Part shown: in pieces, positions 1-64,000 of the stretch
Layout of the letters: the number at the start of each line of letters is the position of its first letter
Numbering within the stretch: position 1 is the first letter of the stretch
Notes under the pieces: generated by a model
Database searches by the model: none
What the model was told of the DNA's origin: nothing
What the model saw: only the letters and a program-made list of their open reading frames with translations
Assembly: GCF_002210425.1 (NCBI RefSeq)
Contig: NZ_MWQK01000007.1
Span: 124,001-188,000 of the forward strand
Direction: 5' to 3'
DNA from: Fibrobacter sp. UWB2
GTDB lineage: Bacteria > Fibrobacterota > Fibrobacteria > Fibrobacterales > Fibrobacteraceae
Length of the DNA: 64,000 nt
Translations under genes and position numbers: made by a program

Positions 1-1240
1 AGTTGCAGCGGAGAGTCTGATACTTGCCGCTCTTCAAAGCTTCGATCATGGCGTCGGTGATTTCGGCAGCCTTCATCCACGGGCGCTGTTCGAACGGAAC
101 AACGTCAGATTCAATTTCGAGGTAGGTTTCGCCGTCGAACTTGCTGGAACGGTTACCATTCCAGAAGTAGGTCACGTGGCCGTACTTTTGCGTTTCGGAG
201 CAGGCGAACTGCTTCACGCCAGTTTCGGCAAGCCATTCACCGCTGGTTTCCTTGATGGCCGGAGGCGGAACGAGGAAACGGTTCGGGAGCTTGAGGTCAC
301 CGTCGTACTGGAGCATGCCTGCGTAGCAGACGTGCGGGAAGCGCTTGCGGTCAAATTCATTGAAGGATTCTTCTTCGAAGGCGCGCGTGATTTCGATAGC
401 GCGGTCGCCACGGAAGTTGAAGAACACCACGGAGTCGCCATCGTTGATGGTGCCAACCGGAGCGCCGTCCTTAGCAATCACGAACGGCGGGAGGTCCTGG
501 TCAATAGCCTTGGTTTCGCCGCGGAGGGTTTCGATAGCCTGCGTAGCGTTGTCGAAGTAGCGGCCTTCGCCGAGCACGTGGGTCTTCCAGCCGAGTTCCA
601 CCATCTTCCAGTTAGCGTTGTAACGGTCCATGGTGATCTGCATACGGCCACCGCCAGAAGCGATGCAAACGTCGAATTCCGGGCTGCGGAGTTCGTCGAG
701 GAACTTTTCGAACGGGCCGACGTAATCGAGAGCGGAGGTTTCCGGAACGTCACGACCGTCGAGGAGAATGTGGACGCGAACCTTCTTGACGCCTTCCTTC
801 TTAGCCTGGGCAACCATAGCCTTGAGGTGAGCGATGTTGGAGTGAACGTTACCATCGCTGAAGAGGCCGATGAAGTGGAGAACCGTGTTCTTTTCACGAA
901 CGTTGCCGGAGATTTCCTTCCAAGCATCGCGATCGAAAATGTCGCCGCTGTTGATGGCGTCTGCAACGAGGGCTGCACCCTGGTTGTAAACCTGGCCAGC
1001 ACCGATAGCGTTGTGGCCGACTTCGGAGTTACCCATGTCTTCGTTGGTCGGCATACCGACGGCGCGACCGTGGGCCTTCAAGAGAACGTTCGGGTACATC
1101 TTGAAGAGGTTGTCGAGAGTCGGGGTGCGGGCTGCCTTGATGGCGTTGCCTTCGACCTTATCGGTGATACCAAAACCGTCCATCACGATGGTGACGACCG
1201 GGCCCTTGATGCCAGGGAAGTTGGAAAGTTTCTTGAGCAT
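1..1240 (-). CDS. gpmI: 2,3-bisphosphoglycerate-independent phosphoglycerate mutase (3' part beyond window)
   Basis: Glycolytic/gluconeogenic enzyme interconverting 3- and 2-phosphoglycerate, a cytosolic di-metal (usually Mn) enzyme of the alkaline-phosphatase superfamily. About 413 codons are visible; the family is normally 500-550 residues, so the C-terminus is lost at the window edge. Seen: N-terminal metal-binding Asp in VIVMDGFG (Asp21), the phospho-serine motif MGNSEVGH (Ser72), HFIGLFSDGNVHS, the LLDGRDVPETSA segment and the FNFRGDRAIEI motif. The ATG at 1240 is preceded by GGAG at a good distance. The gene starts about 40 bp after the terminator of the upstream lipoprotein gene, so it probably has its own promoter. 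Identity is secure. Confidence 0.95.
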   Translation of the reverse strand, partial: MLKKLSNFPGIKGPVVTIVMDGFGITDKVEGNAIKAARTPTLDNLFKMYPNVLLKAHGRAVGMPTNEDMGNSEVGHNAIGAGQVYNQGAALVADAINSGDIFDRDAWKEISGNVREKNTVLHFIGLFSDGNVHSNIAHLKAMVAQAKKEGVKKVRVHILLDGRDVPETSALDYVGPFEKFLDELRSPEFDVCIASGGGRMQITMDRYNANWKMVELGWKTHVLGEGRYFDNATQAIETLRGETKAIDQDLPPFVIAKDGAPVGTINDGDSVVFFNFRGDRAIEITRAFEEESFNEFDRKRFPHVCYAGMLQYDGDLKLPNRFLVPPPAIKETSGEWLAETGVKQFACSETQKYGHVTYFWNGNRSSKFDGETYLEIESDVVPFEQRPWMKAAEITDAMIEALKSGKYQTLRCN

Positions 1241-1280
1241 ATTTACTCCGTGTTTGAATTTACGAGCTCAAATATAAAAA

Positions 1281-1308
1281 AAAGGACCCTCACAGAGGAG
1301 GGGCCTTT
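1281..1308 (-). terminator. rho-independent terminator after the 1330-2364 lipoprotein gene
   Basis: An 11-bp stem (1281-1291 with 1298-1308, one G-U pair) with a 6-nt loop, followed on the minus strand by a run of eight T. It lies just after the lipoprotein stop codon and before gpmI. Confidence 0.8.
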
Positions 1309-1329
1309 TAAAGGGTTTTCGTTTTTGGA

Positions 1330-2364
1330 CTACTGAGCAGTCGTGTAGATGAGAATCTTCATCGGTCTGTTGTTGTTTGCGTCCTTCTTATCTTCGCCCT
1401 TATCCATTGCAATGAATGCGTAGAAACCGGAGTTCGGGTTGGTGTACGGATCGTATGTATCCTTGATGCCTACGAAGAACTGGTCGTTGATGCTGGTAAA
1501 GTCGGGGTAGGTTTCCTGCAAGGAATTCTTATTGTAGAGGAAGTCCGTTGTTGTTGCGTTGGTGGGCTGATATTTCTTATTGTAGTCGTTTAAGATATCG
1601 TTGTCCTGCTTGTTGGCATAGAGGGCGAACTTGACGCCGGTTGTGCTGGACAAGCCGATTGTGGACGCACCTACGTTGAAGCAGATGTCACCTGCATCAG
1701 CAGGGGATCTTGTAGCAATGTCGATGCACTTATTGATCTTGGTGTTGATTTCAACCGTGAAGCTATCGAGCGGGACGCCTGTGACTTCCGGAGCTTCAGA
1801 AGAGGAGCTTTCCGGTGCCAAGCACCACTTGCTCGGGCGTTCGAACGGAATCTTTTCGATAGAGACGGACGGTTCAGTAACGCCGTCTTCGACAACTGCT
1901 GTAACGATGAGTTCGAAACTACCACATTCGGTATAGCCAGTTTCGAGGTTGGACATAAGGCCCCATTCCTGGAGCGGAACTGTCTGGATAAAGGTGTTTG
2001 CAAAGTCAATCGGTGTTGCAAATGCTGCAGTGCCCTGCGGATTCAGAGTTCCTGCCTTGACGACGTTGAACGTGACGGAGGTGAAGCGGGCTGCGCTTAC
2101 ATCAGCAACAGTGTTGGAGTCGCCGAAGTCGATGGAAATCGTACCGCTGAACTTGACCGACGTGTTACCGACGGTGGCACCAAGGCCAGTGAATACAATT
2201 GCCGTTTCTACAGACGGAGTTGCCATAGAAATCGGGCCACTCGAAGAAGAGGTGGGCGAGGGCGGAAGGCTCGGGTTGGAATCATCGCCACAAGCGACAA
2301 AACCCATTGCTCCCAAAGCGAGAGCGGAACTGAAAATAAGAGGCGCTGTAAATTTAGAACTCAT
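1330..2364 (-). CDS. Ser-rich secreted lipoprotein, unknown function
   Basis: 344 residues. An N-terminal signal peptide ends in a lipobox (GFVAC, lipid-modified Cys25), followed by a Ser/Pro-rich linker (about residues 30-45) of the kind seen in several lipoproteins of this window. Two beta-rich segments follow, separated by a second poly-Ser stretch near residue 190 (ESSSSEAPE). No catalytic motif or known fold was recognised. It is likely anchored in the outer membrane and may bind carbohydrate or support adhesion, but that is a guess from the architecture. It is monocistronic, with its own terminator and 167 bp of AT-rich upstream DNA. Confidence 0.8.
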   Translation of the reverse strand: MSSKFTAPLIFSSALALGAMGFVACGDDSNPSLPPSPTSSSSGPISMATPSVETAIVFTGLGATVGNTSVKFSGTISIDFGDSNTVADVSAARFTSVTFNVVKAGTLNPQGTAAFATPIDFANTFIQTVPLQEWGLMSNLETGYTECGSFELIVTAVVEDGVTEPSVSIEKIPFERPSKWCLAPESSSSEAPEVTGVPLDSFTVEINTKINKCIDIATRSPADAGDICFNVGASTIGLSSTTGVKFALYANKQDNDILNDYNKKYQPTNATTTDFLYNKNSLQETYPDFTSINDQFFVGIKDTYDPYTNPNSGFYAFIAMDKGEDKKDANNNRPMKILIYTTAQ

Positions 2365-2531
2365 TGTAAATACCCTTTTTTATAATCTTAAAGTGAAAAT
2401 AAACAAAATTTGGTCGAAACGTACCAAGTATTTATCTTTTTATAATAATACAAAAATAAAATTACAAAGAGTAAGTTACGAGTTAGTTGGTGTGATGAAA
2501 AATATAATGAATTTGTAAATAAAATTATACA

Positions 2532-4715
2532 CTACGCGTCGAGCGAGCGTATAATATCGCGGATTCGAGCGGCTTCTTCGAAGTCGAGGCGGGCTGCCGC
2601 TTCCTTCATTTGGCGTTCCAGGTCGGCGAGCTTGGACTCGGATGCTTTGGACGGTGCTCCAGAGTGTGCGCCGGGGGCCGCTTTCTTTGAGGAGCTCTTT
2701 CTAAAGCGCGAAGGCTGTAAAGGTTCCATCGGGCGGATACCCGGTTTGTCTTCCCATTCCTCTTCGTTGTCGGTGGTGTCGTCGCCGATATCGCCCAAGG
2801 GGTCGATGATTCGCAGGTCTTCTTCGATCTTGCGGGTGACGGACTTCGGTGTGATTCCGTGTTCCTTGTTGAATTCTTCCTGGAGACCGCGGCGGCGGTT
2901 TGTCTCGTCGATAGCCTTTTGCAGACTTTCAGTCATATTGTCCGCGAACAAAAGCACTGTGCCGTTCACGTTGCGGCTGGCGCGGCCCATCGTCTGGATG
3001 AGGCTCCTGTAGTTGCGGAGGAACCCTTCCTTGTCGGCGTCGAGAATCGCGACCATGCTCACTTCGGGGAGGTCGAGGCCTTCGCGTAAGAGGTTGATGC
3101 CCACGAGCACGTCGTATTCGCCGCTACGCAGTCCGCGGATGAGCTCGTGGCGTTCGAGCGTCTTGATGTCGCTATGGAGGTACTTGGCACGGACGCCTGC
3201 TTCGATGAAAAATTCCGTGAGGTCTTGCGCCATCTTCTTGGTAAGCGTCGTGACAAGCACACGGTCGCCGTTTTTGACGACTTCTTCGATGCGGTACAAG
3301 AGCACGTCCATTTGGCCCTGAATCGGGAACAGCTCGATTTTGGGGTCCAAAAGTCCGGTCGGGCGGTTGATTTGTTCCGTGACAACGCCGTTCGTCTTTT
3401 TCAGCTCGTAATCGCCAGGGGTGGCGCTCACAAAAAGCACTTGCTTCGGGTACATGTACTCGAATTCGGCGAAGTTCATCGGGCGGTTGTCGAGAGCGCA
3501 GGGGAGGCGGAAACCGTATTGCACGAGCGTGGTCTTGCGGCTCTTGTCGCCTTCGGCCATGCCGCCCACTTGCGGGATGCTCACGTGCGATTCGTCAATC
3601 ATCAAAAGCCAGTCATCGCCAAAGTAGTCGATGAGCGTGAAGGGGCGTGTGCCCGGAGCGCGGTCTTCGATGATGCGCGAGTAGTTTTCGATGCCGTTGC
3701 ACATGCCCGTTTCGCGGAGCATTTCCATGTCGTAGCGGGTGCGGCTCGAAAGGCGTGCCGATTCGAGAAGTTTGCCTTCTTTATCGAGTTCGGCGAGGCG
3801 GTCGGTGAGTTCCATCTGGATGCGTTGCAACATGCCCGCGCGGTTTTCTTCTTTGGTGACAAAGTGCTTTGCGGGGGCGATGGTGAGTTCTTCAACTTCC
3901 TTGATGACTTCGCCCGTGACGATGTTGAATCGGTAAAGGCGGTCGACTTCGTCGCCGAAAAGTTCAATGCGTAGCCCATCTTCGTCGTAGCTCGGGTGCA
4001 CTTCGATGACGTCACCGCGAACGCGGAACGAACCTCGGTCGAGACTGAAATCGTTGCGTGAATACTGGATGTGGACAAGGTCTCGCAGAATCTTGTCGCG
4101 GTCATAAATGTCGCCCTTCTTGATACGGACCATCAAGTCGAAGTATTCGCTCGGGCTACCCAAACCGTAAATGCAGCTCACAGAGGCAACGATGATGACA
4201 TCGCGGCGGGTGAGGAGGTTGGCTGTGGCGCGCAGACGGAGCTTGTCGATTTCGTCGTTGATGCTCGCGTCTTTTTCGATGAACGTGTCCGTGTGCGGGA
4301 TGTAAGCTTCGGGCTGGAAGTAGTCGTAATAGCTCACGAAGTATTCCACCGCGTTGTTCGGGAAGAACGACTTGAATTCCTGGTAAAGCTGGGCGGCGAG
4401 CGTCTTGTTGTGCGTGAGGATGAGCGTCGGCTTGCCGACATTCTTGATGACGTTTGCCATCGTGAATGTCTTGCCGGAACCGGTCACGCCGAGAAGCGTC
4501 TGGAACTGTTCGCCGTTCTTGAACCCTTCGGTCAATTCTTCAATGGCTTTGGGCTGGTCGCCAGCAGCACCGTAAGGACTTACGAGGTCAAAATCCGCAC
4601 GAGTGGGCGCCTGGAACTGCTTGAGTTTTCCGGGCAAGCTCTTGGAAGGCGGTAGCGGTTTCGCTATCGGTTTTGCATACGGATCAGGAGTAATAGTCTT
4701 ACGTGCGCGAGCCAT
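2532..4715 (-). CDS. uvrB: excinuclease ABC subunit B
   Basis: Damage-recognition helicase of nucleotide excision repair; it forms UvrA2B and then the UvrBC incision complex. 727 residues from the ATG at 4715. Seen: Walker A GVTGSGKT (76-83), the beta-hairpin YYDYFQPEAYIP that inserts into the DNA duplex, the DESHV box, FVSATPG, the helicase motif MGRASRN, and a C-terminal UVR domain (ADLERQMKEAAARLDFEEAA) that binds UvrC. The open frame runs upstream to 4865, but that extension is encoded by a TGTCAT repeat (4751-4794) and lies outside the conserved N-terminus, so MARARK is the better start. There is a small insert rich in Asp/Glu and Ser/Lys before the UVR domain. Confidence 0.97.
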   Translation of the reverse strand: MARARKTITPDPYAKPIAKPLPPSKSLPGKLKQFQAPTRADFDLVSPYGAAGDQPKAIEELTEGFKNGEQFQTLLGVTGSGKTFTMANVIKNVGKPTLILTHNKTLAAQLYQEFKSFFPNNAVEYFVSYYDYFQPEAYIPHTDTFIEKDASINDEIDKLRLRATANLLTRRDVIIVASVSCIYGLGSPSEYFDLMVRIKKGDIYDRDKILRDLVHIQYSRNDFSLDRGSFRVRGDVIEVHPSYDEDGLRIELFGDEVDRLYRFNIVTGEVIKEVEELTIAPAKHFVTKEENRAGMLQRIQMELTDRLAELDKEGKLLESARLSSRTRYDMEMLRETGMCNGIENYSRIIEDRAPGTRPFTLIDYFGDDWLLMIDESHVSIPQVGGMAEGDKSRKTTLVQYGFRLPCALDNRPMNFAEFEYMYPKQVLFVSATPGDYELKKTNGVVTEQINRPTGLLDPKIELFPIQGQMDVLLYRIEEVVKNGDRVLVTTLTKKMAQDLTEFFIEAGVRAKYLHSDIKTLERHELIRGLRSGEYDVLVGINLLREGLDLPEVSMVAILDADKEGFLRNYRSLIQTMGRASRNVNGTVLLFADNMTESLQKAIDETNRRRGLQEEFNKEHGITPKSVTRKIEEDLRIIDPLGDIGDDTTDNEEEWEDKPGIRPMEPLQPSRFRKSSSKKAAPGAHSGAPSKASESKLADLERQMKEAAARLDFEEAARIRDIIRSLDA

Positions 4716-4750
4716 GTTATCAGACGAAAAATAGTAAGTAAAATTGAGGT

Positions 4751-4794
4751 TGTCATCCTGAGCGAAGGGCATAGCCCGAAGTCGAAGGATCCAG
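4751..4794 (+). repeat. TGTCATCCTGAGCG-type palindromic repeat, copy 1
   Basis: Begins TGTCATCCTGAGCGAAG and ends CGAAGTCGAAGGATCC, with a central GGGC-ATA-GCCC hairpin. The same ends flank different centres at 23656-23700 and 34440-34484. This copy lies between uvrB and the divergent small gene at 4830. Confidence 0.8.
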
Positions 4795-4829
4795 TGAAGT
4801 CTTGCTTCGAAATTTCTATATTTCGTTCC

Positions 4830-5096
4830 ATGATTTGCAATCGAATTCTTGGTACGACTCATCACGGCACTTACAAGAAGGTCGTTGACGTTCCTCTTTT
4901 GCGCGAGGAACTGACGGCGCGTTCAATCCGCTGCATCGCACGCGATGGTGTCGAAATTGAAATCGATGTTTACGAAGACTTGCAAGAAGGCGATATCGTT
5001 GCCGAGACGGATTTTAACGTGTACGCGATAAAGATTTACGTGCCCAAGAAAAGGCCCGCCGAAGAACAAACGCCAAAGTTTAAGAGCTATTTGTAA
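4830..5096 (+). CDS. small conserved-looking hypothetical protein
   Basis: 88 residues, no signal peptide or membrane segment, mixed charged sequence rich in Glu/Asp/Val (e.g. EIEIDVYEDLQEGDIVAETD). It looks like a small soluble beta-rich protein. I do not recognise it. The frame extends upstream to 4794 but that part lies inside a repeat. The ATG at 4830 has no Shine-Dalgarno, and a TATATT box ends 7 nt before it, suggesting a leaderless or nearly leaderless mRNA. It is divergent from uvrB. Confidence 0.65.
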   Translation: MICNRILGTTHHGTYKKVVDVPLLREELTARSIRCIARDGVEIEIDVYEDLQEGDIVAETDFNVYAIKIYVPKKRPAEEQTPKFKSYL

Positions 5097-5142
5097 TTGC
5101 TTGTCGCGCAGTCGTTTCCGAGATGCGCATCGATTATTATCT

Positions 5143-5170
5143 TGTCATTCCCGCGAATGCGGGAATCTCC
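5143..5170 (+). repeat. TGTCATTCCCGC palindromic repeat (class B)
   Basis: Short element whose core is a CCCGC-GAAT-GCGGG hairpin, starting TGTCATT and ending ATCTCC. Related copies lie at 18175 and 36165, with an inverted one at 5214-5243. Confidence 0.7.
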
Positions 5171-5213
5171 ATCGAGCTAAATTTTGTTCAATCTTCTTTT
5201 TGCGTTTTAAAAG

Positions 5214-5243
5214 GGTGATGCCCGCTCGGAGGCAGGCATGACA
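5214..5243 (-). repeat. class B palindromic repeat, inverted copy
   Basis: On the minus strand it starts TGTCATGCCTGCC and ends GCGGGCATCACC, the same layout as the copy at 5143 in opposite orientation. The stem is imperfect (GCCTGCC with CGGGC). Confidence 0.55.
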
Positions 5244-5264
5244 TGCTTAATTGATTGAAAAATA

Positions 5265-6419
5265 TTAGCTTTTTATGTTTAAACTTTCTCGAACGTTGAT
5301 TTTTTCTTTGCCGAGTAGGCGATGGAGTTTGCAGCGGAAAAGCGGGATGGCCGCGATGGTGCCGAGCGCGACAATTGGGATGGCGATATAGGCGATTCCC
5401 GGCTGGTTGATTTGTGGTCTGAAAAAGAGTCGCAGCATCAGGACAATCCACCAATGGACTGCGAGAATCACAAGTGCGTTGCGGGAAATATTGCGGAGGA
5501 TTCCCTTGAAAATGCGGATGGGGGCAATGTTTGGAATCTTGCTCGCAAGCAGGAACGTGGCGATGAGTCCGATAATGCCCGTAATGGAACTTGCGACAAA
5601 TTGGGGGAGGCTCTTGCCCAAATCGTTATTCATGATGCTGAAATTCGGACTTGGCGATTCCAAAAAAGCGTATGCGATAAAGCTTGCGATTCCGATGGCG
5701 GCGACGATAGCCGTGTTTTTCGTGGCGTGAGCGGCGCCCGTAGAAATGGCGCTGTGGATTTTTTTGATGGGTTCCTTGCAGAGAAAACCGCAACCAAAGA
5801 AGAATAGAATCGTGAGGTCGCGTTCAACACCAAGCGGCAAGTGAATATGGTTCTCGTTTAAAAGCCAACCGCAAAGGAGACCTTCTATGGACATGACGGC
5901 GAAAAATAGCTTGGGGTTGACTTGCTTTTTCGACATTTCGTGAAGCAGGTAAAAAAGCAAGCTGACGGAATAAAGCGTAAACACAAACCACAGCGGGCCC
6001 GCTCCGACCGAGGACTTCCCGGCAATGAAAATTTTAGCGATGTTCCAATAGATGTATTGCCATGTGTTGTTGATGTCGGGAATGGTATTCACGACCATCA
6101 TTGTGGGGGATTTCGGGTAGAGTGCGAAGTTGTAAACGACCGGGTCAATGGCAAAAAATAGGAATGAAAGATAAAGATAGGGAACTAACAGAACGCGCGT
6201 TTTGTGGGTAAAGTAACTTTTAAAATTTGAGAACCGTTTCGTGCTGAAAAGAAATCCCGAAATAAAGAAAAATGCGGACATGCGAAGTGCGCTCAATTGC
6301 CACATTCCGAGGTGCGCGTTCGGAAAATTCTGCTCAATGTGGAACAGGCAAACGAGCGAAAGAACGAATCCCTTGAATTCGTCAATCCAACCGATTCTCG
6401 CTTGCCCGCTATTGCTCAT
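5265..6419 (-). CDS. acyltransferase 3 family membrane protein
   Basis: 384 residues. Integral membrane O-acyltransferase of the OafA/YrhL type, which transfers acyl groups to sugars of the cell surface. Seen: the N-terminal family signature DEFKGFVLSLVCLFHIEQ (Asp and His in the first helix), FFISGFLFS, and about ten hydrophobic helices, followed by a short basic C-terminus. The ATG at 6419 (MSNSGQARIGW) is chosen over the longer frame starting at 6506, which would run back into the neighbouring hydrolase gene. It follows that gene on the same strand with a 28-bp gap holding a fragment of the repeat (CCTGAGCCTGTCGAAGG). The specific acceptor sugar cannot be told. Confidence 0.85.
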   Translation of the reverse strand: MSNSGQARIGWIDEFKGFVLSLVCLFHIEQNFPNAHLGMWQLSALRMSAFFFISGFLFSTKRFSNFKSYFTHKTRVLLVPYLYLSFLFFAIDPVVYNFALYPKSPTMMVVNTIPDINNTWQYIYWNIAKIFIAGKSSVGAGPLWFVFTLYSVSLLFYLLHEMSKKQVNPKLFFAVMSIEGLLCGWLLNENHIHLPLGVERDLTILFFFGCGFLCKEPIKKIHSAISTGAAHATKNTAIVAAIGIASFIAYAFLESPSPNFSIMNNDLGKSLPQFVASSITGIIGLIATFLLASKIPNIAPIRIFKGILRNISRNALVILAVHWWIVLMLRLFFRPQINQPGIAYIAIPIVALGTIAAIPLFRCKLHRLLGKEKINVRESLNIKS

Positions 6420-6447
6420 AACAAAGGTCCCTGAGCCTGTCGAAGGG

Positions 6448-7104
6448 TTAATACCACATTTTCTCGTTGCCGATTGTAGTGCTTGGTCCGTGCCCGGGGA
6501 ATACAACGGTTTCTGCCGGGAGTGTGAGGAGCTTTGACTTGATGCCGCTCACGAGGGCGGTTTCGTCACCGCCGTAGAGGTCGCTGCGACCGCGGCTCCC
6601 TGCGAAAATGATGTCGCCCGGGAAAAGGAGTGGTGGGACGTTATCTTGTCCGTTCACTTTGCCTGGATTCTCGCAGAAGAAGGCGAGACCGCCCGGGGAA
6701 TGCCCTGCAACGTGAATCACTTGCAGACGGATTTCTGCAATTTCGACGATGTCGCCGTCATTCAGGTAATTGCCCAAAGCGGGGGCTAAATCGTTGCAGG
6801 GGAGGCCGAACATTTGGCTCTGTTCTTTTTGCGCATCGAGAAGGAAAGTGTCGTCTTTGTGCGCTTCGGCCTTGATGCCAAAAGTGCGCTCTGCAAAGGC
6901 GTTTCCAAGAACGTGATCCAAGTGCAAATGCGTGTTCAAAACGCGCACAACTTTCAGGTTTTCGCTCTTGAGGTAGTCTGTAAGTGCTGCCTGTTCGCGG
7001 GCATTGCTCACGCTTGGGTCAATTAAAATAGCTTCGCCCTTGCTGTTACTCAGGATGTAGCAGTTCACTCCGAACGGATTGAATACAAATTGCTTTATTT
7101 CCAT
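6448..7104 (-). CDS. MBL-fold hydrolase, glyoxalase II-like
   Basis: 218 residues, cytosolic. Metallo-beta-lactamase fold with the zinc motif HLHLDH (His59, His61, Asp63, His64), the second metal His in VIHVAGHSPGG, a metal Asp in LLFPGDIIFAG and the final His in VFPGHGPST. This is the layout of hydroxyacylglutathione-hydrolase-like thioesterases (YcbL group), shorter than classical GloB because the C-terminal substrate domain is missing. The gene lies 9 bp after the MFS transporter gene on the same strand and is followed by the acyltransferase. Substrate unknown. Confidence 0.88.
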   Translation of the reverse strand: MEIKQFVFNPFGVNCYILSNSKGEAILIDPSVSNAREQAALTDYLKSENLKVVRVLNTHLHLDHVLGNAFAERTFGIKAEAHKDDTFLLDAQKEQSQMFGLPCNDLAPALGNYLNDGDIVEIAEIRLQVIHVAGHSPGGLAFFCENPGKVNGQDNVPPLLFPGDIIFAGSRGRSDLYGGDETALVSGIKSKLLTLPAETVVFPGHGPSTTIGNEKMWY

Positions 7105-7113
7105 AATAAACCC

Positions 7114-8475
7114 TTAACGTTTCTTTTGGCGATTACGTAAACGACGTTGTATGCGACGTTCCCGTTTGATGGTCTCCATCGTGACCGTGTGGAGAATGTC
7201 AATCACGCGTTCGCGGGCGTAAGACTTGTTCAGTTTTTTGTGCGTCACGTAGTCCAGCAGGCACACGCATAAAAGTAACAATCCGACAAAAATCGAGAGT
7301 GAAATCGGCCAAAGATGGACGGTGAATTTAGCTGCAACGAGACCAAATGCGGGCGGCATCAAGATTGAACCGATGTAGGAACCGGCGAGCTGGATGCTAA
7401 TCGCTTGACTCGAAAGCGATTCTCCAAAACGTGCGGGGGTTGCATGGATTAGTGACGGATACACGGGTGCGCAACCGAGTCCGAGCAGGCAAATGCAGGC
7501 GGGCTGCATCCATAGCGGAAGCGGTAATGAGAGCACAAGGCAGCCTGCGGCGACGATGAAAATCCCGGCATAAATCAGGCGATGGTCGGTAAACTTGATT
7601 GCAAAAAATCCGCTTGCAATGCGGCCAATCATTACGGACGCAAACATGAGCGAAACAATGAATGCTCCGATTTCGGGTTTGAATCCGCAAGCGATGAGGT
7701 AGGTGCCGCACCAAAGACTAGTCGAAATTTCGAGTGCCGAATAAAAGAAGAACGTGAGGAACGAAAGCTTCATTCCCGGGACGCGGAGCGCCTCGCGAAT
7801 GCTGATGTGCGGCGCATTATTTGCGTTGTTGTCAGGAGGCGCGGCAGTTCTCGGCGCGTTTCCTGGGCTCGCGACTTTCACATTTTCAGAACTCGCCGGG
7901 ATGGTGACGTTTTCCGAGAGCCCTCCACGCGCTTCCGTTTTTTTCCACAGCGGGAGTGAAATAAGAATCAATATGAAAATTGCGGTGAGGCTTGCGGCGA
8001 CATATTCGTATGCTCCACGCCAACCGCTGCCGATCATAATCGAGAACGAAAGCAATGAAGGTCCGAGAGTTGCTCCGATGCCCCAGCTTGCGTGCAGCCA
8101 GTTCGTGTGCTTGGATTCAAGATAAATGGCGGCGAAGTTGTTCATCGCCACGTCGACGGCGCCTGCGCCAATGCCCATCGGAATCGCCCAAAGGCAAAGG
8201 ACGTTGAACGAGTCCGCATTTCCGTAACCGACAGAGGCTATTGCGGTCAGCGCAATGCTGTAGGCGACAAGCTTTCCTGTGCCTAAAATGCGAAGAAATT
8301 TTGGTGTGCAGAGGCTAGAGACGATTGTCCCGAGCGAGGCGATAATGGAAAGGATGCCCGCCGCAGAAATCGGCGTTTTAAGGTCTAAATGCATTAAGGG
8401 CCAAGCCGCCCCAAGAATGGTGTCGGGGAGACCTAGCCCAATAAATGCAACGTATATGACAACGAGGAGGAAAAT
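7114..8475 (-). CDS. major facilitator superfamily transporter (probable ATT start)
   Basis: Twelve-helix secondary transporter, about 453 residues if translation starts at the ATT at 8473-8475. The first ATG (8394) would remove transmembrane helix 1. The upstream codons, in frame directly after the cysS stop, encode IFLLVVIYVAFIGLGLPDT, a typical MFS first helix, and contain no ATG, GTG or TTG. A Shine-Dalgarno AAGGA lies 7 nt before the ATT. Helices 1-6 and 7-12 are separated by a polar loop (about residues 180-220), and the C-terminus is strongly basic. FISLGLPD-type N-termini occur in sugar/fucose-like MFS proteins, but the substrate is not deducible. It is co-transcribed with cysS. If the ATT start is wrong, the gene starts at 8394 and is truncated. 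Confidence 0.85.
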   Translation of the reverse strand: MFLLVVIYVAFIGLGLPDTILGAAWPLMHLDLKTPISAAGILSIIASLGTIVSSLCTPKFLRILGTGKLVAYSIALTAIASVGYGNADSFNVLCLWAIPMGIGAGAVDVAMNNFAAIYLESKHTNWLHASWGIGATLGPSLLSFSIMIGSGWRGAYEYVAASLTAIFILILISLPLWKKTEARGGLSENVTIPASSENVKVASPGNAPRTAAPPDNNANNAPHISIREALRVPGMKLSFLTFFFYSALEISTSLWCGTYLIACGFKPEIGAFIVSLMFASVMIGRIASGFFAIKFTDHRLIYAGIFIVAAGCLVLSLPLPLWMQPACICLLGLGCAPVYPSLIHATPARFGESLSSQAISIQLAGSYIGSILMPPAFGLVAAKFTVHLWPISLSIFVGLLLLCVCLLDYVTHKKLNKSYARERVIDILHTVTMETIKRERRIQRRLRNRQKKR

Positions 8476-8478
8476 GGC

Positions 8479-9933
8479 TTATTCCTTCACGCTCCAGGTC
8501 GTGCCTTCCTTAGAGTCCTTGATCACGATGTTCATCGCGGCAAGTTCATCACGGATGCGGTCGCTTTCGGCCCAGTTCTTGTTGGCGCGAGCTTCCTTGC
8601 GGGCTGCGATGAGAGCTTCGATCTTAGCGGTATCGATGTTGTCGTTCGCGCCCTTCTTCACGTATTCTTCGCGCGGCTGGTCGAGCTTGAGACCAAAGAT
8701 CTTGTCGAAGTCAGCCACGAGTGCAGCCTTTTCGCCGTCATCGATGTCACTCTTGAGCATCGTGTTCATGATGCCGAGTGCGCGCGGCATGTTGAGGTCG
8801 TCGCCGATGGCGTCCTTGAATTCCTGCTGGAAAGCCTTGGCTGCTTCGCTTGTGATAGCGGTTGCCTTGCCAATCAGCGGGTCCGTCTTCTTGTGCAAGC
8901 TCTTGAAGGCTTCCTTGGCACCGGTGAGGGCTTCCCAAGTGAAGTTCAGGTAGTTGCGGTAGTGGCTGCCGAGTGCAAAGTAGCGGTAGTCGAGCGGGTT
9001 GAAGCCGCGTTCCATGAGGAGCGTGACGGTCAAGAATTCGCCCGAGGACTTGCTCATCTTGCCGAACTTCTGTTCGGTCGTGCCGTCTTCAAGCTTTTCT
9101 TCGCTTGCAGTGCGGAGAAATTCGCCATGCATCCAGAAACGGCTGAACTGAACGCCGTTGGCGCATTCGCTCTGGGCAATTTCGTTCGTGTGGTGCACGC
9201 GGATGTGGTCCGTACCACCGCAGTGGATGTCGAGCGTCGGGCCGTTGTACTTCATGGCCATGGCAGAGCATTCGATGTGCCAACCCGGGAAACCAACGCC
9301 CCACGGGCTGTCCCATTCCATAGCACGCTTCTTGTCGGTCGGGCTGAACTTCCAAAGGGCAAAGTCCGTGGCGTTGTGCTTTTCGCCCATGTCGATGCGG
9401 CTACCCTTGCGGAGGTTTTCCACGTCGAGGCGTGCAAAGTCGGCATAGCGCGGGAACTTGAGGCTGTCGAAGTAGATGCCGTCAGAGGTGCGGTAGGTGA
9501 AGCCCTTTTCTTCGAGCGTCTTCACCAAGTCAATCTGTTCCTGGATGTGGTCCGTGGCGCGGGTCCAGCGGGTCGGTTCCTGGATGTTGAGGCGGTGCCA
9601 GTCGGCCATGAATGCGTCGGTGTAGAACTTTGCGATGTCCCAGACGGACTTGCCTTCGCGGGCTGCGCCCTTTTCCATTTTATCGTCGCCGGTGTCGCCA
9701 TCGCTTGTGAGGTGGCCCACGTCGGTGATGTTCACGATGTGGTTGACCTTGTAGCCGTAGTAGTTGAGCGTGCGGACCAAAAAGTCTTCAAAAATGTAAG
9801 TGCGGAGGTTGCCGATGTGGGCAAAGTGGTACACCGTCGGACCACAACAGTACATACGCACGGCGGGAACGCCTTCGGGAAGAGTGAACAGTTCTTTCTT
9901 GCGTGATGCGGTGTTGTAGAATTGAAGTGCCAT
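8479..9933 (-). CDS. cysS: cysteinyl-tRNA synthetase
   Basis: Class I aminoacyl-tRNA synthetase charging tRNA-Cys; cytosolic, with a zinc ion that selects cysteine. 484 residues. Seen: zinc/substrate Cys in MYCCGPTVY (Cys30), HIGH-type signature HIGN (39-42), zinc ligands in GWHIECSAM and TDHIRVHHTNE, and KMSKS (292-296). The C-terminal DALR-like anticodon-binding helices follow. The ATG at 9933 has GGAGG 5 nt upstream; the longer frame from 9972 is rejected. The MFS gene starts immediately after its stop codon on the same strand. Confidence 0.97.
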   Translation of the reverse strand: MALQFYNTASRKKELFTLPEGVPAVRMYCCGPTVYHFAHIGNLRTYIFEDFLVRTLNYYGYKVNHIVNITDVGHLTSDGDTGDDKMEKGAAREGKSVWDIAKFYTDAFMADWHRLNIQEPTRWTRATDHIQEQIDLVKTLEEKGFTYRTSDGIYFDSLKFPRYADFARLDVENLRKGSRIDMGEKHNATDFALWKFSPTDKKRAMEWDSPWGVGFPGWHIECSAMAMKYNGPTLDIHCGGTDHIRVHHTNEIAQSECANGVQFSRFWMHGEFLRTASEEKLEDGTTEQKFGKMSKSSGEFLTVTLLMERGFNPLDYRYFALGSHYRNYLNFTWEALTGAKEAFKSLHKKTDPLIGKATAITSEAAKAFQQEFKDAIGDDLNMPRALGIMNTMLKSDIDDGEKAALVADFDKIFGLKLDQPREEYVKKGANDNIDTAKIEALIAARKEARANKNWAESDRIRDELAAMNIVIKDSKEGTTWSVKE

Positions 9934-10177
9934 AAAGCCTCCGGTTAATGCGGCGCAACATGCGCCAAACATGCTAATGCGCGAGGCAATTTAGAAATTT
10001 TTACAAGGGACGGCAATTGTGCAAAGTCAATAACCAGCTATAAGATTTGGCTAATTCCGTCAATGTCGCGGCTATCATAATCGTTAAACCCTGTTGTTTT
10101 GACTTCAACGGAAATTGGGCGACGGAATGGTCCATTTTGGAGCATGGAATTTATATTAAGAAAAAATGGAGTGTTCA

Positions 10178-12178
10178 ATGATGTTAAAAAAGTTGCCTGT
10201 GATTGCTGCATCTGCAGCTTTGAGCTTTTGGGCATGTGGTGAAGACGGTTCTATTATGAATCCTAATGGCGGGGCGTATGCTCCCGCAGGAACCTCTTCT
10301 AGCAGTGATGCTTTTGAAATTGAATCTAGTTCCGGCGCTTTAGATATTGATGTTGAAATTTGGAGCTCTAGCAATACGGCCCCAGTTATCGGGACTTCTA
10401 GTTCAAGCAATGCATTGCCGGGCAATGTTGTTTCGAGTTCTAGCGTTGTGCCGAACGTCGGCGCCTCTAGCTCTAGCAATGTTATTCCTGTCGTGTCGTC
10501 GAGTTCTAACAATGTGGTTTCCGGTAGCTCGGAATCTGGCGACAATGAGAACGATAACGAAGATGCTAGAACTTTGGATGGTACGCAGATTCTCCTGAAA
10601 CTTGCTGGAACTTCGGCAACTGTTGAAAATAACAACGGTTGCGTTGAAATTGCAGATAAAAACGCAACGATTACTTGCCCGGGTGCTTACTACGTCACCG
10701 GCGAATCGTCCGATTTCCAAGTGGTGGTGAATACTCCGGGTGCCGAAAACGAAGGCAATACGGGCATTTATCTTCACAATGCAACTATCAAGAGCTCCCA
10801 TGCTCCGATTCTTGTGAAAAATGCCGACAAAACGGTTCTCCATTTGGTCAAGGGTACGACCAACGTGGTTGAAGATGGTAACGGAAATCACTTGTTCGTA
10901 AAGGTCAATGGTGCTCAGGATACGGCAAAGGCTGCTATTTATTCGAGAGACGATTTGAATATCAAGGGTGCCGGTACTTTGACCGTCAAGGGCAAGTTCA
11001 AAAACGGCATCCAGTGCAGTAACGATCTTAAAATCAAGAACGGCAACATTACTGTTGAAGCTGAAGAAAACGCCATCAAGGGCAAGGGTAGCCTCCAGAT
11101 TTCTGGCGGTACGCTGAATCTCACGGCCAAGAAGGGCGATGCCCTTGAAAGTGATGAATGCGAAGAAGGTACTGATGGCAAGTGCAAGTCTTTTATTGAT
11201 GGCAAGGGTATTGTCGATATCCGTGGCGGTAACATCACCATTAAAGCGGGTGATGACGGCATCCAGGCTGCACATTATGTCATGGTAAGCGATTCTACGG
11301 AACCGTCGACGGTTAAGGTGACTTCTACAGGCAAGGGCCTCGTGGCTGAAAAGTTCATCTATGTGAACGGTGGTAATATCAATGTGACTGCCGATGATGA
11401 TGCTCTGCATACAAAATACAAAGTCTTCATGAACGCAGGTGATGTGACCATTTCCACGAAGGACGATGGTATCCATGCGGACTCCGCTTTGCATTTGAGC
11501 GGTTCTACGATTAATGTGGTCACTGCTTACGAAGGCTTGGAAGCGTACAAGATTTTAGCAGAAGGTGGCGTCACGGCTACGTTTGCCACAAATGATGGCT
11601 GGAACGCTGCGGGTGGCGCCAAGGAAAATGCCGGTGGCTATTCCATGTTCAGCGAATCTAGTGGTCATGCTGTGATTAGCGGCGGTCACCACTACATCGC
11701 ATCGAAGGGCAACATGATTGATGTGCTTGATGCCAATGGTTCTGCAAAGATGACGGGTGGTGTGCTGATTCTCGAAATTACCGGCCAAAGCTATGAAAAT
11801 GGCGGTATGGGCGGTGGCTTCCCTGGTGGTGGCGGCTGGAACATGGGTGGTGGCTTCCCGGGTATGGGCGGTCAACAGGGCGGTGGCAATGGATGCCCCT
11901 CCAATATGGCGGGCGGTCTCATCGATACGGATACAGGCTTTGAAATTACGGGCGGCGTACTCCTCGCATTCGGTGATTACTCGACCGACACGCCGAATTG
12001 CGCGTCTGTCAGTTTCACGAGTGATAACTACTATGGCACGGAAAATGCTGCGTTCAAGCCGGAATACCATGGCAGCACGATTTTCTACGGTGGTGATGTG
12101 AAGTCTGTAAGTCAGGTAAATACCGCCGGGATGAAGGAATTCAAGTTCCCGAACGGCAAGATTTACATGTACAAGTAA
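10178..12178 (+). CDS. Cthe_2159-like carbohydrate-binding beta-helix lipoprotein
   Basis: 666 residues, lipid-anchored (lipobox FWAC, Cys20), followed by a long Ser-rich linker (about 30-120) made of SSSSN-type repeats. From about residue 130 onward it is a right-handed beta-helix with repeated rungs such as IKGAGTLTVKGKFKNGI, LQISGGTLNLTAKKGDA and VDIRGGNITIKAGDDGI. This pattern matches the family of Clostridium thermocellum Cthe_2159, which binds acidic polysaccharide and cellulose. A Gly-rich loop (GGMGGGFPGGGG...) sits near residue 540. Start: of the ATGs at 10166, 10178 and 10181, the one at 10178 has GGAG 6 nt upstream. It is monocistronic, with a TATATT box at 10152 and a strong terminator at 12210. 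Confidence 0.85.
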   Translation: MMLKKLPVIAASAALSFWACGEDGSIMNPNGGAYAPAGTSSSSDAFEIESSSGALDIDVEIWSSSNTAPVIGTSSSSNALPGNVVSSSSVVPNVGASSSSNVIPVVSSSSNNVVSGSSESGDNENDNEDARTLDGTQILLKLAGTSATVENNNGCVEIADKNATITCPGAYYVTGESSDFQVVVNTPGAENEGNTGIYLHNATIKSSHAPILVKNADKTVLHLVKGTTNVVEDGNGNHLFVKVNGAQDTAKAAIYSRDDLNIKGAGTLTVKGKFKNGIQCSNDLKIKNGNITVEAEENAIKGKGSLQISGGTLNLTAKKGDALESDECEEGTDGKCKSFIDGKGIVDIRGGNITIKAGDDGIQAAHYVMVSDSTEPSTVKVTSTGKGLVAEKFIYVNGGNINVTADDDALHTKYKVFMNAGDVTISTKDDGIHADSALHLSGSTINVVTAYEGLEAYKILAEGGVTATFATNDGWNAAGGAKENAGGYSMFSESSGHAVISGGHHYIASKGNMIDVLDANGSAKMTGGVLILEITGQSYENGGMGGGFPGGGGWNMGGGFPGMGGQQGGGNGCPSNMAGGLIDTDTGFEITGGVLLAFGDYSTDTPNCASVSFTSDNYYGTENAAFKPEYHGSTIFYGGDVKSVSQVNTAGMKEFKFPNGKIYMYK

Positions 12179-12209
12179 GTCAAGTTTTTGAATAAATAGG
12201 TACAAAAAT

Positions 12210-12234
12210 GGCTGCGAGAAATCGCAGCCTTTTT
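12210..12234 (+). terminator. rho-independent terminator of the beta-helix gene
   Basis: Perfect 8-bp stem GGCTGCGA/TCGCAGCC with a GAAA tetraloop, followed by five T. Confidence 0.92.
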
Positions 12235-12253
12235 GCTATGAAATTTTGCGATT

Positions 12254-12922
12254 CTATAGTAGCTTTTTCAAGCCTTCGATATTGCGGAGCACGATTGCTC
12301 CGCGTTTTATTTCGACAAGCCCCTTAGCGGCGAATTCCTTGAGCATGCGGGCTACCACTTCTCGGGCGGAATTCACGTCTCGCGCGATTTCTTCTTGTGT
12401 CTTTTTGACTTCGGGCTTGTCGCTACTTTCGTATGAATTAATCAAGTAATTGGCAAGGCGTTGGTCGAAACGCTTGAATAGCATTTGCTGAATGGCCCAA
12501 ATCGTCTGTGAATAGCGTTCCGTTTCACGTTCAAAAACGAATGAACGCACGTGAATGTTCGAGTCCATGAGCTTAGCGCAAACGGAGGAGGGGATGACGA
12601 GTACACTTGTGTCTTCTTCTGCGGTGACGATTGTTTCAAATGTTAACTGATGGATCACGCAGGAGGCGGTCGAAACGCAAAATTCGTTCGCGTGCGCACG
12701 GTACAGTGTGACTTCGCGACCTTCATCCGAGATAAGGCTCACGCGGATGCCTCCGCTCAAAATGAGGATGATCCCGAGACAGGCGGAACTGTTGCTGCTA
12801 ACAATTTGGTCTTTATTAAAGTGCTTGATCATCGCGCGTTGCGAAACTAACGCTTTTTCTTCAAGCGAAAGATTTCCCCAAAACGGAATTTTCTTGACAA
12901 TTTGACTAATCGGTTCGACCAT
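12254..12922 (-). CDS. Crp/Fnr family transcriptional regulator
   Basis: 222 residues. N-terminal cyclic-nucleotide-binding-like jelly roll (about 12-125), dimer helix (about 125-150) and C-terminal winged helix-turn-helix (about 165-215; TQEEIARDVNSAREVVARML as recognition helix). There is no N-terminal Cys cluster as in Fnr, though Cys occurs in the jelly roll (EFCVSTASCVI). The cAMP-binding signature RTSAD/E is not evident, so the effector is unknown. The ATG at 12922 has GGGAG upstream. It is preceded on the same strand by trxA with a terminator between them, so it has its own promoter. A Crp-like palindrome lies at 13386-13400. Confidence 0.9.
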   Translation of the reverse strand: MVEPISQIVKKIPFWGNLSLEEKALVSQRAMIKHFNKDQIVSSNSSACLGIILILSGGIRVSLISDEGREVTLYRAHANEFCVSTASCVIHQLTFETIVTAEEDTSVLVIPSSVCAKLMDSNIHVRSFVFERETERYSQTIWAIQQMLFKRFDQRLANYLINSYESSDKPEVKKTQEEIARDVNSAREVVARMLKEFAAKGLVEIKRGAIVLRNIEGLKKLL

Positions 12923-12950
12923 AAAGCGCTCCCTCTAGAGGGAATATATA

Positions 12951-12971
12951 AAAATCTCCCCTTTCGGGGAG
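12951..12971 (-). terminator. rho-independent terminator of trxA
   Basis: Six-bp perfect stem CTCCCC/GGGGAG around a 4-nt loop, followed on the minus strand by ATTTTTATA. It separates trxA from the Crp/Fnr gene. Confidence 0.8.
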
Positions 12972-12979
12972 CGTAGAAA

Positions 12980-13288
12980 TTATATCATTTTGACGATTTG
13001 GTCTTTCGGGCGGACGCCAACTGCGGAGTTTGTGACTTTGCCGTCTTTCATGACCACGAGCAGCGGGATGCTAGACACGCGGAACATGGCGGCGAGATCA
13101 CCTTCTTCATCGACGTTGACCTTGCAGACCTTGACTTTGTCCTTGTATTCCTCGGCAATTTCCGAGATGGTGGGCGAGAGCATGCGGCATGGGCCGCACC
13201 ATTGAGCCCAGAAATCAATCAGAACGGGCTTGTCGGATTTGAGGACTTCTTGTTCAAAGTTTTCTCTAGTGATGTTTAATTCAGCCAT
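12980..13288 (-). CDS. trxA: thioredoxin
   Basis: 102-residue cytosolic dithiol oxidoreductase. Active site WCGPC (Cys31, Cys34), preceded by PVLIDFWAQ, and the cis-Pro segment VSSIPLLVVMKDG are all present; length is normal for the family. No signal peptide, so it is the cytosolic form. Well-placed AGG-rich ribosome-binding site. Monocistronic, with its own terminator. Confidence 0.96.
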   Translation of the reverse strand: MAELNITRENFEQEVLKSDKPVLIDFWAQWCGPCRMLSPTISEIAEEYKDKVKVCKVNVDEEGDLAAMFRVSSIPLLVVMKDGKVTNSAVGVRPKDQIVKMI

Positions 13289-13385
13289 TGTTTTACCTTT
13301 CCTTTTTTTGTTTTATTTTAAACTCTTTTCTGGGGAGTTTTCCCCTCTTTACACCTATATTTTAGATAATCACAAGGCTTTAGAC

Positions 13386-13400
13386 TGTGACTAGGTCACA
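13386..13400. promoter_or_regulatory. Crp-like palindrome upstream of trxA
   Basis: TGTGAC-TAG-GTCACA: 6-bp perfect arms, 98 bp upstream of the trxA start. It resembles a Crp operator but with one base fewer in the spacer. The neighbouring Crp/Fnr-family gene (12254-12922) is the obvious candidate ligand; this is inference. Confidence 0.45.
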
Positions 13401-13433
13401 TTAACGAAAAATCTTTTTTGTGTACGAAAAAAA

Positions 13434-13454
13434 GCCGCGATGTTAATTCGCGAC
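13434..13454 (-). terminator. rho-independent terminator of the first GH10 gene
   Basis: Six-bp GC-rich stem (one G-U) with a 9-nt loop, followed on the minus strand by seven T. Placed after the stop codon at 13482. Confidence 0.75.
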
Positions 13455-13481
13455 CTTTATCTGGGCTGTCATTCCCGTCGT

Positions 13482-14888
13482 TTACTTAATGGCGATTCGT
13501 TTGGTAAGTCTTGTTACGCCTTGGCGAATTTGAACAACGTATAATCCTTTAGAAATTGAAGAAAGTTCAATGTCGCCTTTGACATCCTTTGCACTGAACA
13601 CGGGGCGCCCTTGCATGTCGAATATATCGACCTTCGCGGCAGTCTTCGAAGCCAATCCTGTTACGAATAATGTGCGTCCGGCGAGGTGTATAGATATGTT
13701 GTTCAACTTGGCGAGCGTCTTGATGGCGATGGGATCGTTGCAGTTGACGGTTCCGCAATCTTTGGGCGGATTGAGAACGGACTTCGGGTAGGGCGTTTTG
13801 ACTTCAGAAGCGGGGTGTGCCTTGAGGCTTGCCATAACGCTATCGTATGCGGGCTTCGGTTTGTATTGCTTGTCGTAAAGAAGTCCTTCGGTCTTGCCTT
13901 GCTGTTCGTCGAGCCAGCTGTGAGCATCGGTCAATCCCCAAATTACGAATTCGCCCATGTTCGGTTCTTCGAGGAACACGTCCATGAATTGGCGGTACAA
14001 ATGCCCCTGCTTGGCGTAGTCCGCTTCGGTGAGCTTGCCTGCGGAACCTTTCGGGAATCCGATGTCGAGCTCGGTAATGTTCAATGTCACGCCGAGTTCT
14101 GCAAGAGCCTTAGCAAGGGCGCGCACGTTTTGCGGAGTCGTTTCGTGGGCGATTTCGATGTGGGTTTGCGTACCCACACAAGTTATTGGAATGTTGTTCT
14201 TTTTCCAACGCTTGACCTGTTCTACGACAAAGCTTGCCTTGGAACCTTCGCGGAGGCCCCATTCAAGGGAATAGTCGTTGTAGCAAAGTTCTGCATCTGG
14301 ATCAGCTTCGTGCGCCCAGACAAATGCAGAATCCAAAAATTCGGCACCGATGCCTTCGTACCACACGGAGTTTGTGGAACGCCAGTCGGCATTGTAATCG
14401 TCATTGACGGCTTCGTTCACCACGTCCCATTCGGCGATTTGGCCTTTCCAGTGGCTGACAACTTTGGTGATGTGGTTCTTGAGGATGGCGAGCAACTTTT
14501 CTTTTTGGCCCTTATAGTCGTTTACCCAGTTTGCAACTTGGCTGTGCCAAGCGAGAGCGTGTCCGCGAACGCGGAGTCCGTTTGCCTGTGCGTATTTGAC
14601 CATCTTGTCACCCTTTTCGAAGTTGAATTCGTCTTCTTTGGGCTCGGTGGCGTCGAACTTCATTTCGTTTTCGGCAACGACCACGTTGAATTGTGTCTTG
14701 TGGATTTCTTCGAATTCCGGTTCGATATCGTCGTTGAACCATTCGCTGTTCAATATGGTGCCGATAAAGCGACCGCGTTCCTTGGCGAGTTGTCGAATAG
14801 TTTCGTCAGCGGCTTGGGCGTTCATGAAACCTGCGCCTATAATTGCGGCACCGAGTGCAATGCGCGATAAAGAATGAATCTTTTTCAT
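13482..14888 (-). CDS. endo-1,4-beta-xylanase, glycoside hydrolase family 10, secreted
   Basis: 468 residues. Hydrolyses xylan by a retaining mechanism. Signal peptide ends at AQA (about residue 26). The GH10 TIM barrel spans about 30-360: substrate motif HALAWHSQ (110-117), acid/base Glu159 in WDVVNEAV, nucleophile Glu273 in ITELDIGF. A short Cys-containing linker (CGTVNC) leads to a C-terminal domain of about 70 residues (from SIHLAGRTLFVTGL) with VDIFDMQGRPV and GLYVVQI, similar to type IX secretion sorting domains and nearly identical in the next xylanase. Start at 14888 (MKKIHS) because the signal peptide follows; the frame extends to 14987. Tandem paralogue of the gene at 15006. Confidence 0.95.
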   Translation of the reverse strand: MKKIHSLSRIALGAAIIGAGFMNAQAADETIRQLAKERGRFIGTILNSEWFNDDIEPEFEEIHKTQFNVVVAENEMKFDATEPKEDEFNFEKGDKMVKYAQANGLRVRGHALAWHSQVANWVNDYKGQKEKLLAILKNHITKVVSHWKGQIAEWDVVNEAVNDDYNADWRSTNSVWYEGIGAEFLDSAFVWAHEADPDAELCYNDYSLEWGLREGSKASFVVEQVKRWKKNNIPITCVGTQTHIEIAHETTPQNVRALAKALAELGVTLNITELDIGFPKGSAGKLTEADYAKQGHLYRQFMDVFLEEPNMGEFVIWGLTDAHSWLDEQQGKTEGLLYDKQYKPKPAYDSVMASLKAHPASEVKTPYPKSVLNPPKDCGTVNCNDPIAIKTLAKLNNISIHLAGRTLFVTGLASKTAAKVDIFDMQGRPVFSAKDVKGDIELSSISKGLYVVQIRQGVTRLTKRIAIK

Positions 14889-14962
14889 TTTATATCCCTC
14901 TATCAACCCATTTGCACCAACCCGAAAGATACATAAAACGTTCGAGAAAGTCAAATAAAAAA

Positions 14963-14985
14963 GGGACCAGGAAAATCCTAGTCCC
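14963..14985 (-). terminator. rho-independent terminator of the second GH10 gene
   Basis: Ten-bp stem with one A-A type mismatch (GGGACTAGGA/TCCTGGTCCC on the minus strand), followed by six T. It separates the two xylanase genes, which are therefore separate transcription units. Confidence 0.85.
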
Positions 14986-15005
14986 AAGTAATTAAGAGGT
15001 GAAAT

Positions 15006-16409
15006 CTATTTTATGGAAATCCGTTTGGTTAAATTCGTGGATCCGTTTTGCACTCGTACCACGTAAAGGCCTTCGGCAATGTTACTTAGATCGACTGTTC
15101 CGTTAATGCAATTTGTACTGTACACGGGACGACCTTGCAAATCGAGCAAGTCGACCTTCGCGGTGGTTTTCGAAGCCAATCCGGTCACGAACAGCGTGCG
15201 TCCGGCGACATGCAAAGAAAGACTATTGGGGGCATTGAACTGCTTGATGGATTGTCCCGGATCCAGTGCGGTTGAATCTTTTGTCGTGGAGTCCTTGACT
15301 GTAGAATCTGCTTTTGCTGAATCCTTCGGCGGTTCGTAAGTTTGGAGTCTCACCAAGATGCTATCGAATGCAGGCTTCGGCTTCAGATTGTCATCGTAGA
15401 TAAGGCCTTTCTGTCTGTTCAGGCCGCCAAGCCAGCTCCATTTATCAGAAACACCCCAAATCAGATACGTGTCCGCATTCGGTTCTTCGAGGATAATGTC
15501 GAGGTATTGACGGAATGTTTGTCCCTGACGTTCAAGGTCGCTCTTGCTGACATTGATGCCGCTCTTGAATCCGATATCGAGTTCGGTGATTTTCAACTTG
15601 ACGTTGAGTTTTGCAAGTTCCTTGGCGAGGGAGCGGAGGCTATCCGGCGAACCGATAAAGTGCTTGTCGGTGGTGGTGTCTTCCACGTGTGTCTGGGAAC
15701 CCACGCAATGGATAGGAATGCCGTTTTTGACCCAACGCTTCACCTGTTCTAGCAAAAATCCCGCCTTGGCTTTCGGATTGACGCCCTGTTCGAGGTTGTA
15801 GTCGTTATAGCAGAGTTCTGCATCCGGGTCTACAGCGTGAGCCCATACGAATGCGGAGTCGATGAATTCCGGACCGATGCCCTGGTACCAAACGGAACCG
15901 GTGCGCCACTGGGGCTCGTTGTTGCTGATAGCTTCGTTCACCACGTCCCATTCGGCGACTTTGCCTTTCCAGTGCCCGACCACGTTCTGGATGTGATTCT
16001 TGAGCACCTTGAGCAGTTTCTGCTTGTCGTTCTTGTAGTTGTTCACCCAGCCCGGAACTTGGCTGTGCCAGGCGAGGGCGTGGCCACGGACGCGCATGCC
16101 GTTTTGCTGTGCGTAACGGACCATCTTGTCGCCATTGTTGTAATTGAATCTCCCTTCTTGCGGTTCGGTGGCGTCGAACTTCATCTCGTTTTCGGCAACG
16201 ACGATGTTGAATTGGGATTTGTGGATCTGTTCGTAATTGCCAGGAAGGCCTCCGCCGAACCATTGCGAGTTCAAAATCGCGCCGATGTAGATTCCGTTTT
16301 TATCGGCAAGGGATCTAAGGGTTTCATCTGCGGCGAAGGCATTTGTTAATCCTGCACCGAATAGGGCCGTGCTAAGCACAAGACCCGCGAGTGCGTGAGT
16401 CTTTTTCAT
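15006..16409 (-). CDS. endo-1,4-beta-xylanase, glycoside hydrolase family 10, secreted
   Basis: 467 residues, clear paralogue of the downstream xylanase. Signal peptide (MKKTHALAGLVLSTALFGAG... cleaved after AFA), GH10 barrel with HALAWHSQ, acid/base Glu159 in WDVVNEAI and nucleophile Glu276 in ITELDIGF. The linker is a Lys-Asp-Ser-Thr repeat (KDSTVKDSTTKDST), unlike the Cys-containing linker of its neighbour. The C-terminal sorting-like domain (HVAGRTLFVTGLASKT, VDLLDLQGRPVYS, EGLYVVRV, KRISIK) is strongly conserved between the two. Likely regulated apart from its neighbour because a terminator lies between them. Divergent from the flavodoxin-like lipoprotein gene. Confidence 0.95.
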   Translation of the reverse strand: MKKTHALAGLVLSTALFGAGLTNAFAADETLRSLADKNGIYIGAILNSQWFGGGLPGNYEQIHKSQFNIVVAENEMKFDATEPQEGRFNYNNGDKMVRYAQQNGMRVRGHALAWHSQVPGWVNNYKNDKQKLLKVLKNHIQNVVGHWKGKVAEWDVVNEAISNNEPQWRTGSVWYQGIGPEFIDSAFVWAHAVDPDAELCYNDYNLEQGVNPKAKAGFLLEQVKRWVKNGIPIHCVGSQTHVEDTTTDKHFIGSPDSLRSLAKELAKLNVKLKITELDIGFKSGINVSKSDLERQGQTFRQYLDIILEEPNADTYLIWGVSDKWSWLGGLNRQKGLIYDDNLKPKPAFDSILVRLQTYEPPKDSAKADSTVKDSTTKDSTALDPGQSIKQFNAPNSLSLHVAGRTLFVTGLASKTTAKVDLLDLQGRPVYSTNCINGTVDLSNIAEGLYVVRVQNGSTNLTKRISIK

Positions 16410-16600
16410 CTTTTGTACTCCTTTTAACCCTAATCCTAATGAGTACCCAATGTTATTTAAGATAAACAAAAAGTAAACTAAAAGATGTAAAGAAAAATAT
16501 GCAAATTTCCACGATAACCAAGATAATGGTAACGCTATTGAACACCTTCCTTTTAAAATTGAATATCTTTTTATCTGTAAAATTTAAGTTGGAGGTTCTC

Positions 16601-17497
16601 ATGTCTCGTTCCTTGAAGTTTTCGCTTGCTTTGTCGGCTGCGGTTGCCGCATCCGCATTGCTTTCTGCCTGTGAAAAACAGGATGCCCAGCAGTCTAAAA
16701 CTCAGCCTGCACCGGTTGCCGAAGTGGCTCCGCAGCAGTCCAAGTCTGTGGTGGTTTATTTCTCGCAGACGGGAGCGACCAAAAAGTTGGCTCAGGTTTT
16801 CAAGGAAGCCCGCAATGCAGATGAAGTCGAACTCCAGCTTGTAAAGCCGTTCCCTTCGACATACGACAGTACAATTGCCGAAGTGCGTGCCGAACGCGAA
16901 AGCAAACAGTGGCCCGCTCTCGTAAATGCGAAACTCGACGTTGACAAGTACGATACCGTGTTCCTCGGTTATCCGATTATGTTCGGGACATTTACGACTC
17001 CGATTTACACGTTCCTCGAAGCGAACGATTTGAGCGGAAAGGTCGTGGTGCCCTTCTGCACTTACGGTAGCGGCGGTCGCAAGGCGAGCGCTAGCGAACT
17101 TAAGACTCTTGAACCGAATGCCAATGTGACTATCGCTTATGGAATTTCTAACAAGCGAATCAATGCCGAAGGCGGTGTTGAAAAGGCTAAGGAAGAAGTC
17201 GCGACATTCTTTGCAAATCTCGAAACGGGCAAGACAGAAGAAATGCTTATGGGCGGTTTCTCGGAACAGCGCCCGCTTACGGCAGAAGATTCTGCCGTGT
17301 TTGCTGCAGCTACCAAGGATTACGCCTATTTGGGCTTAAAGCCGCTCAGCGTTTCGACGCAGGTTGTCGCTGGAATGAACTACCTCTTCGTTTGCGAAAT
17401 GAAGGCTTTCGGTGGACCGGCAACGCAGACGAATGTCAAAATTTTCAAACCGCTTCCGGGCCGTGGTGAACCGGAAATGATTGTCGTCGAAAAGTAA
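16601..17497 (+). CDS. flavodoxin-like lipoprotein
   Basis: 298 residues. Signal peptide with lipobox LLSAC (Cys24), Gln/Pro linker, then a flavodoxin-like domain (about 46-200): FMN phosphate loop FSQTGATKKLA, YDTVFLGYPIMFG and VVPFCTYGSGG are the typical flavodoxin loops. A C-terminal extension of about 90 residues follows and is not recognised. An exported flavodoxin suggests periplasmic electron transfer or quinone reduction, but the reaction is unknown. The ATG at 16601 has GGAGG 6 nt upstream; the frame extends to 16499. The FISUMP gene follows after 9 bp, so the two are probably co-transcribed. Confidence 0.85.
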   Translation: MSRSLKFSLALSAAVAASALLSACEKQDAQQSKTQPAPVAEVAPQQSKSVVVYFSQTGATKKLAQVFKEARNADEVELQLVKPFPSTYDSTIAEVRAERESKQWPALVNAKLDVDKYDTVFLGYPIMFGTFTTPIYTFLEANDLSGKVVVPFCTYGSGGRKASASELKTLEPNANVTIAYGISNKRINAEGGVEKAKEEVATFFANLETGKTEEMLMGGFSEQRPLTAEDSAVFAAATKDYAYLGLKPLSVSTQVVAGMNYLFVCEMKAFGGPATQTNVKIFKPLPGRGEPEMIVVEK

Positions 17498-17506
17498 ATT
17501 TGGAAT

Positions 17507-18094
17507 ATGAACTATCTATCATCTGCTCTTGTAATAGCTTTCGTTGCGTCCATCGCATCTTTTGCCGCGCCCAAAGCGAAGAAAAATGAAATCAAGGACG
17601 CTCGCGACAAGCAGAAATACCGCACTGTCGTTATTGATGGCCGCACCTGGATGGCGGACAACTTAAATTACAATGTGCCGGGTAGTACTTGCTATAGGGA
17701 AGATGATGATAACTGCATGGTCTACGGACGCCTTTACACATGGAATGCGGCAAAGTCTGCATGCCCTGCAGGGTTCCGTTTGCCAACAAATGAAGACTTC
17801 GAAAGCTTGTGGAAAGCTGCCGGTGGCGATTTCAATGCTGGCTATTTGATTAAGGCAAATTATGGATGGTCCGGTGAAACGAACGGAAACGATACGCTCA
17901 AGTTCAGTGCAATGCCATCCGGAAACATGTTCGATGACGGCACTTACGGCAACGAAAGCAAGTTCGCGTTCTTCTGGAGTGCAAACGTAGAAGGGAACGA
18001 TGCATCGGTGTGGTATCTTTCGTCAAAGTCCATGGGTTTTAGCTACATGATGAAACCGAAAGCGTTCGGGTTCTCGGTAAGGTGCGTGCAGTAA
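17507..18094 (+). CDS. FISUMP-domain secreted protein
   Basis: 195 residues. Signal peptide (cleavage near SFAAP), then one copy of the Fibrobacter succinogenes major paralogous domain: YRTVVIDGRTWMADNLNY, paired Cys, VYGRLYTWNAAKSACPAGFRLP, FWSAN and the terminal FSVRCVQ are the hallmarks. The domain is expanded in Fibrobacter; function is unestablished, with a surface or cell-wall role assumed. This is one of the strongest pointers to the genus. It follows the flavodoxin-like lipoprotein gene with a 9-bp gap. Confidence 0.9.
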   Translation: MNYLSSALVIAFVASIASFAAPKAKKNEIKDARDKQKYRTVVIDGRTWMADNLNYNVPGSTCYREDDDNCMVYGRLYTWNAAKSACPAGFRLPTNEDFESLWKAAGGDFNAGYLIKANYGWSGETNGNDTLKFSAMPSGNMFDDGTYGNESKFAFFWSANVEGNDASVWYLSSKSMGFSYMMKPKAFGFSVRCVQ

Positions 18095-18123
18095 GCGGAT
18101 AGCTTCAGATTCTATCTTGCATA

Positions 18124-18154
18124 ATCCTCGTCGTTAGGCGAGGATCTGTTTTTT
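18124..18154 (+). terminator. terminator after the FISUMP gene
   Basis: Seven-bp stem ATCCTCG/CGAGGAT with an 8-nt loop, then CTG and six T. The T-run starts 3 nt after the stem, so strength is uncertain. Confidence 0.65.
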
Positions 18155-18174
18155 AATGTCATCCCTGCTTTTTT

Positions 18175-18202
18175 TGTCATGCCCGCGCAGGCGGGCTTCT
18201 CC
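18175..18202 (+). repeat. class B palindromic repeat
   Basis: TGTCATGCCCGCG...GGGCTTCTCC with a CCCGC/GCGGG stem. A partial copy (TGTCATCCCTGC) precedes it at 18157. It lies between the FISUMP terminator and hsdR. Confidence 0.7.
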
Positions 18203-18241
18203 TATTTTTAGAAAATAAGTTATTTTAGGGTTTAGAAATTC

Positions 18242-21064
18242 ATGGATGAATTAAAGCCCGAAGAACAAGCTCGTGTTTTGATAGATGAAATGCTCGCCGC
18301 AGCCGGCTGGGCAGTTGTTCCGCGTTCTGAGTATATGGACGTTCCGCATGCACAGGCGGTTGCCGAGGCTTTGACCAAAGGCAATTGCGAAGCGGACTAT
18401 TTGTTATTCTTGGATGGAAAGGCTATAGGCGTTCTCGAAGCAAAGCGAAAGGAAAATCTTCTTGGCGGCGTGGTGGCTGAACAGACGGCGAAATATTCTG
18501 CAGGGGCGCTTCCTTGGTACCAAACATGGACAAAACCGTTACCGTTCCTTTTCATGTGTAATGGCGACAAGTTGCTGTTCTGCGACCGAAGGGATTTCGC
18601 TGCTGGAGAGCCTCTGGAGTTCTTTGAACTTAAAAAGATGTTCACGCCGAAAGAAGTCGCAATTCGTGCGGAACTCAAATCTGAATTTGCGAAAATGCCT
18701 GCGGTTCCTGCTGTGCAGACAAAAACTAAAGCAGGTTTGCGCCAATGCCAGTACGATGCAATTTGCAACTTGGAACTGAGCTTTAAGCATGGCAAGAAAA
18801 AGGCTTTGATTGTCCTTGCAACGGGTGCTGGTAAAACATTTACCGCATGCACAGCGGCGTATCGTCTGCTCAATTATACCCCGGCTAAAAAAGTCTTGTT
18901 CCTGGTGGACCGCAACAACCTTGGCAAACAAGCCGAAGGCGAGTTCGGGACATACAAGCTTACGGAAACAGGAATTCCGTTTAGTGATGAGTATGTCGTT
19001 CAGCGTCTCCACAACGTGAAGGATATCGAAAAGTCCCATGTGGTGATATCTACCATTCAGCGTCTTTATGCTGTTTTGACCGGGCAAACCTTTGTTGATA
19101 CCGACGATGACGAATCGGAACTTGATGGCGACTCCACAAACGATCAGTCCTCCGTAAGCATTGAACTTCCGCAAGATTTGAAGGTTGCAAGAGATACCTT
19201 CGATTTGATTATTGTGGATGAATGTCATCGCTCCATTTATGGCAAATGGAAACAGGTGCTCGATTATTTCAATACGGCTCGTGTTGTTGGATTGACTGCT
19301 ACTCCGACCGAAGAAGCTTACGCGTTCTTCAACAAGAATACAGTGGTAGAATACACCCTCGAAGATTCTATCCGCGATGGCGTGAACGTACCCCCGCGCG
19401 TATTCCGAATCAAGACCCTAGTCAGTTCGCAGGGCGGGACAATCGGTCAGGGCGAACACGTAGAGCGCATTACGCTTTTGAACGGCTCCAAGCAAAAGAA
19501 AATTCAGAAAGAAGACCAAAAGTACGAAAGTACCGAATTAGACCGCAGTGTCGTGAACCCGGCACAGATTAGGCTCGTAGTTGACTCCTTTAAGCAAGCC
19601 ATTTATTCGTCGCTTTACCCAGAACGTTTGAGCGATGATCCTGCCCGCAACTGGAAATATATCCCCAAGACACTTTTCTTTGCAAAGACTGACAGCCACG
19701 CCGACAACATCGTTGATGCCATCAAGCAGTCCTTTGCCGTTGAATTTGAAAAGGTGGGGCTCAAACTCCCCGAAAAGTTCGTGCAGAAGATTACATGCAA
19801 GGCAGGGAATTCCAATCAGCTGATTTCCGATTTCAGGAACGAGAAGGAATTCCGCATTGCGGTGACGGTGACGCTTGTGGCGACCGGTACGGATGTGAAA
19901 CCTTTGGAAGTCCTAGTGTTCATGCGCGATATCAATTCTGCCGTACTTTACACGCAGATGAAGGGTCGCGGTTGCCGAACGATGGACGATGACAAGTTCC
20001 AGCTTGCAACTCCGAACGGAACGAGTAAGGACTGTTTCTACTTAGTCGATGCGGTTGGTGTTACCGAACACGAAATGAAACTTCCGGGGGCGGCTAGCGA
20101 TGCGAAATTTCACAAAACCTTGGGACTCGAAAGGTTGATGGAACGCCTGGCCCATGGCGAAGTTCCTGATGAGTACTTGAATTTGTTTGCGGGTTATCTC
20201 TCGAAAATAAACAACAAGGCGGAGCAGGAAGATTTGAGCGAAGTTAACAAGTTGCTGGCTCCAACATCCCTGTATTTCTTTGTAAGCCGAATTTATGATG
20301 CCCTCACAGGTAAGAATGAATTCTCGACGCATCCTTTACCGGAATACAAGGACATCAACGACGCTAACATTGAACGCAGGGAGTTGATTTCTGCTGTCAT
20401 CAACAATGTCAAGGTTCGCAAGGTTCTCCTTGAAATCAATCGTGGCTTTATCAAAATCCAGCAAGAAGGTACTGATAGTCTAGTTTACTCCGGTTTCAGC
20501 ATCGATGAGTCCAAAAAGTATGCGGAGATTTTTAAGGAATTTATCGAGCAGAATCGTGATGAAGTGGAAGCTCTGCGCATTATCTACAACAGCGAAGATG
20601 TTGCCATTACCTACGAAATGCTCTCGGATTTGAAGCGCAAACTCGAAAAGTTCAATCCGATGCTGAACGAAAAGAATCTTTGGACTTGCTACAAGACATT
20701 GTCCGTGAATAAAGTGGGGAAGGCCGGAAAAGTAAAGGACCTGGAAAAGGACGAAGTGGGACTTTTGACGAACTTGATCCAGCTTGTGCGTTATGCCTTG
20801 GGCAAAAAAGAACAACTCTATTCTCTGCAAAGTACTTCTGCAAGCCTTTTTGAACTCTATTGCGGCCAAAATCAACGTGTGCTGAACGATAATCAAAAGC
20901 AAGTGCTCAGGAAAATAGCTCAATATGTTGTGCAGAACGGTTGTGTCTCGGCGCCAATCCTGATGCAGTATGAGAAACCTCTATTCTTGCAGGCGGCAAA
21001 ACTCTTCGGCCCGCAAAATGTTAATACCGAAATCCAGAACCTGACAAAGTTCATGTTCCAGTAA
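18242..21064 (+). CDS. hsdR: type I restriction enzyme, endonuclease/translocase subunit HsdR
   Basis: 940 residues. Motor and nuclease subunit of a type I restriction-modification complex (R2M2S). Seen: N-terminal nuclease core with DYLLFLDGKAIGVLEAKR (D..ExK motif, about residues 50-63), Walker A ATGAGKT (about 194-200), DECH box (about 325), TATPTE (about 351), and helicase motif VATGTD further on, followed by a helical C-terminus that docks on HsdM. Its stop lies 6 bp before hsdM, so they form one operon. There is no sign of truncation. Confidence 0.95.
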   Translation: MDELKPEEQARVLIDEMLAAAGWAVVPRSEYMDVPHAQAVAEALTKGNCEADYLLFLDGKAIGVLEAKRKENLLGGVVAEQTAKYSAGALPWYQTWTKPLPFLFMCNGDKLLFCDRRDFAAGEPLEFFELKKMFTPKEVAIRAELKSEFAKMPAVPAVQTKTKAGLRQCQYDAICNLELSFKHGKKKALIVLATGAGKTFTACTAAYRLLNYTPAKKVLFLVDRNNLGKQAEGEFGTYKLTETGIPFSDEYVVQRLHNVKDIEKSHVVISTIQRLYAVLTGQTFVDTDDDESELDGDSTNDQSSVSIELPQDLKVARDTFDLIIVDECHRSIYGKWKQVLDYFNTARVVGLTATPTEEAYAFFNKNTVVEYTLEDSIRDGVNVPPRVFRIKTLVSSQGGTIGQGEHVERITLLNGSKQKKIQKEDQKYESTELDRSVVNPAQIRLVVDSFKQAIYSSLYPERLSDDPARNWKYIPKTLFFAKTDSHADNIVDAIKQSFAVEFEKVGLKLPEKFVQKITCKAGNSNQLISDFRNEKEFRIAVTVTLVATGTDVKPLEVLVFMRDINSAVLYTQMKGRGCRTMDDDKFQLATPNGTSKDCFYLVDAVGVTEHEMKLPGAASDAKFHKTLGLERLMERLAHGEVPDEYLNLFAGYLSKINNKAEQEDLSEVNKLLAPTSLYFFVSRIYDALTGKNEFSTHPLPEYKDINDANIERRELISAVINNVKVRKVLLEINRGFIKIQQEGTDSLVYSGFSIDESKKYAEIFKEFIEQNRDEVEALRIIYNSEDVAITYEMLSDLKRKLEKFNPMLNEKNLWTCYKTLSVNKVGKAGKVKDLEKDEVGLLTNLIQLVRYALGKKEQLYSLQSTSASLFELYCGQNQRVLNDNQKQVLRKIAQYVVQNGCVSAPILMQYEKPLFLQAAKLFGPQNVNTEIQNLTKFMFQ

Positions 21065-22507
<1,443 letters not shown>

Positions 22508-22522
22508 TTCTTTTGATGTTTC

Positions 22523-22551
22523 TTGACATTTCTTGAGAAAATGAGTATATT
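22523..22551 (+). promoter_or_regulatory. sigma-70-type promoter of the abi leader RNA
   Basis: TTGACA (22523-22528), 17-bp spacer, TATATT (22546-22551): near-consensus. Transcription would start near 22558, just before the hairpin. Confidence 0.8.
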
Positions 22552-22556
22552 TTTAA

Positions 22557-22608
22557 CAGCGAACCCCGGAAGCCTCTTAACAATGCTCAAATGTCCGGGG
22601 TGTTTTTG
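22557..22608 (+). ncRNA. short structured RNA upstream of the Abi_2 gene (AbiF-RNA-like)
   Basis: A candidate RNA of about 50 nt from the promoter at 22523. Perfect 8-bp stem ACCCCGGA (22563-22570) with TCCGGGGT (22594-22601), 23-nt loop, then GTTTTTG. It therefore reads as an autonomous small RNA with an intrinsic terminator, or a leader attenuator. The loop CCTCT (22573-22577) is complementary to AGAGG (22614-22618), the ribosome-binding site of the next gene. A conserved structured RNA upstream of abiF-type (Abi_2) genes has been described; the position fits, but I could not compare with its covariance model. Confidence 0.65.
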
Positions 22609-22622
22609 TATCCAGAGGTGAA

Positions 22623-23513
22623 ATGAAGTACTTAAAGCCGTCATTATCTTATGAACAGCAAGCCGATAGATTAATAGAAAGGGGGCTTGTTGCAGAGAAG
22701 GCGTCTTTAGTTGATATTTTATCCAATATCAGTTATTATCATTTTAGTGCTTACTTGTTCCCGTTCAAGCAAGATAATTCTGATTGTCTAAAGCCAGGAA
22801 CGTCGTTGGACCAGATTTATCGCCGTTATCGTTTTGACCGTCGTTTGAGATGTCTGATTATGGACGCACTGGAACGTGTTGAAACGGCGCTCAAGGCAAA
22901 AGTGGTAACCGTCTTTACGCAAAAGTACGGTCCCTTCGGTTATTTGGATAAGGCCAATTACAATAACTTTTGTGATGCTGATTTTCAGAAATTGATGGCG
23001 ACAATTGATGCGGAGGTAAATCGGCATATCAAAAGTAAAGAGCAGTTTGTTACCCATTATTTGGATAAGTACGACGAACCAAATTTGCCTTTTTGGATGG
23101 TCGCTGAGTTGCTGACATTTGGGAACATCTTGACGATATATCGTAAAATGCATCGCCCAATACAACAGGAAATTGCATCTGAATTTGGAGTGCCCGTTGT
23201 TATTATGGAATCTTGGTTGTTGACCTTGAATCACGTTCGTAATATCTGTGCGCACCATGCTAGATTATGGAATCGTCGTCTTGGCATTCGCCCGCAAATT
23301 CCAACAGTGAAAAAGCATCCGGAATGGGCGAAAATTTCAAACGACAAGCCATTTGTTGTTTTGATGATATTGAGCCAGATGCTAAAGAAGTGCGCTCCGA
23401 AAACAGAATGGCGAACACGCATAGAAACGCTGATGGCTGAATATTCGGATTTGCCGTTTGAATGCATAGGTTTTCTTGCCGATTGGAAAACTCACAATTT
23501 ATGGAAATGTTGA
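22623..23513 (+). CDS. Abi_2 / AbiF-type abortive infection protein
   Basis: 296 residues, soluble. Family of AbiD/AbiF phage-defence proteins with a HEPN-like fold: N-terminal KPSLSYEQQADRLIERG, the central FDRRLRCLIMDALERVE, and the putative RNase motif R-x4-H (Arg206, His211 in RNICAHHARLWNR). HEPN proteins of this kind usually cleave RNA to arrest growth, kept silent by a partner. It sits between hsdM and hsdS, with its own promoter and a structured RNA upstream, and is more AT-rich than its neighbours, suggesting horizontal acquisition into the operon. AGAGG lies 4 nt before the ATG. Activity is inferred, not shown. Confidence 0.88.
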   Translation: MKYLKPSLSYEQQADRLIERGLVAEKASLVDILSNISYYHFSAYLFPFKQDNSDCLKPGTSLDQIYRRYRFDRRLRCLIMDALERVETALKAKVVTVFTQKYGPFGYLDKANYNNFCDADFQKLMATIDAEVNRHIKSKEQFVTHYLDKYDEPNLPFWMVAELLTFGNILTIYRKMHRPIQQEIASEFGVPVVIMESWLLTLNHVRNICAHHARLWNRRLGIRPQIPTVKKHPEWAKISNDKPFVVLMILSQMLKKCAPKTEWRTRIETLMAEYSDLPFECIGFLADWKTHNLWKC

Positions 23514-23538
23514 TTTATTGTTATTATCAAGAATAAGA

Positions 23539-24960
23539 ATGAACACGAAACTCCTGAAGCAAAAAATCCTTGACCTCGCCATTCGCGGAAAGCTCACGCA
23601 ACAACTCAAAAGCGACGGCAATACCGCCGACCTGTTGAAAGAAATTTCCTCTGCATGTCATCCTGAGCGGAGCGCCAAGGGCGCGAAGTCGAAGGATCTC
23701 AAGCAAATTATCCCCCTCGACAAAAGCGAAGCCCCTTTCGAAGTTCCTGCAAATTGGGAATGGGTGAGACTGGGGGATGTGGCTAGTGATTTTCAATATG
23801 GCTCTGCAGAAAAGTCCCAAGTCGAAGGAAAGGTTGCTGTTCTTAGAATGGGGAATATAAATAGGCAAGGACAAATTGATTATGGTGATTTAGTTTATAC
23901 ATCTAATGATGCTGAAATTGCTAAATATCTTTTAAATAAAAATGATGTTTTGTTCAATCGAACAAATAGTCCTGAATGGGTTGGAAAAACCGCCATTTAC
24001 AAGGGTGAAATTCCTGCAATTTATGCAGGATATATAATTAGAATAAGACCTCATTTTAATTCTGATTATCTGAATTATTTAATGTGTAGTGATTATGAAC
24101 GTAATTGGTCAAAAGAGGTGAAAACCGATGGCGTCCATCAATCAAATATTAATGCTCAAAAATTGATTGCTTTTGCTATCCCCCTCCCTCCGTTAGCAGA
24201 ACAGCAGCGTATTGTCGCAAAAATTGAAGAAGCCTTCGCTGAAATCGATGCCATCGAAAAGAACAAGGAACTCCTCAAAACCCATATCAAGCAAACCCGC
24301 CAAAAAATCCTTGACCTCGCCATCCACGGCAAACTCGTCCCCCAAAACAAATCCGACGAACCCGCCAGCGTTTTGTTAGAACGAATAACACGTGATAACC
24401 CCCATTATGAGAAGTTGACCGATGTTCCCTTTGAAATCCCTGATTCTTGGGAATGGGTAAAGTTAGGGTATTTAGGTAATACCAATATAGGACTTACGTA
24501 TCATCCCAACGAAATTGTTGACAACGGAATTCCTGTTTTGCGTTCAAATAATATAGTAGCAGGAAAATTAGATTTAAGCAATCTGGTATGTGTTAATTCA
24601 AAGATTCTTGACAATCAATTGCTAAATACAGGCGATATATTAATTTGTGCACGAAACGGAAGCCAATCCCTAGTCGGAAAATGCGCAATAGTTGATAACT
24701 CGGCAAAGCATTTTTCTTTCGGTGCTTTTATGGCTGTTTTTCGTAGTGAATATAATCCTTTTATATATCACTATTTAAATTCAGAATACTTTAGAGATTA
24801 CATGTTTGAGGCAAATTCTACTCAAATATGTCAACTAACACAAAATATGTTGAAGAATGCGTTAATCCCATTTCCGCCATTGGCAGAGCAGAAAAGAATC
24901 GTGGATAGGATTGAAGAAATCTTTAAGTCGTTAGACGAGATTTCTCTCCATTTGGCCTAA
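23539..24960 (+). CDS. hsdS: type I restriction-modification specificity subunit HsdS
   Basis: 473 residues. DNA-recognition subunit with two target-recognition domains. Layout: conserved helix with KILDLAIRGKLTQQ (9-22), TRD1 (about 65-210, from FEVPANWEWVRLGD), central conserved region with LAEQQRIVAKIEE and a second KILDLAIHGKLVPQ, TRD2 (about 290-440, from FEIPDSWEWVKLGY), C-terminal LAEQKRIVDRIEE. Residues 40-54 are encoded by a TGTCAT repeat in frame. Both TRDs are much more AT-rich than the conserved parts, as usual for exchanged TRDs. An inverted repeat at the TRD2 start pairs with one in the silent cassette downstream. The ATG at 23539 (MNTKLL) matches the family N-terminus. Confidence 0.94.
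   Translation: MNTKLLKQKILDLAIRGKLTQQLKSDGNTADLLKEISSACHPERSAKGAKSKDLKQIIPLDKSEAPFEVPANWEWVRLGDVASDFQYGSAEKSQVEGKVAVLRMGNINRQGQIDYGDLVYTSNDAEIAKYLLNKNDVLFNRTNSPEWVGKTAIYKGEIPAIYAGYIIRIRPHFNSDYLNYLMCSDYERNWSKEVKTDGVHQSNINAQKLIAFAIPLPPLAEQQRIVAKIEEAFAEIDAIEKNKELLKTHIKQTRQKILDLAIHGKLVPQNKSDEPASVLLERITRDNPHYEKLTDVPFEIPDSWEWVKLGYLGNTNIGLTYHPNEIVDNGIPVLRSNNIVAGKLDLSNLVCVNSKILDNQLLNTGDILICARNGSQSLVGKCAIVDNSAKHFSFGAFMAVFRSEYNPFIYHYLNSEYFRDYMFEANSTQICQLTQNMLKNALIPFPPLAEQKRIVDRIEEIFKSLDEISLHLA
23560..23582 (+). repeat. 23-bp direct repeat in hsdS, copy 1
   Basis: Encodes the conserved KILDLAI helix start. An identical 23 bp occurs at 24301-24323. The two copies frame TRD1, so recombination between them would delete or swap TRD1. 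Confidence 0.85.
23656..23700 (+). repeat. TGTCATCCTGAGCG repeat inserted in frame in hsdS
   Basis: 45 bp with the same ends as the copies at 4751 and 34440 and a central GCGCC-AAGG-GCGC hairpin. Being a multiple of three it adds about 15 residues (CHPERSAKGAKSKDL) to the variable linker before TRD1. Confidence 0.85.
24301..24323 (+). repeat. 23-bp direct repeat in hsdS, copy 2
   Basis: Identical to 23560-23582; lies in the central conserved region between TRD1 and TRD2. Confidence 0.85.
24395..24414 (+). repeat. inverted repeat at the start of active TRD2 (IR-left)
   Basis: ATAACCCCCATTATGAGAAG, perfect 20-bp inverted copy at 25477-25496. Identity stops sharply on both sides, and the reading frame across it (NPHYEK) is the same in both copies. 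Confidence 0.9.
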
Positions 24961-25500
24961 TGTAGAAAACAGTTCCTCTATCTTTGCAACAATTCGAGAT
25001 TGCTCAGCAAGCGGAGGGAGTGGAACCACGAGAGATAACAAATCATTGGCCGACAAGGATGTTATCCCCACACCACGTCCATTTAAGTTTCCCTTTTCTT
25101 TATTATACCTAATGACGTATAGATAAAAAACATTGCTCAAAGAAACAGATTTCGGGCGAAGTCTTGAAATATGATTTTGAAAACAAATGTCGTAATCAAA
25201 ATTCCAAATAGCGGCACGCCCTACATCTCCTCCGTTGCAAAGAAGTAGATCACCTTTTTTGGCGGTACACTTATCCAACTCATCCTCTGTAAAATACATG
25301 GACCGTACTTCAGACAAGTCAAATTCGCACCAATATAAATTTGAAGTGGTGATATAATTTCTCTGTATTCCTGTTGAATTTGCCTTTTTTAGCGCTTTGC
25401 CAGTTGTGTGAAAAAACAAATTTCCTAGCTTGCACCACACCCAATTTTGGGGTATTTCAAAAGGTTCGTCCTCTATCTTCTCATAATGGGGGTTATGCCT
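24931..25500 (-). pseudogene. silent inverted hsdS half-gene (alternative TRD cassette)
   Basis: Open frame of about 189 codons with no start codon of its own; it begins just after a TGA at 25503-25501 and reads HNPHYEKIEDEPFEIPQNWVWCKLGN, parallel to the active TRD2 start. It continues through a different, AT-rich TRD to a normal C-terminus (LPPLAEQSRIVAKIEEL...). Its 3' end overlaps that of hsdS convergently (24931-24960). It looks like a storage cassette for HsdS rather than a decayed gene: inversion at the 20-bp repeats would join it in frame to the hsdS N-terminal half. A GTG-initiated fragment (from 25440) is also possible but lacks the domain start. Confidence 0.88.
25477..25496 (-). 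repeat. inverted repeat at the start of the silent TRD (IR-right)
   Basis: Perfect reverse complement of 24395-24414. The segment between the repeats is about 1.06 kb. Confidence 0.9.
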
Positions 25501-25533
25501 TCAAAATTATTTTCAATGAAATCAACAAACATC

Positions 25534-25561
25534 TTGACAAATTTTTCAAATAGTGTATATT
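25534..25561 (+). promoter_or_regulatory. promoter of the ORF6N-recombinase operon
   Basis: TTGACA (25534-25539), 16-bp spacer, TATATT (25556-25561) followed by TG. The leader contains CCGTTT (25572-25577) and AAACGG (25593-25598), able to pair just before the ribosome-binding site GAGG. Confidence 0.7.
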
Positions 25562-25611
25562 TGTGCAGTAGTCCGTTTTTTTTATAGCATGTAAACGGAG
25601 TGAGGTAGTAT

Positions 25612-26661
25612 ATGAGCAAGCAGAATGTGTCGACTTTTACCGCATCAAAATCAGCCGGCAAAAACGATTTCTCCCTGATAGACGAAAATTTCCTGAAATC
25701 CAGAATCTACACGATTCGTGGTCTCAAGGTGATGTTGGATTCCGACTTGGCGGAAATTTATGGGTATGACAAAAAGGTTTTTAACCAGCAGGTCAAAAAT
25801 AATATTGAAAAGTTTGACGATGATTTTCGGTTTCAGCTTGATCGCAATGAACTTGCAAATCTTATATCCCTGCATCCGACATCAGACTTGAAGTCAAAAT
25901 TTTTGACTTCAAGTTGGGGCGGCTTGCGAAAAATGCCATTTGCCTTTACCGAACAGGGTATTTATATGCTCATGACGGTCCTCAAAGGGGAACAGGCTAT
26001 AGCTCAAAGCAAGGCTCTGATTCGCCTTTTCAAGCAGATGAAGGACTACATTGTTTCCGAGAACATGCAGTTGCTCAACGTGGGCAATAGTCTGCAAATT
26101 TCCTCTTATATGGTTCAAAATACAAGGGAAATTGCAAAAATTCGTGGAGAACTTGCCGAAACCCGCACGGATGTTTTTGCAATGAAGTCTGATTTGCAGA
26201 AGGTAATGGAAAACTTCATTGATCCTTCGATGTTTAAGCACTTCTTGATTTTGAACGGACAGAAACTTGAAGCCGATGTTGCGTATGCGCAAATTTATGG
26301 TATGGCAAAGAAGTCGGTGGTCATTATCGACAATTATGTGGATGTCAAGACTTTAGATTTACTGCGGAATGTCGCCAAGGGTATTGTCATTACGATTTTC
26401 AGTGATCAATATGGAAGAACCCGGTTGACCGAGAACATGTTGGCTGATTTTAGGGTCGCGCGCCAAGATGTTGTGCTTGAAGATCCGAAAACAGCCGGAA
26501 ATATATTTCATGACCGCTATATACTGCTTGATTTTGGTTCAAAGAACGAGAAAATATTCCACTGCGGAGCATCTTCCAAAGATGCCGGGAACAAGATTAC
26601 GTCTATTGTCCAGTTGGATGATGTTTCGATTTACCATGCCGTGTTTGAGAACTTGTTATGA
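25612..26661 (+). CDS. ORF6N-domain protein with C-terminal PLD-like region
   Basis: 349 residues, soluble. The N-terminal ORF6N domain (about 25-125: RIYTIRGLKVMLDSDLAEIYGY, NNIEKFDDDFRFQL, LRKMPFAFTEQGIYML) is a KilA-N-like DNA-binding domain common in phages and next to type I restriction loci. A coiled-coil-like middle (about 150-200) leads to a C-terminal region with VVIIDNYVDVKTLDLL, VITIFSD, NIFHDRYILLDF and HCGASSKDAG. This resembles one phospholipase-D repeat, but HxK is replaced by HDR, so catalysis is doubtful. It overlaps the recombinase gene by 4 bp (ATGA), implying translational coupling and a shared role, perhaps directing or restraining inversion at hsdS. Confidence 0.82.
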   Translation: MSKQNVSTFTASKSAGKNDFSLIDENFLKSRIYTIRGLKVMLDSDLAEIYGYDKKVFNQQVKNNIEKFDDDFRFQLDRNELANLISLHPTSDLKSKFLTSSWGGLRKMPFAFTEQGIYMLMTVLKGEQAIAQSKALIRLFKQMKDYIVSENMQLLNVGNSLQISSYMVQNTREIAKIRGELAETRTDVFAMKSDLQKVMENFIDPSMFKHFLILNGQKLEADVAYAQIYGMAKKSVVIIDNYVDVKTLDLLRNVAKGIVITIFSDQYGRTRLTENMLADFRVARQDVVLEDPKTAGNIFHDRYILLDFGSKNEKIFHCGASSKDAGNKITSIVQLDDVSIYHAVFENLL

Positions 26662-27488
26662 ACTGCTTCGTTTTCTACCTTGCAGAAAGACCTTCGTTTT
26701 ACCAGTATCTGGAAGGGCAGAACCTTGCTGTCAATACGATGGATTCGTATTGCTGGACAGCGGACTTCTTCAAGTCGCATTTCGGACGGTTCGGTCGTAA
26801 GTCGCTGGCTGATTATAAGAGTTTTCTTTTAGAAAATTACAAACCCAAAACTGTTAATTTGCGAATTCAGGGCATCAACAAGTATTTGGATTTTGCAGGC
26901 AAATCGAAGTTACGGATCAAGAATGTCAAGGTTCAGCAAAAAAGTTTTCTGGAAAATGTCATTAGCGATGCCGATTACAAATTTTTGAAAACTAGTCTAT
27001 TGCAAGATGGTCAAATCAAGTGGTATTTTGTAGTGTGGTTTCTTTCGGCGACGGGCGCCCGCGTAGGGGAGCTTGTGAAACTCAAAGTGGAACATGTCGA
27101 GTGCGGATTTTTTGACATCTACGGAAAAGGTGGAAAGTTGCGTCGGCTCTACATTCCTGAGACTTTGCAAAAAGAAGCTTTGAAATGGCTTGCGAAGGAT
27201 GGACGGTCGAGTGGATACCTTTTCTTGAATCGTTTTGGCAAGCAAATTACCCCGCGGGGAATTGCCTCGCAACTGAAAACGTTCGCAAAGAAATATGGCC
27301 TAGACGAAGCCGTTGTTTATCCCCATTCGTTCCGTCACCGGTTTGCCAAGAATTTCTTGGAGAAACGGAATGACATCGCTCTGCTTGCTGATCTCATGGG
27401 GCACGAACATATCGAAACTACACGTATATATTTGCGCCAGACTGCAAGTGAACAACGTGAAGTTGTGAATAAGGTGGTGACGTGGTAA
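26658..27488 (+). CDS. tyrosine recombinase, candidate hsdS invertase
   Basis: 276 residues. N-terminal SAM-like core-binding domain (about 5-95) and C-terminal catalytic domain with the complete set: Arg135 (GARVGEL), Lys160 (GKGGK), His223 and Arg226 (HSFRHRF), His249 (GHEHIETT), Tyr258 (IYLR). The size matches the short XerC/D-like recombinases found next to invertible hsdS genes in Bacteroidota and Firmicutes. It starts inside the last codons of the ORF6N gene. The nearest plausible substrate is the 20-bp inverted repeat pair in hsdS, 1.2 kb upstream. The role as HsdS invertase is inference. Confidence 0.92.
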   Translation: MNCFVFYLAERPSFYQYLEGQNLAVNTMDSYCWTADFFKSHFGRFGRKSLADYKSFLLENYKPKTVNLRIQGINKYLDFAGKSKLRIKNVKVQQKSFLENVISDADYKFLKTSLLQDGQIKWYFVVWFLSATGARVGELVKLKVEHVECGFFDIYGKGGKLRRLYIPETLQKEALKWLAKDGRSSGYLFLNRFGKQITPRGIASQLKTFAKKYGLDEAVVYPHSFRHRFAKNFLEKRNDIALLADLMGHEHIETTRIYLRQTASEQREVVNKVVTW

Positions 27489-27501
27489 ATTTATACAAAC
27501 T

Positions 27502-27531
27502 AAAAAGTCCGCGTTTCCTAGCGGACTTTTT
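27502..27531 (+). terminator. bidirectional terminator between recombinase and TraB gene
   Basis: Eleven-bp stem AAAAAGTCCGC/GCGGACTTTTT with an 8-nt loop; T-runs on both strands. It ends the defence-island operon and can serve the convergent gene at 27578. Confidence 0.9.
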
Positions 27532-27577
27532 GTACAAATTTCCTAACCCCTAAAACTAAACCCTTAATACCTATAAA

Positions 27578-28795
27578 CTAAAATGCCTGATAAATCTTGA
27601 AAATCGCGAGAATTTTACCGATAATGGCTGGAATTCCCGGACACAAGAAGCAGAGGATGACTCTCGTCACTCGGTTCTTCCACCAGCGCCTGACCTGCCA
27701 GATGTCGTCTGTAAGCGTTTCCATTTCAGATACGCGCGGTGGTCGTACGTAAACCTGCGTCAGGGCTGTAAAGAATCCAACCCCGATAAGCGGTGTAAGC
27801 CCCGTAAACGGAGCCATGACCAGCGCCACAAGTACGGTCAACGGATGGCCGCCTGCGATGATTGCACCGAGCATGGCGCCACCGCCAGTCAGCATGGCCC
27901 ACTGCAGGCTCAGCTGTCCGGCCTTCTCGATTCCAGCAAAATAGCCGACAAGCACGATGCTTGCAATAATCGCAAGAGTGATGGTCCAACCGATAATCTT
28001 CCAGATGGCCGTTCCCTTCGGGATGACGGAAATCGATTCTTCGCTTGGGAGTTCCTTGTTTTCTTCGATGATGCCTGCGATGCCGCGCATGTGACCTGCG
28101 CCCACGACTGCGACGACCTTGTCGCCCGGAGCGTTCTTGATCTTGCTCGCGAGGAACTGGTCGCGTTCATCGATGAGCACCTGTTTCACTTCGGGGAATG
28201 TCTTTCCGAACTCCTGCATCATGGAGTTGAGGGCGTCCTTCTCCTTGATTTTCTGGAGCTCTTCTTCGCTAATCTCGGTTTTGTCGAAAATGCTTGCGAA
28301 AAGCCCGCCGAGCAAGCTGAACTTGCGGTACCACGGAGTGCAGGCCCAGGTGCGCTTGAGCGTAATCTTGATGTCGCGGTCCGCGAGCACAATGGGGATG
28401 TTCTTCTCGTTTGCAACGTCAACCGCCTCCTTCAGTTCGGAGCCCGGCTTGACTCCTGTTTGTGCGCCCATGCGTTTCTGGTATGAACCGAGCACGAGGT
28501 TTGCAATGAGGGTGGCGAGCTGTTTTTTACGAATCACGTCTCTCAGGTCTGTATTCTTCCAGCGGTTCGGGTCCTGGATGGACTTGAGCCTGCCTTCGTC
28601 GAGTTCCACGCAAACTGTATCCGGGTTTTCCGTTTCAATCGTTTCGTGGACTAAATCTTTGGAAATCTGTGAAATGTGTGCTGTACCGACAAGGACGATC
28701 TCCCTGTTATCCTTGGTGTGGATACGGTAAATGTCGGACTTTTCGCCCGTTACAGGTTCCTTGGTTTCTACAGACTGAGAATTGGTTTCGTTCAT
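27578..28795 (-). CDS. TraB/PrgY family membrane protein
   Basis: 405 residues. N-terminal TraB domain (about 20-255): VLVGTAHISQISKDLV with the conserved GTAH, CVELDEGR, VLADRDIKITL and VAVVGAGHMRGI. These are the conserved His/Glu positions of the TraB-GumN (Tiki-like) metalloprotease-related fold. The C-terminal 130 residues carry four or so membrane helices. Enterococcal members inhibit a peptide pheromone; in other bacteria the role is unknown. Monocistronic, convergent with the recombinase gene. There is no signal peptide, so the TraB domain is likely cytosolic. Confidence 0.87.
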   Translation of the reverse strand: MNETNSQSVETKEPVTGEKSDIYRIHTKDNREIVLVGTAHISQISKDLVHETIETENPDTVCVELDEGRLKSIQDPNRWKNTDLRDVIRKKQLATLIANLVLGSYQKRMGAQTGVKPGSELKEAVDVANEKNIPIVLADRDIKITLKRTWACTPWYRKFSLLGGLFASIFDKTEISEEELQKIKEKDALNSMMQEFGKTFPEVKQVLIDERDQFLASKIKNAPGDKVVAVVGAGHMRGIAGIIEENKELPSEESISVIPKGTAIWKIIGWTITLAIIASIVLVGYFAGIEKAGQLSLQWAMLTGGGAMLGAIIAGGHPLTVLVALVMAPFTGLTPLIGVGFFTALTQVYVRPPRVSEMETLTDDIWQVRRWWKNRVTRVILCFLCPGIPAIIGKILAIFKIYQAF

Positions 28796-28886
28796 ATGGT
28801 AGACGTAATGTAGAAAAAGATGGGGCTTTTTTTCGAAAAGTGGTTGATTTGGGCACTTTTTGTGGCAAAAACGGAAAAAAGTTAGA

Positions 28887-28915
28887 ATGACATATTTAAT
28901 AAATAAGTGTATATT
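28887..28915 (+). promoter_or_regulatory. promoter of the lipoprotein gene at 28946
   Basis: ATGACA (28887-28892), 17-bp spacer, TATATT (28910-28915) followed by TTGG. The ribosome-binding site CGGAGGAG lies just before the ATG. Confidence 0.65.
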
Positions 28916-28945
28916 TTGGTAGGATTTTTTTCGGAGGAGTACCCC

Positions 28946-29542
28946 ATGAAAAAATTATTGCTTATTTTGTCTACAATTGGTTTGGTCCTTATGGGTTGCG
29001 CAGGCACGCCGAAGGACGATGGCGAGGGCTTGGATAACGCACTCGTGTCTTTCACCTCTAGCATCCAGAGCTCCCGTTGGCAAGAAGCCTTGAGCTATGT
29101 GACTCCGGACGAAGCTCGCCAGATTGGTACGTCTGATGGCTATGAATTTTTGCCGGAATACCAGACTGCCGCAAGCCGTCTCCCGCTTTCTACGCTCCGC
29201 AAGGCTAACCTCTCGCTCGATGGCGATGGCCGTCTCGTGGGTATCAAGGCTGTCATGGACGAAACCAACGAACGCTACAAGGTTTCCGAAGACCAGGCTA
29301 AGGTCGGCACGAACTTGAAGCAGATGGAAGACGACCGCATCAAGCGCCGCCTCGAAGAAGGTCAGAAGATTCTCCAGGAAGAAGAAGCTACTGCCCATCA
29401 GGAACAGCAGGTCGAAGTTCTCACCAACCGCCTTACCGACGACGAAAAGCGCAAGTATGGCAGCACCGGTGAACTCCTCGCTCCGGAATCCACTCGCGAA
29501 GATGGCACTGCTGAAGAATCCTACAACGGCGAATACAGATAA
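28946..29542 (+). CDS. small lipoprotein with Glu-rich coiled coil
   Basis: 198 residues. Lipobox LMGCAG (Cys18). An alpha/beta region (about 35-110; VSFTSSIQSSRWQEALSYVTPDE resembles NTF2-like SnoaL/Lumazine-binding-type proteins, a weak hint) is followed by a charged helix (about 125-175, EDDRIKRRLEEGQKILQEEE) and an acidic tail. No known function. The ATG at 28946 follows GGAGG; the frame opens at 28907 inside the promoter. Ends in a terminator at 29577. Confidence 0.75.
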   Translation: MKKLLLILSTIGLVLMGCAGTPKDDGEGLDNALVSFTSSIQSSRWQEALSYVTPDEARQIGTSDGYEFLPEYQTAASRLPLSTLRKANLSLDGDGRLVGIKAVMDETNERYKVSEDQAKVGTNLKQMEDDRIKRRLEEGQKILQEEEATAHQEQQVEVLTNRLTDDEKRKYGSTGELLAPESTREDGTAEESYNGEYR

Positions 29543-29576
29543 TCAGTCGTTTTTAGCTCAATCTTTTTGTAGATTT

Positions 29577-29607
29577 TCCCTCGACGGTTAGTCGGGGGAT
29601 TTTTTTT
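29577..29607 (+). terminator. terminator after the lipoprotein gene
   Basis: Nine-bp stem TCCCTCGAC/GTCGGGGGA (one T-G pair) with a 5-nt loop, then eight T. It ends only 12 bp before the next start, so it may also act as an attenuator for it. Confidence 0.85.
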
Positions 29608-29618
29608 AGGAGTGTCCC

Positions 29619-30068
29619 ATGAAAGGATTTTTTGCTCTATTGGCCTTGCTCATGACCCTAGCCCTTGTGGCTTGCGGTTCGGACTGGAGTGTAGGTCCTG
29701 ATGACGGTGGGGCCTCTTTCAACAGGCGCTTCCACTATTATTATGAGGTGGACTGCCGTTACGATGCCTTTGGCCAGCCCTATGACTGCTCGGACACCTA
29801 TTCTATGTCGCCTTCCATGGTCGTTGACTTGCGGGTGACCCGCGATGGCTATGCCACCCTTTGCGTCGATGATAATTGCTCTTACTATGACCCGCGCGAC
29901 TACGATGTCGGTTATAATCATGGGACGCGCTATTATGATTTTGAGGGGTATGATACCCGCATGGTTATCTATGCCGACGGCTCCGAACTCGTTTACATCG
30001 ACACCTACAAAGGCGATGCATACTATTATTACTACGATAACCCGGACTATTACGACGATTACTATTGA
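29619..30068 (+). CDS. Tyr/Asp-rich small lipoprotein
   Basis: 149 residues. Lipobox LVACG (Cys19). The mature part is very rich in Tyr and Asp, ending in a YYYYYDNPDYYDDYY tail, with four Cys in pairs. No recognised domain. The composition suggests a surface-exposed binding or matrix protein, but function is unknown. The ATG has GGAG upstream. Confidence 0.7.
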   Translation: MKGFFALLALLMTLALVACGSDWSVGPDDGGASFNRRFHYYYEVDCRYDAFGQPYDCSDTYSMSPSMVVDLRVTRDGYATLCVDDNCSYYDPRDYDVGYNHGTRYYDFEGYDTRMVIYADGSELVYIDTYKGDAYYYYYDNPDYYDDYY

Positions 30069-30093
30069 TTTCACTGGGGAGATTTTCTATCTT
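30065..30093 (+). promoter_or_regulatory. promoter of cmk
   Basis: TTGATT (30065-30070), 17-bp spacer, TATCTT (30088-30093). The cmk ATG starts 11 nt after the -10 box, so the transcript would be leaderless or have a leader of only a few bases. The -35 overlaps the end of the preceding gene. Confidence 0.6.
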
Positions 30094-30104
30094 TAGCCCC
30101 ACTC

Positions 30105-30773
30105 ATGAGTAATTCGGAAAATTTTGTTATCGCCCTTGATGGGGGCTCTGGCACAGGCAAGAGTACCACTGCAAAGATTATTGCAAAGAAATTGGGCATT
30201 ACCTACCTCGACACAGGTGCGATGTACCGCGCCGTGACGCTTGCCGCCCTCGATGCGGGTCTTGCTGCTGAAGAAGGTCCGGCTATGGACGAATTGCTCT
30301 CTAACCTCACGCTCGGGTTCGATTCCGAAAACCACATCCTCATTAACGGTGTCTGCCGCGAATCTGAAATCCGTGGCATGCGCGTATCGAGCAACGTGAG
30401 CATCTACTGCGCCCTCCCGTCGGTCCGCGCCGCAATGACCAAGCAGCAGCGTGAAATCGGCAAGAAGCAGAGTTGCATTCTGGATGGCCGCGACATCGGA
30501 ACCGTCGTATTCCCCGATGCGAAGTACAAGTTTTTCATGGTGACGGACGTGAAGGTCCGCGCCGAACGCCGCTACAAGGAACTCCTTGAAAAAGGCGAAA
30601 AAGTTACCCTCGAAGAAGTCCTCAACAATCTGGTCGAACGCGACCGTCTGGACTCCTCTCGTGCGACCGCCCCGTTGAAGAAGGCGGACGATGCTATTGA
30701 AATTGACACTACACACATCTCAATCGAACAACAGGTTCAAAAGATTCTTGACTACGTAGGTGTAGTGGCGTAG
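30105..30773 (+). CDS. cmk: cytidylate kinase
   Basis: 222 residues. Phosphorylates CMP/dCMP with ATP in pyrimidine nucleotide salvage. Walker A GGSGTGKS (13-20), TYLDTGAMYRAVT, the CMP-binding DGRDIGTVVFPDA and RAERRYKEL lid are typical. No Shine-Dalgarno is evident before the ATG; see the promoter entry. rpsA follows after 35 bp, the same cmk-rpsA order as in many bacteria. Confidence 0.96.
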   Translation: MSNSENFVIALDGGSGTGKSTTAKIIAKKLGITYLDTGAMYRAVTLAALDAGLAAEEGPAMDELLSNLTLGFDSENHILINGVCRESEIRGMRVSSNVSIYCALPSVRAAMTKQQREIGKKQSCILDGRDIGTVVFPDAKYKFFMVTDVKVRAERRYKELLEKGEKVTLEEVLNNLVERDRLDSSRATAPLKKADDAIEIDTTHISIEQQVQKILDYVGVVA

Positions 30774-30808
30774 CCTGAATCCTTTAAACCACAACCCAAT
30801 TAACTAAT

Positions 30809-32581
30809 ATGTCTCAAAATCTCAAATTCGGAACTCAAGAAGATCTCGAAGAAATTCTCGCCGCCCAGGGTGAATGCTCCCCGGACTTCCGCAAGGCCAA
30901 CGCTGACGTCTATGCCGGCATGGGCTGCCTCGAACAGGGCAAGCTCGTCACGGGTAAGATCAGCCAGGTGAACGACCAGGAAGTTCTCGTCGACGTGAAC
31001 TACAAGTCCGAAGGCGTTATTGATCGCGCCGAATTCAAGGATACTGATTCTCTCGAACTCGGTTCCGAAATCGAAGTGTTCGTCGAAAAGCTCGAAGACG
31101 AAGACGGTCGCCTCATCCTCTCCAAGCAGAAGGCTGACTTCGTTCGCGTGTGGGATCGCATCCACGCTGCATTCGAAAACAACGAAGTCGTACGCGGCAC
31201 TCTCACGAAGCGCATCAAGGGCGGCGTTGTCGTCGACCTCTTTGGTATCGATGCCTTCCTCCCGGGCTCTCAGATCGACCTCCGTCAGATTCCGGACATC
31301 AACGCTCTTATCGGCCAGGAATTCGACCTCAAGGTTATCAAGGTCAACAAGGCTCGTCGCAACATCGTCGTTTCTCGCCGTGTTGTTCTCGAAGAAGAAC
31401 GCAACAAGCAGCGTGGCGACGTTCTCGAAACTCTCGAGAAGAACCAGGTCCGCAAGGGTATCGTCAAGAACATCACCGACTTTGGTGCATTCATCGACCT
31501 TGGCGGCGTAGATGGCCTCCTCCACATCACCGACATGAGCTACAAGCGCATCAACCACCCGTCCGAAATGCTCCAGCTCGGTCAGGAAGTCGAAGTCATG
31601 GTTCTCGACTTCAACGACAAGAAGGAACGCATCTCTCTCGGCATGAAGCAGCTTAAGCCGCATCCGTGGAAGGATATCGCTGAACGTTATCCGGAAGGCG
31701 CTATCGTCAAGGGTAAGGTTGTTTCCATCACTGATTACGGTGCATTCGTCGAACTCGACAGCGGTGTTGAAGGTCTCATCCACGTTTCTGAAATGTCCTG
31801 GACCCAGCACGTCAAGCACCCGTCCAAAATCCTCACCGTTGGTCAGGAAGTCGAAGCTGTTGTTCTCAAGGTTGAAGAAGATGCAGAACGTATCTCTCTC
31901 GGCATGAAGCAGCTCGAATCTGATCCGTGGGATTCTATCGAAACTGAACTTCCGCCGGGCGCACGCGTCGTCGGTGAAATCCGCAACATCGCTTCCTTCG
32001 GCGCATTCGTCGAAATCAAGGAAGGTGTTGATGGCCTCATCCACGTCTCTGACATGTCCTGGACCAAGAAGATCACCCACCCGAACGAAATGGTCAAGAA
32101 GGGTGACAAGGTTGAATGCGTCGTTCTCGCCGTCGATAAGGAAAAACGCCGCATTTCTCTCTCCATGAAGCACCTCACCGAAGACCCGTGGGATTCTATC
32201 GATTCCACCTACCCGGTTGACTCCGAAGTCAAGGGCAAGATCGTTCGCATGCTCGACCGCGGCGTCGTGGTTGAACTCGCTGACGGTATCGAAGGCTTCA
32301 TCCCGGTCTCCAAGCTCACCGCTGAATACATCAAGGTTCCGGCCGATGCATTCAAGGTTGGCGACGAAGTTCCGGCTGTCGTGACCGAAATCGATCAGAA
32401 CAACCGCAAGATCTATCTCTCCGTTGTTGACTACTTCAAGAACCGTGAATCCGCTGAACTCAAGGCTTGGATGGACTCCCACAAGCCGGGCGAAAACGGC
32501 ACCACGATTGGCGAAGCTGTTGCTCCGAAGAAGAAGGCTTCCAAGAAGAAGGCTGAAAAGTCCGAAGAAGCTGAAGCTTAA
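30809..32581 (+). CDS. rpsA: 30S ribosomal protein S1
   Basis: 590 residues. RNA-binding ribosomal protein that helps load mRNA on the 30S subunit. Six S1/OB repeats are visible, starting about residues 45, 130, 215, 300, 385 and 475, with the GAFVEL/GVEGLIHVSEMSW-type core clearest in repeats 3-5. The C-terminal tail is Lys/Ala-rich (KKKASKKKAEK). Codon use is strongly biased (CTC, GTC, GAA, AAG), as expected of a highly expressed gene. Follows cmk; terminator at 32608. There is no strong Shine-Dalgarno before its own ATG, in keeping with autoregulation known in other species. Confidence 0.96.
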   Translation: MSQNLKFGTQEDLEEILAAQGECSPDFRKANADVYAGMGCLEQGKLVTGKISQVNDQEVLVDVNYKSEGVIDRAEFKDTDSLELGSEIEVFVEKLEDEDGRLILSKQKADFVRVWDRIHAAFENNEVVRGTLTKRIKGGVVVDLFGIDAFLPGSQIDLRQIPDINALIGQEFDLKVIKVNKARRNIVVSRRVVLEEERNKQRGDVLETLEKNQVRKGIVKNITDFGAFIDLGGVDGLLHITDMSYKRINHPSEMLQLGQEVEVMVLDFNDKKERISLGMKQLKPHPWKDIAERYPEGAIVKGKVVSITDYGAFVELDSGVEGLIHVSEMSWTQHVKHPSKILTVGQEVEAVVLKVEEDAERISLGMKQLESDPWDSIETELPPGARVVGEIRNIASFGAFVEIKEGVDGLIHVSDMSWTKKITHPNEMVKKGDKVECVVLAVDKEKRRISLSMKHLTEDPWDSIDSTYPVDSEVKGKIVRMLDRGVVVELADGIEGFIPVSKLTAEYIKVPADAFKVGDEVPAVVTEIDQNNRKIYLSVVDYFKNRESAELKAWMDSHKPGENGTTIGEAVAPKKKASKKKAEKSEEAEA

Positions 32582-32607
32582 TTTGGTTTCAAACTAAAGC
32601 TTAAAGG

Positions 32608-32637
32608 AATCCCGCAGGCAACTGTGGGATTTCTTTT
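32608..32637 (+). terminator. terminator of cmk-rpsA
   Basis: Ten-bp stem AATCCCGCAG/CTGTGGGATT with a GCAA loop, then TTCTTTT. Confidence 0.88.
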
Positions 32638-32668
32638 ATGACCGCTCGGCTCTATAGCAGTATAGAAC

Positions 32669-32734
32669 ATCCGTCTTCGCCTCGCTCTCGCCATCACGAC
32701 TCGTTTTTTACGAGTCGCTTATGGCTCACGGATG
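32669..32734. repeat. nested palindrome, REP-like
   Basis: Three concentric inverted pairs: CATCCGT/ACGGATG outermost, GCCAT/ATGGC, and CGACTCG/CGAGTCG around TTTTTTA. It lies between rpsA and the acyltransferase gene, after the rpsA terminator. It could fold as a long hairpin in RNA or DNA. Confidence 0.6.
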
Positions 32735-32786
32735 CTCGCTTTACTTGTCTCCATGGAATTCCCGATAAATTTTATATTATTGCAAT

Positions 32787-33830
32787 ATGGAACTTCGCGA
32801 ATCCCGCATCACAAAACGCATCGCCTGGATTGACATTTGCAAGGCTCTCGCCATTAGCTTAGTCGCACTCGGCCACATGCAATCTATTTACCTTGTCAAT
32901 GAAACTATTTTCGCTTTTGCCATGCCCGCGTTCTTTTTCCTCTCCGGCTACACTTTTGAACGCTCGGCGAACGCTCCATTCCTAGAACTCCTCCGAAAAA
33001 AGTTCCACAGCCTAGTCATTCCGTATTTTGGATTTTCTGCGATTCTTTTTGCGTTCTGGTTCTTGGTGCGCCGCAATTTTGGCCTGTCGTACGAGACCCA
33101 TGCGACTGTCACTGACGTCTTGATGCAGATCCTGTGCGGGACGAACAGCACGTTCTTTGTGACTCCTCTTTGGTTTTTGACTTGCCTTTTTGTGGTAGAA
33201 ATCCTCTTTTGGTGCTTGCTCCGCATTCGGAAAAAGTTCCTGAGGGTGACCATAATTGCTTTGCTTTTTATTCCGGGACTTATTTACTGGACTTATATGG
33301 ATATGTTGCAGTTGCCGCATGTTTTCTGGAATTTTGATCAGGCGAGTTTCTTTCTTTCGTGTCTAGCCATTGGTTTTGTCGCATCGAAGAGGAATTTAGT
33401 TGAAAAATTACTTTGTTCTTTAAAACGTAATTTATTTGTGGTTTTAGTTTCGGTAATTGTATTTGCGCTAGTATTTGCCGTCCGTGAAAAAACAACGTCT
33501 CCTTTGCTTTTTGTGTCGATGCAGGCAATGATGACTTTTTCTAGCTTGCTCGCTTTTGTTGCGATTTGCAAATCCATTCGCGAAAGAGCTGTCCTGAATT
33601 TTATCGGGCAGAATACGATTACGATTTTGGCGTTGCATATCATGGTACAGAGCATCTTGCGTGGCGTGCTATTCAAGGTTTTCCATGTGGCGCCTGAATG
33701 GATTGAAACCTCGCTAATCGTGAGCGTTGTGTTGACTCTCGTGACGATTGCGGCTCTCGTTCCCGTCATTCTGCTGATTAATAGATTTACCCCCTGGCTC
33801 GCCGGGAAAAGGCTTAGTGCTCTCAAATGA
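32787..33830 (+). CDS. acyltransferase 3 family membrane protein
   Basis: 347 residues. OafA-like integral membrane acyltransferase: N-terminal RIAWIDICKALAISLVALGHM with the conserved Asp and His, PAFFFLSGYTF, and about ten membrane helices. Likely modifies a surface polysaccharide. Paralogue of the gene at 5265 but diverged. The ATG has no Shine-Dalgarno; a TATATT box ends 8 nt before it, suggesting leaderless translation. Stands alone between rpsA and coaBC. Confidence 0.87.
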   Translation: MELRESRITKRIAWIDICKALAISLVALGHMQSIYLVNETIFAFAMPAFFFLSGYTFERSANAPFLELLRKKFHSLVIPYFGFSAILFAFWFLVRRNFGLSYETHATVTDVLMQILCGTNSTFFVTPLWFLTCLFVVEILFWCLLRIRKKFLRVTIIALLFIPGLIYWTYMDMLQLPHVFWNFDQASFFLSCLAIGFVASKRNLVEKLLCSLKRNLFVVLVSVIVFALVFAVREKTTSPLLFVSMQAMMTFSSLLAFVAICKSIRERAVLNFIGQNTITILALHIMVQSILRGVLFKVFHVAPEWIETSLIVSVVLTLVTIAALVPVILLINRFTPWLAGKRLSALK

Positions 33831-33900
33831 CATCGTTGCGATACTAGAAACTAATAACTATTAACTAGTAACTAAATTTTAAATTGCTATTTTAATGGCT

Positions 33901-35202
33901 ATGAATCTCGCTGGAAAGAAAATCCTTCTTGGAGTCTCGGGCGGAATTGCCGCCTACAAGTCTTGTGAACTCTTGCGCCTGTTGCAAAAGAAAGGCGCCG
34001 AAGTGCGCGTCTGCATGACCGAAGCCGCTACACAGTTCGTGGCCCCGCTTACGTTTGCAAGCCTCTCCAAGTGCCCGGTTTACCTGAAAAATGGCGCCGT
34101 TGAAGCGCGCCCGTTCCAGCATATCGATTTCCCGCGTTGGGCCGACCTTTATCTCGTCGTTCCGGCGACCGCGAATGTCATCGGAAAATTTGTCTATGGC
34201 ATTGCTGATGACCCAGTGAGCCTTTGCTTTATGAGCTGCACGGGTCCGCGTTTTATTGCCCCCGCAATGAATGTCGCGATGTTCAATTCCCCGGCGGTCA
34301 AGCGCAACCTCGAAACGCTCCGCAGTTTTGAAAATACGTTCGTGATGGACAGCCCGGCGGGCGAACTCGCCTGTGGCGAAGTTGGCAAAGGTCGCCTCCT
34401 CGACCCTGCGGAAATCGTGGAATATTTGGAAGCTAGTAGTGTCATCCTGAGCGAAGTGCCGCGCGCGAAGTCGAAGGATCTTCAAGCTCTTCCTGCTGAA
34501 AATGAAGTGGATCCGACGCTTCCCGGTTACGGCAAGAAGGTCCTCATCACGGCTGGTCGCACCGAAGAAGCGATTGACCCGGTGCGTTACATTAGCAACC
34601 GCAGCAGCGGAAAGACTGCTGTTGCCATTGCCGCGACGTTCCTGGCGAACGGCTTTGATGTGAGCGTTGTCGCTGGCCCGATGGAAGCTGAATTTCCGGG
34701 TGCCGTCCACGTGACAAAAATCAAGAGCGCTTGCGACATGCATAAGGCTGTTCTTGAACAGATGAAGAATGCCGATGTGCTCGTGCATTGCGCCGCCGTG
34801 GCCGATTATCGCCCGAAGGTGGCCGCTACAGAAAAAATCAAGGATAGCCGTAGTCAGCTCGTTTTGGAACTTGAACCGAATCCGAACATCTTGCGTGACA
34901 GCGTCGCGCAAAAGCGTGCGGACCAGGTCATTGTCGGTTTTGCGCTTGAAACGGACCACTTCAAGGAACATGCGGCCGAGAAGCTCAAGAAGAGCGGCGC
35001 CGATGCGCTACTCCTCAATGCCCCTGTGGCTGCGAACAGCGGTTTTGGTTTTGACGAAGTCCGTTACACGTTAATCCGCGCGAACTCTCGCAATGCACAA
35101 AATGCGGCTGAGGTTGAAATTCCCGAGATGAAGATGGGTTCTAAAATCGATCTCGCACAAGAAATTGTAGATTTTAGCCTTGATCAGTTAAAGAACGCTT
35201 AG
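33901..35202 (+). CDS. coaBC: bifunctional phosphopantothenoylcysteine decarboxylase / phosphopantothenate-cysteine ligase
   Basis: 433 residues. Two steps of coenzyme A synthesis: CoaB joins cysteine to 4'-phosphopantothenate and CoaC decarboxylates the product (FMN). CoaC domain about 1-178: LLGVSGGIAAYKS, catalytic His74 in QHIDFPRWADL, PAMN (121-124), active Cys in GELACGEVGKGRL (about 158). CoaB domain about 210-433: VLITAGRTEEAIDPVRYISNRSSGK. Residues 181-195 between the domains come from an in-frame TGTCAT repeat. An in-frame ATG at 33895 exists; 33901 (MNLAGKKI) fits the family start and lies 7 nt after a TATTTT box, suggesting a leaderless mRNA. Confidence 0.95.
   Translation: MNLAGKKILLGVSGGIAAYKSCELLRLLQKKGAEVRVCMTEAATQFVAPLTFASLSKCPVYLKNGAVEARPFQHIDFPRWADLYLVVPATANVIGKFVYGIADDPVSLCFMSCTGPRFIAPAMNVAMFNSPAVKRNLETLRSFENTFVMDSPAGELACGEVGKGRLLDPAEIVEYLEASSVILSEVPRAKSKDLQALPAENEVDPTLPGYGKKVLITAGRTEEAIDPVRYISNRSSGKTAVAIAATFLANGFDVSVVAGPMEAEFPGAVHVTKIKSACDMHKAVLEQMKNADVLVHCAAVADYRPKVAATEKIKDSRSQLVLELEPNPNILRDSVAQKRADQVIVGFALETDHFKEHAAEKLKKSGADALLLNAPVAANSGFGFDEVRYTLIRANSRNAQNAAEVEIPEMKMGSKIDLAQEIVDFSLDQLKNA
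34440..34484 (+). repeat. TGTCATCCTGAGCG repeat inserted in frame in coaBC
   Basis: Same ends as the copies at 4751 and 23656, with central GTGCCGCGCGC. It encodes VILSEVPRAKSKDLQ in the CoaC-CoaB linker. The first half is read in a different frame from the copy in hsdS and the second half in the same frame. Confidence 0.85.
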
Positions 35203-35211
35203 AGGAACGGT

Positions 35212-36159
35212 ATGCCCGAAGAATTTGATTTTAGCGAACTTCGCAAATATCTGCAAGGCCAAATGGACATGGGCGAGGAGGACTTGCTCCTCGATGAACC
35301 GTGGACGTTGACTCGCAAAAAGTCCGCCGTTCCTGCAGGGGCTCCGCGCCCGGCAAATCCGATGCCGCAAATGCGCCCGGCGAATCCGGCGCCATTCCCG
35401 CAGCATTCGGCTCCCGCGAATCCTGCTCCGATTCCGCAGCAGTCGCCGTTCCCTTCAAACCCCGCACCGTTTGCAAATCAGGCGCAGCCCGCTTTTCAGC
35501 AGTCTGCATTTGGCGCTCCCGCGCCATCCGCGCCGGCTCCGCGTCCGGCCCCGGCGCCAAAGCTCGATGCAGGCCTCACCATTGCCCCGCGCGCCGTCAA
35601 GAAAACGACTGCCGCGTACGAACTCGCCGATTCCATCGGCGCCTTCTACGATGCTCTCAAGACCGACGCGCTTTACGCGCGTGCCGCGAACGTTGTTCGC
35701 TACGAAGGCCCGGAACACCCGCGCCTTCTGATTCTCCTTGCCGCCCCGAAGCCCGGTGAACCGGCCGGCGCCTTTTTCCAGTCTCCGACTGGCGAGATGC
35801 TTGTGCGTTTGTTCGGAAGCCTCGGTTACGCCCCGGATTCACTTGGCGTTACGTATTTCTACAAGGATGCTCCGCGAGCACTATCTCCGATCCTGCTCGC
35901 CTCGCTCCGTCGAATGCTAACAAAGGAACTTTCCTTTATTGCACCTGAAATCATGATTACCTTTAGCGAGCCGCTTTTCTATGACGTGTTCAGCAAGGGT
36001 AAGAACTTCAACGAACTCGCCGGTACGGCGCTTGATTTCAACGGCACAAAGACGGTTTCGCTAGTCGATGCTTACGCGATGACGACGGACAAGCAACTTA
36101 AATGGCTTACGTGGAAGGTACATATTCCGCGTAGCGGCCTTTTCACCGCCGCTAAGTAA
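35212..36159 (+). CDS. uracil-DNA-glycosylase-fold protein with Pro-rich linker, function uncertain
   Basis: 315 residues. A short acidic N-terminus is followed by a Pro/Ala-rich linker (about 45-125, repeats of NPAP and AP) and a C-terminal domain (about 140-310). In the latter, LLILLAAPKPGEPAGAFFQSPTGEMLVRLFGSLGY aligns by eye with the family 4/5 uracil-DNA glycosylase region (GEAPG...G.PF.G..G..L), and APEIMITFSEPLFYDVF with the Pro-x-hydrophobic strand. The Cys ligands of the iron-sulfur cluster of those families and a clear catalytic Asp are missing, so a degenerate or structural role is likely. SD AGAGGAACGG precedes the ATG; it follows coaBC by 9 bp. Confidence 0.7.
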   Translation: MPEEFDFSELRKYLQGQMDMGEEDLLLDEPWTLTRKKSAVPAGAPRPANPMPQMRPANPAPFPQHSAPANPAPIPQQSPFPSNPAPFANQAQPAFQQSAFGAPAPSAPAPRPAPAPKLDAGLTIAPRAVKKTTAAYELADSIGAFYDALKTDALYARAANVVRYEGPEHPRLLILLAAPKPGEPAGAFFQSPTGEMLVRLFGSLGYAPDSLGVTYFYKDAPRALSPILLASLRRMLTKELSFIAPEIMITFSEPLFYDVFSKGKNFNELAGTALDFNGTKTVSLVDAYAMTTDKQLKWLTWKVHIPRSGLFTAAK

Positions 36160-36164
36160 AACAT

Positions 36165-36194
36165 TGTCATGCCCGCCGCCGCGCGGGCATCTCC
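36165..36194 (+). repeat. class B palindromic repeat
   Basis: TGTCATGCCCGCC...GGGCATCTCC; stem GCCCGC/GCGGGC. Lies between the UDG-like gene and dnaB. Confidence 0.7.
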
Positions 36195-36277
36195 ATTTTA
36201 TGCCCTTTTCGCCTTATTCTTGGCGTCTCTCCAAAAACCATTGTAAACTATTATTGTATATTTAAATCGGTATAGTT

Positions 36278-37702
36278 ATGTCTGAAGAAAATAATTCCAA
36301 GTCGTTTGAAGGTCGTCAAATGCCCGCCGATGTTGAGGCGGAGCGCTGCCTGTTGGGCGGTATTTTGCGTGATCCCGAAGTGATGGGTACCGCAGTTATG
36401 GCCATCAGTGACGATGACTTTTTCTACATGGAACGTCATCAGTTGATTTGGAACGCACTTTGCAGTTTGAACAAGGCGGTGACCCCCATCGATCCCGTGA
36501 CGCTTTCGGCGGAACTTACGAAGATGGGCAAGCTCGACATTGTCGGTGGCCGTGAATACATCTTTGAATTGATGGAATCTGTTGCGTCGTCGGCGAATGT
36601 TCCGTGGCAGTTGGAACACCTCCGCAGCAAGGCGGTGCTTCGCAAGCTCATCCGCACGTCATCCGATATTATCCGCCAGGCGATGGACCCGGCATCTACT
36701 CCGGACAATGTGCTGCAAGATGCCGAACGCGATATCTTTGCGATTGCCGATAACCAGGTGCGCAACACCTTAAAGTCTATCGACAACTTTGTGGCTCCTC
36801 TTCTGGAACGCATCAACAACCGCAGGGAAGGCGGCATTACGGGCGTGCCTACGGGCATTACGGAACTGGACGAACTCACAAACGGTCTCCAGAATTCCGA
36901 CTTGATTATTCTCGCAGCCCGTCCGGGTGTCGGTAAGACGTCTTTCGCTATGACGGTTGCCGCAAACGCCGCTATTCGTTACGGCAAGAACGTCGCCTTC
37001 TTCAGCTTGGAAATGGACGGCATTCAGCTTGCCCAACGTCTGCTCTGCTCGCAGGCGCAGGTCGACCAGAGTAGGCTCCGCAACGGTAAGCTCAACTCTG
37101 ACGAAATCAAGAAGATTATCGCCGCCGTGACTCCGATTAACCAGGCTCCGCTGTTTGTCGATGACAACGCCGACCTCGGCATCATGGAACTCATGAGCAA
37201 GGCGCGCCAGCTCAAGCACAAGGGCCACCTTGACCTCCTCATCATCGACTACTTGCAGTTGATGAAGACCGGCAAGGAAGAAAACCGCGCCGTCGCTATC
37301 GGTGCAATTTCCCGTGGCCTCAAGATCTTGGCAAAGGAATTGAGCATCCCGGTCATTGCGCTCGCTCAGCTCAGCCGTAAAGTCGAAGAAAAAGGCCGTG
37401 AACGTCCGCAGCTTTCGGACTTGCGTGAATCCGGTTCTATCGAACAGGACGCTGACATGGTGTGGTTTGTGGAACGCCCGTTCGTGCAGACGCACAAGGA
37501 TGAAGACCGCTACAAGGCAACGCTCATTGTGGCTAAGCACCGTAACGGTTCCGTCAAAGATATCGACATGAGCTTCGTGCCGGAATACACGACGTTCTAC
37601 GATGCGACCGACCAGCAAGGCGTGGAAGGTGACGAAGATTACCAGTATGGTTCTGATGACGAAGGCGGTGGACCGCAGGTTGCCGACTTTGGAAGTTTTT
37701 AA
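36278..37702 (+). CDS. dnaB: replicative DNA helicase DnaB
   Basis: 474 residues. Hexameric 5'-3' helicase at the replication fork. N-terminal domain (about 12-115, PADVEAERCLLGGIL) that contacts primase, linker helix, and RecA-like C-terminal domain with Walker A ARPGVGKTS (about 213-221), Walker B LLIIDYLQLM (about 320), and ALAQLSRKVEEKGRERPQLSDLRESGSIEQDADMV. Typical length, no intein. TATATT at 36257 lies upstream. mlaE-like and mlaF-like genes follow on the same strand. Confidence 0.97.
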   Translation: MSEENNSKSFEGRQMPADVEAERCLLGGILRDPEVMGTAVMAISDDDFFYMERHQLIWNALCSLNKAVTPIDPVTLSAELTKMGKLDIVGGREYIFELMESVASSANVPWQLEHLRSKAVLRKLIRTSSDIIRQAMDPASTPDNVLQDAERDIFAIADNQVRNTLKSIDNFVAPLLERINNRREGGITGVPTGITELDELTNGLQNSDLIILAARPGVGKTSFAMTVAANAAIRYGKNVAFFSLEMDGIQLAQRLLCSQAQVDQSRLRNGKLNSDEIKKIIAAVTPINQAPLFVDDNADLGIMELMSKARQLKHKGHLDLLIIDYLQLMKTGKEENRAVAIGAISRGLKILAKELSIPVIALAQLSRKVEEKGRERPQLSDLRESGSIEQDADMVWFVERPFVQTHKDEDRYKATLIVAKHRNGSVKDIDMSFVPEYTTFYDATDQQGVEGDEDYQYGSDDEGGGPQVADFGSF

Positions 37703-37711
37703 GGAAGTGTA

Positions 37712-38494
37712 ATGACGCTGATTTTGAGACCGATAAATTGGATTGGACAAAAGATTGTCGATGCAGTCGCCTCTGTGGGTGAGTGCATTTGCATCCTGTT
37801 TATCACGCTCAAGCAGTTCCGCTATGTGCACAAGAATCCGGCGCTGATTGTCAAGGAGATGATCTCCGTAGGCGTCTCCTCGCTCCCGCTCTTGTTCGTG
37901 ACGTCCATCTTCACGGGCATGGTCGCGACCATCATGGCCGAGTTCGAATTCCACAATCTCGTGTCCGACAAGTTTGTGGGGACCGCCGCTTGCAAGATGG
38001 TGCTCATCGAGCTTGGACCGCTCCTTACGGCCATCGTGCTTTCGGGGCGTGTGGGTAGTGCTGTCGCTGCCGAAATCGGTTCCATGAAAGAGAAAGAGGA
38101 ACTCTCCGCGTACGTGGTGCTTGGGCTCGACCCGTACCGCTACCTCGCGATGCCGAGACTGTTTGCGTTCTTGACGATGATCCCGTGCCTGACAGCCATT
38201 TCAAACGCGCTTGCGCTGATTGGTGGCTGGATCGTCTGTGTGCTTGCTTTGGATATCACGACCTACACCTATTCGACCGGTATGCAGTACCTGTTTGATA
38301 GTTTGGATTTGTGGGCGGGGATTATCAAGTCGATTGTGTTTGGGACAATCATCTTTGTGCTTGCTTACTACCATGGGACGCATTCCAAGCCGGGTGCGCA
38401 TGGCGTGGGCCTTGCAACGATGAGCGTCGTTGTTTCTAGCTGTCTTATGATTTTGGTTTCTGACTTTATTCTTGACGCGTTCATGTTCTTCTAG
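37712..38494 (+). CDS. mlaE: MlaE-family ABC transporter permease
   Basis: 260 residues. Inner-membrane permease of the Mla/MCE phospholipid transport type, with about five or six helices. The family hallmark ELGPLLTAIVLSGRVGSAVAAEIGSMKEKEE is present (about 107-140). Moves phospholipids between inner and outer membrane together with an ATPase and an MCE-domain protein. AAGGAAG precedes the ATG. The ATPase gene follows directly. No MCE (MlaD) gene is visible next to it. Confidence 0.9.
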   Translation: MTLILRPINWIGQKIVDAVASVGECICILFITLKQFRYVHKNPALIVKEMISVGVSSLPLLFVTSIFTGMVATIMAEFEFHNLVSDKFVGTAACKMVLIELGPLLTAIVLSGRVGSAVAAEIGSMKEKEELSAYVVLGLDPYRYLAMPRLFAFLTMIPCLTAISNALALIGGWIVCVLALDITTYTYSTGMQYLFDSLDLWAGIIKSIVFGTIIFVLAYYHGTHSKPGAHGVGLATMSVVVSSCLMILVSDFILDAFMFF

Positions 38495-38504
38495 AGGTTT
38501 AGCT

Positions 38505-39299
38505 ATGCCGAATGTAAAAATCGATCCGAATGATATTGCGATTCGACTCAAGGGACTTAAGAAGTCCTTTGGCCCTCAGACCGTTCTTGAAGACGTGAAC
38601 CTCGACATCCGCCGTGGCGAGACGATGGTCATCATCGGTAAGTCCGGCGGTGGCAAGTCCGTGATTCTAAAGCACATGATTGGACTTTTGCAGCCGGATG
38701 GCGGCGAAGTGACTGTCGATGGCGTGACTATCAGTACGCCCAAGTTCTTCGATACGCGTACCATCCGTCGCAAGATGGGTATGTTGTTCCAAATGGGCGC
38801 CTTGTTCGATTCCATGGACACGGGCGAAAATATTGCCTTTGCCCTCCGTGAACACCATCCCGAACTCTCTGAAGCCGAGATCCAGAACGTGGTGACCGAA
38901 AAGCTCCAGATGATCAACCTCGTGCCGTCTTTCCGTACAAAGATGCCTTCCGAACTTTCGGGCGGTATGCGCAAGCGTGTGGCGCTTGCAAGAGCGATTG
39001 CCCTGAACCCGGAAATCCTCTTGTACGATGAACCGACGACGGGCCTTGACCCGATTACGAGTGACGTGATTAACGACCTTATTCTCGATATGCAGAGTAA
39101 GCTCGGAGTGACCTCTGTCGTGGTGACGCACGACATGGTCAGTGCCTTCAAGGTGGCGGACCGAATCGCCATGCTTTACAATGGGCGCATCATCGAGGTG
39201 GGGACCGTCGATGAAATCAAGAATACGAGCAACCCGTATGTGCACCAGTTCATAACGGGCCAGCGCAAAATTTCGGTGGATGGGGAAAATCAGGAATAG
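38505..39299 (+). CDS. mlaF: MlaF-family ABC transporter ATP-binding protein
   Basis: 264 residues. Cytoplasmic ATPase for the neighbouring permease. Walker A GKSGGGKS (45-52), Q-loop LFQMGALFDS, signature LSGGM (about 152-156), Walker B LLYDEPTTGLDP, H-loop VVTHDM. The LFQMGALFDSMDTGENIAFALREH segment is characteristic of the MlaF/Ttg2A group. The frame opens at 38472, but the ATG at 38505 has AGAGG upstream and fits the family. A Ser-rich lipoprotein gene starts 22 bp downstream. Confidence 0.93.
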   Translation: MPNVKIDPNDIAIRLKGLKKSFGPQTVLEDVNLDIRRGETMVIIGKSGGGKSVILKHMIGLLQPDGGEVTVDGVTISTPKFFDTRTIRRKMGMLFQMGALFDSMDTGENIAFALREHHPELSEAEIQNVVTEKLQMINLVPSFRTKMPSELSGGMRKRVALARAIALNPEILLYDEPTTGLDPITSDVINDLILDMQSKLGVTSVVVTHDMVSAFKVADRIAMLYNGRIIEVGTVDEIKNTSNPYVHQFITGQRKISVDGENQE

Positions 39300-39321
39300 A
39301 TTTTAAAGAGTGGGGAAAATT

Positions 39322-40578
39322 ATGGATAGGAAAAAGATATTACCGTTATTGTTTACTTCTGCAGCGATAATCCTTTGGGCCTGTGGCGAAGGGAGTATCA
39401 ACTACGTGGAAGACCAGGACGAAATTGTACTGAAGGATCTTAAGGATAAACTAGATACATCGAAAAAGGATTACGATGAAAACGTAAATTCCTTCCTCCA
39501 GACTTTTGTGGATTACTGCAATAGTAAAGAAGGCCACAAGGCGGGCTGCGAACTCGAGAAGATTAAGAAAAGCAGTAGCTCCAAAAAAGAAGAAAACAAG
39601 AGCTCTTCAAGTAGCAAAACCTCGAATTCTTCTAGTTCGACTTCTGCAAATTCTAGCAGCTCCAAGGGCGGGACAACATCTTCTAGCTCCGTTAAGGGTT
39701 CGTCTAGCAGCTCTTCAGCAACGTCTGCATCGTCCAGCAGTGTGTCGTCTAGCTCCAGCAAGCCGTTGCCGGTTTCTGGCAAGTGCATTTTGGATAGGCC
39801 CGAAAAGGTCTATATCGGTGATGTGGTGACTTGGAGTTACCTCCCGGATGAAGGTTCCTTGGAAAAGGGCAATTTCGTGTGGGAAGTATCCGACGAAGTC
39901 GAAGAGGGCCTTGTCGAAGGGAAACTTTCTGGCAATGGTACGCCTAGCATCAAGGTGAAGTATTCTACCGTTGGACAAAAGTTTGGACCGATTCTCCACT
40001 TTGCTGAGAAGAAAATTGATTGTGATGACGATTTCCGCGTCTATCAGGTTGTAGTCGAAGAAAGCTCTTCTTCAGAAGAAGAATCCTCGTCTTCTTCTGA
40101 ACCGGAATCCTCGTCTTCTTCCAAGGCTGCGGTGAAGGGCTATTGCGCTGTCAGCAAGCGTGTGATTACCGTTGGTGAAACCGTGGAATGGTTCATCGTG
40201 GATGCCGAACGCCAAGAACTTGAAGGAAGACATCAATGGATTGGATACGGTGATGGAACGGCTCAATATGTCTCGGGCGAAGAAAAGGGAACTGGTTCGA
40301 CTAGGGTTGTTGTTCAGTATCTGCAACCTGGTGATAAGGCCCCGCAAGTCACTTGGGATGGCAAGACCGTTACTTGCGAACGTGATGAATTAAACGAAGA
40401 CGATTTTGACCCGCTCCTCCATGTAGAGGCCTTGCCGGAAAGCTCTTCGTCCGAAGAACCGCCTGAGGAAAGTTCCTCTTCATCGGGTGAAACGGATTCT
40501 AGCTCTTCTAGTTATAAGAAGCCTGTTGACTGCGTGTTAGAGCCTGATGACCCTGCGTGCACGTCGTATGACTTCTAA
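39322..40578 (+). CDS. Ser-rich lipoprotein with two Cys-bounded domains
   Basis: 418 residues. Lipobox LWACG (Cys21), helical region, long poly-Ser linker (about 90-150), domain A (about 155-245, starts CILDRPEKVYIGDVVTWSY), acidic Ser linker, domain B (about 275-365, starts CAVSKRVITVGETVEWFI) and a Ser-rich C-terminus. Both domains begin with Cys, share G-[DE]-x-V-x-W and end in a Cys, suggesting a disulfide-closed Ig-like fold. Not recognised as a named family. It follows mlaF by 22 bp and may be co-transcribed. ATG 39322 chosen over the GTG at 39310 because GGGGA lies before it. Confidence 0.78.
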   Translation: MDRKKILPLLFTSAAIILWACGEGSINYVEDQDEIVLKDLKDKLDTSKKDYDENVNSFLQTFVDYCNSKEGHKAGCELEKIKKSSSSKKEENKSSSSSKTSNSSSSTSANSSSSKGGTTSSSSVKGSSSSSSATSASSSSVSSSSSKPLPVSGKCILDRPEKVYIGDVVTWSYLPDEGSLEKGNFVWEVSDEVEEGLVEGKLSGNGTPSIKVKYSTVGQKFGPILHFAEKKIDCDDDFRVYQVVVEESSSSEEESSSSSEPESSSSSKAAVKGYCAVSKRVITVGETVEWFIVDAERQELEGRHQWIGYGDGTAQYVSGEEKGTGSTRVVVQYLQPGDKAPQVTWDGKTVTCERDELNEDDFDPLLHVEALPESSSSEEPPEESSSSSGETDSSSSSYKKPVDCVLEPDDPACTSYDF

Positions 40579-40622
40579 AAAGTTCTATAAAATACAGATT
40601 CTTGTATAATTAATTTTACAAA

Positions 40623-40654
40623 CGCTCCGAGCCTCGTGTTCGGGGCGCTTTTTT
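40623..40654 (+). terminator. terminator of the mlaEF-lipoprotein operon
   Basis: Nine-bp stem with two G-U pairs (CGCTCCGAG/TTCGGGGCG), then CTTTTTT. Confidence 0.75.
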
Positions 40655-40734
40655 GTGAATTTCCTCAATAAAAAACGCTTACAGAGTTTGCTTATTGGCG
40701 CGATTTAATTTATTTTTCGCCTAAGAGGTTTTTT

Positions 40735-42042
40735 ATGAATAAAAAGTTTTATATCGGAACACTTGCTGTTGGTATTGCCGCAAGTTTTTGGGCTTGCGGA
40801 AGTGGCGAAATTATAAAGCCGAATGAATTTGATGCTACGATGGGGTATACCGATGAGAAAGACCCGACTATGGGTATTGACGCTGGTGCATTTAAGGCTT
40901 ATTGTCCGGAATGTGTTGCTCAGGCAAGCTCGTCCTCTACAGCTCCTAAAACGCAGAAGTCCTCTAGCTCTCGTCAGACTCTCCCGGGCCTTTCGTCTTC
41001 GAGCAAGATCGTTATCAATACGTCGTCTTCTGCAGAACCGGGCATTGCATCCTCGTCGTCTCAGTCCGGTCCGGTTTTCCTTTATTCTTCGTCTAGCAGC
41101 GCTCCGGTTGTACAGCCGGGTGGTGATGTCGGTACCTGCGCTCCGGAAAAGGATACCTATGAAAGTGGCGAATCCGTAATTTGGAAGTTTGAACGTGGCA
41201 GTGCTATTACGGGCCAGGATTACTTGAAGTCCAAGTCCGTATGGACGACCGCCGATGGTACTCCGGCTGCTTCAGCTGTTTTGGAAGGTGTTAAAGGCCG
41301 TACCCATACGGTGACGTACGCCACCTCTGGTAAGCACAATGCTTCTGTCCAGATTACCACGGCTACTGGTGCTGTCCATAATGTGACTTGCACACCGGTT
41401 CAGGTGAACGGCGCTCCGATTACAGGCTGTAAGTGCGCTGCAGTGGATAAGAATCCGGATATTAGCGTTGGTGGTGCTTGGACTATTGAGGGCTGCTCTT
41501 CTACGGGTGCTAATATTGTCGGTTATGAATGGGCTGGCGCTCTTGCCGATCCGACGAATCCTGCGAAGGCTTCTCAGGCATTTACCGCAAAGAACCAGGC
41601 TGCGGCTCCGATCGTTAGCGTTTCCAATGACGACAACACCGTTATACAGGTCCCGTGCGACACGGTTGTTTCTGTGGATGCAAACGATCCAGATTACCCC
41701 TTGACGTTTGAAGGCTCCAGCATTCCGTCTGCTACGGATGTCTCTATTGATATTCCGCTGAACAAGGAAGCATGCATTCAGGTTTCCTTCAAGTGGGAAG
41801 GTGGCTGGACTCCGAATAACATCTCCTTGCTTTGCGATGTTACCGCAGCTCAGAACCAGCCTGGGTTGACGTTGGATATCACTTATGGTGAAACTTCTAA
41901 GTCTTATCCGGGCGATTACAACATCAGCAATAGCGGTATTGCTTTGGGTGCTGTGAAGGCTGGCCAGAATACGATGGGTAACGTTTGCGTGACAGCAACG
42001 GGTAAAGAAGGTGGCAAGGCCAAGTGCTTCTTCGGTAACTAG
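40735..42042 (+). CDS. Ser-rich lipoprotein with Cys-bounded domains
   Basis: 435 residues. Lipobox FWACG (Cys21), Ser-rich linker (about 60-130), then two domains of the type seen in the preceding lipoprotein (CAPEKDTYESGESVIWKF and CKCAAVDKNPDISVGGAWTIEGC), followed by a Cys-containing beta-sandwich-like region (about 320-435) that could be a carbohydrate-binding module. Function unknown; adhesion or polysaccharide binding is inferred from layout. Own transcription unit with a strong terminator downstream. Confidence 0.78.
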   Translation: MNKKFYIGTLAVGIAASFWACGSGEIIKPNEFDATMGYTDEKDPTMGIDAGAFKAYCPECVAQASSSSTAPKTQKSSSSRQTLPGLSSSSKIVINTSSSAEPGIASSSSQSGPVFLYSSSSSAPVVQPGGDVGTCAPEKDTYESGESVIWKFERGSAITGQDYLKSKSVWTTADGTPAASAVLEGVKGRTHTVTYATSGKHNASVQITTATGAVHNVTCTPVQVNGAPITGCKCAAVDKNPDISVGGAWTIEGCSSTGANIVGYEWAGALADPTNPAKASQAFTAKNQAAAPIVSVSNDDNTVIQVPCDTVVSVDANDPDYPLTFEGSSIPSATDVSIDIPLNKEACIQVSFKWEGGWTPNNISLLCDVTAAQNQPGLTLDITYGETSKSYPGDYNISNSGIALGAVKAGQNTMGNVCVTATGKEGGKAKCFFGN

Positions 42043-42075
42043 TCTAGACCTTAGAATCATCTAGTACAAGAACTT

Positions 42076-42105
42076 AAAAAGACCTCCCATCTGGGAGGTC
42101 TTTTT
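42076..42105 (+). terminator. terminator after the second Ser-rich lipoprotein
   Basis: Long perfect stem AAAAAGACCTCCC/GGGAGGTCTTTTT with a very short loop; T-run on both strands. Confidence 0.92.
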
Positions 42106-42131
42106 GTATGCTTCTACGTCATCCTCGAAGT

Positions 42132-42160
42132 TGTCATCCTGGAGCGTAGCGACGGGAACC
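42132..42160 (+). repeat. degenerate TGTCATCCTG repeat
   Basis: TGTCATCCTGGAGCGTAGCGACGGGAACC, preceded by a second truncated GTCATCCTCGAAG at 42119. A divergent member of the repeat family. Confidence 0.5.
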
Positions 42161-42188
42161 ATAATTCTCGTCTTGTTTATAAAAAGAA

Positions 42189-42206
42189 AGCCCGCTTTCG
42201 CGGGCT
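42189..42206 (-). terminator. terminator of the AGCS symporter gene
   Basis: Seven-bp perfect stem AGCCCGC/GCGGGCT, 4-nt loop, followed on the minus strand by TTCTTTTTA. It lies 85 bp beyond the stop. Confidence 0.75.
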
Positions 42207-42254
42207 CTAATAACGAATAATCAATAACTTAAAACTAACTACTAATTACTAAGA

Positions 42255-43727
<1,473 letters not shown>

Positions 43728-43770
43728 AAGTTGTCCTTGATGTTAAGGGGTTTTGCCCCAAAAATAGAAA

Positions 43771-44988
43771 CTATATGCTCGTTAGCGTTTGGACATCGGC
43801 TTCATAGTCCACGCCATCAATATCGAAACCGTTTGTGGCGAGGAAATCGTGGCGGTATCCTTCGAGGTCGCCGATTTCGGCGAGGTTCTCTTGCGTGACG
43901 GTTGCCATGCGTTTGTCCACTTCGGCTTGGACTTTCGGATCCAATTCATAGTCGTCGATGCGGATGAGGTGATTTTCGTCCGTCGGGACTTTGGAACCCG
44001 TATAAAGTCTTTCGGTCATCAAGCGTTCCATCTGCTCGATGCAACCTTCGTGATTTCCCATTTCCTTCATGACCTTGAAGAGCACGGAAATGTACATCGG
44101 GATGATGGGAATGACGGCGCTAGAGCGCGTGACAAGTCCTTTGTTCACAGAGACATAGGCTTCGCCGTGGAGGTCGTTTTGCAATTCCTTGTGGAGTTCT
44201 AGTGCGGTTGCTTCGAGGTGCTTCTTGGCGCCACCGATTGTACCGTCGCGGTAGATGGCATGCGAAAGTTTCGGGCCGATATATGAATAAGCGACGGTCT
44301 TCACGCCTTCGGCGAGAACGCCTGCCTCCTTGAGCTTGCGCACCCAAAGAGCCCAGTCTTCACCGCCCATGACTTTAACTGTGTTGGCTGCTTCTTCTGC
44401 AGTGGCAGGTTCTGCGCTGATGGTGCTGATTTTACCGCTGAGGCAGTCAATCGTGGCGCCTGTAAATACTTTATCAATAGGCTTCAATACGCTGCGGTAG
44501 ATGGTTCCGTTGTCTGGATCGACGCGCACGGAGCTTGCGACACTGTATACGAGAAGGTCTACTTTACGGCCCATCTTCTTGAGGGTGTCGATAACGTTTT
44601 GGCGCATTTCGTGCGAGAAGGCGTCTCCATTGAACGTCACGGCATCTAGGCCCGCTTCTTTTGCGAATTTGTCGAAAGCCATGTTGTTGTACCAGCCCGG
44701 CGTACCCGTCTTTTCGCGGGATTCGCCGATTCCGCCGTCAGAGCCTTCCTTTTCAAAAGAAACTCCAATCGTTGCCGCCTTGTAGCCAAATGCGGCTGTG
44801 ATGCGGCTTGCAAGCCCGTATCCGGTCGAGCAACCGAGGACGAGAACCGTCTTTGGTGCATCGGCTGGAATGCTGCGTGTGGTGAACTTCTTTTCGATAA
44901 ATTCAATCTGGTGCTTGACATCTTGAGCGCAACCCTTTGGGTGGGCGTTAATGCACATGTTGCTACGGATGAGCGGTTTGATAATCAT
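43771..44988 (-). CDS. fabV: trans-2-enoyl-ACP/CoA reductase FabV
   Basis: 405 residues. NADH-dependent enoyl reductase that completes the fatty-acid elongation cycle; a triclosan-insensitive alternative to FabI. Seen: VLVLGCSTGYGLASRI cofactor loop, the FabV/TER active-site pattern Y-x8-K in AIYRDGTIGGAKKHL, and the N-terminal extension MIIKPLIRSNMCINAHP typical of the family. The start at 44988 has AGGAG 6 nt upstream; the frame extends to 45024. No other enoyl reductase is visible in the window. Confidence 0.95.
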   Translation of the reverse strand: MIIKPLIRSNMCINAHPKGCAQDVKHQIEFIEKKFTTRSIPADAPKTVLVLGCSTGYGLASRITAAFGYKAATIGVSFEKEGSDGGIGESREKTGTPGWYNNMAFDKFAKEAGLDAVTFNGDAFSHEMRQNVIDTLKKMGRKVDLLVYSVASSVRVDPDNGTIYRSVLKPIDKVFTGATIDCLSGKISTISAEPATAEEAANTVKVMGGEDWALWVRKLKEAGVLAEGVKTVAYSYIGPKLSHAIYRDGTIGGAKKHLEATALELHKELQNDLHGEAYVSVNKGLVTRSSAVIPIIPMYISVLFKVMKEMGNHEGCIEQMERLMTERLYTGSKVPTDENHLIRIDDYELDPKVQAEVDKRMATVTQENLAEIGDLEGYRHDFLATNGFDIDGVDYEADVQTLTSI

Positions 44989-45235
44989 AATGACTCCTAT
45001 TTTTTGACGCCCGCAACTTAGCAATTAAAAGGCTCTAGCTTTGGCCTGTATATAGGAATCGTATCTCCAAAACGTATTTCTGTAGTATTTCTGAAATGTA
45101 TTTGAAAGTTTTGTACGGAATTGCTTGTAGAAGGTGTTCCAATATGTACCTTGAAGTCGGTTCCCTATTAAGTTTTGTACAATGGAATTTGCTAATTTTT
45201 GTCATAAAATAAAATATGGATTTAAAGAGGAATCT

Positions 45236-46696
45236 ATGACTGAAAAAAGTCCTGTCCGTGTACGCTTTGCTCCGAGCCCCACGGGTTATTTGCATGTCGG
45301 TGGCGCACGTACGGCAATCTACAACTACTTCTTTGCAAAACACATGGGTGGCACGTTCTACCTGCGCATCGAAGATACTGACCGTAAGCGCTATAACGAA
45401 ACCGCTCTCCACGACTTGATGCGCGACCTCAAGTGGCTTGGCCTCCAGTGGGATGAAGGTCCGGGTTGCGAAGGCGACTGCGGTCCGTACTTCCAGAGCG
45501 AACGCCTGGACATCTACCATCGCGAAATCAAGAAGCTCTTGGATGCCGGTTGCGCTTACTATTGCTTCTGCACCGAAGAACGTCTGCAGGAAGTCCGCGC
45601 TGAACAAGAAAAGTCTCACGTGCCGGTCACTGGTTACGACCGCCACTGCCGCAACATCAGCCGCGAAGAAGCCGAAGCCCGCATTGCCGCTGGCGAAAAG
45701 GCTGTCATCCGCTTCAAGGTCCCGGAAACGGGCGTTACGGAATTCGATGACATGATCCGTGGCCATATCAGTTACCAGAACGAACTTTTGGATGACCTCG
45801 TGCTCATCAAGCGCGACGGCTATCCGACTTATCACTTCGCAAGCGTTGTCGATGACCACTACATGGGTACGACGCATGTGCTCCGCGGTGACGAATGGAT
45901 CAGCTCCACGCCGAAGCACGAACTCTTGTACAAGGCCTTTGGCTGGCAACCGCCTGTGTGGTGCCACCTGCCGGTGATTCTCGACAAGAACGGCGGTAAG
46001 CTTTCCAAGCGCAAGGGTGCTGCTTCTGTCGGTGACTTCCGCGACCTCGGCTACTTGCCGGAAACGCTTGTGAACTACCTCGCACTCCTCGGCTGGAACC
46101 CGGGCGACGACCGCGAAGTGATGAGCGTCAAGGAAATGATTGACTGCTTCACGCTCGAACGCATCAACCCGAAGTCCGCAAGCTTCGACGAAAAGAAGCT
46201 CCAGTGGATGAACGGCCAGCACATCCACATGTGCGATGATGCATTCCTCAAGGACATCATGGTCGATGGCCTCAAGGCTATGGGCGTTGATACGAGCGCC
46301 GAACCGAATGAACGCTTGCTCGAAATCGTGAAGCAGCTCAAGCCGCGTGCACACTTCGTACAGGATCTCGCAACGATGGCAAAGTACTTCTTTGTCGCTC
46401 CGACGGAATACGACGAAAAGGGCGCCAAGAAACATTTCGGTGAAGGCTCCAAGGAAGTCGCAACGCTCGTGCGCGATATGCTCGCTTCCATCGAAGACTT
46501 CAAGACTCCGGTGATCGAGAAGGGCTTTTACGAACTTGCTGAACGTTGCGGTCACAAGGTCGGTGAACTGGTGGGCGCTCCGCGCCTTGCCGTGTCCGGC
46601 GTGACTGCTGGTCCTGGCCTCTGGGAAATGTTCGAAATTATCGGTAAGGAAGAAGTGCTCCGCCGCATCGACGTGGCGCTCCCGCTGATGAAGTAA
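45236..46696 (+). CDS. gltX: glutamyl-tRNA synthetase
   Basis: 486 residues. Class I synthetase charging tRNA-Glu. HIGH-type motif in FAPSPTGYLHVGGARTA (11-27), RIEDTDR, Zn-site Cys cluster, KLSKRKG as the KMSKS motif, and a C-terminal all-helical anticodon-binding domain. The ATG at 45236 has AGAGGAA upstream; the frame opens earlier at 45182. The upstream 247 bp hold two AAGTTTTGTAC direct repeats (near 45109 and 45170) but no clear regulator site. Its stop overlaps the next start (TAATG). Confidence 0.96.
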   Translation: MTEKSPVRVRFAPSPTGYLHVGGARTAIYNYFFAKHMGGTFYLRIEDTDRKRYNETALHDLMRDLKWLGLQWDEGPGCEGDCGPYFQSERLDIYHREIKKLLDAGCAYYCFCTEERLQEVRAEQEKSHVPVTGYDRHCRNISREEAEARIAAGEKAVIRFKVPETGVTEFDDMIRGHISYQNELLDDLVLIKRDGYPTYHFASVVDDHYMGTTHVLRGDEWISSTPKHELLYKAFGWQPPVWCHLPVILDKNGGKLSKRKGAASVGDFRDLGYLPETLVNYLALLGWNPGDDREVMSVKEMIDCFTLERINPKSASFDEKKLQWMNGQHIHMCDDAFLKDIMVDGLKAMGVDTSAEPNERLLEIVKQLKPRAHFVQDLATMAKYFFVAPTEYDEKGAKKHFGEGSKEVATLVRDMLASIEDFKTPVIEKGFYELAERCGHKVGELVGAPRLAVSGVTAGPGLWEMFEIIGKEEVLRRIDVALPLMK

Positions 46697-47943
46697 TGCG
46701 CCAATATTTCCCCTATCGTTTGTACTCGCAGCTGCTGTACTGCCGGCAATGCCAGCAGGCAGTTCGCCATGACGTCTGCGCCATGGAAGAGTACACGACG
46801 TATGGGGGTATGGAACGCGGTATTCCGCTACTTTGTGTCTGTACTCATTGCGGAACGTATCATGTGGCTTTCTCGCAGGAATTTGCGTTTTGCCATAAGG
46901 ATGATCCGCAATCCGAGTATGCAAAGGTCTATGGGCACAACCGAATTTTTCCGGGTGACTGGCTTTACTTTGACGGGGCAACCCGTCCGTGTGTCGTCAA
47001 GAGTTTTTTCCAGGCGAACGATAGGGAAGTTGTCGTCTATAAAAATGGACCTGCGGATGCAAAGTTCGAAGGTCCGAAAATTACGATAGACCATGAGGTG
47101 TCGCCCGAAGGCTATCGGTTATTGCCTGCGCAGTGCGTGAATACCTTGTTGGGAGACCATGTCTACCATGTCATCCGCAAGCAGTTTGGTATTGCCATTG
47201 GAGTCGTCAAAGACGAAACCAAGGACAAGCTTGTGGTGAAGATGGATGACGGATTAATCGTCTTTATGAGCTATCCTCGCTATGCGGAAAATCCGCCAAA
47301 TGACGAAGTTGTCGCTGTTGTGCGTAAGCATCTGGAACTTTTGTCTGATGGTTTAAGCGAAGATGTCTCCGTCGAAGCAGGGCAAGGCATTGTCTATTTG
47401 CGTGGCTTTGTGAATAGTCTTGCAACAAAGCGAAAAATACAGACCAAAATTGGCGAAATTGCAGGACTGCGCGGCTGCGTGAACATGGTTCGCGTTCGCA
47501 AAAATTCCAAGGTTTCCGACGAGGACTTGGAACGACAAATTTGGGATGTTTTGGATGATATTGCTCATCCGATTTTCAAGTACAGTGTCAAGGTGAAATC
47601 TGGCGCTGCAAAGGTGACGTTCTATTACGAAGATGAAGTTTATCCTGATGAACTGAAGTCGCGTATTGAATGTATTCCCGGCATAGTTTCGTTGAATATG
47701 CATGGGACTGCGATTCTAAAAAAGAATCTCGGCAAAAAAGACCTTTGCCAGAAAATTATGGATAAGCTTGCGTCATACAGTTTCTTGAAAAATTCGTTTG
47801 TTCATGTCACGTATGTGGGCAAGCGTTTCTTGGTCGAGGGGCGTGTGGCAAATATTGTTCAGAGAGAGTTTGCGCTATTGGCTGTTGCTGGTTTTGCTCG
47901 GTCGGTAGCGGTGGGTAACCGTCTAAGAATTTTAAAAACTTAG
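46696..47943 (+). CDS. zinc-ribbon and BON-domain protein, unknown function
   Basis: 415 residues, no signal peptide. The N-terminus carries two Cys pairs (CRQC...C and CVCTHCGTYH), likely a zinc ribbon (about 15-55). A middle beta-rich region (about 75-205) follows, then a BON-like domain (about 215-260: VSVEAGQGIVYLRGFVNSLATKRKI... GLRGCVNMVRV). A second, weaker BON-like unit occupies the C-terminal 130 residues. BON domains usually bind phospholipids or sit in the periplasm; here they are fused to a ribbon in an apparently cytosolic protein. I do not recognise the whole. Translationally coupled to gltX by TAATG and followed by the WYL regulator. Confidence 0.75.
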   Translation: MRQYFPYRLYSQLLYCRQCQQAVRHDVCAMEEYTTYGGMERGIPLLCVCTHCGTYHVAFSQEFAFCHKDDPQSEYAKVYGHNRIFPGDWLYFDGATRPCVVKSFFQANDREVVVYKNGPADAKFEGPKITIDHEVSPEGYRLLPAQCVNTLLGDHVYHVIRKQFGIAIGVVKDETKDKLVVKMDDGLIVFMSYPRYAENPPNDEVVAVVRKHLELLSDGLSEDVSVEAGQGIVYLRGFVNSLATKRKIQTKIGEIAGLRGCVNMVRVRKNSKVSDEDLERQIWDVLDDIAHPIFKYSVKVKSGAAKVTFYYEDEVYPDELKSRIECIPGIVSLNMHGTAILKKNLGKKDLCQKIMDKLASYSFLKNSFVHVTYVGKRFLVEGRVANIVQREFALLAVAGFARSVAVGNRLRILKT

Positions 47944-47961
47944 GAAAAAGAGGAGTGAAAA

Positions 47962-48945
47962 ATGGCTACAGGATATGAAAAGATAAATAAGATTAAATGC
48001 AAACTTCGTGTGCCGATGACGGTGTCGATGCTTGCACAGGCGATGGATTGCGGACCGAGAACTATTTTCCGCCATTTAAATGCACTAGAACAGGAAAATT
48101 GCGGCCTCCATAAGTTCAAAAAGGATGGCGAAACTTTTTACGTTATTCAAACCGAACAGAAGGTGGACTTTAACCAGAAAATCGTCAAGCAACTTGAAAA
48201 GTTGAAAAAGACGATGAACGATACAACGCCCTTGGACTTGAAAAACCGTAAGCTCATCGATAGCGTTATTTCGTCCATGCAGACAACGGACCCGGATGGA
48301 TTCAAGGCTGAAGCGATTACGCTTGACCCGAATTACATCATGGATTACGGCCCGTTCTGTGACCACAAGGCTCAAGACACGATGGTCTCGAAGCTTTTGT
48401 CAGCAATTCGTGAAGGCTTTAAGATTCGCATTGTGTACAGGAGCACGAACGAAGAAACGGAAAAGAAGACGATTGAAGTTTGCCCAATCAAGCTCGTGAT
48501 GCGCATTGATACGCTTTATCTGATTGCTGCTGATGAAACGTATGCAGAAACACAAGTCTTCAAAAATTATCTTGTCGAAAATATCATGAGTGTGGTCCAG
48601 ACGAATAACTGCGCCATGACGCTTCGTGAACCGTTCTGCGTGTATGAACATTACAAGTATGCATTTGGCAAGTACGTCTCTGCAGAAGACCCGCAAACGG
48701 TGACACTCCTTATCAAGACGGGCTGGCTTAAGACTCAGTTTAATAAGTCCCGCTTCTCTCCGGCTGCCGAAATCACCGAAGATAAAGACGGCAATATGAT
48801 TGTGACGCTGAAGCTCCGCTTGACTCCGGACTTTAAGACATGGCTGTTTGGCGTGTTGCCGGATGTGAAGATTCTGAAGCCGGAATCTTTGCGCACAGAA
48901 ATGATTGAAAAATTGAAAAATACATTGAAGGACATGAAGGCGTAG
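47962..48945 (+). CDS. WYL-domain transcriptional regulator
   Basis: 327 residues. N-terminal helix-turn-helix (about 15-60, MTVSMLAQAMDCGPRTIFRHLNALE) and a WYL domain (about 150-225: FKIRIVYRSTNEETEKKTIEVCPIKLVMRIDTLYLIAADE). A C-terminal WCX-like extension follows. WYL proteins bind nucleic-acid or nucleotide ligands and often control DNA-damage or phage-defence genes; this copy is near housekeeping genes and its target is unknown. AGGAG lies before the ATG, and queA starts 2 bp after its stop. Confidence 0.9.
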   Translation: MATGYEKINKIKCKLRVPMTVSMLAQAMDCGPRTIFRHLNALEQENCGLHKFKKDGETFYVIQTEQKVDFNQKIVKQLEKLKKTMNDTTPLDLKNRKLIDSVISSMQTTDPDGFKAEAITLDPNYIMDYGPFCDHKAQDTMVSKLLSAIREGFKIRIVYRSTNEETEKKTIEVCPIKLVMRIDTLYLIAADETYAETQVFKNYLVENIMSVVQTNNCAMTLREPFCVYEHYKYAFGKYVSAEDPQTVTLLIKTGWLKTQFNKSRFSPAAEITEDKDGNMIVTLKLRLTPDFKTWLFGVLPDVKILKPESLRTEMIEKLKNTLKDMKA

Positions 48946-48947
48946 TA

Positions 48948-49994
48948 ATGGATTACCGTCTTTCTGATTACAACTTTGAATTCCCGAAAGAATTGATTGC
49001 CTCCCGTACGGCGGGCAAGGGCAAGACTCATATTCTGTACTGCCCCAAAAATGGCGGCGAACGCCGCATCATGAAGGCTCCTGAAATTGTCGACCTGTTC
49101 CGTCCGGGCGATTGCCTCGTGGTAAACAATACCAAAGTGATTCCTGCTCGCTTGTATGGCGAAACGCAATTTGGCGGTCAGGTCGAAGTTCTCCTGGTGC
49201 AGGCGCTCAATCCGTCTGAAGCGGGCGAGGCGCGCTTTGAAGCCAAGGTGCATCCGGGCAAGGCTTTCCAGGTCGGACGTGAACTCAAACTTGCAGGCGT
49301 TCGCACATTCGTGGAAGAAGTTCATGAAGAAGACGGCAACCGCGTTCTTCGTTTTGAAAAGACTCCTGCCGAGATGGAAGAGGTCATGAACAAGGAAGGG
49401 CACGTTCCGCTGCCGCCTTACATTGACCGCCCCGATGACGAAGACGACAAGAAAGCGTACCAGACGATTTTCGCAAAGTACGCTGGCGCTGTGGCTGCAC
49501 CGACCGCAAGCCTCCACTTTAGCGAACAAATGCTCGAAGACTTGAAGGCGAAGGGTGTGTACGTTGCTGAAGTCACGCTCCATGTGGGCCCGGGAACGTT
49601 CCAGAACATCTCTGTCGAAGATTTCACAAAGCATAAGATGCACGGCGAGCATTACGAACTCACCAAGGAAAATGCCGACATCATCAACAAGGCGAAGCGC
49701 GAAGGCGGCCGCATTGTAACGGTCGGCACAACAAGTACGCGCGTGATTGAAACGGTTGCCGATGCTAACGGATTCTTGAAACCGCAAAAGGGCGTGACCT
49801 ATGCGTTCTTCTATCCAGGATACAAGTACAAGATTGTGGACGGCCTTTTAACCAATTTCCATTGGCCAAAGAGCTCTCTTATCTTGCTCGTGTCCGCATT
49901 CTATGGTCGCGAAAACACGCTTGATGCATACAAAATGGCCGTAGAGAACAAGCTTAAATTGTTCAGCTACGGCGACGGAATGCTGATATTGTAA
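48948..49994 (+). CDS. queA: S-adenosylmethionine:tRNA ribosyltransferase-isomerase
   Basis: 348 residues. Makes epoxyqueuosine at the wobble base of tRNAs with GUN anticodons. Conserved N-terminus DYRLSDYNFEFPKELIASRTA, VVNNTKVIPARLYG, PLPPYIDRPDDEDDKKAYQTIFAKYAGAVAAPTASLHF, HVGPGTFQNI and TNFHWPKSSLILLVSAFYGRE are all characteristic. Last gene of the run gltX-BON-WYL-queA. Convergent with the membrane-protein gene at 49999. Confidence 0.97.
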   Translation: MDYRLSDYNFEFPKELIASRTAGKGKTHILYCPKNGGERRIMKAPEIVDLFRPGDCLVVNNTKVIPARLYGETQFGGQVEVLLVQALNPSEAGEARFEAKVHPGKAFQVGRELKLAGVRTFVEEVHEEDGNRVLRFEKTPAEMEEVMNKEGHVPLPPYIDRPDDEDDKKAYQTIFAKYAGAVAAPTASLHFSEQMLEDLKAKGVYVAEVTLHVGPGTFQNISVEDFTKHKMHGEHYELTKENADIINKAKREGGRIVTVGTTSTRVIETVADANGFLKPQKGVTYAFFYPGYKYKIVDGLLTNFHWPKSSLILLVSAFYGRENTLDAYKMAVENKLKLFSYGDGMLIL

Positions 49995-49998
49995 GGAA

Positions 49999-50526
49999 TT
50001 ATTTTGCAGGCGTTTCGGATTCCATTTCGAGCGCTTGCGGAATCTTTTCGTCCTTGCAAAGGATTTCTTCGCGAATCTTAAATGTGAAGTCCTCCAGGTT
50101 GTTTTCAAACATCTTCTGGAAGGGCTTCTTTTTTTGTACGCGTTCCAAGGCGCAAGAGCAATAGTTGATGCGCTGGATTAGCTTCACGTCGTCTGTCGGC
50201 GTGTCGTGCGAGAAAACGCATTCGTGCATGATGGCGTATTCCATGGAACGGTCGTAACGGAACTTGCATTTGTTCGGAAGGTCCGGCTGTGCTGCAATTT
50301 TCTCGATGATCTTTTCCGTCGGAATTTTGCTGCTAAACCAGTTGTTGGCCTGGTAGCCTAAGAAAAAGAACAGCAGGCAGACGATGATGCGGATGGTGTT
50401 TCTTCTGCGGTAAGCCATTCTGTTGAAACTGCGTTCCAGAGCGGCAAACGTCATGGTCGCATGTTTCTTGACTTCGTTCAAATCATCGTTATCGCTGTTG
50501 TTTACGTTATTGTTGTTTTCAATCAT
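49999..50526 (-). CDS. single-pass membrane protein, unknown
   Basis: 175 residues. An Asn/Asp-rich start, one membrane helix (about 45-64, IRIIVCLLFFFLGYQANNWF) preceded by RRR, and a Cys-containing outside domain with four Cys (CKFRYDRS, HECVFSH, YCSCALERV). By the positive-inside rule the C-terminal domain faces the periplasm. No known family. Overlaps hpt by 4 bp (ATGA), so it is the last gene of the GH57-hpt operon. Confidence 0.7.
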   Translation of the reverse strand: MIENNNNVNNSDNDDLNEVKKHATMTFAALERSFNRMAYRRRNTIRIIVCLLFFFLGYQANNWFSSKIPTEKIIEKIAAQPDLPNKCKFRYDRSMEYAIMHECVFSHDTPTDDVKLIQRINYCSCALERVQKKKPFQKMFENNLEDFTFKIREEILCKDEKIPQALEMESETPAK

Positions 50527-51044
50527 GCTTCTTCAAGTGCCCATACTTCTGGATAGGTGCGGTACGTATTTGCATAGTCGAGACCGTAACCTACCACAAA
50601 TTTATCTTCAATTTCAAAACCAACGAAGTCGGCATGGTAATTCACCGTTCGTCTTGATTCCTTGTTCAACAGTACGCAAGTCGTGATGGAGGCGGGGGAG
50701 TAATCCGCGAGGGCTTTCACGAGGGAATACATCGTGTTGCCAGTGTCTAGAATGTCGTCAATCAGCAAAACGCGCTTGCCTTTGATGTCGAGATCTTCAA
50801 GGCCCGAAATATGGACGTTTGCGTTTGGCTTGTCGGATTCGCCGTAGCTTGACGCCTTGATAAATGCAATGCGCAATTTCGGAGTCGCGATACGGCGAGA
50901 CAAGTCGGCGGTAAACATATAGCTGCCGGTAAGTGCAGATAAAATCACGTCGAAATCAAACGCTTTCAGTTCAGAGGCGAGTGAGTCTACGCGCGCATTT
51001 ATCTCTTGCGCTGTAATGAGTGGGGCGCTCGGCAGCTTGTACAT
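50523..51044 (-). CDS. hpt: hypoxanthine phosphoribosyltransferase
   Basis: 173 residues. Purine salvage: hypoxanthine or guanine plus PRPP to IMP/GMP. PRPP-binding loop VLLIDDILDTGNTM (about 90-103), SSYGESDKPN flexible loop, LTGSYMFTADLSR, and the base-binding end VGFEIEDKFVVGYGLDYANTYR are diagnostic. The start overlaps the stop of the GH57-like gene (TAATG), implying coupling. Confidence 0.95.
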   Translation of the reverse strand: MYKLPSAPLITAQEINARVDSLASELKAFDFDVILSALTGSYMFTADLSRRIATPKLRIAFIKASSYGESDKPNANVHISGLEDLDIKGKRVLLIDDILDTGNTMYSLVKALADYSPASITTCVLLNKESRRTVNYHADFVGFEIEDKFVVGYGLDYANTYRTYPEVWALEEA

Positions 51045-53464
51045 TAAACCACCTCAAAGTTCAGCCATTGGAACATCGGCTTGAGGGCCGCAAACTTTCC
51101 GTCTGGTTCTGCCTTGTATTGCTTGTAGATGCCAAAGACGTGGTTTTCAAGAGAAGTCTTGTTGATGAAAATCTTCAGCCAATCGGCGACCGTGATGAGG
51201 TCGGTGATGTAGTTGAGGGTTTCTTCGTTGAACTTCTTTGCTACTTCGTCGATGAGGAGCGTGAGCTTATGGAAGAACATGTGGCCAAGCCCGCCAAAGC
51301 TAAAGTGCGTGTTGAGCGCTGTTGCTTCGGTGATGAGTTCGTGAATTTCTTCGATGTTCGCCTTGTTGTGCTCGTTCAGCAACTGCAATGCGGCATGGTG
51401 AATTCGGGCGTTGATTTCCACAGTGAGGATCTTTCTCATTGTGTCCGGCAAGGTGTGGTCCGGGTCGGCAAGGCTGTCGATGGAAATGCCATGGTTCAGC
51501 GCAAAGCCGGAGAACGACTTTGTGATGTTTTCGAGGTGCATCTGCGTCGAAAGCTGGTTGATGCGCTTCAGAGAATCGCTCGCGAGATTGCTCATGCGGA
51601 CAACGTATGCTGTCGGATAGAGCTCGTGGAGCTGTTCCGTCGTCATGTTCGTATTTTCAACAAACGTGAGACCGCTTTCCTTTTCTTCGCCCATGGCAAC
51701 GACGATGTTTACGCGGCTGAGCTGGTCCGTGACGACCAAGTTCGTGGTCACGCAAGATTCTCCGAGATCGTTGTCTTCATAAGATGTGCGCACAAGCGTC
51801 TGGCGACGGCGGGACGCAATCTTTGTTGCCGTGATGCGGGAATCCTTGTTGAGGTAGTCTTCTTCAAGTTCGAGGTGGTAAATCGCGGCACGTTCTGCCA
51901 TCTGCTTGATGACGGACGGGACGTTTTCTTCGGCGTACTTTGTGAATACTTCAGCGCCGTTCCACTTGTGTTCGTTACTCGTGGCGCGAGCGAGAATGTA
52001 CAGAATTTCGCTCTTGAGATTGTCGCCCATCGGGAGGAACGGCTTTAAAAGCTGCATCGCGCGGAGAGCGTAACGCATGTTCTGCACCGGTTCGAGCCCT
52101 TCGATATCGTTGAAGAACCAGCCGCAGCTCGTGAAGCTGAACAGGCAGAACTTCTGGATTTCGAGAAGTCGAATGGCCTTAGCGCGGTCTTCTTGCTTTT
52201 CGTAATCCTTGAGCGTATCCTTGAGGTACTGTTCCTTGCGGGATTCGTCTTCGGGGGCTACAATCACCTGGATGTAGTTGTTACGTGCTTCCCATGGATC
52301 AATCTTCGAAATCTTTTCGAATTCGCGAACGAAGATGTTGTCGGCGACTTCCTTGAGATGGTTAAAGGCATCGCGGAGCGGGCCTCTCCATTTTTGGTTC
52401 CAGTCGGCGCCACCGCCGGTGGAGCAACCGCAGTCTCTGTACCAGCGGCCTACGCCATGAGCGCAGCTCCAGGCGCAGCCTTCACCGTAGAAGTTCTTGA
52501 GTTCGACTTCGTGCTTGGGCGGGAACTTTTCGAGGAACCAACCGTAGTTCACCGGAACCATGTTGTTCTGCGGGGCGAACTTGTTGTAGAGCCATGCGGC
52601 GCACATGTCGCCAAACGGTTCATGGTGGCCGTAGGATTCTCCGTCAGTGCCAATGCTTACGAGCTGGGGATCGTTACGGTTGGCGTCCCAGGCGCTTTCA
52701 ATGCGGTGGCCGAAAGTGCCTGCATCGCGGAGTAAATGTTCAAAGCCGACGGCGCTCGAAAGCCACGGGTTGTAGAAGAACACGTCGAGGTAACCGTCAC
52801 AGACGAGGTTGCCTTCCTTGTCGCGCGGGTAAATGCGGTACGGGCGCGTGGTATCGATATTCGTGTTGCTGCAATCGGTCCACTTCTTGTCGCCAAACTT
52901 GCGGAACTTGTCAGCCTGCGTGGGCGAGAGAATCGTGTACTTGATGCCTGCCTTGATGAGCTCGACAACTGTTTCAAAGTTGATGGCGGTTTCGGCAAGC
53001 CACATGGCTTCGGGCATGCGACCGAAATGGAACTTGAAATCTTCAATGCCCCAGCGAATTTGTGTACGCTTGTCTTGCGTGCTTGCGAGCGGCATGATGA
53101 TGTGGTTGTAAACTTGTGCAATCGCATTGCCGTGCCCGTTCATGCGTTCCTGGCTGCGCTTGTCGGCGTCCTGAATGCGTTTGTAGGTGTCGGGCGTGTT
53201 GGTACGGATCCAGCCCATGAGAGTCGGGCCGATGTTGAAGCTCATGAAATCGTAGTTGTTTACGATGTCGACAATTTTGCCTTTAGAATTTAAAATACGG
53301 CTTGCGGAGTTCGGGCTATAGCACTCGCTTGCAATGCGTTCGTTCCAGTCGTGGAACGGACGTGCGCTTGGCTGGTTCTCGATAACACCAGTCCAAGGAT
53401 TTTCGCGAGGGGGCTGATAAAAATGTCCGTGAATAGTAAAGTAAAGGGGGGTCTTTTCGGTCAT
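51044..53464 (-). CDS. GH57-like glycoside hydrolase with DUF3536
   Basis: 806 residues, no signal peptide, so cytosolic. The N-terminal GH57-type domain starts LYFTIHGHFYQPPRENPWTG and includes NIGPTLMGWI, GHGNAIAQVYNHIIMPL and PEAMWLAETAIN, where the GH57 nucleophile Glu is expected (MWLAE). DUF3536-type C-terminal helical domain. Related proteins are annotated as alpha-amylase/4-alpha-glucanotransferase-like, so a role in glycogen or maltodextrin turnover is likely; Fibrobacter stores glycogen. Substrate is not proven. First gene of a minus-strand operon with hpt and the membrane protein. Confidence 0.87.
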   Translation of the reverse strand: MTEKTPLYFTIHGHFYQPPRENPWTGVIENQPSARPFHDWNERIASECYSPNSASRILNSKGKIVDIVNNYDFMSFNIGPTLMGWIRTNTPDTYKRIQDADKRSQERMNGHGNAIAQVYNHIIMPLASTQDKRTQIRWGIEDFKFHFGRMPEAMWLAETAINFETVVELIKAGIKYTILSPTQADKFRKFGDKKWTDCSNTNIDTTRPYRIYPRDKEGNLVCDGYLDVFFYNPWLSSAVGFEHLLRDAGTFGHRIESAWDANRNDPQLVSIGTDGESYGHHEPFGDMCAAWLYNKFAPQNNMVPVNYGWFLEKFPPKHEVELKNFYGEGCAWSCAHGVGRWYRDCGCSTGGGADWNQKWRGPLRDAFNHLKEVADNIFVREFEKISKIDPWEARNNYIQVIVAPEDESRKEQYLKDTLKDYEKQEDRAKAIRLLEIQKFCLFSFTSCGWFFNDIEGLEPVQNMRYALRAMQLLKPFLPMGDNLKSEILYILARATSNEHKWNGAEVFTKYAEENVPSVIKQMAERAAIYHLELEEDYLNKDSRITATKIASRRRQTLVRTSYEDNDLGESCVTTNLVVTDQLSRVNIVVAMGEEKESGLTFVENTNMTTEQLHELYPTAYVVRMSNLASDSLKRINQLSTQMHLENITKSFSGFALNHGISIDSLADPDHTLPDTMRKILTVEINARIHHAALQLLNEHNKANIEEIHELITEATALNTHFSFGGLGHMFFHKLTLLIDEVAKKFNEETLNYITDLITVADWLKIFINKTSLENHVFGIYKQYKAEPDGKFAALKPMFQWLNFEVV

Positions 53465-53477
53465 GGTTTAAAAATAG

Positions 53478-53505
53478 AAAAAAGGTTCAAAAGTGAACCT
53501 TTTTT
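53478..53505 (-). terminator. terminator between the mannanase cluster and the GH57 operon
   Basis: Stem AAAAAAGGTTCA/TGAACCTTTTTT with a 4-nt loop; symmetrical, so it could work on both strands. It follows the stop at 53530. Confidence 0.85.
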
Positions 53506-53529
53506 TTAAAATACATGTTGCGACGCGCA

Positions 53530-55428
53530 CTATTTTAAGCGCAAAACCTGCATGGTATTGTGATGTCCGACACTTGCCTTGACTATGTAGTTGCCGGCGG
53601 CGAGCGATTGGAGGCTTAAGCTATGCGTTCCTGCCGAAATTTGACCTTGCAAAAGTGTTGCAACGCGGTGTCCGGTCAGGTCAAAAACGGTAACGGTGGC
53701 GCGGCCGTTTTGATTTGTGGAGAGCGAAAGCGACTTCCCGTTTATGGCAAGTTTTACGTTGTTTGCTCTTTGCGTGAATATGTTGATGATGGGGTTGTTG
53801 ACGGTGACATTTCCCCAGCCAGGCATGTCATCAAGAGCGATGATGCGCTTATCATCGAGATTCTTCTTCCACATTTCTGTGGTCGTCTTTTCCAAGAAGT
53901 TTCCGCTCCAGGTTTGGCTCCATGTCATCCAATAGCTCCAATTAGCTTTGTCTTCGGCGATGCTATCGATGTCCGGAATGGCTCCGTTTTCGCTCAAGGC
54001 AATCATCTTGTTCGTGCCCACATCGCTTACGATTTTGTTGTAGTAGTTTGCTCCGGAATTATGGTCGTTGAGCGGATCGTAAATGTCAACTGCGACGATG
54101 TCCACGTATTCATCGCCGGGGTACCAGCTTGCATTGAGGGCGGAGTAATCGTAACCAAATTGCGGGTCCGTATTGATGTTCCATACCCAAATCAAGTTGT
54201 TGAGACCGTTTGTTTTTACCATGCGGTCAAAGACGAGACGATAAAGTTGTTTGTAACAGTCTCCACTGCCCACGCCCCACCAGAACCAACCACCGCTTGC
54301 TTCGTGAAGCGGGCGCCAGATAACGGCAACGTCTTTCTCTTGCAATTGCTTGAACAGTGCAGAAACTTTATCGATGTCGTTTACGATGTCCTTGTATTCC
54401 TGCGAGGCGGTGTTGATTTCCTTGCAGGTGGAATCCTTGAATGCCTTGGTGTAGTTGAAGCACGTGTTGCTTTCGCTAGAACCCTTTGCGCCATTGGCAC
54501 AGCCACTGCTGCGGTAGCCATTCATGGGGTAGGTGTCTTTGGTGTAGAATACGGTATCTTCGCCGACTTTCCAATGCCATGTGAATGTCGGGATGCCTCC
54601 CAACTTCCAGAGTTCTTCTGCCATCAGGAGGTTGTTTTCGGAGTAACCTCTGAACCAGCCTTCATCGGAATGTCCGCCGGCGGCAAAGAGCATGTCGAAA
54701 CCGCCAATGGCGGGGTAGTGCCCAGAGCGCTTGTAGAATTCGGCAATATCCGTCTGGCCTTTCCACGAGACTTCTGCGTCGGTGTACTTGCAGGAATCGG
54801 CAGGTGTGCAGCCTCCTGGCGGAATGAGTCGCATGTTGCCGTAATCGTAGTTGAAATTCTGGTCGCTAATCATCATGCCGCTAAGCGTTGCTTTCGTAAA
54901 GTTTTCGCGCAAGAACGAGAATACCTTGCGTGCAGATTCCGAAGCGTTGGGCGTGACAGGTGCGGTACCGATTTTGTATTCCGGATCGGGGTGGCGTTCA
55001 ACGGTGATGTAGTCCACGCCGATGGCTTGGTTTCCGACCGTAATCTTGTTTTCACCAACCTTCATTTTTGCCGATGCGGACACGACATAGCTCGAATCGC
55101 AATTACGCGGAGTCGTGAGCATGGAACCTACATCGACACCGTTGACTGTGATTTTAGAGGTAATCCAGTCGAATTGCTTGATGAGAACTTTTGTGGTAAT
55201 ATCGTAAACGGCGGTCTCTTCGACTTTGACCGTAAACGTAATGCCGCTAGCGTCGGCGGGCTTAGCGTATTTGCCTCCGGAGAAGTCTGCGTCTTCGGCA
55301 ACGGTTGCGCCGCTCAAATCTTCGGCTTCGTAAGTTGTCGGTGCGGCATAAGCTGATGTAGCCGCGATTGCTGTGGCAAAAGCCATTGCGGAGCGTGCGC
55401 CCGCGAATAATTTACATCCCATAATCAT
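53530..55428 (-). CDS. beta-mannanase, glycoside hydrolase family 26, secreted
   Basis: 632 residues. Signal peptide to about residue 30 (ATSAYA), N-terminal CBM6/35-like jelly roll (about 32-160: TYEAEDLSGATVAEDADFSGGKY... VDYITVER), GH26 barrel (about 175-540) with acid/base Glu in WRPLHEASGGWFWWG and nucleophile Glu in ALSENG, and a C-terminal sorting-type domain (about 560-632, VTVFDLTGHRVATL, GNYIVKAS). GH26 enzymes mostly cut beta-1,4-mannan. Start at 55428, with GGAG 4 nt upstream; the frame extends upstream through TGTCAT repeats. Most downstream of the four mannan genes; extra Cys-rich loop around residues 205-215. Confidence 0.92.
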   Translation of the reverse strand: MIMGCKLFAGARSAMAFATAIAATSAYAAPTTYEAEDLSGATVAEDADFSGGKYAKPADASGITFTVKVEETAVYDITTKVLIKQFDWITSKITVNGVDVGSMLTTPRNCDSSYVVSASAKMKVGENKITVGNQAIGVDYITVERHPDPEYKIGTAPVTPNASESARKVFSFLRENFTKATLSGMMISDQNFNYDYGNMRLIPPGGCTPADSCKYTDAEVSWKGQTDIAEFYKRSGHYPAIGGFDMLFAAGGHSDEGWFRGYSENNLLMAEELWKLGGIPTFTWHWKVGEDTVFYTKDTYPMNGYRSSGCANGAKGSSESNTCFNYTKAFKDSTCKEINTASQEYKDIVNDIDKVSALFKQLQEKDVAVIWRPLHEASGGWFWWGVGSGDCYKQLYRLVFDRMVKTNGLNNLIWVWNINTDPQFGYDYSALNASWYPGDEYVDIVAVDIYDPLNDHNSGANYYNKIVSDVGTNKMIALSENGAIPDIDSIAEDKANWSYWMTWSQTWSGNFLEKTTTEMWKKNLDDKRIIALDDMPGWGNVTVNNPIINIFTQRANNVKLAINGKSLSLSTNQNGRATVTVFDLTGHRVATLLQGQISAGTHSLSLQSLAAGNYIVKASVGHHNTMQVLRLK

Positions 55429-55448
55429 ACACTCCATTTTTTTTGCGT

Positions 55449-55475
55449 TGTCATCCCGGCCTTGTGCCGGGAACG
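55449..55475 (+). repeat. TGTCATCCCGG palindromic repeat (class C)
   Basis: TGTCATCCCGGCCTTGTGCC...; stem CCCGGC/GCCGGG. Upstream of the first-described GH26 gene, inside its leader. Confidence 0.7.
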
Positions 55476-55488
55476 TTGTTTTTTGCAT

Positions 55489-55515
55489 TGTCATCCCGGA
55501 TTTATTCCGGGATCG
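55489..55515 (+). repeat. TGTCATCCCGG palindromic repeat (class C), second copy
   Basis: TGTCATCCCGGATTTATTCC...; stem ATCCCGGA/TCCGGGAT. Directly repeated 40 bp after the copy at 55449. It ends just beyond the stop codon of the next GH26 gene and could act as its 3' hairpin. Confidence 0.7.
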
Positions 55516-55525
55516 GTATTCTCAA

Positions 55526-57316
55526 TTACTTTATCAGAATCTTTCCGTTCTGGTTAAATCCATTGCCTTGCACTTTCACAAGGTATTGCCCGGCTGCGAT
55601 TTCGTTCAAGTTGATGCTTGCTGCGCCATTGATAGCACGGCTCATCACCTGATTGCCCTGCATATCGAAAATCGCGACTTTTGCGTTGGCGCTTGGAACG
55701 TTAATTTGCAAATTCTTGCCGATGACGGACAAACTTGCGATGCCCTTCTGCGAACGTAACGTATTCTTGATTCCTGTTGTCGGCGGCGTGACGATTTCGT
55801 ACTTGTCCCAGCCCGGCATGTCTTCGAGCGTCAAGGTGTATTCGTTGTTCATCACGATTTTCCAGCTTTCCTTGGTGTTGTCGTTTGCCCAACCTTCCAT
55901 CGCGTAGTCGCCATACCACGGCATAAACCAGCTCCAGTTGGCGCCATCAGCCTTCATTTCGTCAGGGTAGGGCACGGAGCCATTTTCGCTGAGCGTTACA
56001 ATCTTTCTACCACCGAACATTTCCTTGACGGTTTCAAAACTACCGACAAGGCTAGAGTGGTTGGATTCGCGCGGATAGTAATAGTAGTCGCGGCCCACAA
56101 CGTCCACGTATTCATCGCCCGGATACCAGTCGAGTGCATTGCTTGCTTCGTCGGTGGTCCACACCCAAATCAAGTTGTGCAAACCTTTCTGGTTTACGAA
56201 AATATCGAACATGAGCTTGTACAAAGCAACGCACGGCTTGGCGCCATCGGTGCCCCACCAGAACCACTTACCACTTGCTTCGTGGAGCGGGCGCCAAAGA
56301 ACGGCAACGCCTTCTTTTTGCAAAGTCAAAAGCGAGTCGGCGATCATTTCCATGTCGCGGACAATGGCCTTGTATTCATCGCTACTTGTTTTCCATTTGC
56401 CGGTGGATTCGTCGTAAGCCTTGTTGATGCTGAATTCTGCGAAAGGAGTGTTGCCACTAGATTCGGTGTAGAACGCTTCGACTTCGAGCGTCGGGTCTTT
56501 CCAATGCCAGTTGAATTGCGGAATGCCGCCAGCTTTCCAAACGGTCTTTGCCATTTCGAGCGAGGCGTGCGTGTAGCCTTGATACCATTGCTGGTCGGAA
56601 TTCTTGCCCGAAGCGTGCAAAAAGTCAAAGCCCACGAGAACCACGTTCTTGCCGCTTGCTTGGTTGATGTAGCTGAGTTCGGTTTGCGTTTCGTAGTTTT
56701 GCGGGGTGTACTGGCCGTTGTTTTCGAACGGGCGTTCCGTCATGACGCCGCTAATCACGTGCTTGCCGAAATTGTTGAGCAAGAAGTTGTAGAGTTTCTG
56801 TGCGCTTTCGGTCGGCTCTGGCGTGACCGGAGTCGGGGAGAGGCTCCACGGGCTTGCTTCGTATTCCGTGAGTTCAATGTAGTCAATGTTGACCCAGCCC
56901 CAACTGTGGACGATGCCAATCTTGTTTTCGCCTGTGGTGAGCTTGATTTTGCCTGCGCCCTTGATGGTCTTGAAATCATCAGATGTGCCGAAAGAAATCT
57001 GTCCGGCAGAAACATCGTTGACGGTCAAGTTCTGGATTTTGTTTCCGGAAGCTGTTGGCAACTGGTATGTGGCCCAAAGTGTGTAATAACCCGTGGCGGG
57101 TACAGTCACTTTGAATTCCAGGTTGCCTTCTTTCATCTGGACGTACTTGCCACCAGAAGCCTTAGCGTCTTCGGTAACGACGACTTTGTGGTCATCGGCG
57201 AGGACGGCGTCTTCGGCTTCTAAACGGATGGGGGTGGCTGCAAAAGCAGTGCCTGCGAGTGCAGCGACAGTTGCCGTAGCGACAAAATTTGTGTAGTTAA
57301 AGTGTTTCATAAACAT
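55526..57316 (-). CDS. beta-mannanase, glycoside hydrolase family 26, secreted
   Basis: 596 residues. Signal peptide ends near AGTAFA, N-terminal CBM6/35-like domain (about 28-150: IRLEAEDAVLADDHKVVV... WGWVNIDYIEL), GH26 barrel (about 160-510) with acid/base Glu in WRPLHEASGKWFWWG and nucleophile in TLSENG, and C-terminal sorting-type domain (about 525-596, KVAIFDMQGNQVMS, GQYLVKVQ). The ATG at 57316 has GGAG 6 nt upstream; the frame extends to 57361. Paralogue of the gene at 53530 with the same domain order. The promoter is probably shared with or close to the TATATT-rich segment upstream of 57340. Confidence 0.92.
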   Translation of the reverse strand: MFMKHFNYTNFVATATVAALAGTAFAATPIRLEAEDAVLADDHKVVVTEDAKASGGKYVQMKEGNLEFKVTVPATGYYTLWATYQLPTASGNKIQNLTVNDVSAGQISFGTSDDFKTIKGAGKIKLTTGENKIGIVHSWGWVNIDYIELTEYEASPWSLSPTPVTPEPTESAQKLYNFLLNNFGKHVISGVMTERPFENNGQYTPQNYETQTELSYINQASGKNVVLVGFDFLHASGKNSDQQWYQGYTHASLEMAKTVWKAGGIPQFNWHWKDPTLEVEAFYTESSGNTPFAEFSINKAYDESTGKWKTSSDEYKAIVRDMEMIADSLLTLQKEGVAVLWRPLHEASGKWFWWGTDGAKPCVALYKLMFDIFVNQKGLHNLIWVWTTDEASNALDWYPGDEYVDVVGRDYYYYPRESNHSSLVGSFETVKEMFGGRKIVTLSENGSVPYPDEMKADGANWSWFMPWYGDYAMEGWANDNTKESWKIVMNNEYTLTLEDMPGWDKYEIVTPPTTGIKNTLRSQKGIASLSVIGKNLQINVPSANAKVAIFDMQGNQVMSRAINGAASINLNEIAAGQYLVKVQGNGFNQNGKILIK

Positions 57317-57379
57317 CCATATCTCCACCCCTAAATCTATATTCTTACACCCCAAATTCAAAGGATTTTATTGTTGCTT

Positions 57380-57406
57380 TGTCTCCCCGGATTTATTCCG
57401 GGGCCA
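57380..57406 (+). repeat. class C palindromic repeat
   Basis: TGTCTCCCCGGATTTATTCC...; stem CCCCGGA/TCCGGGG. Same element as at 55489 with a substituted start. Confidence 0.6.
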
Positions 57407-57443
57407 GTTTATGCATTAAAATTGCTGCTTTGTTATATGAAAA

Positions 57444-57465
57444 GAGTCCCGTTTTCGCGGGACTC
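57444..57465 (-). terminator. terminator of the GH5 gene
   Basis: Eight-bp perfect stem GAGTCCCG/CGGGACTC with a 6-nt loop, followed on the minus strand by TTTTCATAT. Confidence 0.85.
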
Positions 57466-57490
57466 TCGAAACATTTTATAAATCGTCTTT

Positions 57491-59377
57491 TTACTTCACA
57501 ATCACGGGCTGCGTCGTAGTGATTCCAATACCCTTCATACGGATGATGTACTGGCCCTTCGGCATATCAGCGAGGCTGAACACGTAATTGCCTGCGCCAA
57601 GCACTCCGTTAAAGAGCGTGGCAACGATTCTTCCGTTCATGCCGAACACATCGACGCTGACCTGGCCCTTAGCCTTTGTGTTGAGCATAATCTTGTCGCC
57701 GTTGACGGTGAACTTGGACGTGGCGGCGAGCTTGCTCTTGGAAATCGAAGTCTTGCCGTAAACGTAGTTTTCATCGAAGACGATCTTGATTTCCGGAATC
57801 ATTTCTTCGGTGTTTTCGTAACCGCGCTTGAAGGCGTCGTACTTGTCAGTGTTGAAGTCAAAGAGCGTCAAATCGCCGGCCTTGATGTCGTCGTAAATCA
57901 CCGTGCCGGTGTAGCCGGAGGCGTAGTTGGCAAGCGTGATGCTGAGCGTCTTGTTGCGGTCGGCAAAGCTAGAGATGTCGATGGAGCAAGTGACCTTTTC
58001 ACCTGCCGGAACCTTGCAGCTACCGTCCGTTTCGGTCCAGGTCCAAGAATCCGTGAGCTTGAAAATCAGGTAGATGTCTGCGGTGGATGCGCCGTTGTTC
58101 TTGGCGGTCCACGTAAACGTTGTTGCGCCGGAGAGGTCCCAGCCGCCCTTGTTCTGGTATTCGACCTGGCCGTTGTCTGCACCGTAAGTCACGGCCATCA
58201 TGCCGTTTCCGCCCGTGGAACTGGAAATGTCCACATCCTTGATCTTGATGGAGGCTTCTTCCGTTGCGGCGAGAGCCGTCATTGCCTTGAGCGCGGGATC
58301 AATCGTGTAGCTGTAACCACCGAAATTCGCTTCGGTCTTGTCGCCGATGTACTGCCAAGCGAGAGCGCCTGCGTAACCGCCGTCAAAAGCCTTGCGGTAG
58401 CATTCTTCCGTTGTAATTTCTGTCTTTGCGGCGAAATTGGATCTGTAAGTATCGCCAGCCCAACCGCTTGCTGGGAATTCGCCAATGATCATCGGCTTGG
58501 AATCGTAGCTATACTTGGTAGCCATCTGGGCTGCTGTATTCACGAACGGGCTTACGGAATTGTCTTGCCAGTACGGGTAATAGTGCGTCTGGAAAAAGTC
58601 GAGCGTACCGTTGGCTTCGCCACCCGCTTCGATGAGGGCTGCGTCATTCCAATGCTTCTGATACTTGATGTTCACGCTACCCGTCGAAACGAGAAGTTCC
58701 GGGTTTGTCGTGTGGATGGCCGCTGCAACCTTGTTCGTAAACTTCTGGATTTTGGCGAGCGCCATCTTCTTTGTGGTCCAACCGCTACATTCACTAGTCA
58801 TGCCCTCGGGTTCGTTAAAGACTTCCCAAGTCATGAGCGCTTTGTGATTGCCAATGGCTTTCACGACCGGAATCAAAACGTTGTCTATAAAAGCCTTGGT
58901 GCCCGCGTCTTCGAAAAGCAATTCGTTAGCAGTGATGTCGAGCTTTTCGTTGTAAAGACCCCACTGGTTCGGCTCCATCAAGTTGTGGCTGAAAAGGCAC
59001 ATCGAGACCATCACGCCGTATTCTTCGGCGATGTCCAAAGCTTTTTTCATGTTTGCGATGGTATTTTCCTTCGGGCCTGTGACCAAATGCGTCGTTTCGT
59101 CAATTGTTGGGCTCTGGCTCATGTTGTTAAAGAGCCACCAACGAATAGCGTTACCGCCTGCGGCACGCGTGCCTTCCACGGCCTTGCGCCATGCATTCTC
59201 GTCCAGCGGGGAAGCACCCACGTCGGAATTGTAGTCGCTCCAGGCGAGGTTTGTACCCGAGAAGAAAATCTTCTTGCCGTTATACTGAAGGTCTGTGCCG
59301 CTCACCTTGAGTCCCGGTGCTGCAAATGCTGCTGTTCCGAGGAGCGATGTTACGAGCAAAGTCTTGAAGTTGATCAT
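57491..59377 (-). CDS. glycoside hydrolase family 5 (probable beta-mannanase), secreted
   Basis: 628 residues. Signal peptide ends at AAFA. GH5 barrel (about 20-380): NAIRWWLFNN, acid/base Glu in LMTWEVFNEPEG, QTHYYPYW, nucleophile Glu in PMIIGEFPASGW. A jelly-roll domain follows (about 385-530: WTWTETDGSCKVPAGEKVTC, YTGTVIYDD), then the C-terminal sorting-type domain (about 555-628: VDVFGMNGRIVATL, GQYIIRMKG). GH5 covers several activities; the mannanase call rests on three GH26 neighbours. No N-terminal CBM, unlike the GH26 enzymes. Own terminator downstream and 314 bp of upstream DNA. Confidence 0.88.
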   Translation of the reverse strand: MINFKTLLVTSLLGTAAFAAPGLKVSGTDLQYNGKKIFFSGTNLAWSDYNSDVGASPLDENAWRKAVEGTRAAGGNAIRWWLFNNMSQSPTIDETTHLVTGPKENTIANMKKALDIAEEYGVMVSMCLFSHNLMEPNQWGLYNEKLDITANELLFEDAGTKAFIDNVLIPVVKAIGNHKALMTWEVFNEPEGMTSECSGWTTKKMALAKIQKFTNKVAAAIHTTNPELLVSTGSVNIKYQKHWNDAALIEAGGEANGTLDFFQTHYYPYWQDNSVSPFVNTAAQMATKYSYDSKPMIIGEFPASGWAGDTYRSNFAAKTEITTEECYRKAFDGGYAGALAWQYIGDKTEANFGGYSYTIDPALKAMTALAATEEASIKIKDVDISSSTGGNGMMAVTYGADNGQVEYQNKGGWDLSGATTFTWTAKNNGASTADIYLIFKLTDSWTWTETDGSCKVPAGEKVTCSIDISSFADRNKTLSITLANYASGYTGTVIYDDIKAGDLTLFDFNTDKYDAFKRGYENTEEMIPEIKIVFDENYVYGKTSISKSKLAATSKFTVNGDKIMLNTKAKGQVSVDVFGMNGRIVATLFNGVLGAGNYVFSLADMPKGQYIIRMKGIGITTTQPVIVK

Positions 59378-59691
59378 TGGGTATCCCTTGATATGTTTTT
59401 GCTGAAACTAAATAAAAAAGTTAAAATAAGCTATTTTAGAATCGCGGGGGTGTTGACAAAACCGTCAAAAATGTCCACACTCCAGACATCCAAACAACTG
59501 TATTGAAAAATAGATTTGTAAAAAATGAAGTCAAGACACACTGTGATAAAGTGCAATATTTTCACGGAAATGTAAGATAAATAAACGTTTTATTTTGGCT
59601 GTTCGGGGCAAAAAGTGACGGAATGCACATTACAAGGAAAGGCGACCGCTTGTGCGGCCGCCTTTAGGTATTTGGCTTTTTGTGTTATAGT
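59378..59691. other. 314-bp intergenic region between GH5 and GH26 genes
   Basis: Contains the GH5 upstream region on the minus strand, the inverted pair TTGAC/GTCAA (59453-59468, 6-nt spacer), which could be an operator or part of a promoter, and at its far end the terminator of the upstream GH26 gene. No gene was seen. It is more AT-rich than the flanking genes. Confidence 0.5.
59638..59665 (-). terminator. terminator of the GH26 gene at 59692
   Basis: Stem of AAAGGCG-CCGC/GCGG-CGCCTTT with one A-C mismatch and a TTGT loop; the T-run is short. Confidence 0.65.
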
Positions 59692-62013
59692 CTACTTGAT
59701 GAGAACCTTCTGGGTGGCAGAGATTCCGGCGCCCTTGGCGCGGATGATGTACTGACCCTTGTTGAGGTTCTGGAGGCTGAACGTGTGGCTGCCTGTGCTG
59801 AGGTTTCCGCGGTGGAGTGTCGCGACGCGCTTGCCGATCATGTTGAACACGTCGATGCTTGCGAAACCGGAAACGTTTGCGGTGAGCGAGAGGTTGCCGT
59901 TCTTGACGCTCATGCCAGCCTTCTTTGCGGCGGCAATCGGCTTAAGTGCGGAAGGCGTTACCGGCGTACCGTCCTTGTTATAGAGCTCGATACTTGCGAT
60001 GTGGCCCTTGCTCTGGTCTGCGGCGGTGAAGAGTTCAGTCTTCTTGTTGAATCCGTTAATGATGATTCCGTTGTCCGTGACCATGTTGTCAAAGAGGACG
60101 GTGCCTTCGAAACCGTTTGCGCCTGCCAAGATGAAGGTGACGGAGAAGAGGTTGTCGAGGTCCATCGGATGTTCAACGCCTGCGTTGTCGGTATAAGTCT
60201 CGATAGCGAATTCGCAAGTGGCCTTGGCGCCGTCATTGAGCCAGCAGCCGTCAGACGGAGACTGTTCCCAGGTCCATGCCTTATCGGCGGAACCATCGCG
60301 GACAAATGCCATGCCGATCCAGATGCCGTTCATTTCGCCACCGGAACCCTTGTTTTCGATTGTGACGGCGATGCTCTTTGCGCCGGTCAGTTTCGGAACC
60401 TTCTTGAATTCGATGTTTGCACCGCTGTCGTTGATAGCCTTGTAGGTCACGCCCATGACGAGGTCAACATTTTCCGGATTGGCCTTGGCCGTGTCTGCAC
60501 CGAACTTGGCATTCTGTGTAGAAGTCGGGCAAACGTTTGTTGCTGCGGCAGCTTCGCTATAGTTGTCCCAACCCGGCATTTTGTCGAGGGTGATGATGCG
60601 TTCGTCAGCGAGGTTCTTCTGCCATACGCTTGCTGCAGTCTGGCTCACATAGCCGCCGTTCCAGCTCGGGGATTCGTACCACGGCATCCACCAGCTCCAA
60701 GTAGCACCGTCTTCGTACATCTTGTCAACGTCAGGAATCGGGCCGTTTTCGCTGAGGGAGATAATCTTGTTGGTGCCAGCCTTGTTTGTGAGGTCGATAA
60801 ATGCGGAGCTGTTGCTCTGGTGATCGTTGGCTGCATTGTAAATGTCGACGCTCAACACGTCATAGTAGGTTTCGCCCGGAGTCCAAGACATCGTAGCGGC
60901 ATCCTTCGGATTGAAGTCCCAAATGAGGTTGTTGACGCCATTCGTGAACACCATGCGTTCGTAGAGCAACTGGTAGAGGGCTGCGAACTGCTTGCCTGTG
61001 TGGGTGCTCCACCAGAACCAGTTGCCACCGGATTCATGGAGCGGACGGAAGATGGCGGCGACGCCTTCTTTCTGGAGGTCAAGGAAAATCTTAGAAACGA
61101 GATCGATGTCAGCAACGAGTGCCTTGTAAGCGGTCGAAACGGTATCCCAGTTGGTCGTGCCGGTCACGAAAGCTTCGGTGAAGTCGAATTCGGTGTAATT
61201 GTCGTTTGCGCCTTTCACATAGAAGTTCTCTTCGTCACCTGGACGCCAGTGCCATGTGAATGCCGGAATGCCGCCCTTCTTCCAAGTGCTCTTGGCGATA
61301 TCGATGGCCTTTTCGGTGTATTCCTGGAACCAGCTGTTGTTTTTGCTTGCGCCGGTGGCGTTCATCAGGTCGACTCCAACGAGTGCGGGGTACTTGCCGC
61401 CGGCCTTGAATACGGCCTGAACGTCTTCGTGCAGGGTGGCGTCACCCTTGGTGTAGGCATCCATGTTACCGGTCATCACGCCGGAAATAGTCTTCTTGCC
61501 AAAGTTGTTGACAAGGAAGTTGTAGAGCTTGATGGCAGACGGGGTGGCGGTCTTTGTCACCGGGGCGTTGCAGAGGTTGAACGCTTTAGCTTCGTAACCC
61601 TTGACTTCGATGTAGTCGAGGTCAATCCAGCCCCAGCTATTGGTGATGGCGATAGTGTTCTCACCGGCAGCGAGGTTCATGACCGTTTCGATATCGGCAA
61701 ATTTGCCCTTGTCGGTCACATCGAACGTCACTGCAGAGGAGGCTCCGCCGACTTCGACGTTGTTAATCTTGGATCCACCGTAATTGTTCATGTAGTGGAG
61801 AACGATGGTGTATTTGCCTGCTTTTTCGACTGTCACCTTGGAAAAAGTGATGTCGCCGCCGTTCATCTTGACGTATTTACCGCCGGAAGCTTCGGTGCTA
61901 GAGGCAACGGCTGCGTCTTTGGTGATGGCTGCGTTTTCGGCTTCATACGGGGCCGCGAAGGCGGTGCAGGCGACTGAAAGGCCACATGCGAGGAAAACTT
62001 TCTTAAAATCCAT
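59692..62013 (-). CDS. beta-mannanase, glycoside hydrolase family 26 with extra jelly-roll domain, secreted
   Basis: 773 residues, the largest of the cluster. Signal peptide ends at AFA (residue 20), N-terminal CBM6/35-like domain (about 21-140), GH26 barrel (about 150-490) with acid/base Glu in FRPLHESGGNWFWW and nucleophile in SLSENG. A further jelly-roll domain (about 500-690: WTWEQSPSDGCW, GFEGTVLFDN) resembles the one in the GH5 protein. The C-terminal sorting-type domain is about 700-773 (IDVFNMIGKRVATL, GQYIIRAKGAG). Most upstream of the four mannan genes. The ATG at 62013 has GGAG upstream. Confidence 0.92.
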   Translation of the reverse strand: MDFKKVFLACGLSVACTAFAAPYEAENAAITKDAAVASSTEASGGKYVKMNGGDITFSKVTVEKAGKYTIVLHYMNNYGGSKINNVEVGGASSAVTFDVTDKGKFADIETVMNLAAGENTIAITNSWGWIDLDYIEVKGYEAKAFNLCNAPVTKTATPSAIKLYNFLVNNFGKKTISGVMTGNMDAYTKGDATLHEDVQAVFKAGGKYPALVGVDLMNATGASKNNSWFQEYTEKAIDIAKSTWKKGGIPAFTWHWRPGDEENFYVKGANDNYTEFDFTEAFVTGTTNWDTVSTAYKALVADIDLVSKIFLDLQKEGVAAIFRPLHESGGNWFWWSTHTGKQFAALYQLLYERMVFTNGVNNLIWDFNPKDAATMSWTPGETYYDVLSVDIYNAANDHQSNSSAFIDLTNKAGTNKIISLSENGPIPDVDKMYEDGATWSWWMPWYESPSWNGGYVSQTAASVWQKNLADERIITLDKMPGWDNYSEAAAATNVCPTSTQNAKFGADTAKANPENVDLVMGVTYKAINDSGANIEFKKVPKLTGAKSIAVTIENKGSGGEMNGIWIGMAFVRDGSADKAWTWEQSPSDGCWLNDGAKATCEFAIETYTDNAGVEHPMDLDNLFSVTFILAGANGFEGTVLFDNMVTDNGIIINGFNKKTELFTAADQSKGHIASIELYNKDGTPVTPSALKPIAAAKKAGMSVKNGNLSLTANVSGFASIDVFNMIGKRVATLHRGNLSTGSHTFSLQNLNKGQYIIRAKGAGISATQKVLIK

Positions 62014-62134
62014 GTTCTCTCCTTAAGATACGTGTTCTCAAAATATATTGAAAAAAGCAAAAATGCAATAGCATTTTTGCTTGAAAGGAAAAAATATGTT
62101 TACGGGCATTTTTAGGTGCCTTTTTAGCCCGTTT

Positions 62135-63133
62135 TTAGCGTTTTTGGAACTTTGCTCCGAAAACGAACGTGCGGCTTTCGCTTGGCTTGATGACGATTAA
62201 ATCGCGGTGATGGTTTAAAGTATCGGGCTCCGCGGTCATCGGCTCGATAGCGATGCTCGTGCGGTCAGGCGGTGTGTAAATTTGAATGGCGTTATATTGT
62301 TCTTTGCCGGCCTTTTGCCAAATCTGGAGGGATTTTGTGTCGCTTTTGAGTTCTACGGTGACTAGAATGTTCTCAAAATTTTTCTTGTTTTTGAGAACGT
62401 AGGGGCCTTCGCCCTGGTTTAAGCAGAAACAGTCGTTGATGAACTCGTCATTGATGAGCCTACCGCCCACGAAACGGGTGTCCGGCTTGAATTCGCCCGT
62501 CGGAATGTCAGCCTTGTCGAGAATCGCGAGGTTTGATTCCGGGAGGGTCATCTGGAGTCCGTTGATTTTTTCACCGAGCGAGTAATAGGGGTGCCAGCCT
62601 TCGGAATAGGGAAGGTCTCCCTTGCCGATGTTCGTGACGGTCGATTCGACGGTGTAGCTTTCGCCTGTGAACGTAACCTTGTTGACCGCGCGGAAGGGGA
62701 ACGGGAACCCGGTAAATGCACCTGGCCAGTCGATACCGAATGTTGCGACGCATTTTTCGCTATCGCTTTCGAAGCTCAGGAGGTTCCATTCCTTGTTCTG
62801 CAAAAAGCCGTGGAGGGCGTGCGGTGCCCAGCTCACATTGTTGACGAGCTGGTAATCGTTGCCGTTCCAGTTGAATTTGGCGTATGCCACGCGTCCCGGG
62901 AACGGGGTAAGTCTGCAACCCGCGTTTGTGTCGGGGCCCATCTTGAAAATGTCATCGCCTTCGCGGTAGCCAAAAAGGAGGTCTTGGAGCTTGCCGTTAT
63001 TGTCGGGGATGCGCCAAGCGTTGAGTCCAGCGCCGTATCCGCTCAAAATTTCAAATTCAGCGCCGTCGTCACGCTGCAAAACGAAGCACTGCACAGTGCC
63101 CAAAGGACGGGAAATAAGTTTGAAGTTGCTCAT
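62135..63133 (-). CDS. aldose 1-epimerase family protein
   Basis: 332 residues, cytosolic. Interconverts alpha and beta anomers of hexoses (GalM fold). Seen: [13 protein letters not shown], catalytic His in [13 protein letters not shown] (His108), GWHPYYSLG with the second His, and the C-terminal catalytic Glu region (near IAIEPMT). Close members act on glucose, galactose or hexose-6-phosphate; placed after the mannan cluster it may handle released sugars, but it is a separate unit. Divergent from mnmE; the two starts are 33 bp apart. Confidence 0.9.
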
Positions 63134-63166
63134 GTTTTTAATTTAGCAATTACTATCTTTGCTATT

Positions 63167-64000
63167 ATGGATTCTCAGACGATTGTTGCTCCGATGACGC
63201 CTGCGGGCGTGAGTGCCGTTGCCGCTATCCGCGTGAGCGGCTCGAAGGTGCGCGAAGTGGTGCGCCTTCTGTTCGGTGAATCGGCAATCAAGAATTTGAA
63301 GCCTCGCGAAGCTAAACTTGCGACCGCTAGGGATTACCGTACGATGGTCGGCGAAGACCGCGCAACAGCATTGGTCATCGATAGCCTCCTCTACATCTTT
63401 TTTGAAGGTCCGAATTCCTATACCGGCGAAGATGTGCTGGAACTTTACCCGCACGGAAACCCGATTATCGTTCGTGAACTGATTCAGGTCATCAAAAGTG
63501 TCGATGGCGTGCGCTTGGCAGAGCCGGGCGAATACACGCGCCGTGCTTTCTTGAACGGTCGTATGGACTTAGTGCAGGCAGAATCTGTCGCCGATGTGAT
63601 CCACAGCGCTAACCGTGATGAACTCAAGAACGCCCATCGCTTGCTCGGCGGTGCGCTCTCGAAAAAAGTCAAGACGCTCACGGAACAGGTCATGGATATC
63701 TCGGCTCGCCTCGAATTGGATGTCGATTTCTCCGAAGAAGAAGCCGACCCGGATTATGCGACCTGGGGCGTGAAAATCTCTGCGATTCGCGAAAGCGTAG
63801 AATCCATTTTGAAAAGTTTTAAGGGCAAGGCGGCGGTCAGCCGTTTGCCGCTTGCTGTTTTGTACGGCGCTCCAAATGCGGGCAAGTCGAGCCTCGTGAA
63901 TGCGCTCCTCGGCGAAGACCGAATCCTCGTGAGTAACATCCCTGGCACGACCCGTGACTTTGTCGAAGTCCGCTTGTTCTTGGATGGGGGTGAAATCCGT
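63167..64000 (+). CDS. mnmE: tRNA modification GTPase MnmE (5' part; continues beyond window)
   Basis: 278 codons visible of about 450-460 expected. With MnmG it makes the 5-carboxymethylaminomethyl group at wobble uridine. N-terminal tetrahydrofolate-binding domain (about 1-118, [36 protein letters not shown]), helical domain ([14 protein letters not shown]), and the start of the GTPase domain with G1 loop GAPNAGKSS and the G2/G3 segment [11 protein letters not shown]. No Shine-Dalgarno; a TATCTT box ends 7 nt before the ATG, suggesting a leaderless transcript. The 3' part is cut by the window edge. Confidence 0.95.

Follow-up and report, generated by a model that had tools for sequence, protein, structure and literature searches.

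A dispersed short repeat in the CoaBC linker of Fibrobacter, a probable landing site of many repeat families

A stretch of 42-45 nt in the coaBC gene of Fibrobacter sp. UWB2 is, with high probability, an inserted non-autonomous REP/RPE-like repeat, lying in a tolerant linker that has repeatedly gained, lost and overwritten unrelated repeat families. CoaBC is an essential coenzyme A enzyme, and most known cases of palindromic repeats that decorate proteins come from Rickettsia, Wolbachia and some REP-rich genomes. Read in this way, the linker of one essential enzyme would have preserved a record of dozens of gain and loss events, and the long-standing question of whether insertions of this sort affect proteins or are neutral becomes testable by comparison of species and by linker swaps. 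Caution is advised with the repeat-derived peptides (CHPERS, VILSE, SFDFAQDD, SLRMT), which should be treated as inserts when met in proteins, not as conserved motifs. The window is the whole stretch of 64,000 nt that was analysed, and positions refer to it unless a locus is named.

The element in coaBC and its other copies

An earlier note had placed a palindromic repeat in frame in the linker between the CoaC and CoaB domains, and had recognized the same element between genes at 4751 and inside hsdS. The copies and the genes concerned are the following.

33895..35202, plus strand: coaBC gene, 435 aa (Pfam domains, AlphaFold)
34441..34482, plus strand: element copy in coaBC, in frame, coding for VILSEVPRAKSKDL (residues 183-196)
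4752..4793, plus strand: intergenic element copy upstream of the divergently read uvrB, with a perfect inner hairpin (GGGCATAGCCC)
23476..24960, plus strand: hsdS open reading frame, likely start near 23542
23656..23698, plus strand: element copy in hsdS, in frame, coding for CHPERSAKGAKSKDL

The dispersed repeat follows the pattern (C/T)GTCATCCTGAGCGNAG...CGAAGGATC(C/T)A. Its copy in coaBC has the DNA sequence GTCATCCTGAGCGAAGTGCCGCGCGCGAAGTCGAAGGATCTT (CoaBC residues V183-L196) and a TGTC tag beginning at 34440; codons 34441-34485 read VILSEVPRAKSKDLQ. Arm matches confirmed all three places: the left arm GTCATCCTGAGCGAAG was exact at 4752 and 34441 and had one mismatch at 23657, and the right arm CGAAGTCGAAGGATC was exact at 4777, 23684 and 34466. 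When up to three mismatches were allowed, the left arm was found four times in the window, compared to a mean of 0.54 in shuffled sequences, and none of 100 shuffles contained four or more matches.

Pfam assigned the Flavoprotein (CoaC) domain to residues 8-176 and the DFP (CoaB) domain to residues 213-394, with a linker at about 177-212; the 14-15 residues encoded by the element are therefore within the predicted linker between conserved domains. The reading frame is open across the copy, as had been claimed. The AlphaFold model of CoaBC was of moderate quality (mean pLDDT 68, 16 sequences) and predicted the linker as coil, residues 185-203 having pLDDT values below 50. The term palindromic held only in part: the insert matches the dispersed repeat in sequence but is a poor palindrome, in which good pairing is limited to the outer ATCCT/AGGAT arms and the inner hairpin is degraded. 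Its fold was no better than that of shuffled sequences (RNA z +0.39, DNA z +1.20). Fold energy was rejected as proof of palindromy, since shuffles fold equally well, and the identity of the element is thus based on sequence and not on fold energy.

Elsewhere in and around coaBC, the C-terminal loop of CoaB (before EIPEMKMGSK, window about 35085-35120) is a second region of variable length and, in certain relatives (L100, L063), contains repeats resembling SGDSRNA. Immediately 5' of the gene, at 33849-33874, is an A+T-rich repeat motif, the AACTAATAACTATTAACTAGTAACTA tract. Further short inverted repeats, belonging to different families (GTCATTCCCGC, CCTGAGCCTGTCGAAGG, GTCATGCCCGC), are scattered at 5145, 6430, 18177 and 36167.

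The two-armed pattern occurred 20 times in the window's own genome (G000, 3.53 Mb) and the half-element pattern 29 times; both reversed patterns gave 0 matches. All 29 copies carry a (C/T)GTC tag (19 TGTC, 10 CGTC). The stem starts with complementary AT, as ATCCT...AGGAT in 26 of 28 copies and with AGGAC at the end in the other 2, and a CCA or CTA tail follows in 23 of 28 (13 CCA, 10 CTA). An outer stem of 5 bp is succeeded by mismatches and then by a variable inner part; from tag to stem end the element measures 26-44 nt. Arm variants, read by eye, stay complementary (ATCCT/AGGAT, GTCCT/AGGAC, ACCCT/AGGGT), and this covariation suggests that the hairpin may matter for spread.

The 29 half-element loci were inspected individually. 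Five of them are inside recognizable genes (coaBC, hsdS, tilS, a NUDIX hydrolase and an RlmKL-like methyltransferase), all in open frames and all outside the reported Pfam-matched stretches. The readings used by real genes include VILSE, CHPERS, SFDFAQDD, SLRMT and ILRLR...QDD. The remaining copies are intergenic or overlap unconvincing open reading frames, with one exception at L002: around position 1500 of this locus a gene that immediately precedes a BioF-like gene has, as judged by eye, its C-terminal residues (CHPERRA) encoded by the copy. Far fewer copies lie in genes than expected (p about 5e-18 for at most 5 intragenic copies among 29, under an assumed figure of 88% coding genome), as purging of most such insertions would predict.

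Within the phylum, the element is multi-copy and nearly restricted to the genus Fibrobacter. It was present in all 41 Fibrobacter genomes of the phylum sample, with 4-55 copies each, whereas 60 genomes of other Fibrobacterota genera together had 8 matches, of which a single sister genus accounted for 7; reversed controls gave 0. Four genomes of a larger genus sample (70-83% completeness) had 0 copies. Rfam contained no family matching the element, and a search of a plasmid collection gave two weak matches only.

The CoaBC linker across relatives

CoaBC was compared over some 80 Fibrobacter loci, giving 67 distinct rows, and 18 rows from other Fibrobacterota genera. The linker has 28-106 residues in the 67 Fibrobacter rows and 6-23 in the 18 others (Mann-Whitney p = 4e-11, for rows that are not phylogenetically independent). 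Median identity to the CoaBC of the window is about 81% for the domains and 33% for the linker columns. The linker expansion is specific to the genus, different multi-copy repeats occupy the same place depending on the species, and one exact insertion separates relatives.

The residues in question are not shared by all relatives with normal substitution patterns. Among the loci read, the window's element is common, almost unchanged, only to the window's species and three close relatives (L021, L022, L099, L100), and in one more species (L029) this position is occupied by a related copy. Other species have VTLSETKGP (an ACCCT/AGGGT version), CHPREGGDLP, LSLSKG, PVLSNAEA, MPDSVPA, HSGLEPES, NNEQLTMNN, YELLSTNY, runs of heptamers (RDERRETRD) or a PLA...GGHPRNAP unit of larger size at this place. 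These names are labels taken from the peptides. About a dozen repeat types were recognized in the linker, the set varying by species. With patterns devised for this analysis, a named repeat was found in 59 of 67 rows and two or more in 18, corresponding to about 48 parsimony changes.

Joined linkers of seven genomes were searched against those genomes, resulting in at least 39-56 matches per genome; each kind of linker segment recurs outside coaBC in its own genome. In G060 at least ten further copies of the CHPREGGDLP segment (query 678-709) were counted, G047 has about twenty of the heptamer tract among the matches listed, and the window's element (query 4-50) was found at several places each in G000, G046 and G044.

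The earlier note had proposed a search for a clean insertion boundary between strains, and such boundaries were found for other repeats but not for this copy. The linkers of L066 and of L070/L074 are otherwise similar, and a single difference of exactly 24 nt (CCTGTGCTGAGCAACGCCGAAGCA) at this site sets them apart as an exact insertion of another repeat. Compared to L100, L099 has an additional 21 nt, a tract of heptamer repeats immediately 5' of the window's element. In several other linker events a few flanking codons were replaced as well, and the aligned linker insertions showed no clear target-site duplications. No intact empty site for the window's own copy was present among the relatives read, because in the next relatives this place is already taken by other repeats; we therefore infer its insertion event.

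Known repeat systems, the mover and rival explanations

The note had likened the insert to Rickettsia palindromic elements. The analogy is apt, but the resemblance is to the short CGTC-tagged class of RPE-4 and RPE-6 and not to RPE-1 of 105-146 bp. CGTC-tagged REPs, which include Rickettsia RPE-4 and RPE-6 (PMC3733652, 2013), share with the Fibrobacter element a C/TGTC tag at one end (CCTC being a further variant in that group), a stem start in which AT is paired with AT, a short unpaired tail of CCA type, and scattered copies of which some are intragenic and in frame. They have no transposase association, and the same applies to the Fibrobacter element as to Y1 (Y1_Tnp being the type tested). 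They differ in a stem of 8-9 bp with a loop of 4-5 nt, whereas the Fibrobacter stem is interrupted (5 bp, mismatches, variable inner part), and in their predominant occurrence as HH dimers, none of which was seen near the Fibrobacter copies (the 200 bp or so around each of the 29 contained no copy on the opposite strand). Since the fit extends to tag, stem start and tail but not to stem length, loop length or dimer habit, the element is, judged by these sequence features, REP/CGTC-like and not a member of the CGTC-tagged REPs. Fibrobacter is not mentioned in PMC3733652.

Like repeats of the RPE-1 type (Ogata et al. 2000, reviewed in PMC2229807), the element is fused in frame into conserved housekeeping genes whose protein presumably works; in Fibrobacter such fusions concern coaBC, hsdS, tilS, the NUDIX gene and the RlmKL-like gene. 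The RPE-1 type measures 105-146 bp with 12-bp terminal inverted repeats, in contrast to 26-44 nt here. A further difference is that Fibrobacter, a gut genus, is not an obligate endosymbiont and shows the same phenomenon with numerous repeat families sharing the same linkers. GTAG REPs with RAYT transposases (REPtrons; PMC3733652) are likewise short, palindromic, dispersed units with some intragenic copies, but they combine a GTAG tag with a RAYT (Y1_Tnp) gene, whereas the tag here is C/TGTC and the own genome contains no PF01797 match.

In-frame palindromic repeats have been described in Rickettsia and Wolbachia, and intragenic REPs are a further known case (PMC2229807, PMC3733652). Different REPs are present at about the same site of recB in X. 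campestris and X. oryzae, and flexible linkers have been proposed as neutral sites (PMC3733652). The element is not a categorically new kind; its genus-wide extent and the many-family landing site appear unreported. In agreement with the note, which knew of no report for this lineage, none was found for Fibrobacter in the open-access literature. Judged by title and abstract, none of the papers found dealt with palindromic or interspersed repeats in Fibrobacter, a literature text search with DNA or peptide strings of the element gave unrelated matches only, and no open-access report of one linker hosting so many repeat families was found.

The explanation that we favour is that a short non-autonomous REP/RPE-like dispersed repeat would have multiplied within the genus. 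Because four of its six reading frames contain no internal stop, a copy landing in phase in a disordered linker or loop would only lengthen the protein and would escape purifying selection; in coding DNA, repeats would survive only in phase and in unconstrained linkers. The CoaC-CoaB linker would be such a tolerant site, in which unrelated repeat families are gained, lost and overwritten across Fibrobacter species. The coaBC copy would then have arrived by insertion and be neutral. We infer that the repeat spreads as selfish DNA by a trans-acting or a replication/repair-based route, and most likely the repeats in general are selfish or passively spreading and non-autonomous.

A RAYT/Y1 transposase was considered as the current mover and is not supported, since neither the own genome nor copy-rich genomes such as G035 and G044 have a Y1 transposase and no element copy was located near six Y1 loci checked in congeners. 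PF01797 was detected in 20 of 61 Fibrobacter genomes sampled and was absent in 40 of the other 60 congeners. It is possible, if rather doubtful, that an active transposase-independent process, e.g. hairpin template switching in replication or repair, copies unrelated short repeats into permissive coding sites, and that, throughout the genus, linkers and loops of housekeeping proteins are largely repeat-derived and change from one species to the next.

Host-functional DNA or RNA signals (transcription, mRNA stability, gyrase or nucleoid sites), with the coding copies as regulatory sites kept in genes, would fit the mostly intergenic location and the paired arms kept in several families; this explanation is improbable, given that about a dozen unrelated repeat types use the coaBC site, copy number ranges from 0 to 55 among congeners and the inner hairpin is lost in the coaBC copy. 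Little more credit is due to diversifying or length selection on the Fibrobacter linker itself, e.g. for tuning of CoaBC assembly, with repeats as raw material only. The genus minimum of 28 residues, above the maximum of 23 in other genera, speaks for such selection; against it, linker length and sequence are extremely variable without a conserved motif, and unrelated proteins (NUDIX, TilS, HsdS, RlmKL-like) behave alike. Many of the relatives are metagenome-assembled genomes, which raises the question of assembly or binning artefacts, but these are a very improbable cause because the pattern is also present in the near-complete, low-contig genomes G000, G044, G046, G050 and G098 and the element is common to four related species. 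An ordinary divergent linker that resembles the intergenic repeat by chance is hardly credible: the linker does evolve fast, but exact or near-exact 16-mer and 15-mer matches occur at two other places in the window, and chance likeness is refuted by the copy-number controls (20 two-armed copies in the genome, 0 in the control).

Other proteins with repeat-type inserts

Insertion of non-autonomous repeats into tolerant sites, as favoured for coaBC, may extend to further proteins. In aligned relatives the same NUDIX loop and the same TilS linker are filled with repeat-like stretches that differ between species, and HsdS relatives carry another repeat-like stretch, TSLRAKRGNPSP, at the site where HsdS of the window has CHPERSAKGAKSKDL. 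The loop of the NUDIX hydrolase (L016, minus-strand open reading frame 1250-1879; relatives L129-L158) is located just after the Nudix box and looks like a second multi-family landing site across Fibrobacter. Several repeat-type segments, TRDES, PLAS..GTPRNAP, ILRLRAPRSAQDD and VTLSETKGPVKSC, occur in one protein, the RlmKL-like rRNA methyltransferase (L209:769-2238, plus strand; G000:C4:4900-7900); VTLSETKGPVKSC is the same peptide as in sister CoaBC linkers.

The type I restriction locus (window 23476-25440 and 26658-27488) comprises hsdS, after which come a partial hsdS in opposite orientation (24931-25440) and a gene resembling tyrosine recombinases. Similar inverted hsdS pairs are present in the congeners G003, G008, G044 and G047, and these arrangements suggest that hsdS may be a phase-variable, inverting specificity gene. 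Inside the same locus, an abiF RNA (Rfam RF03085, above gathering score) was identified at 22565-22600, directly 5' of an Abi-like gene at 22623-23513.
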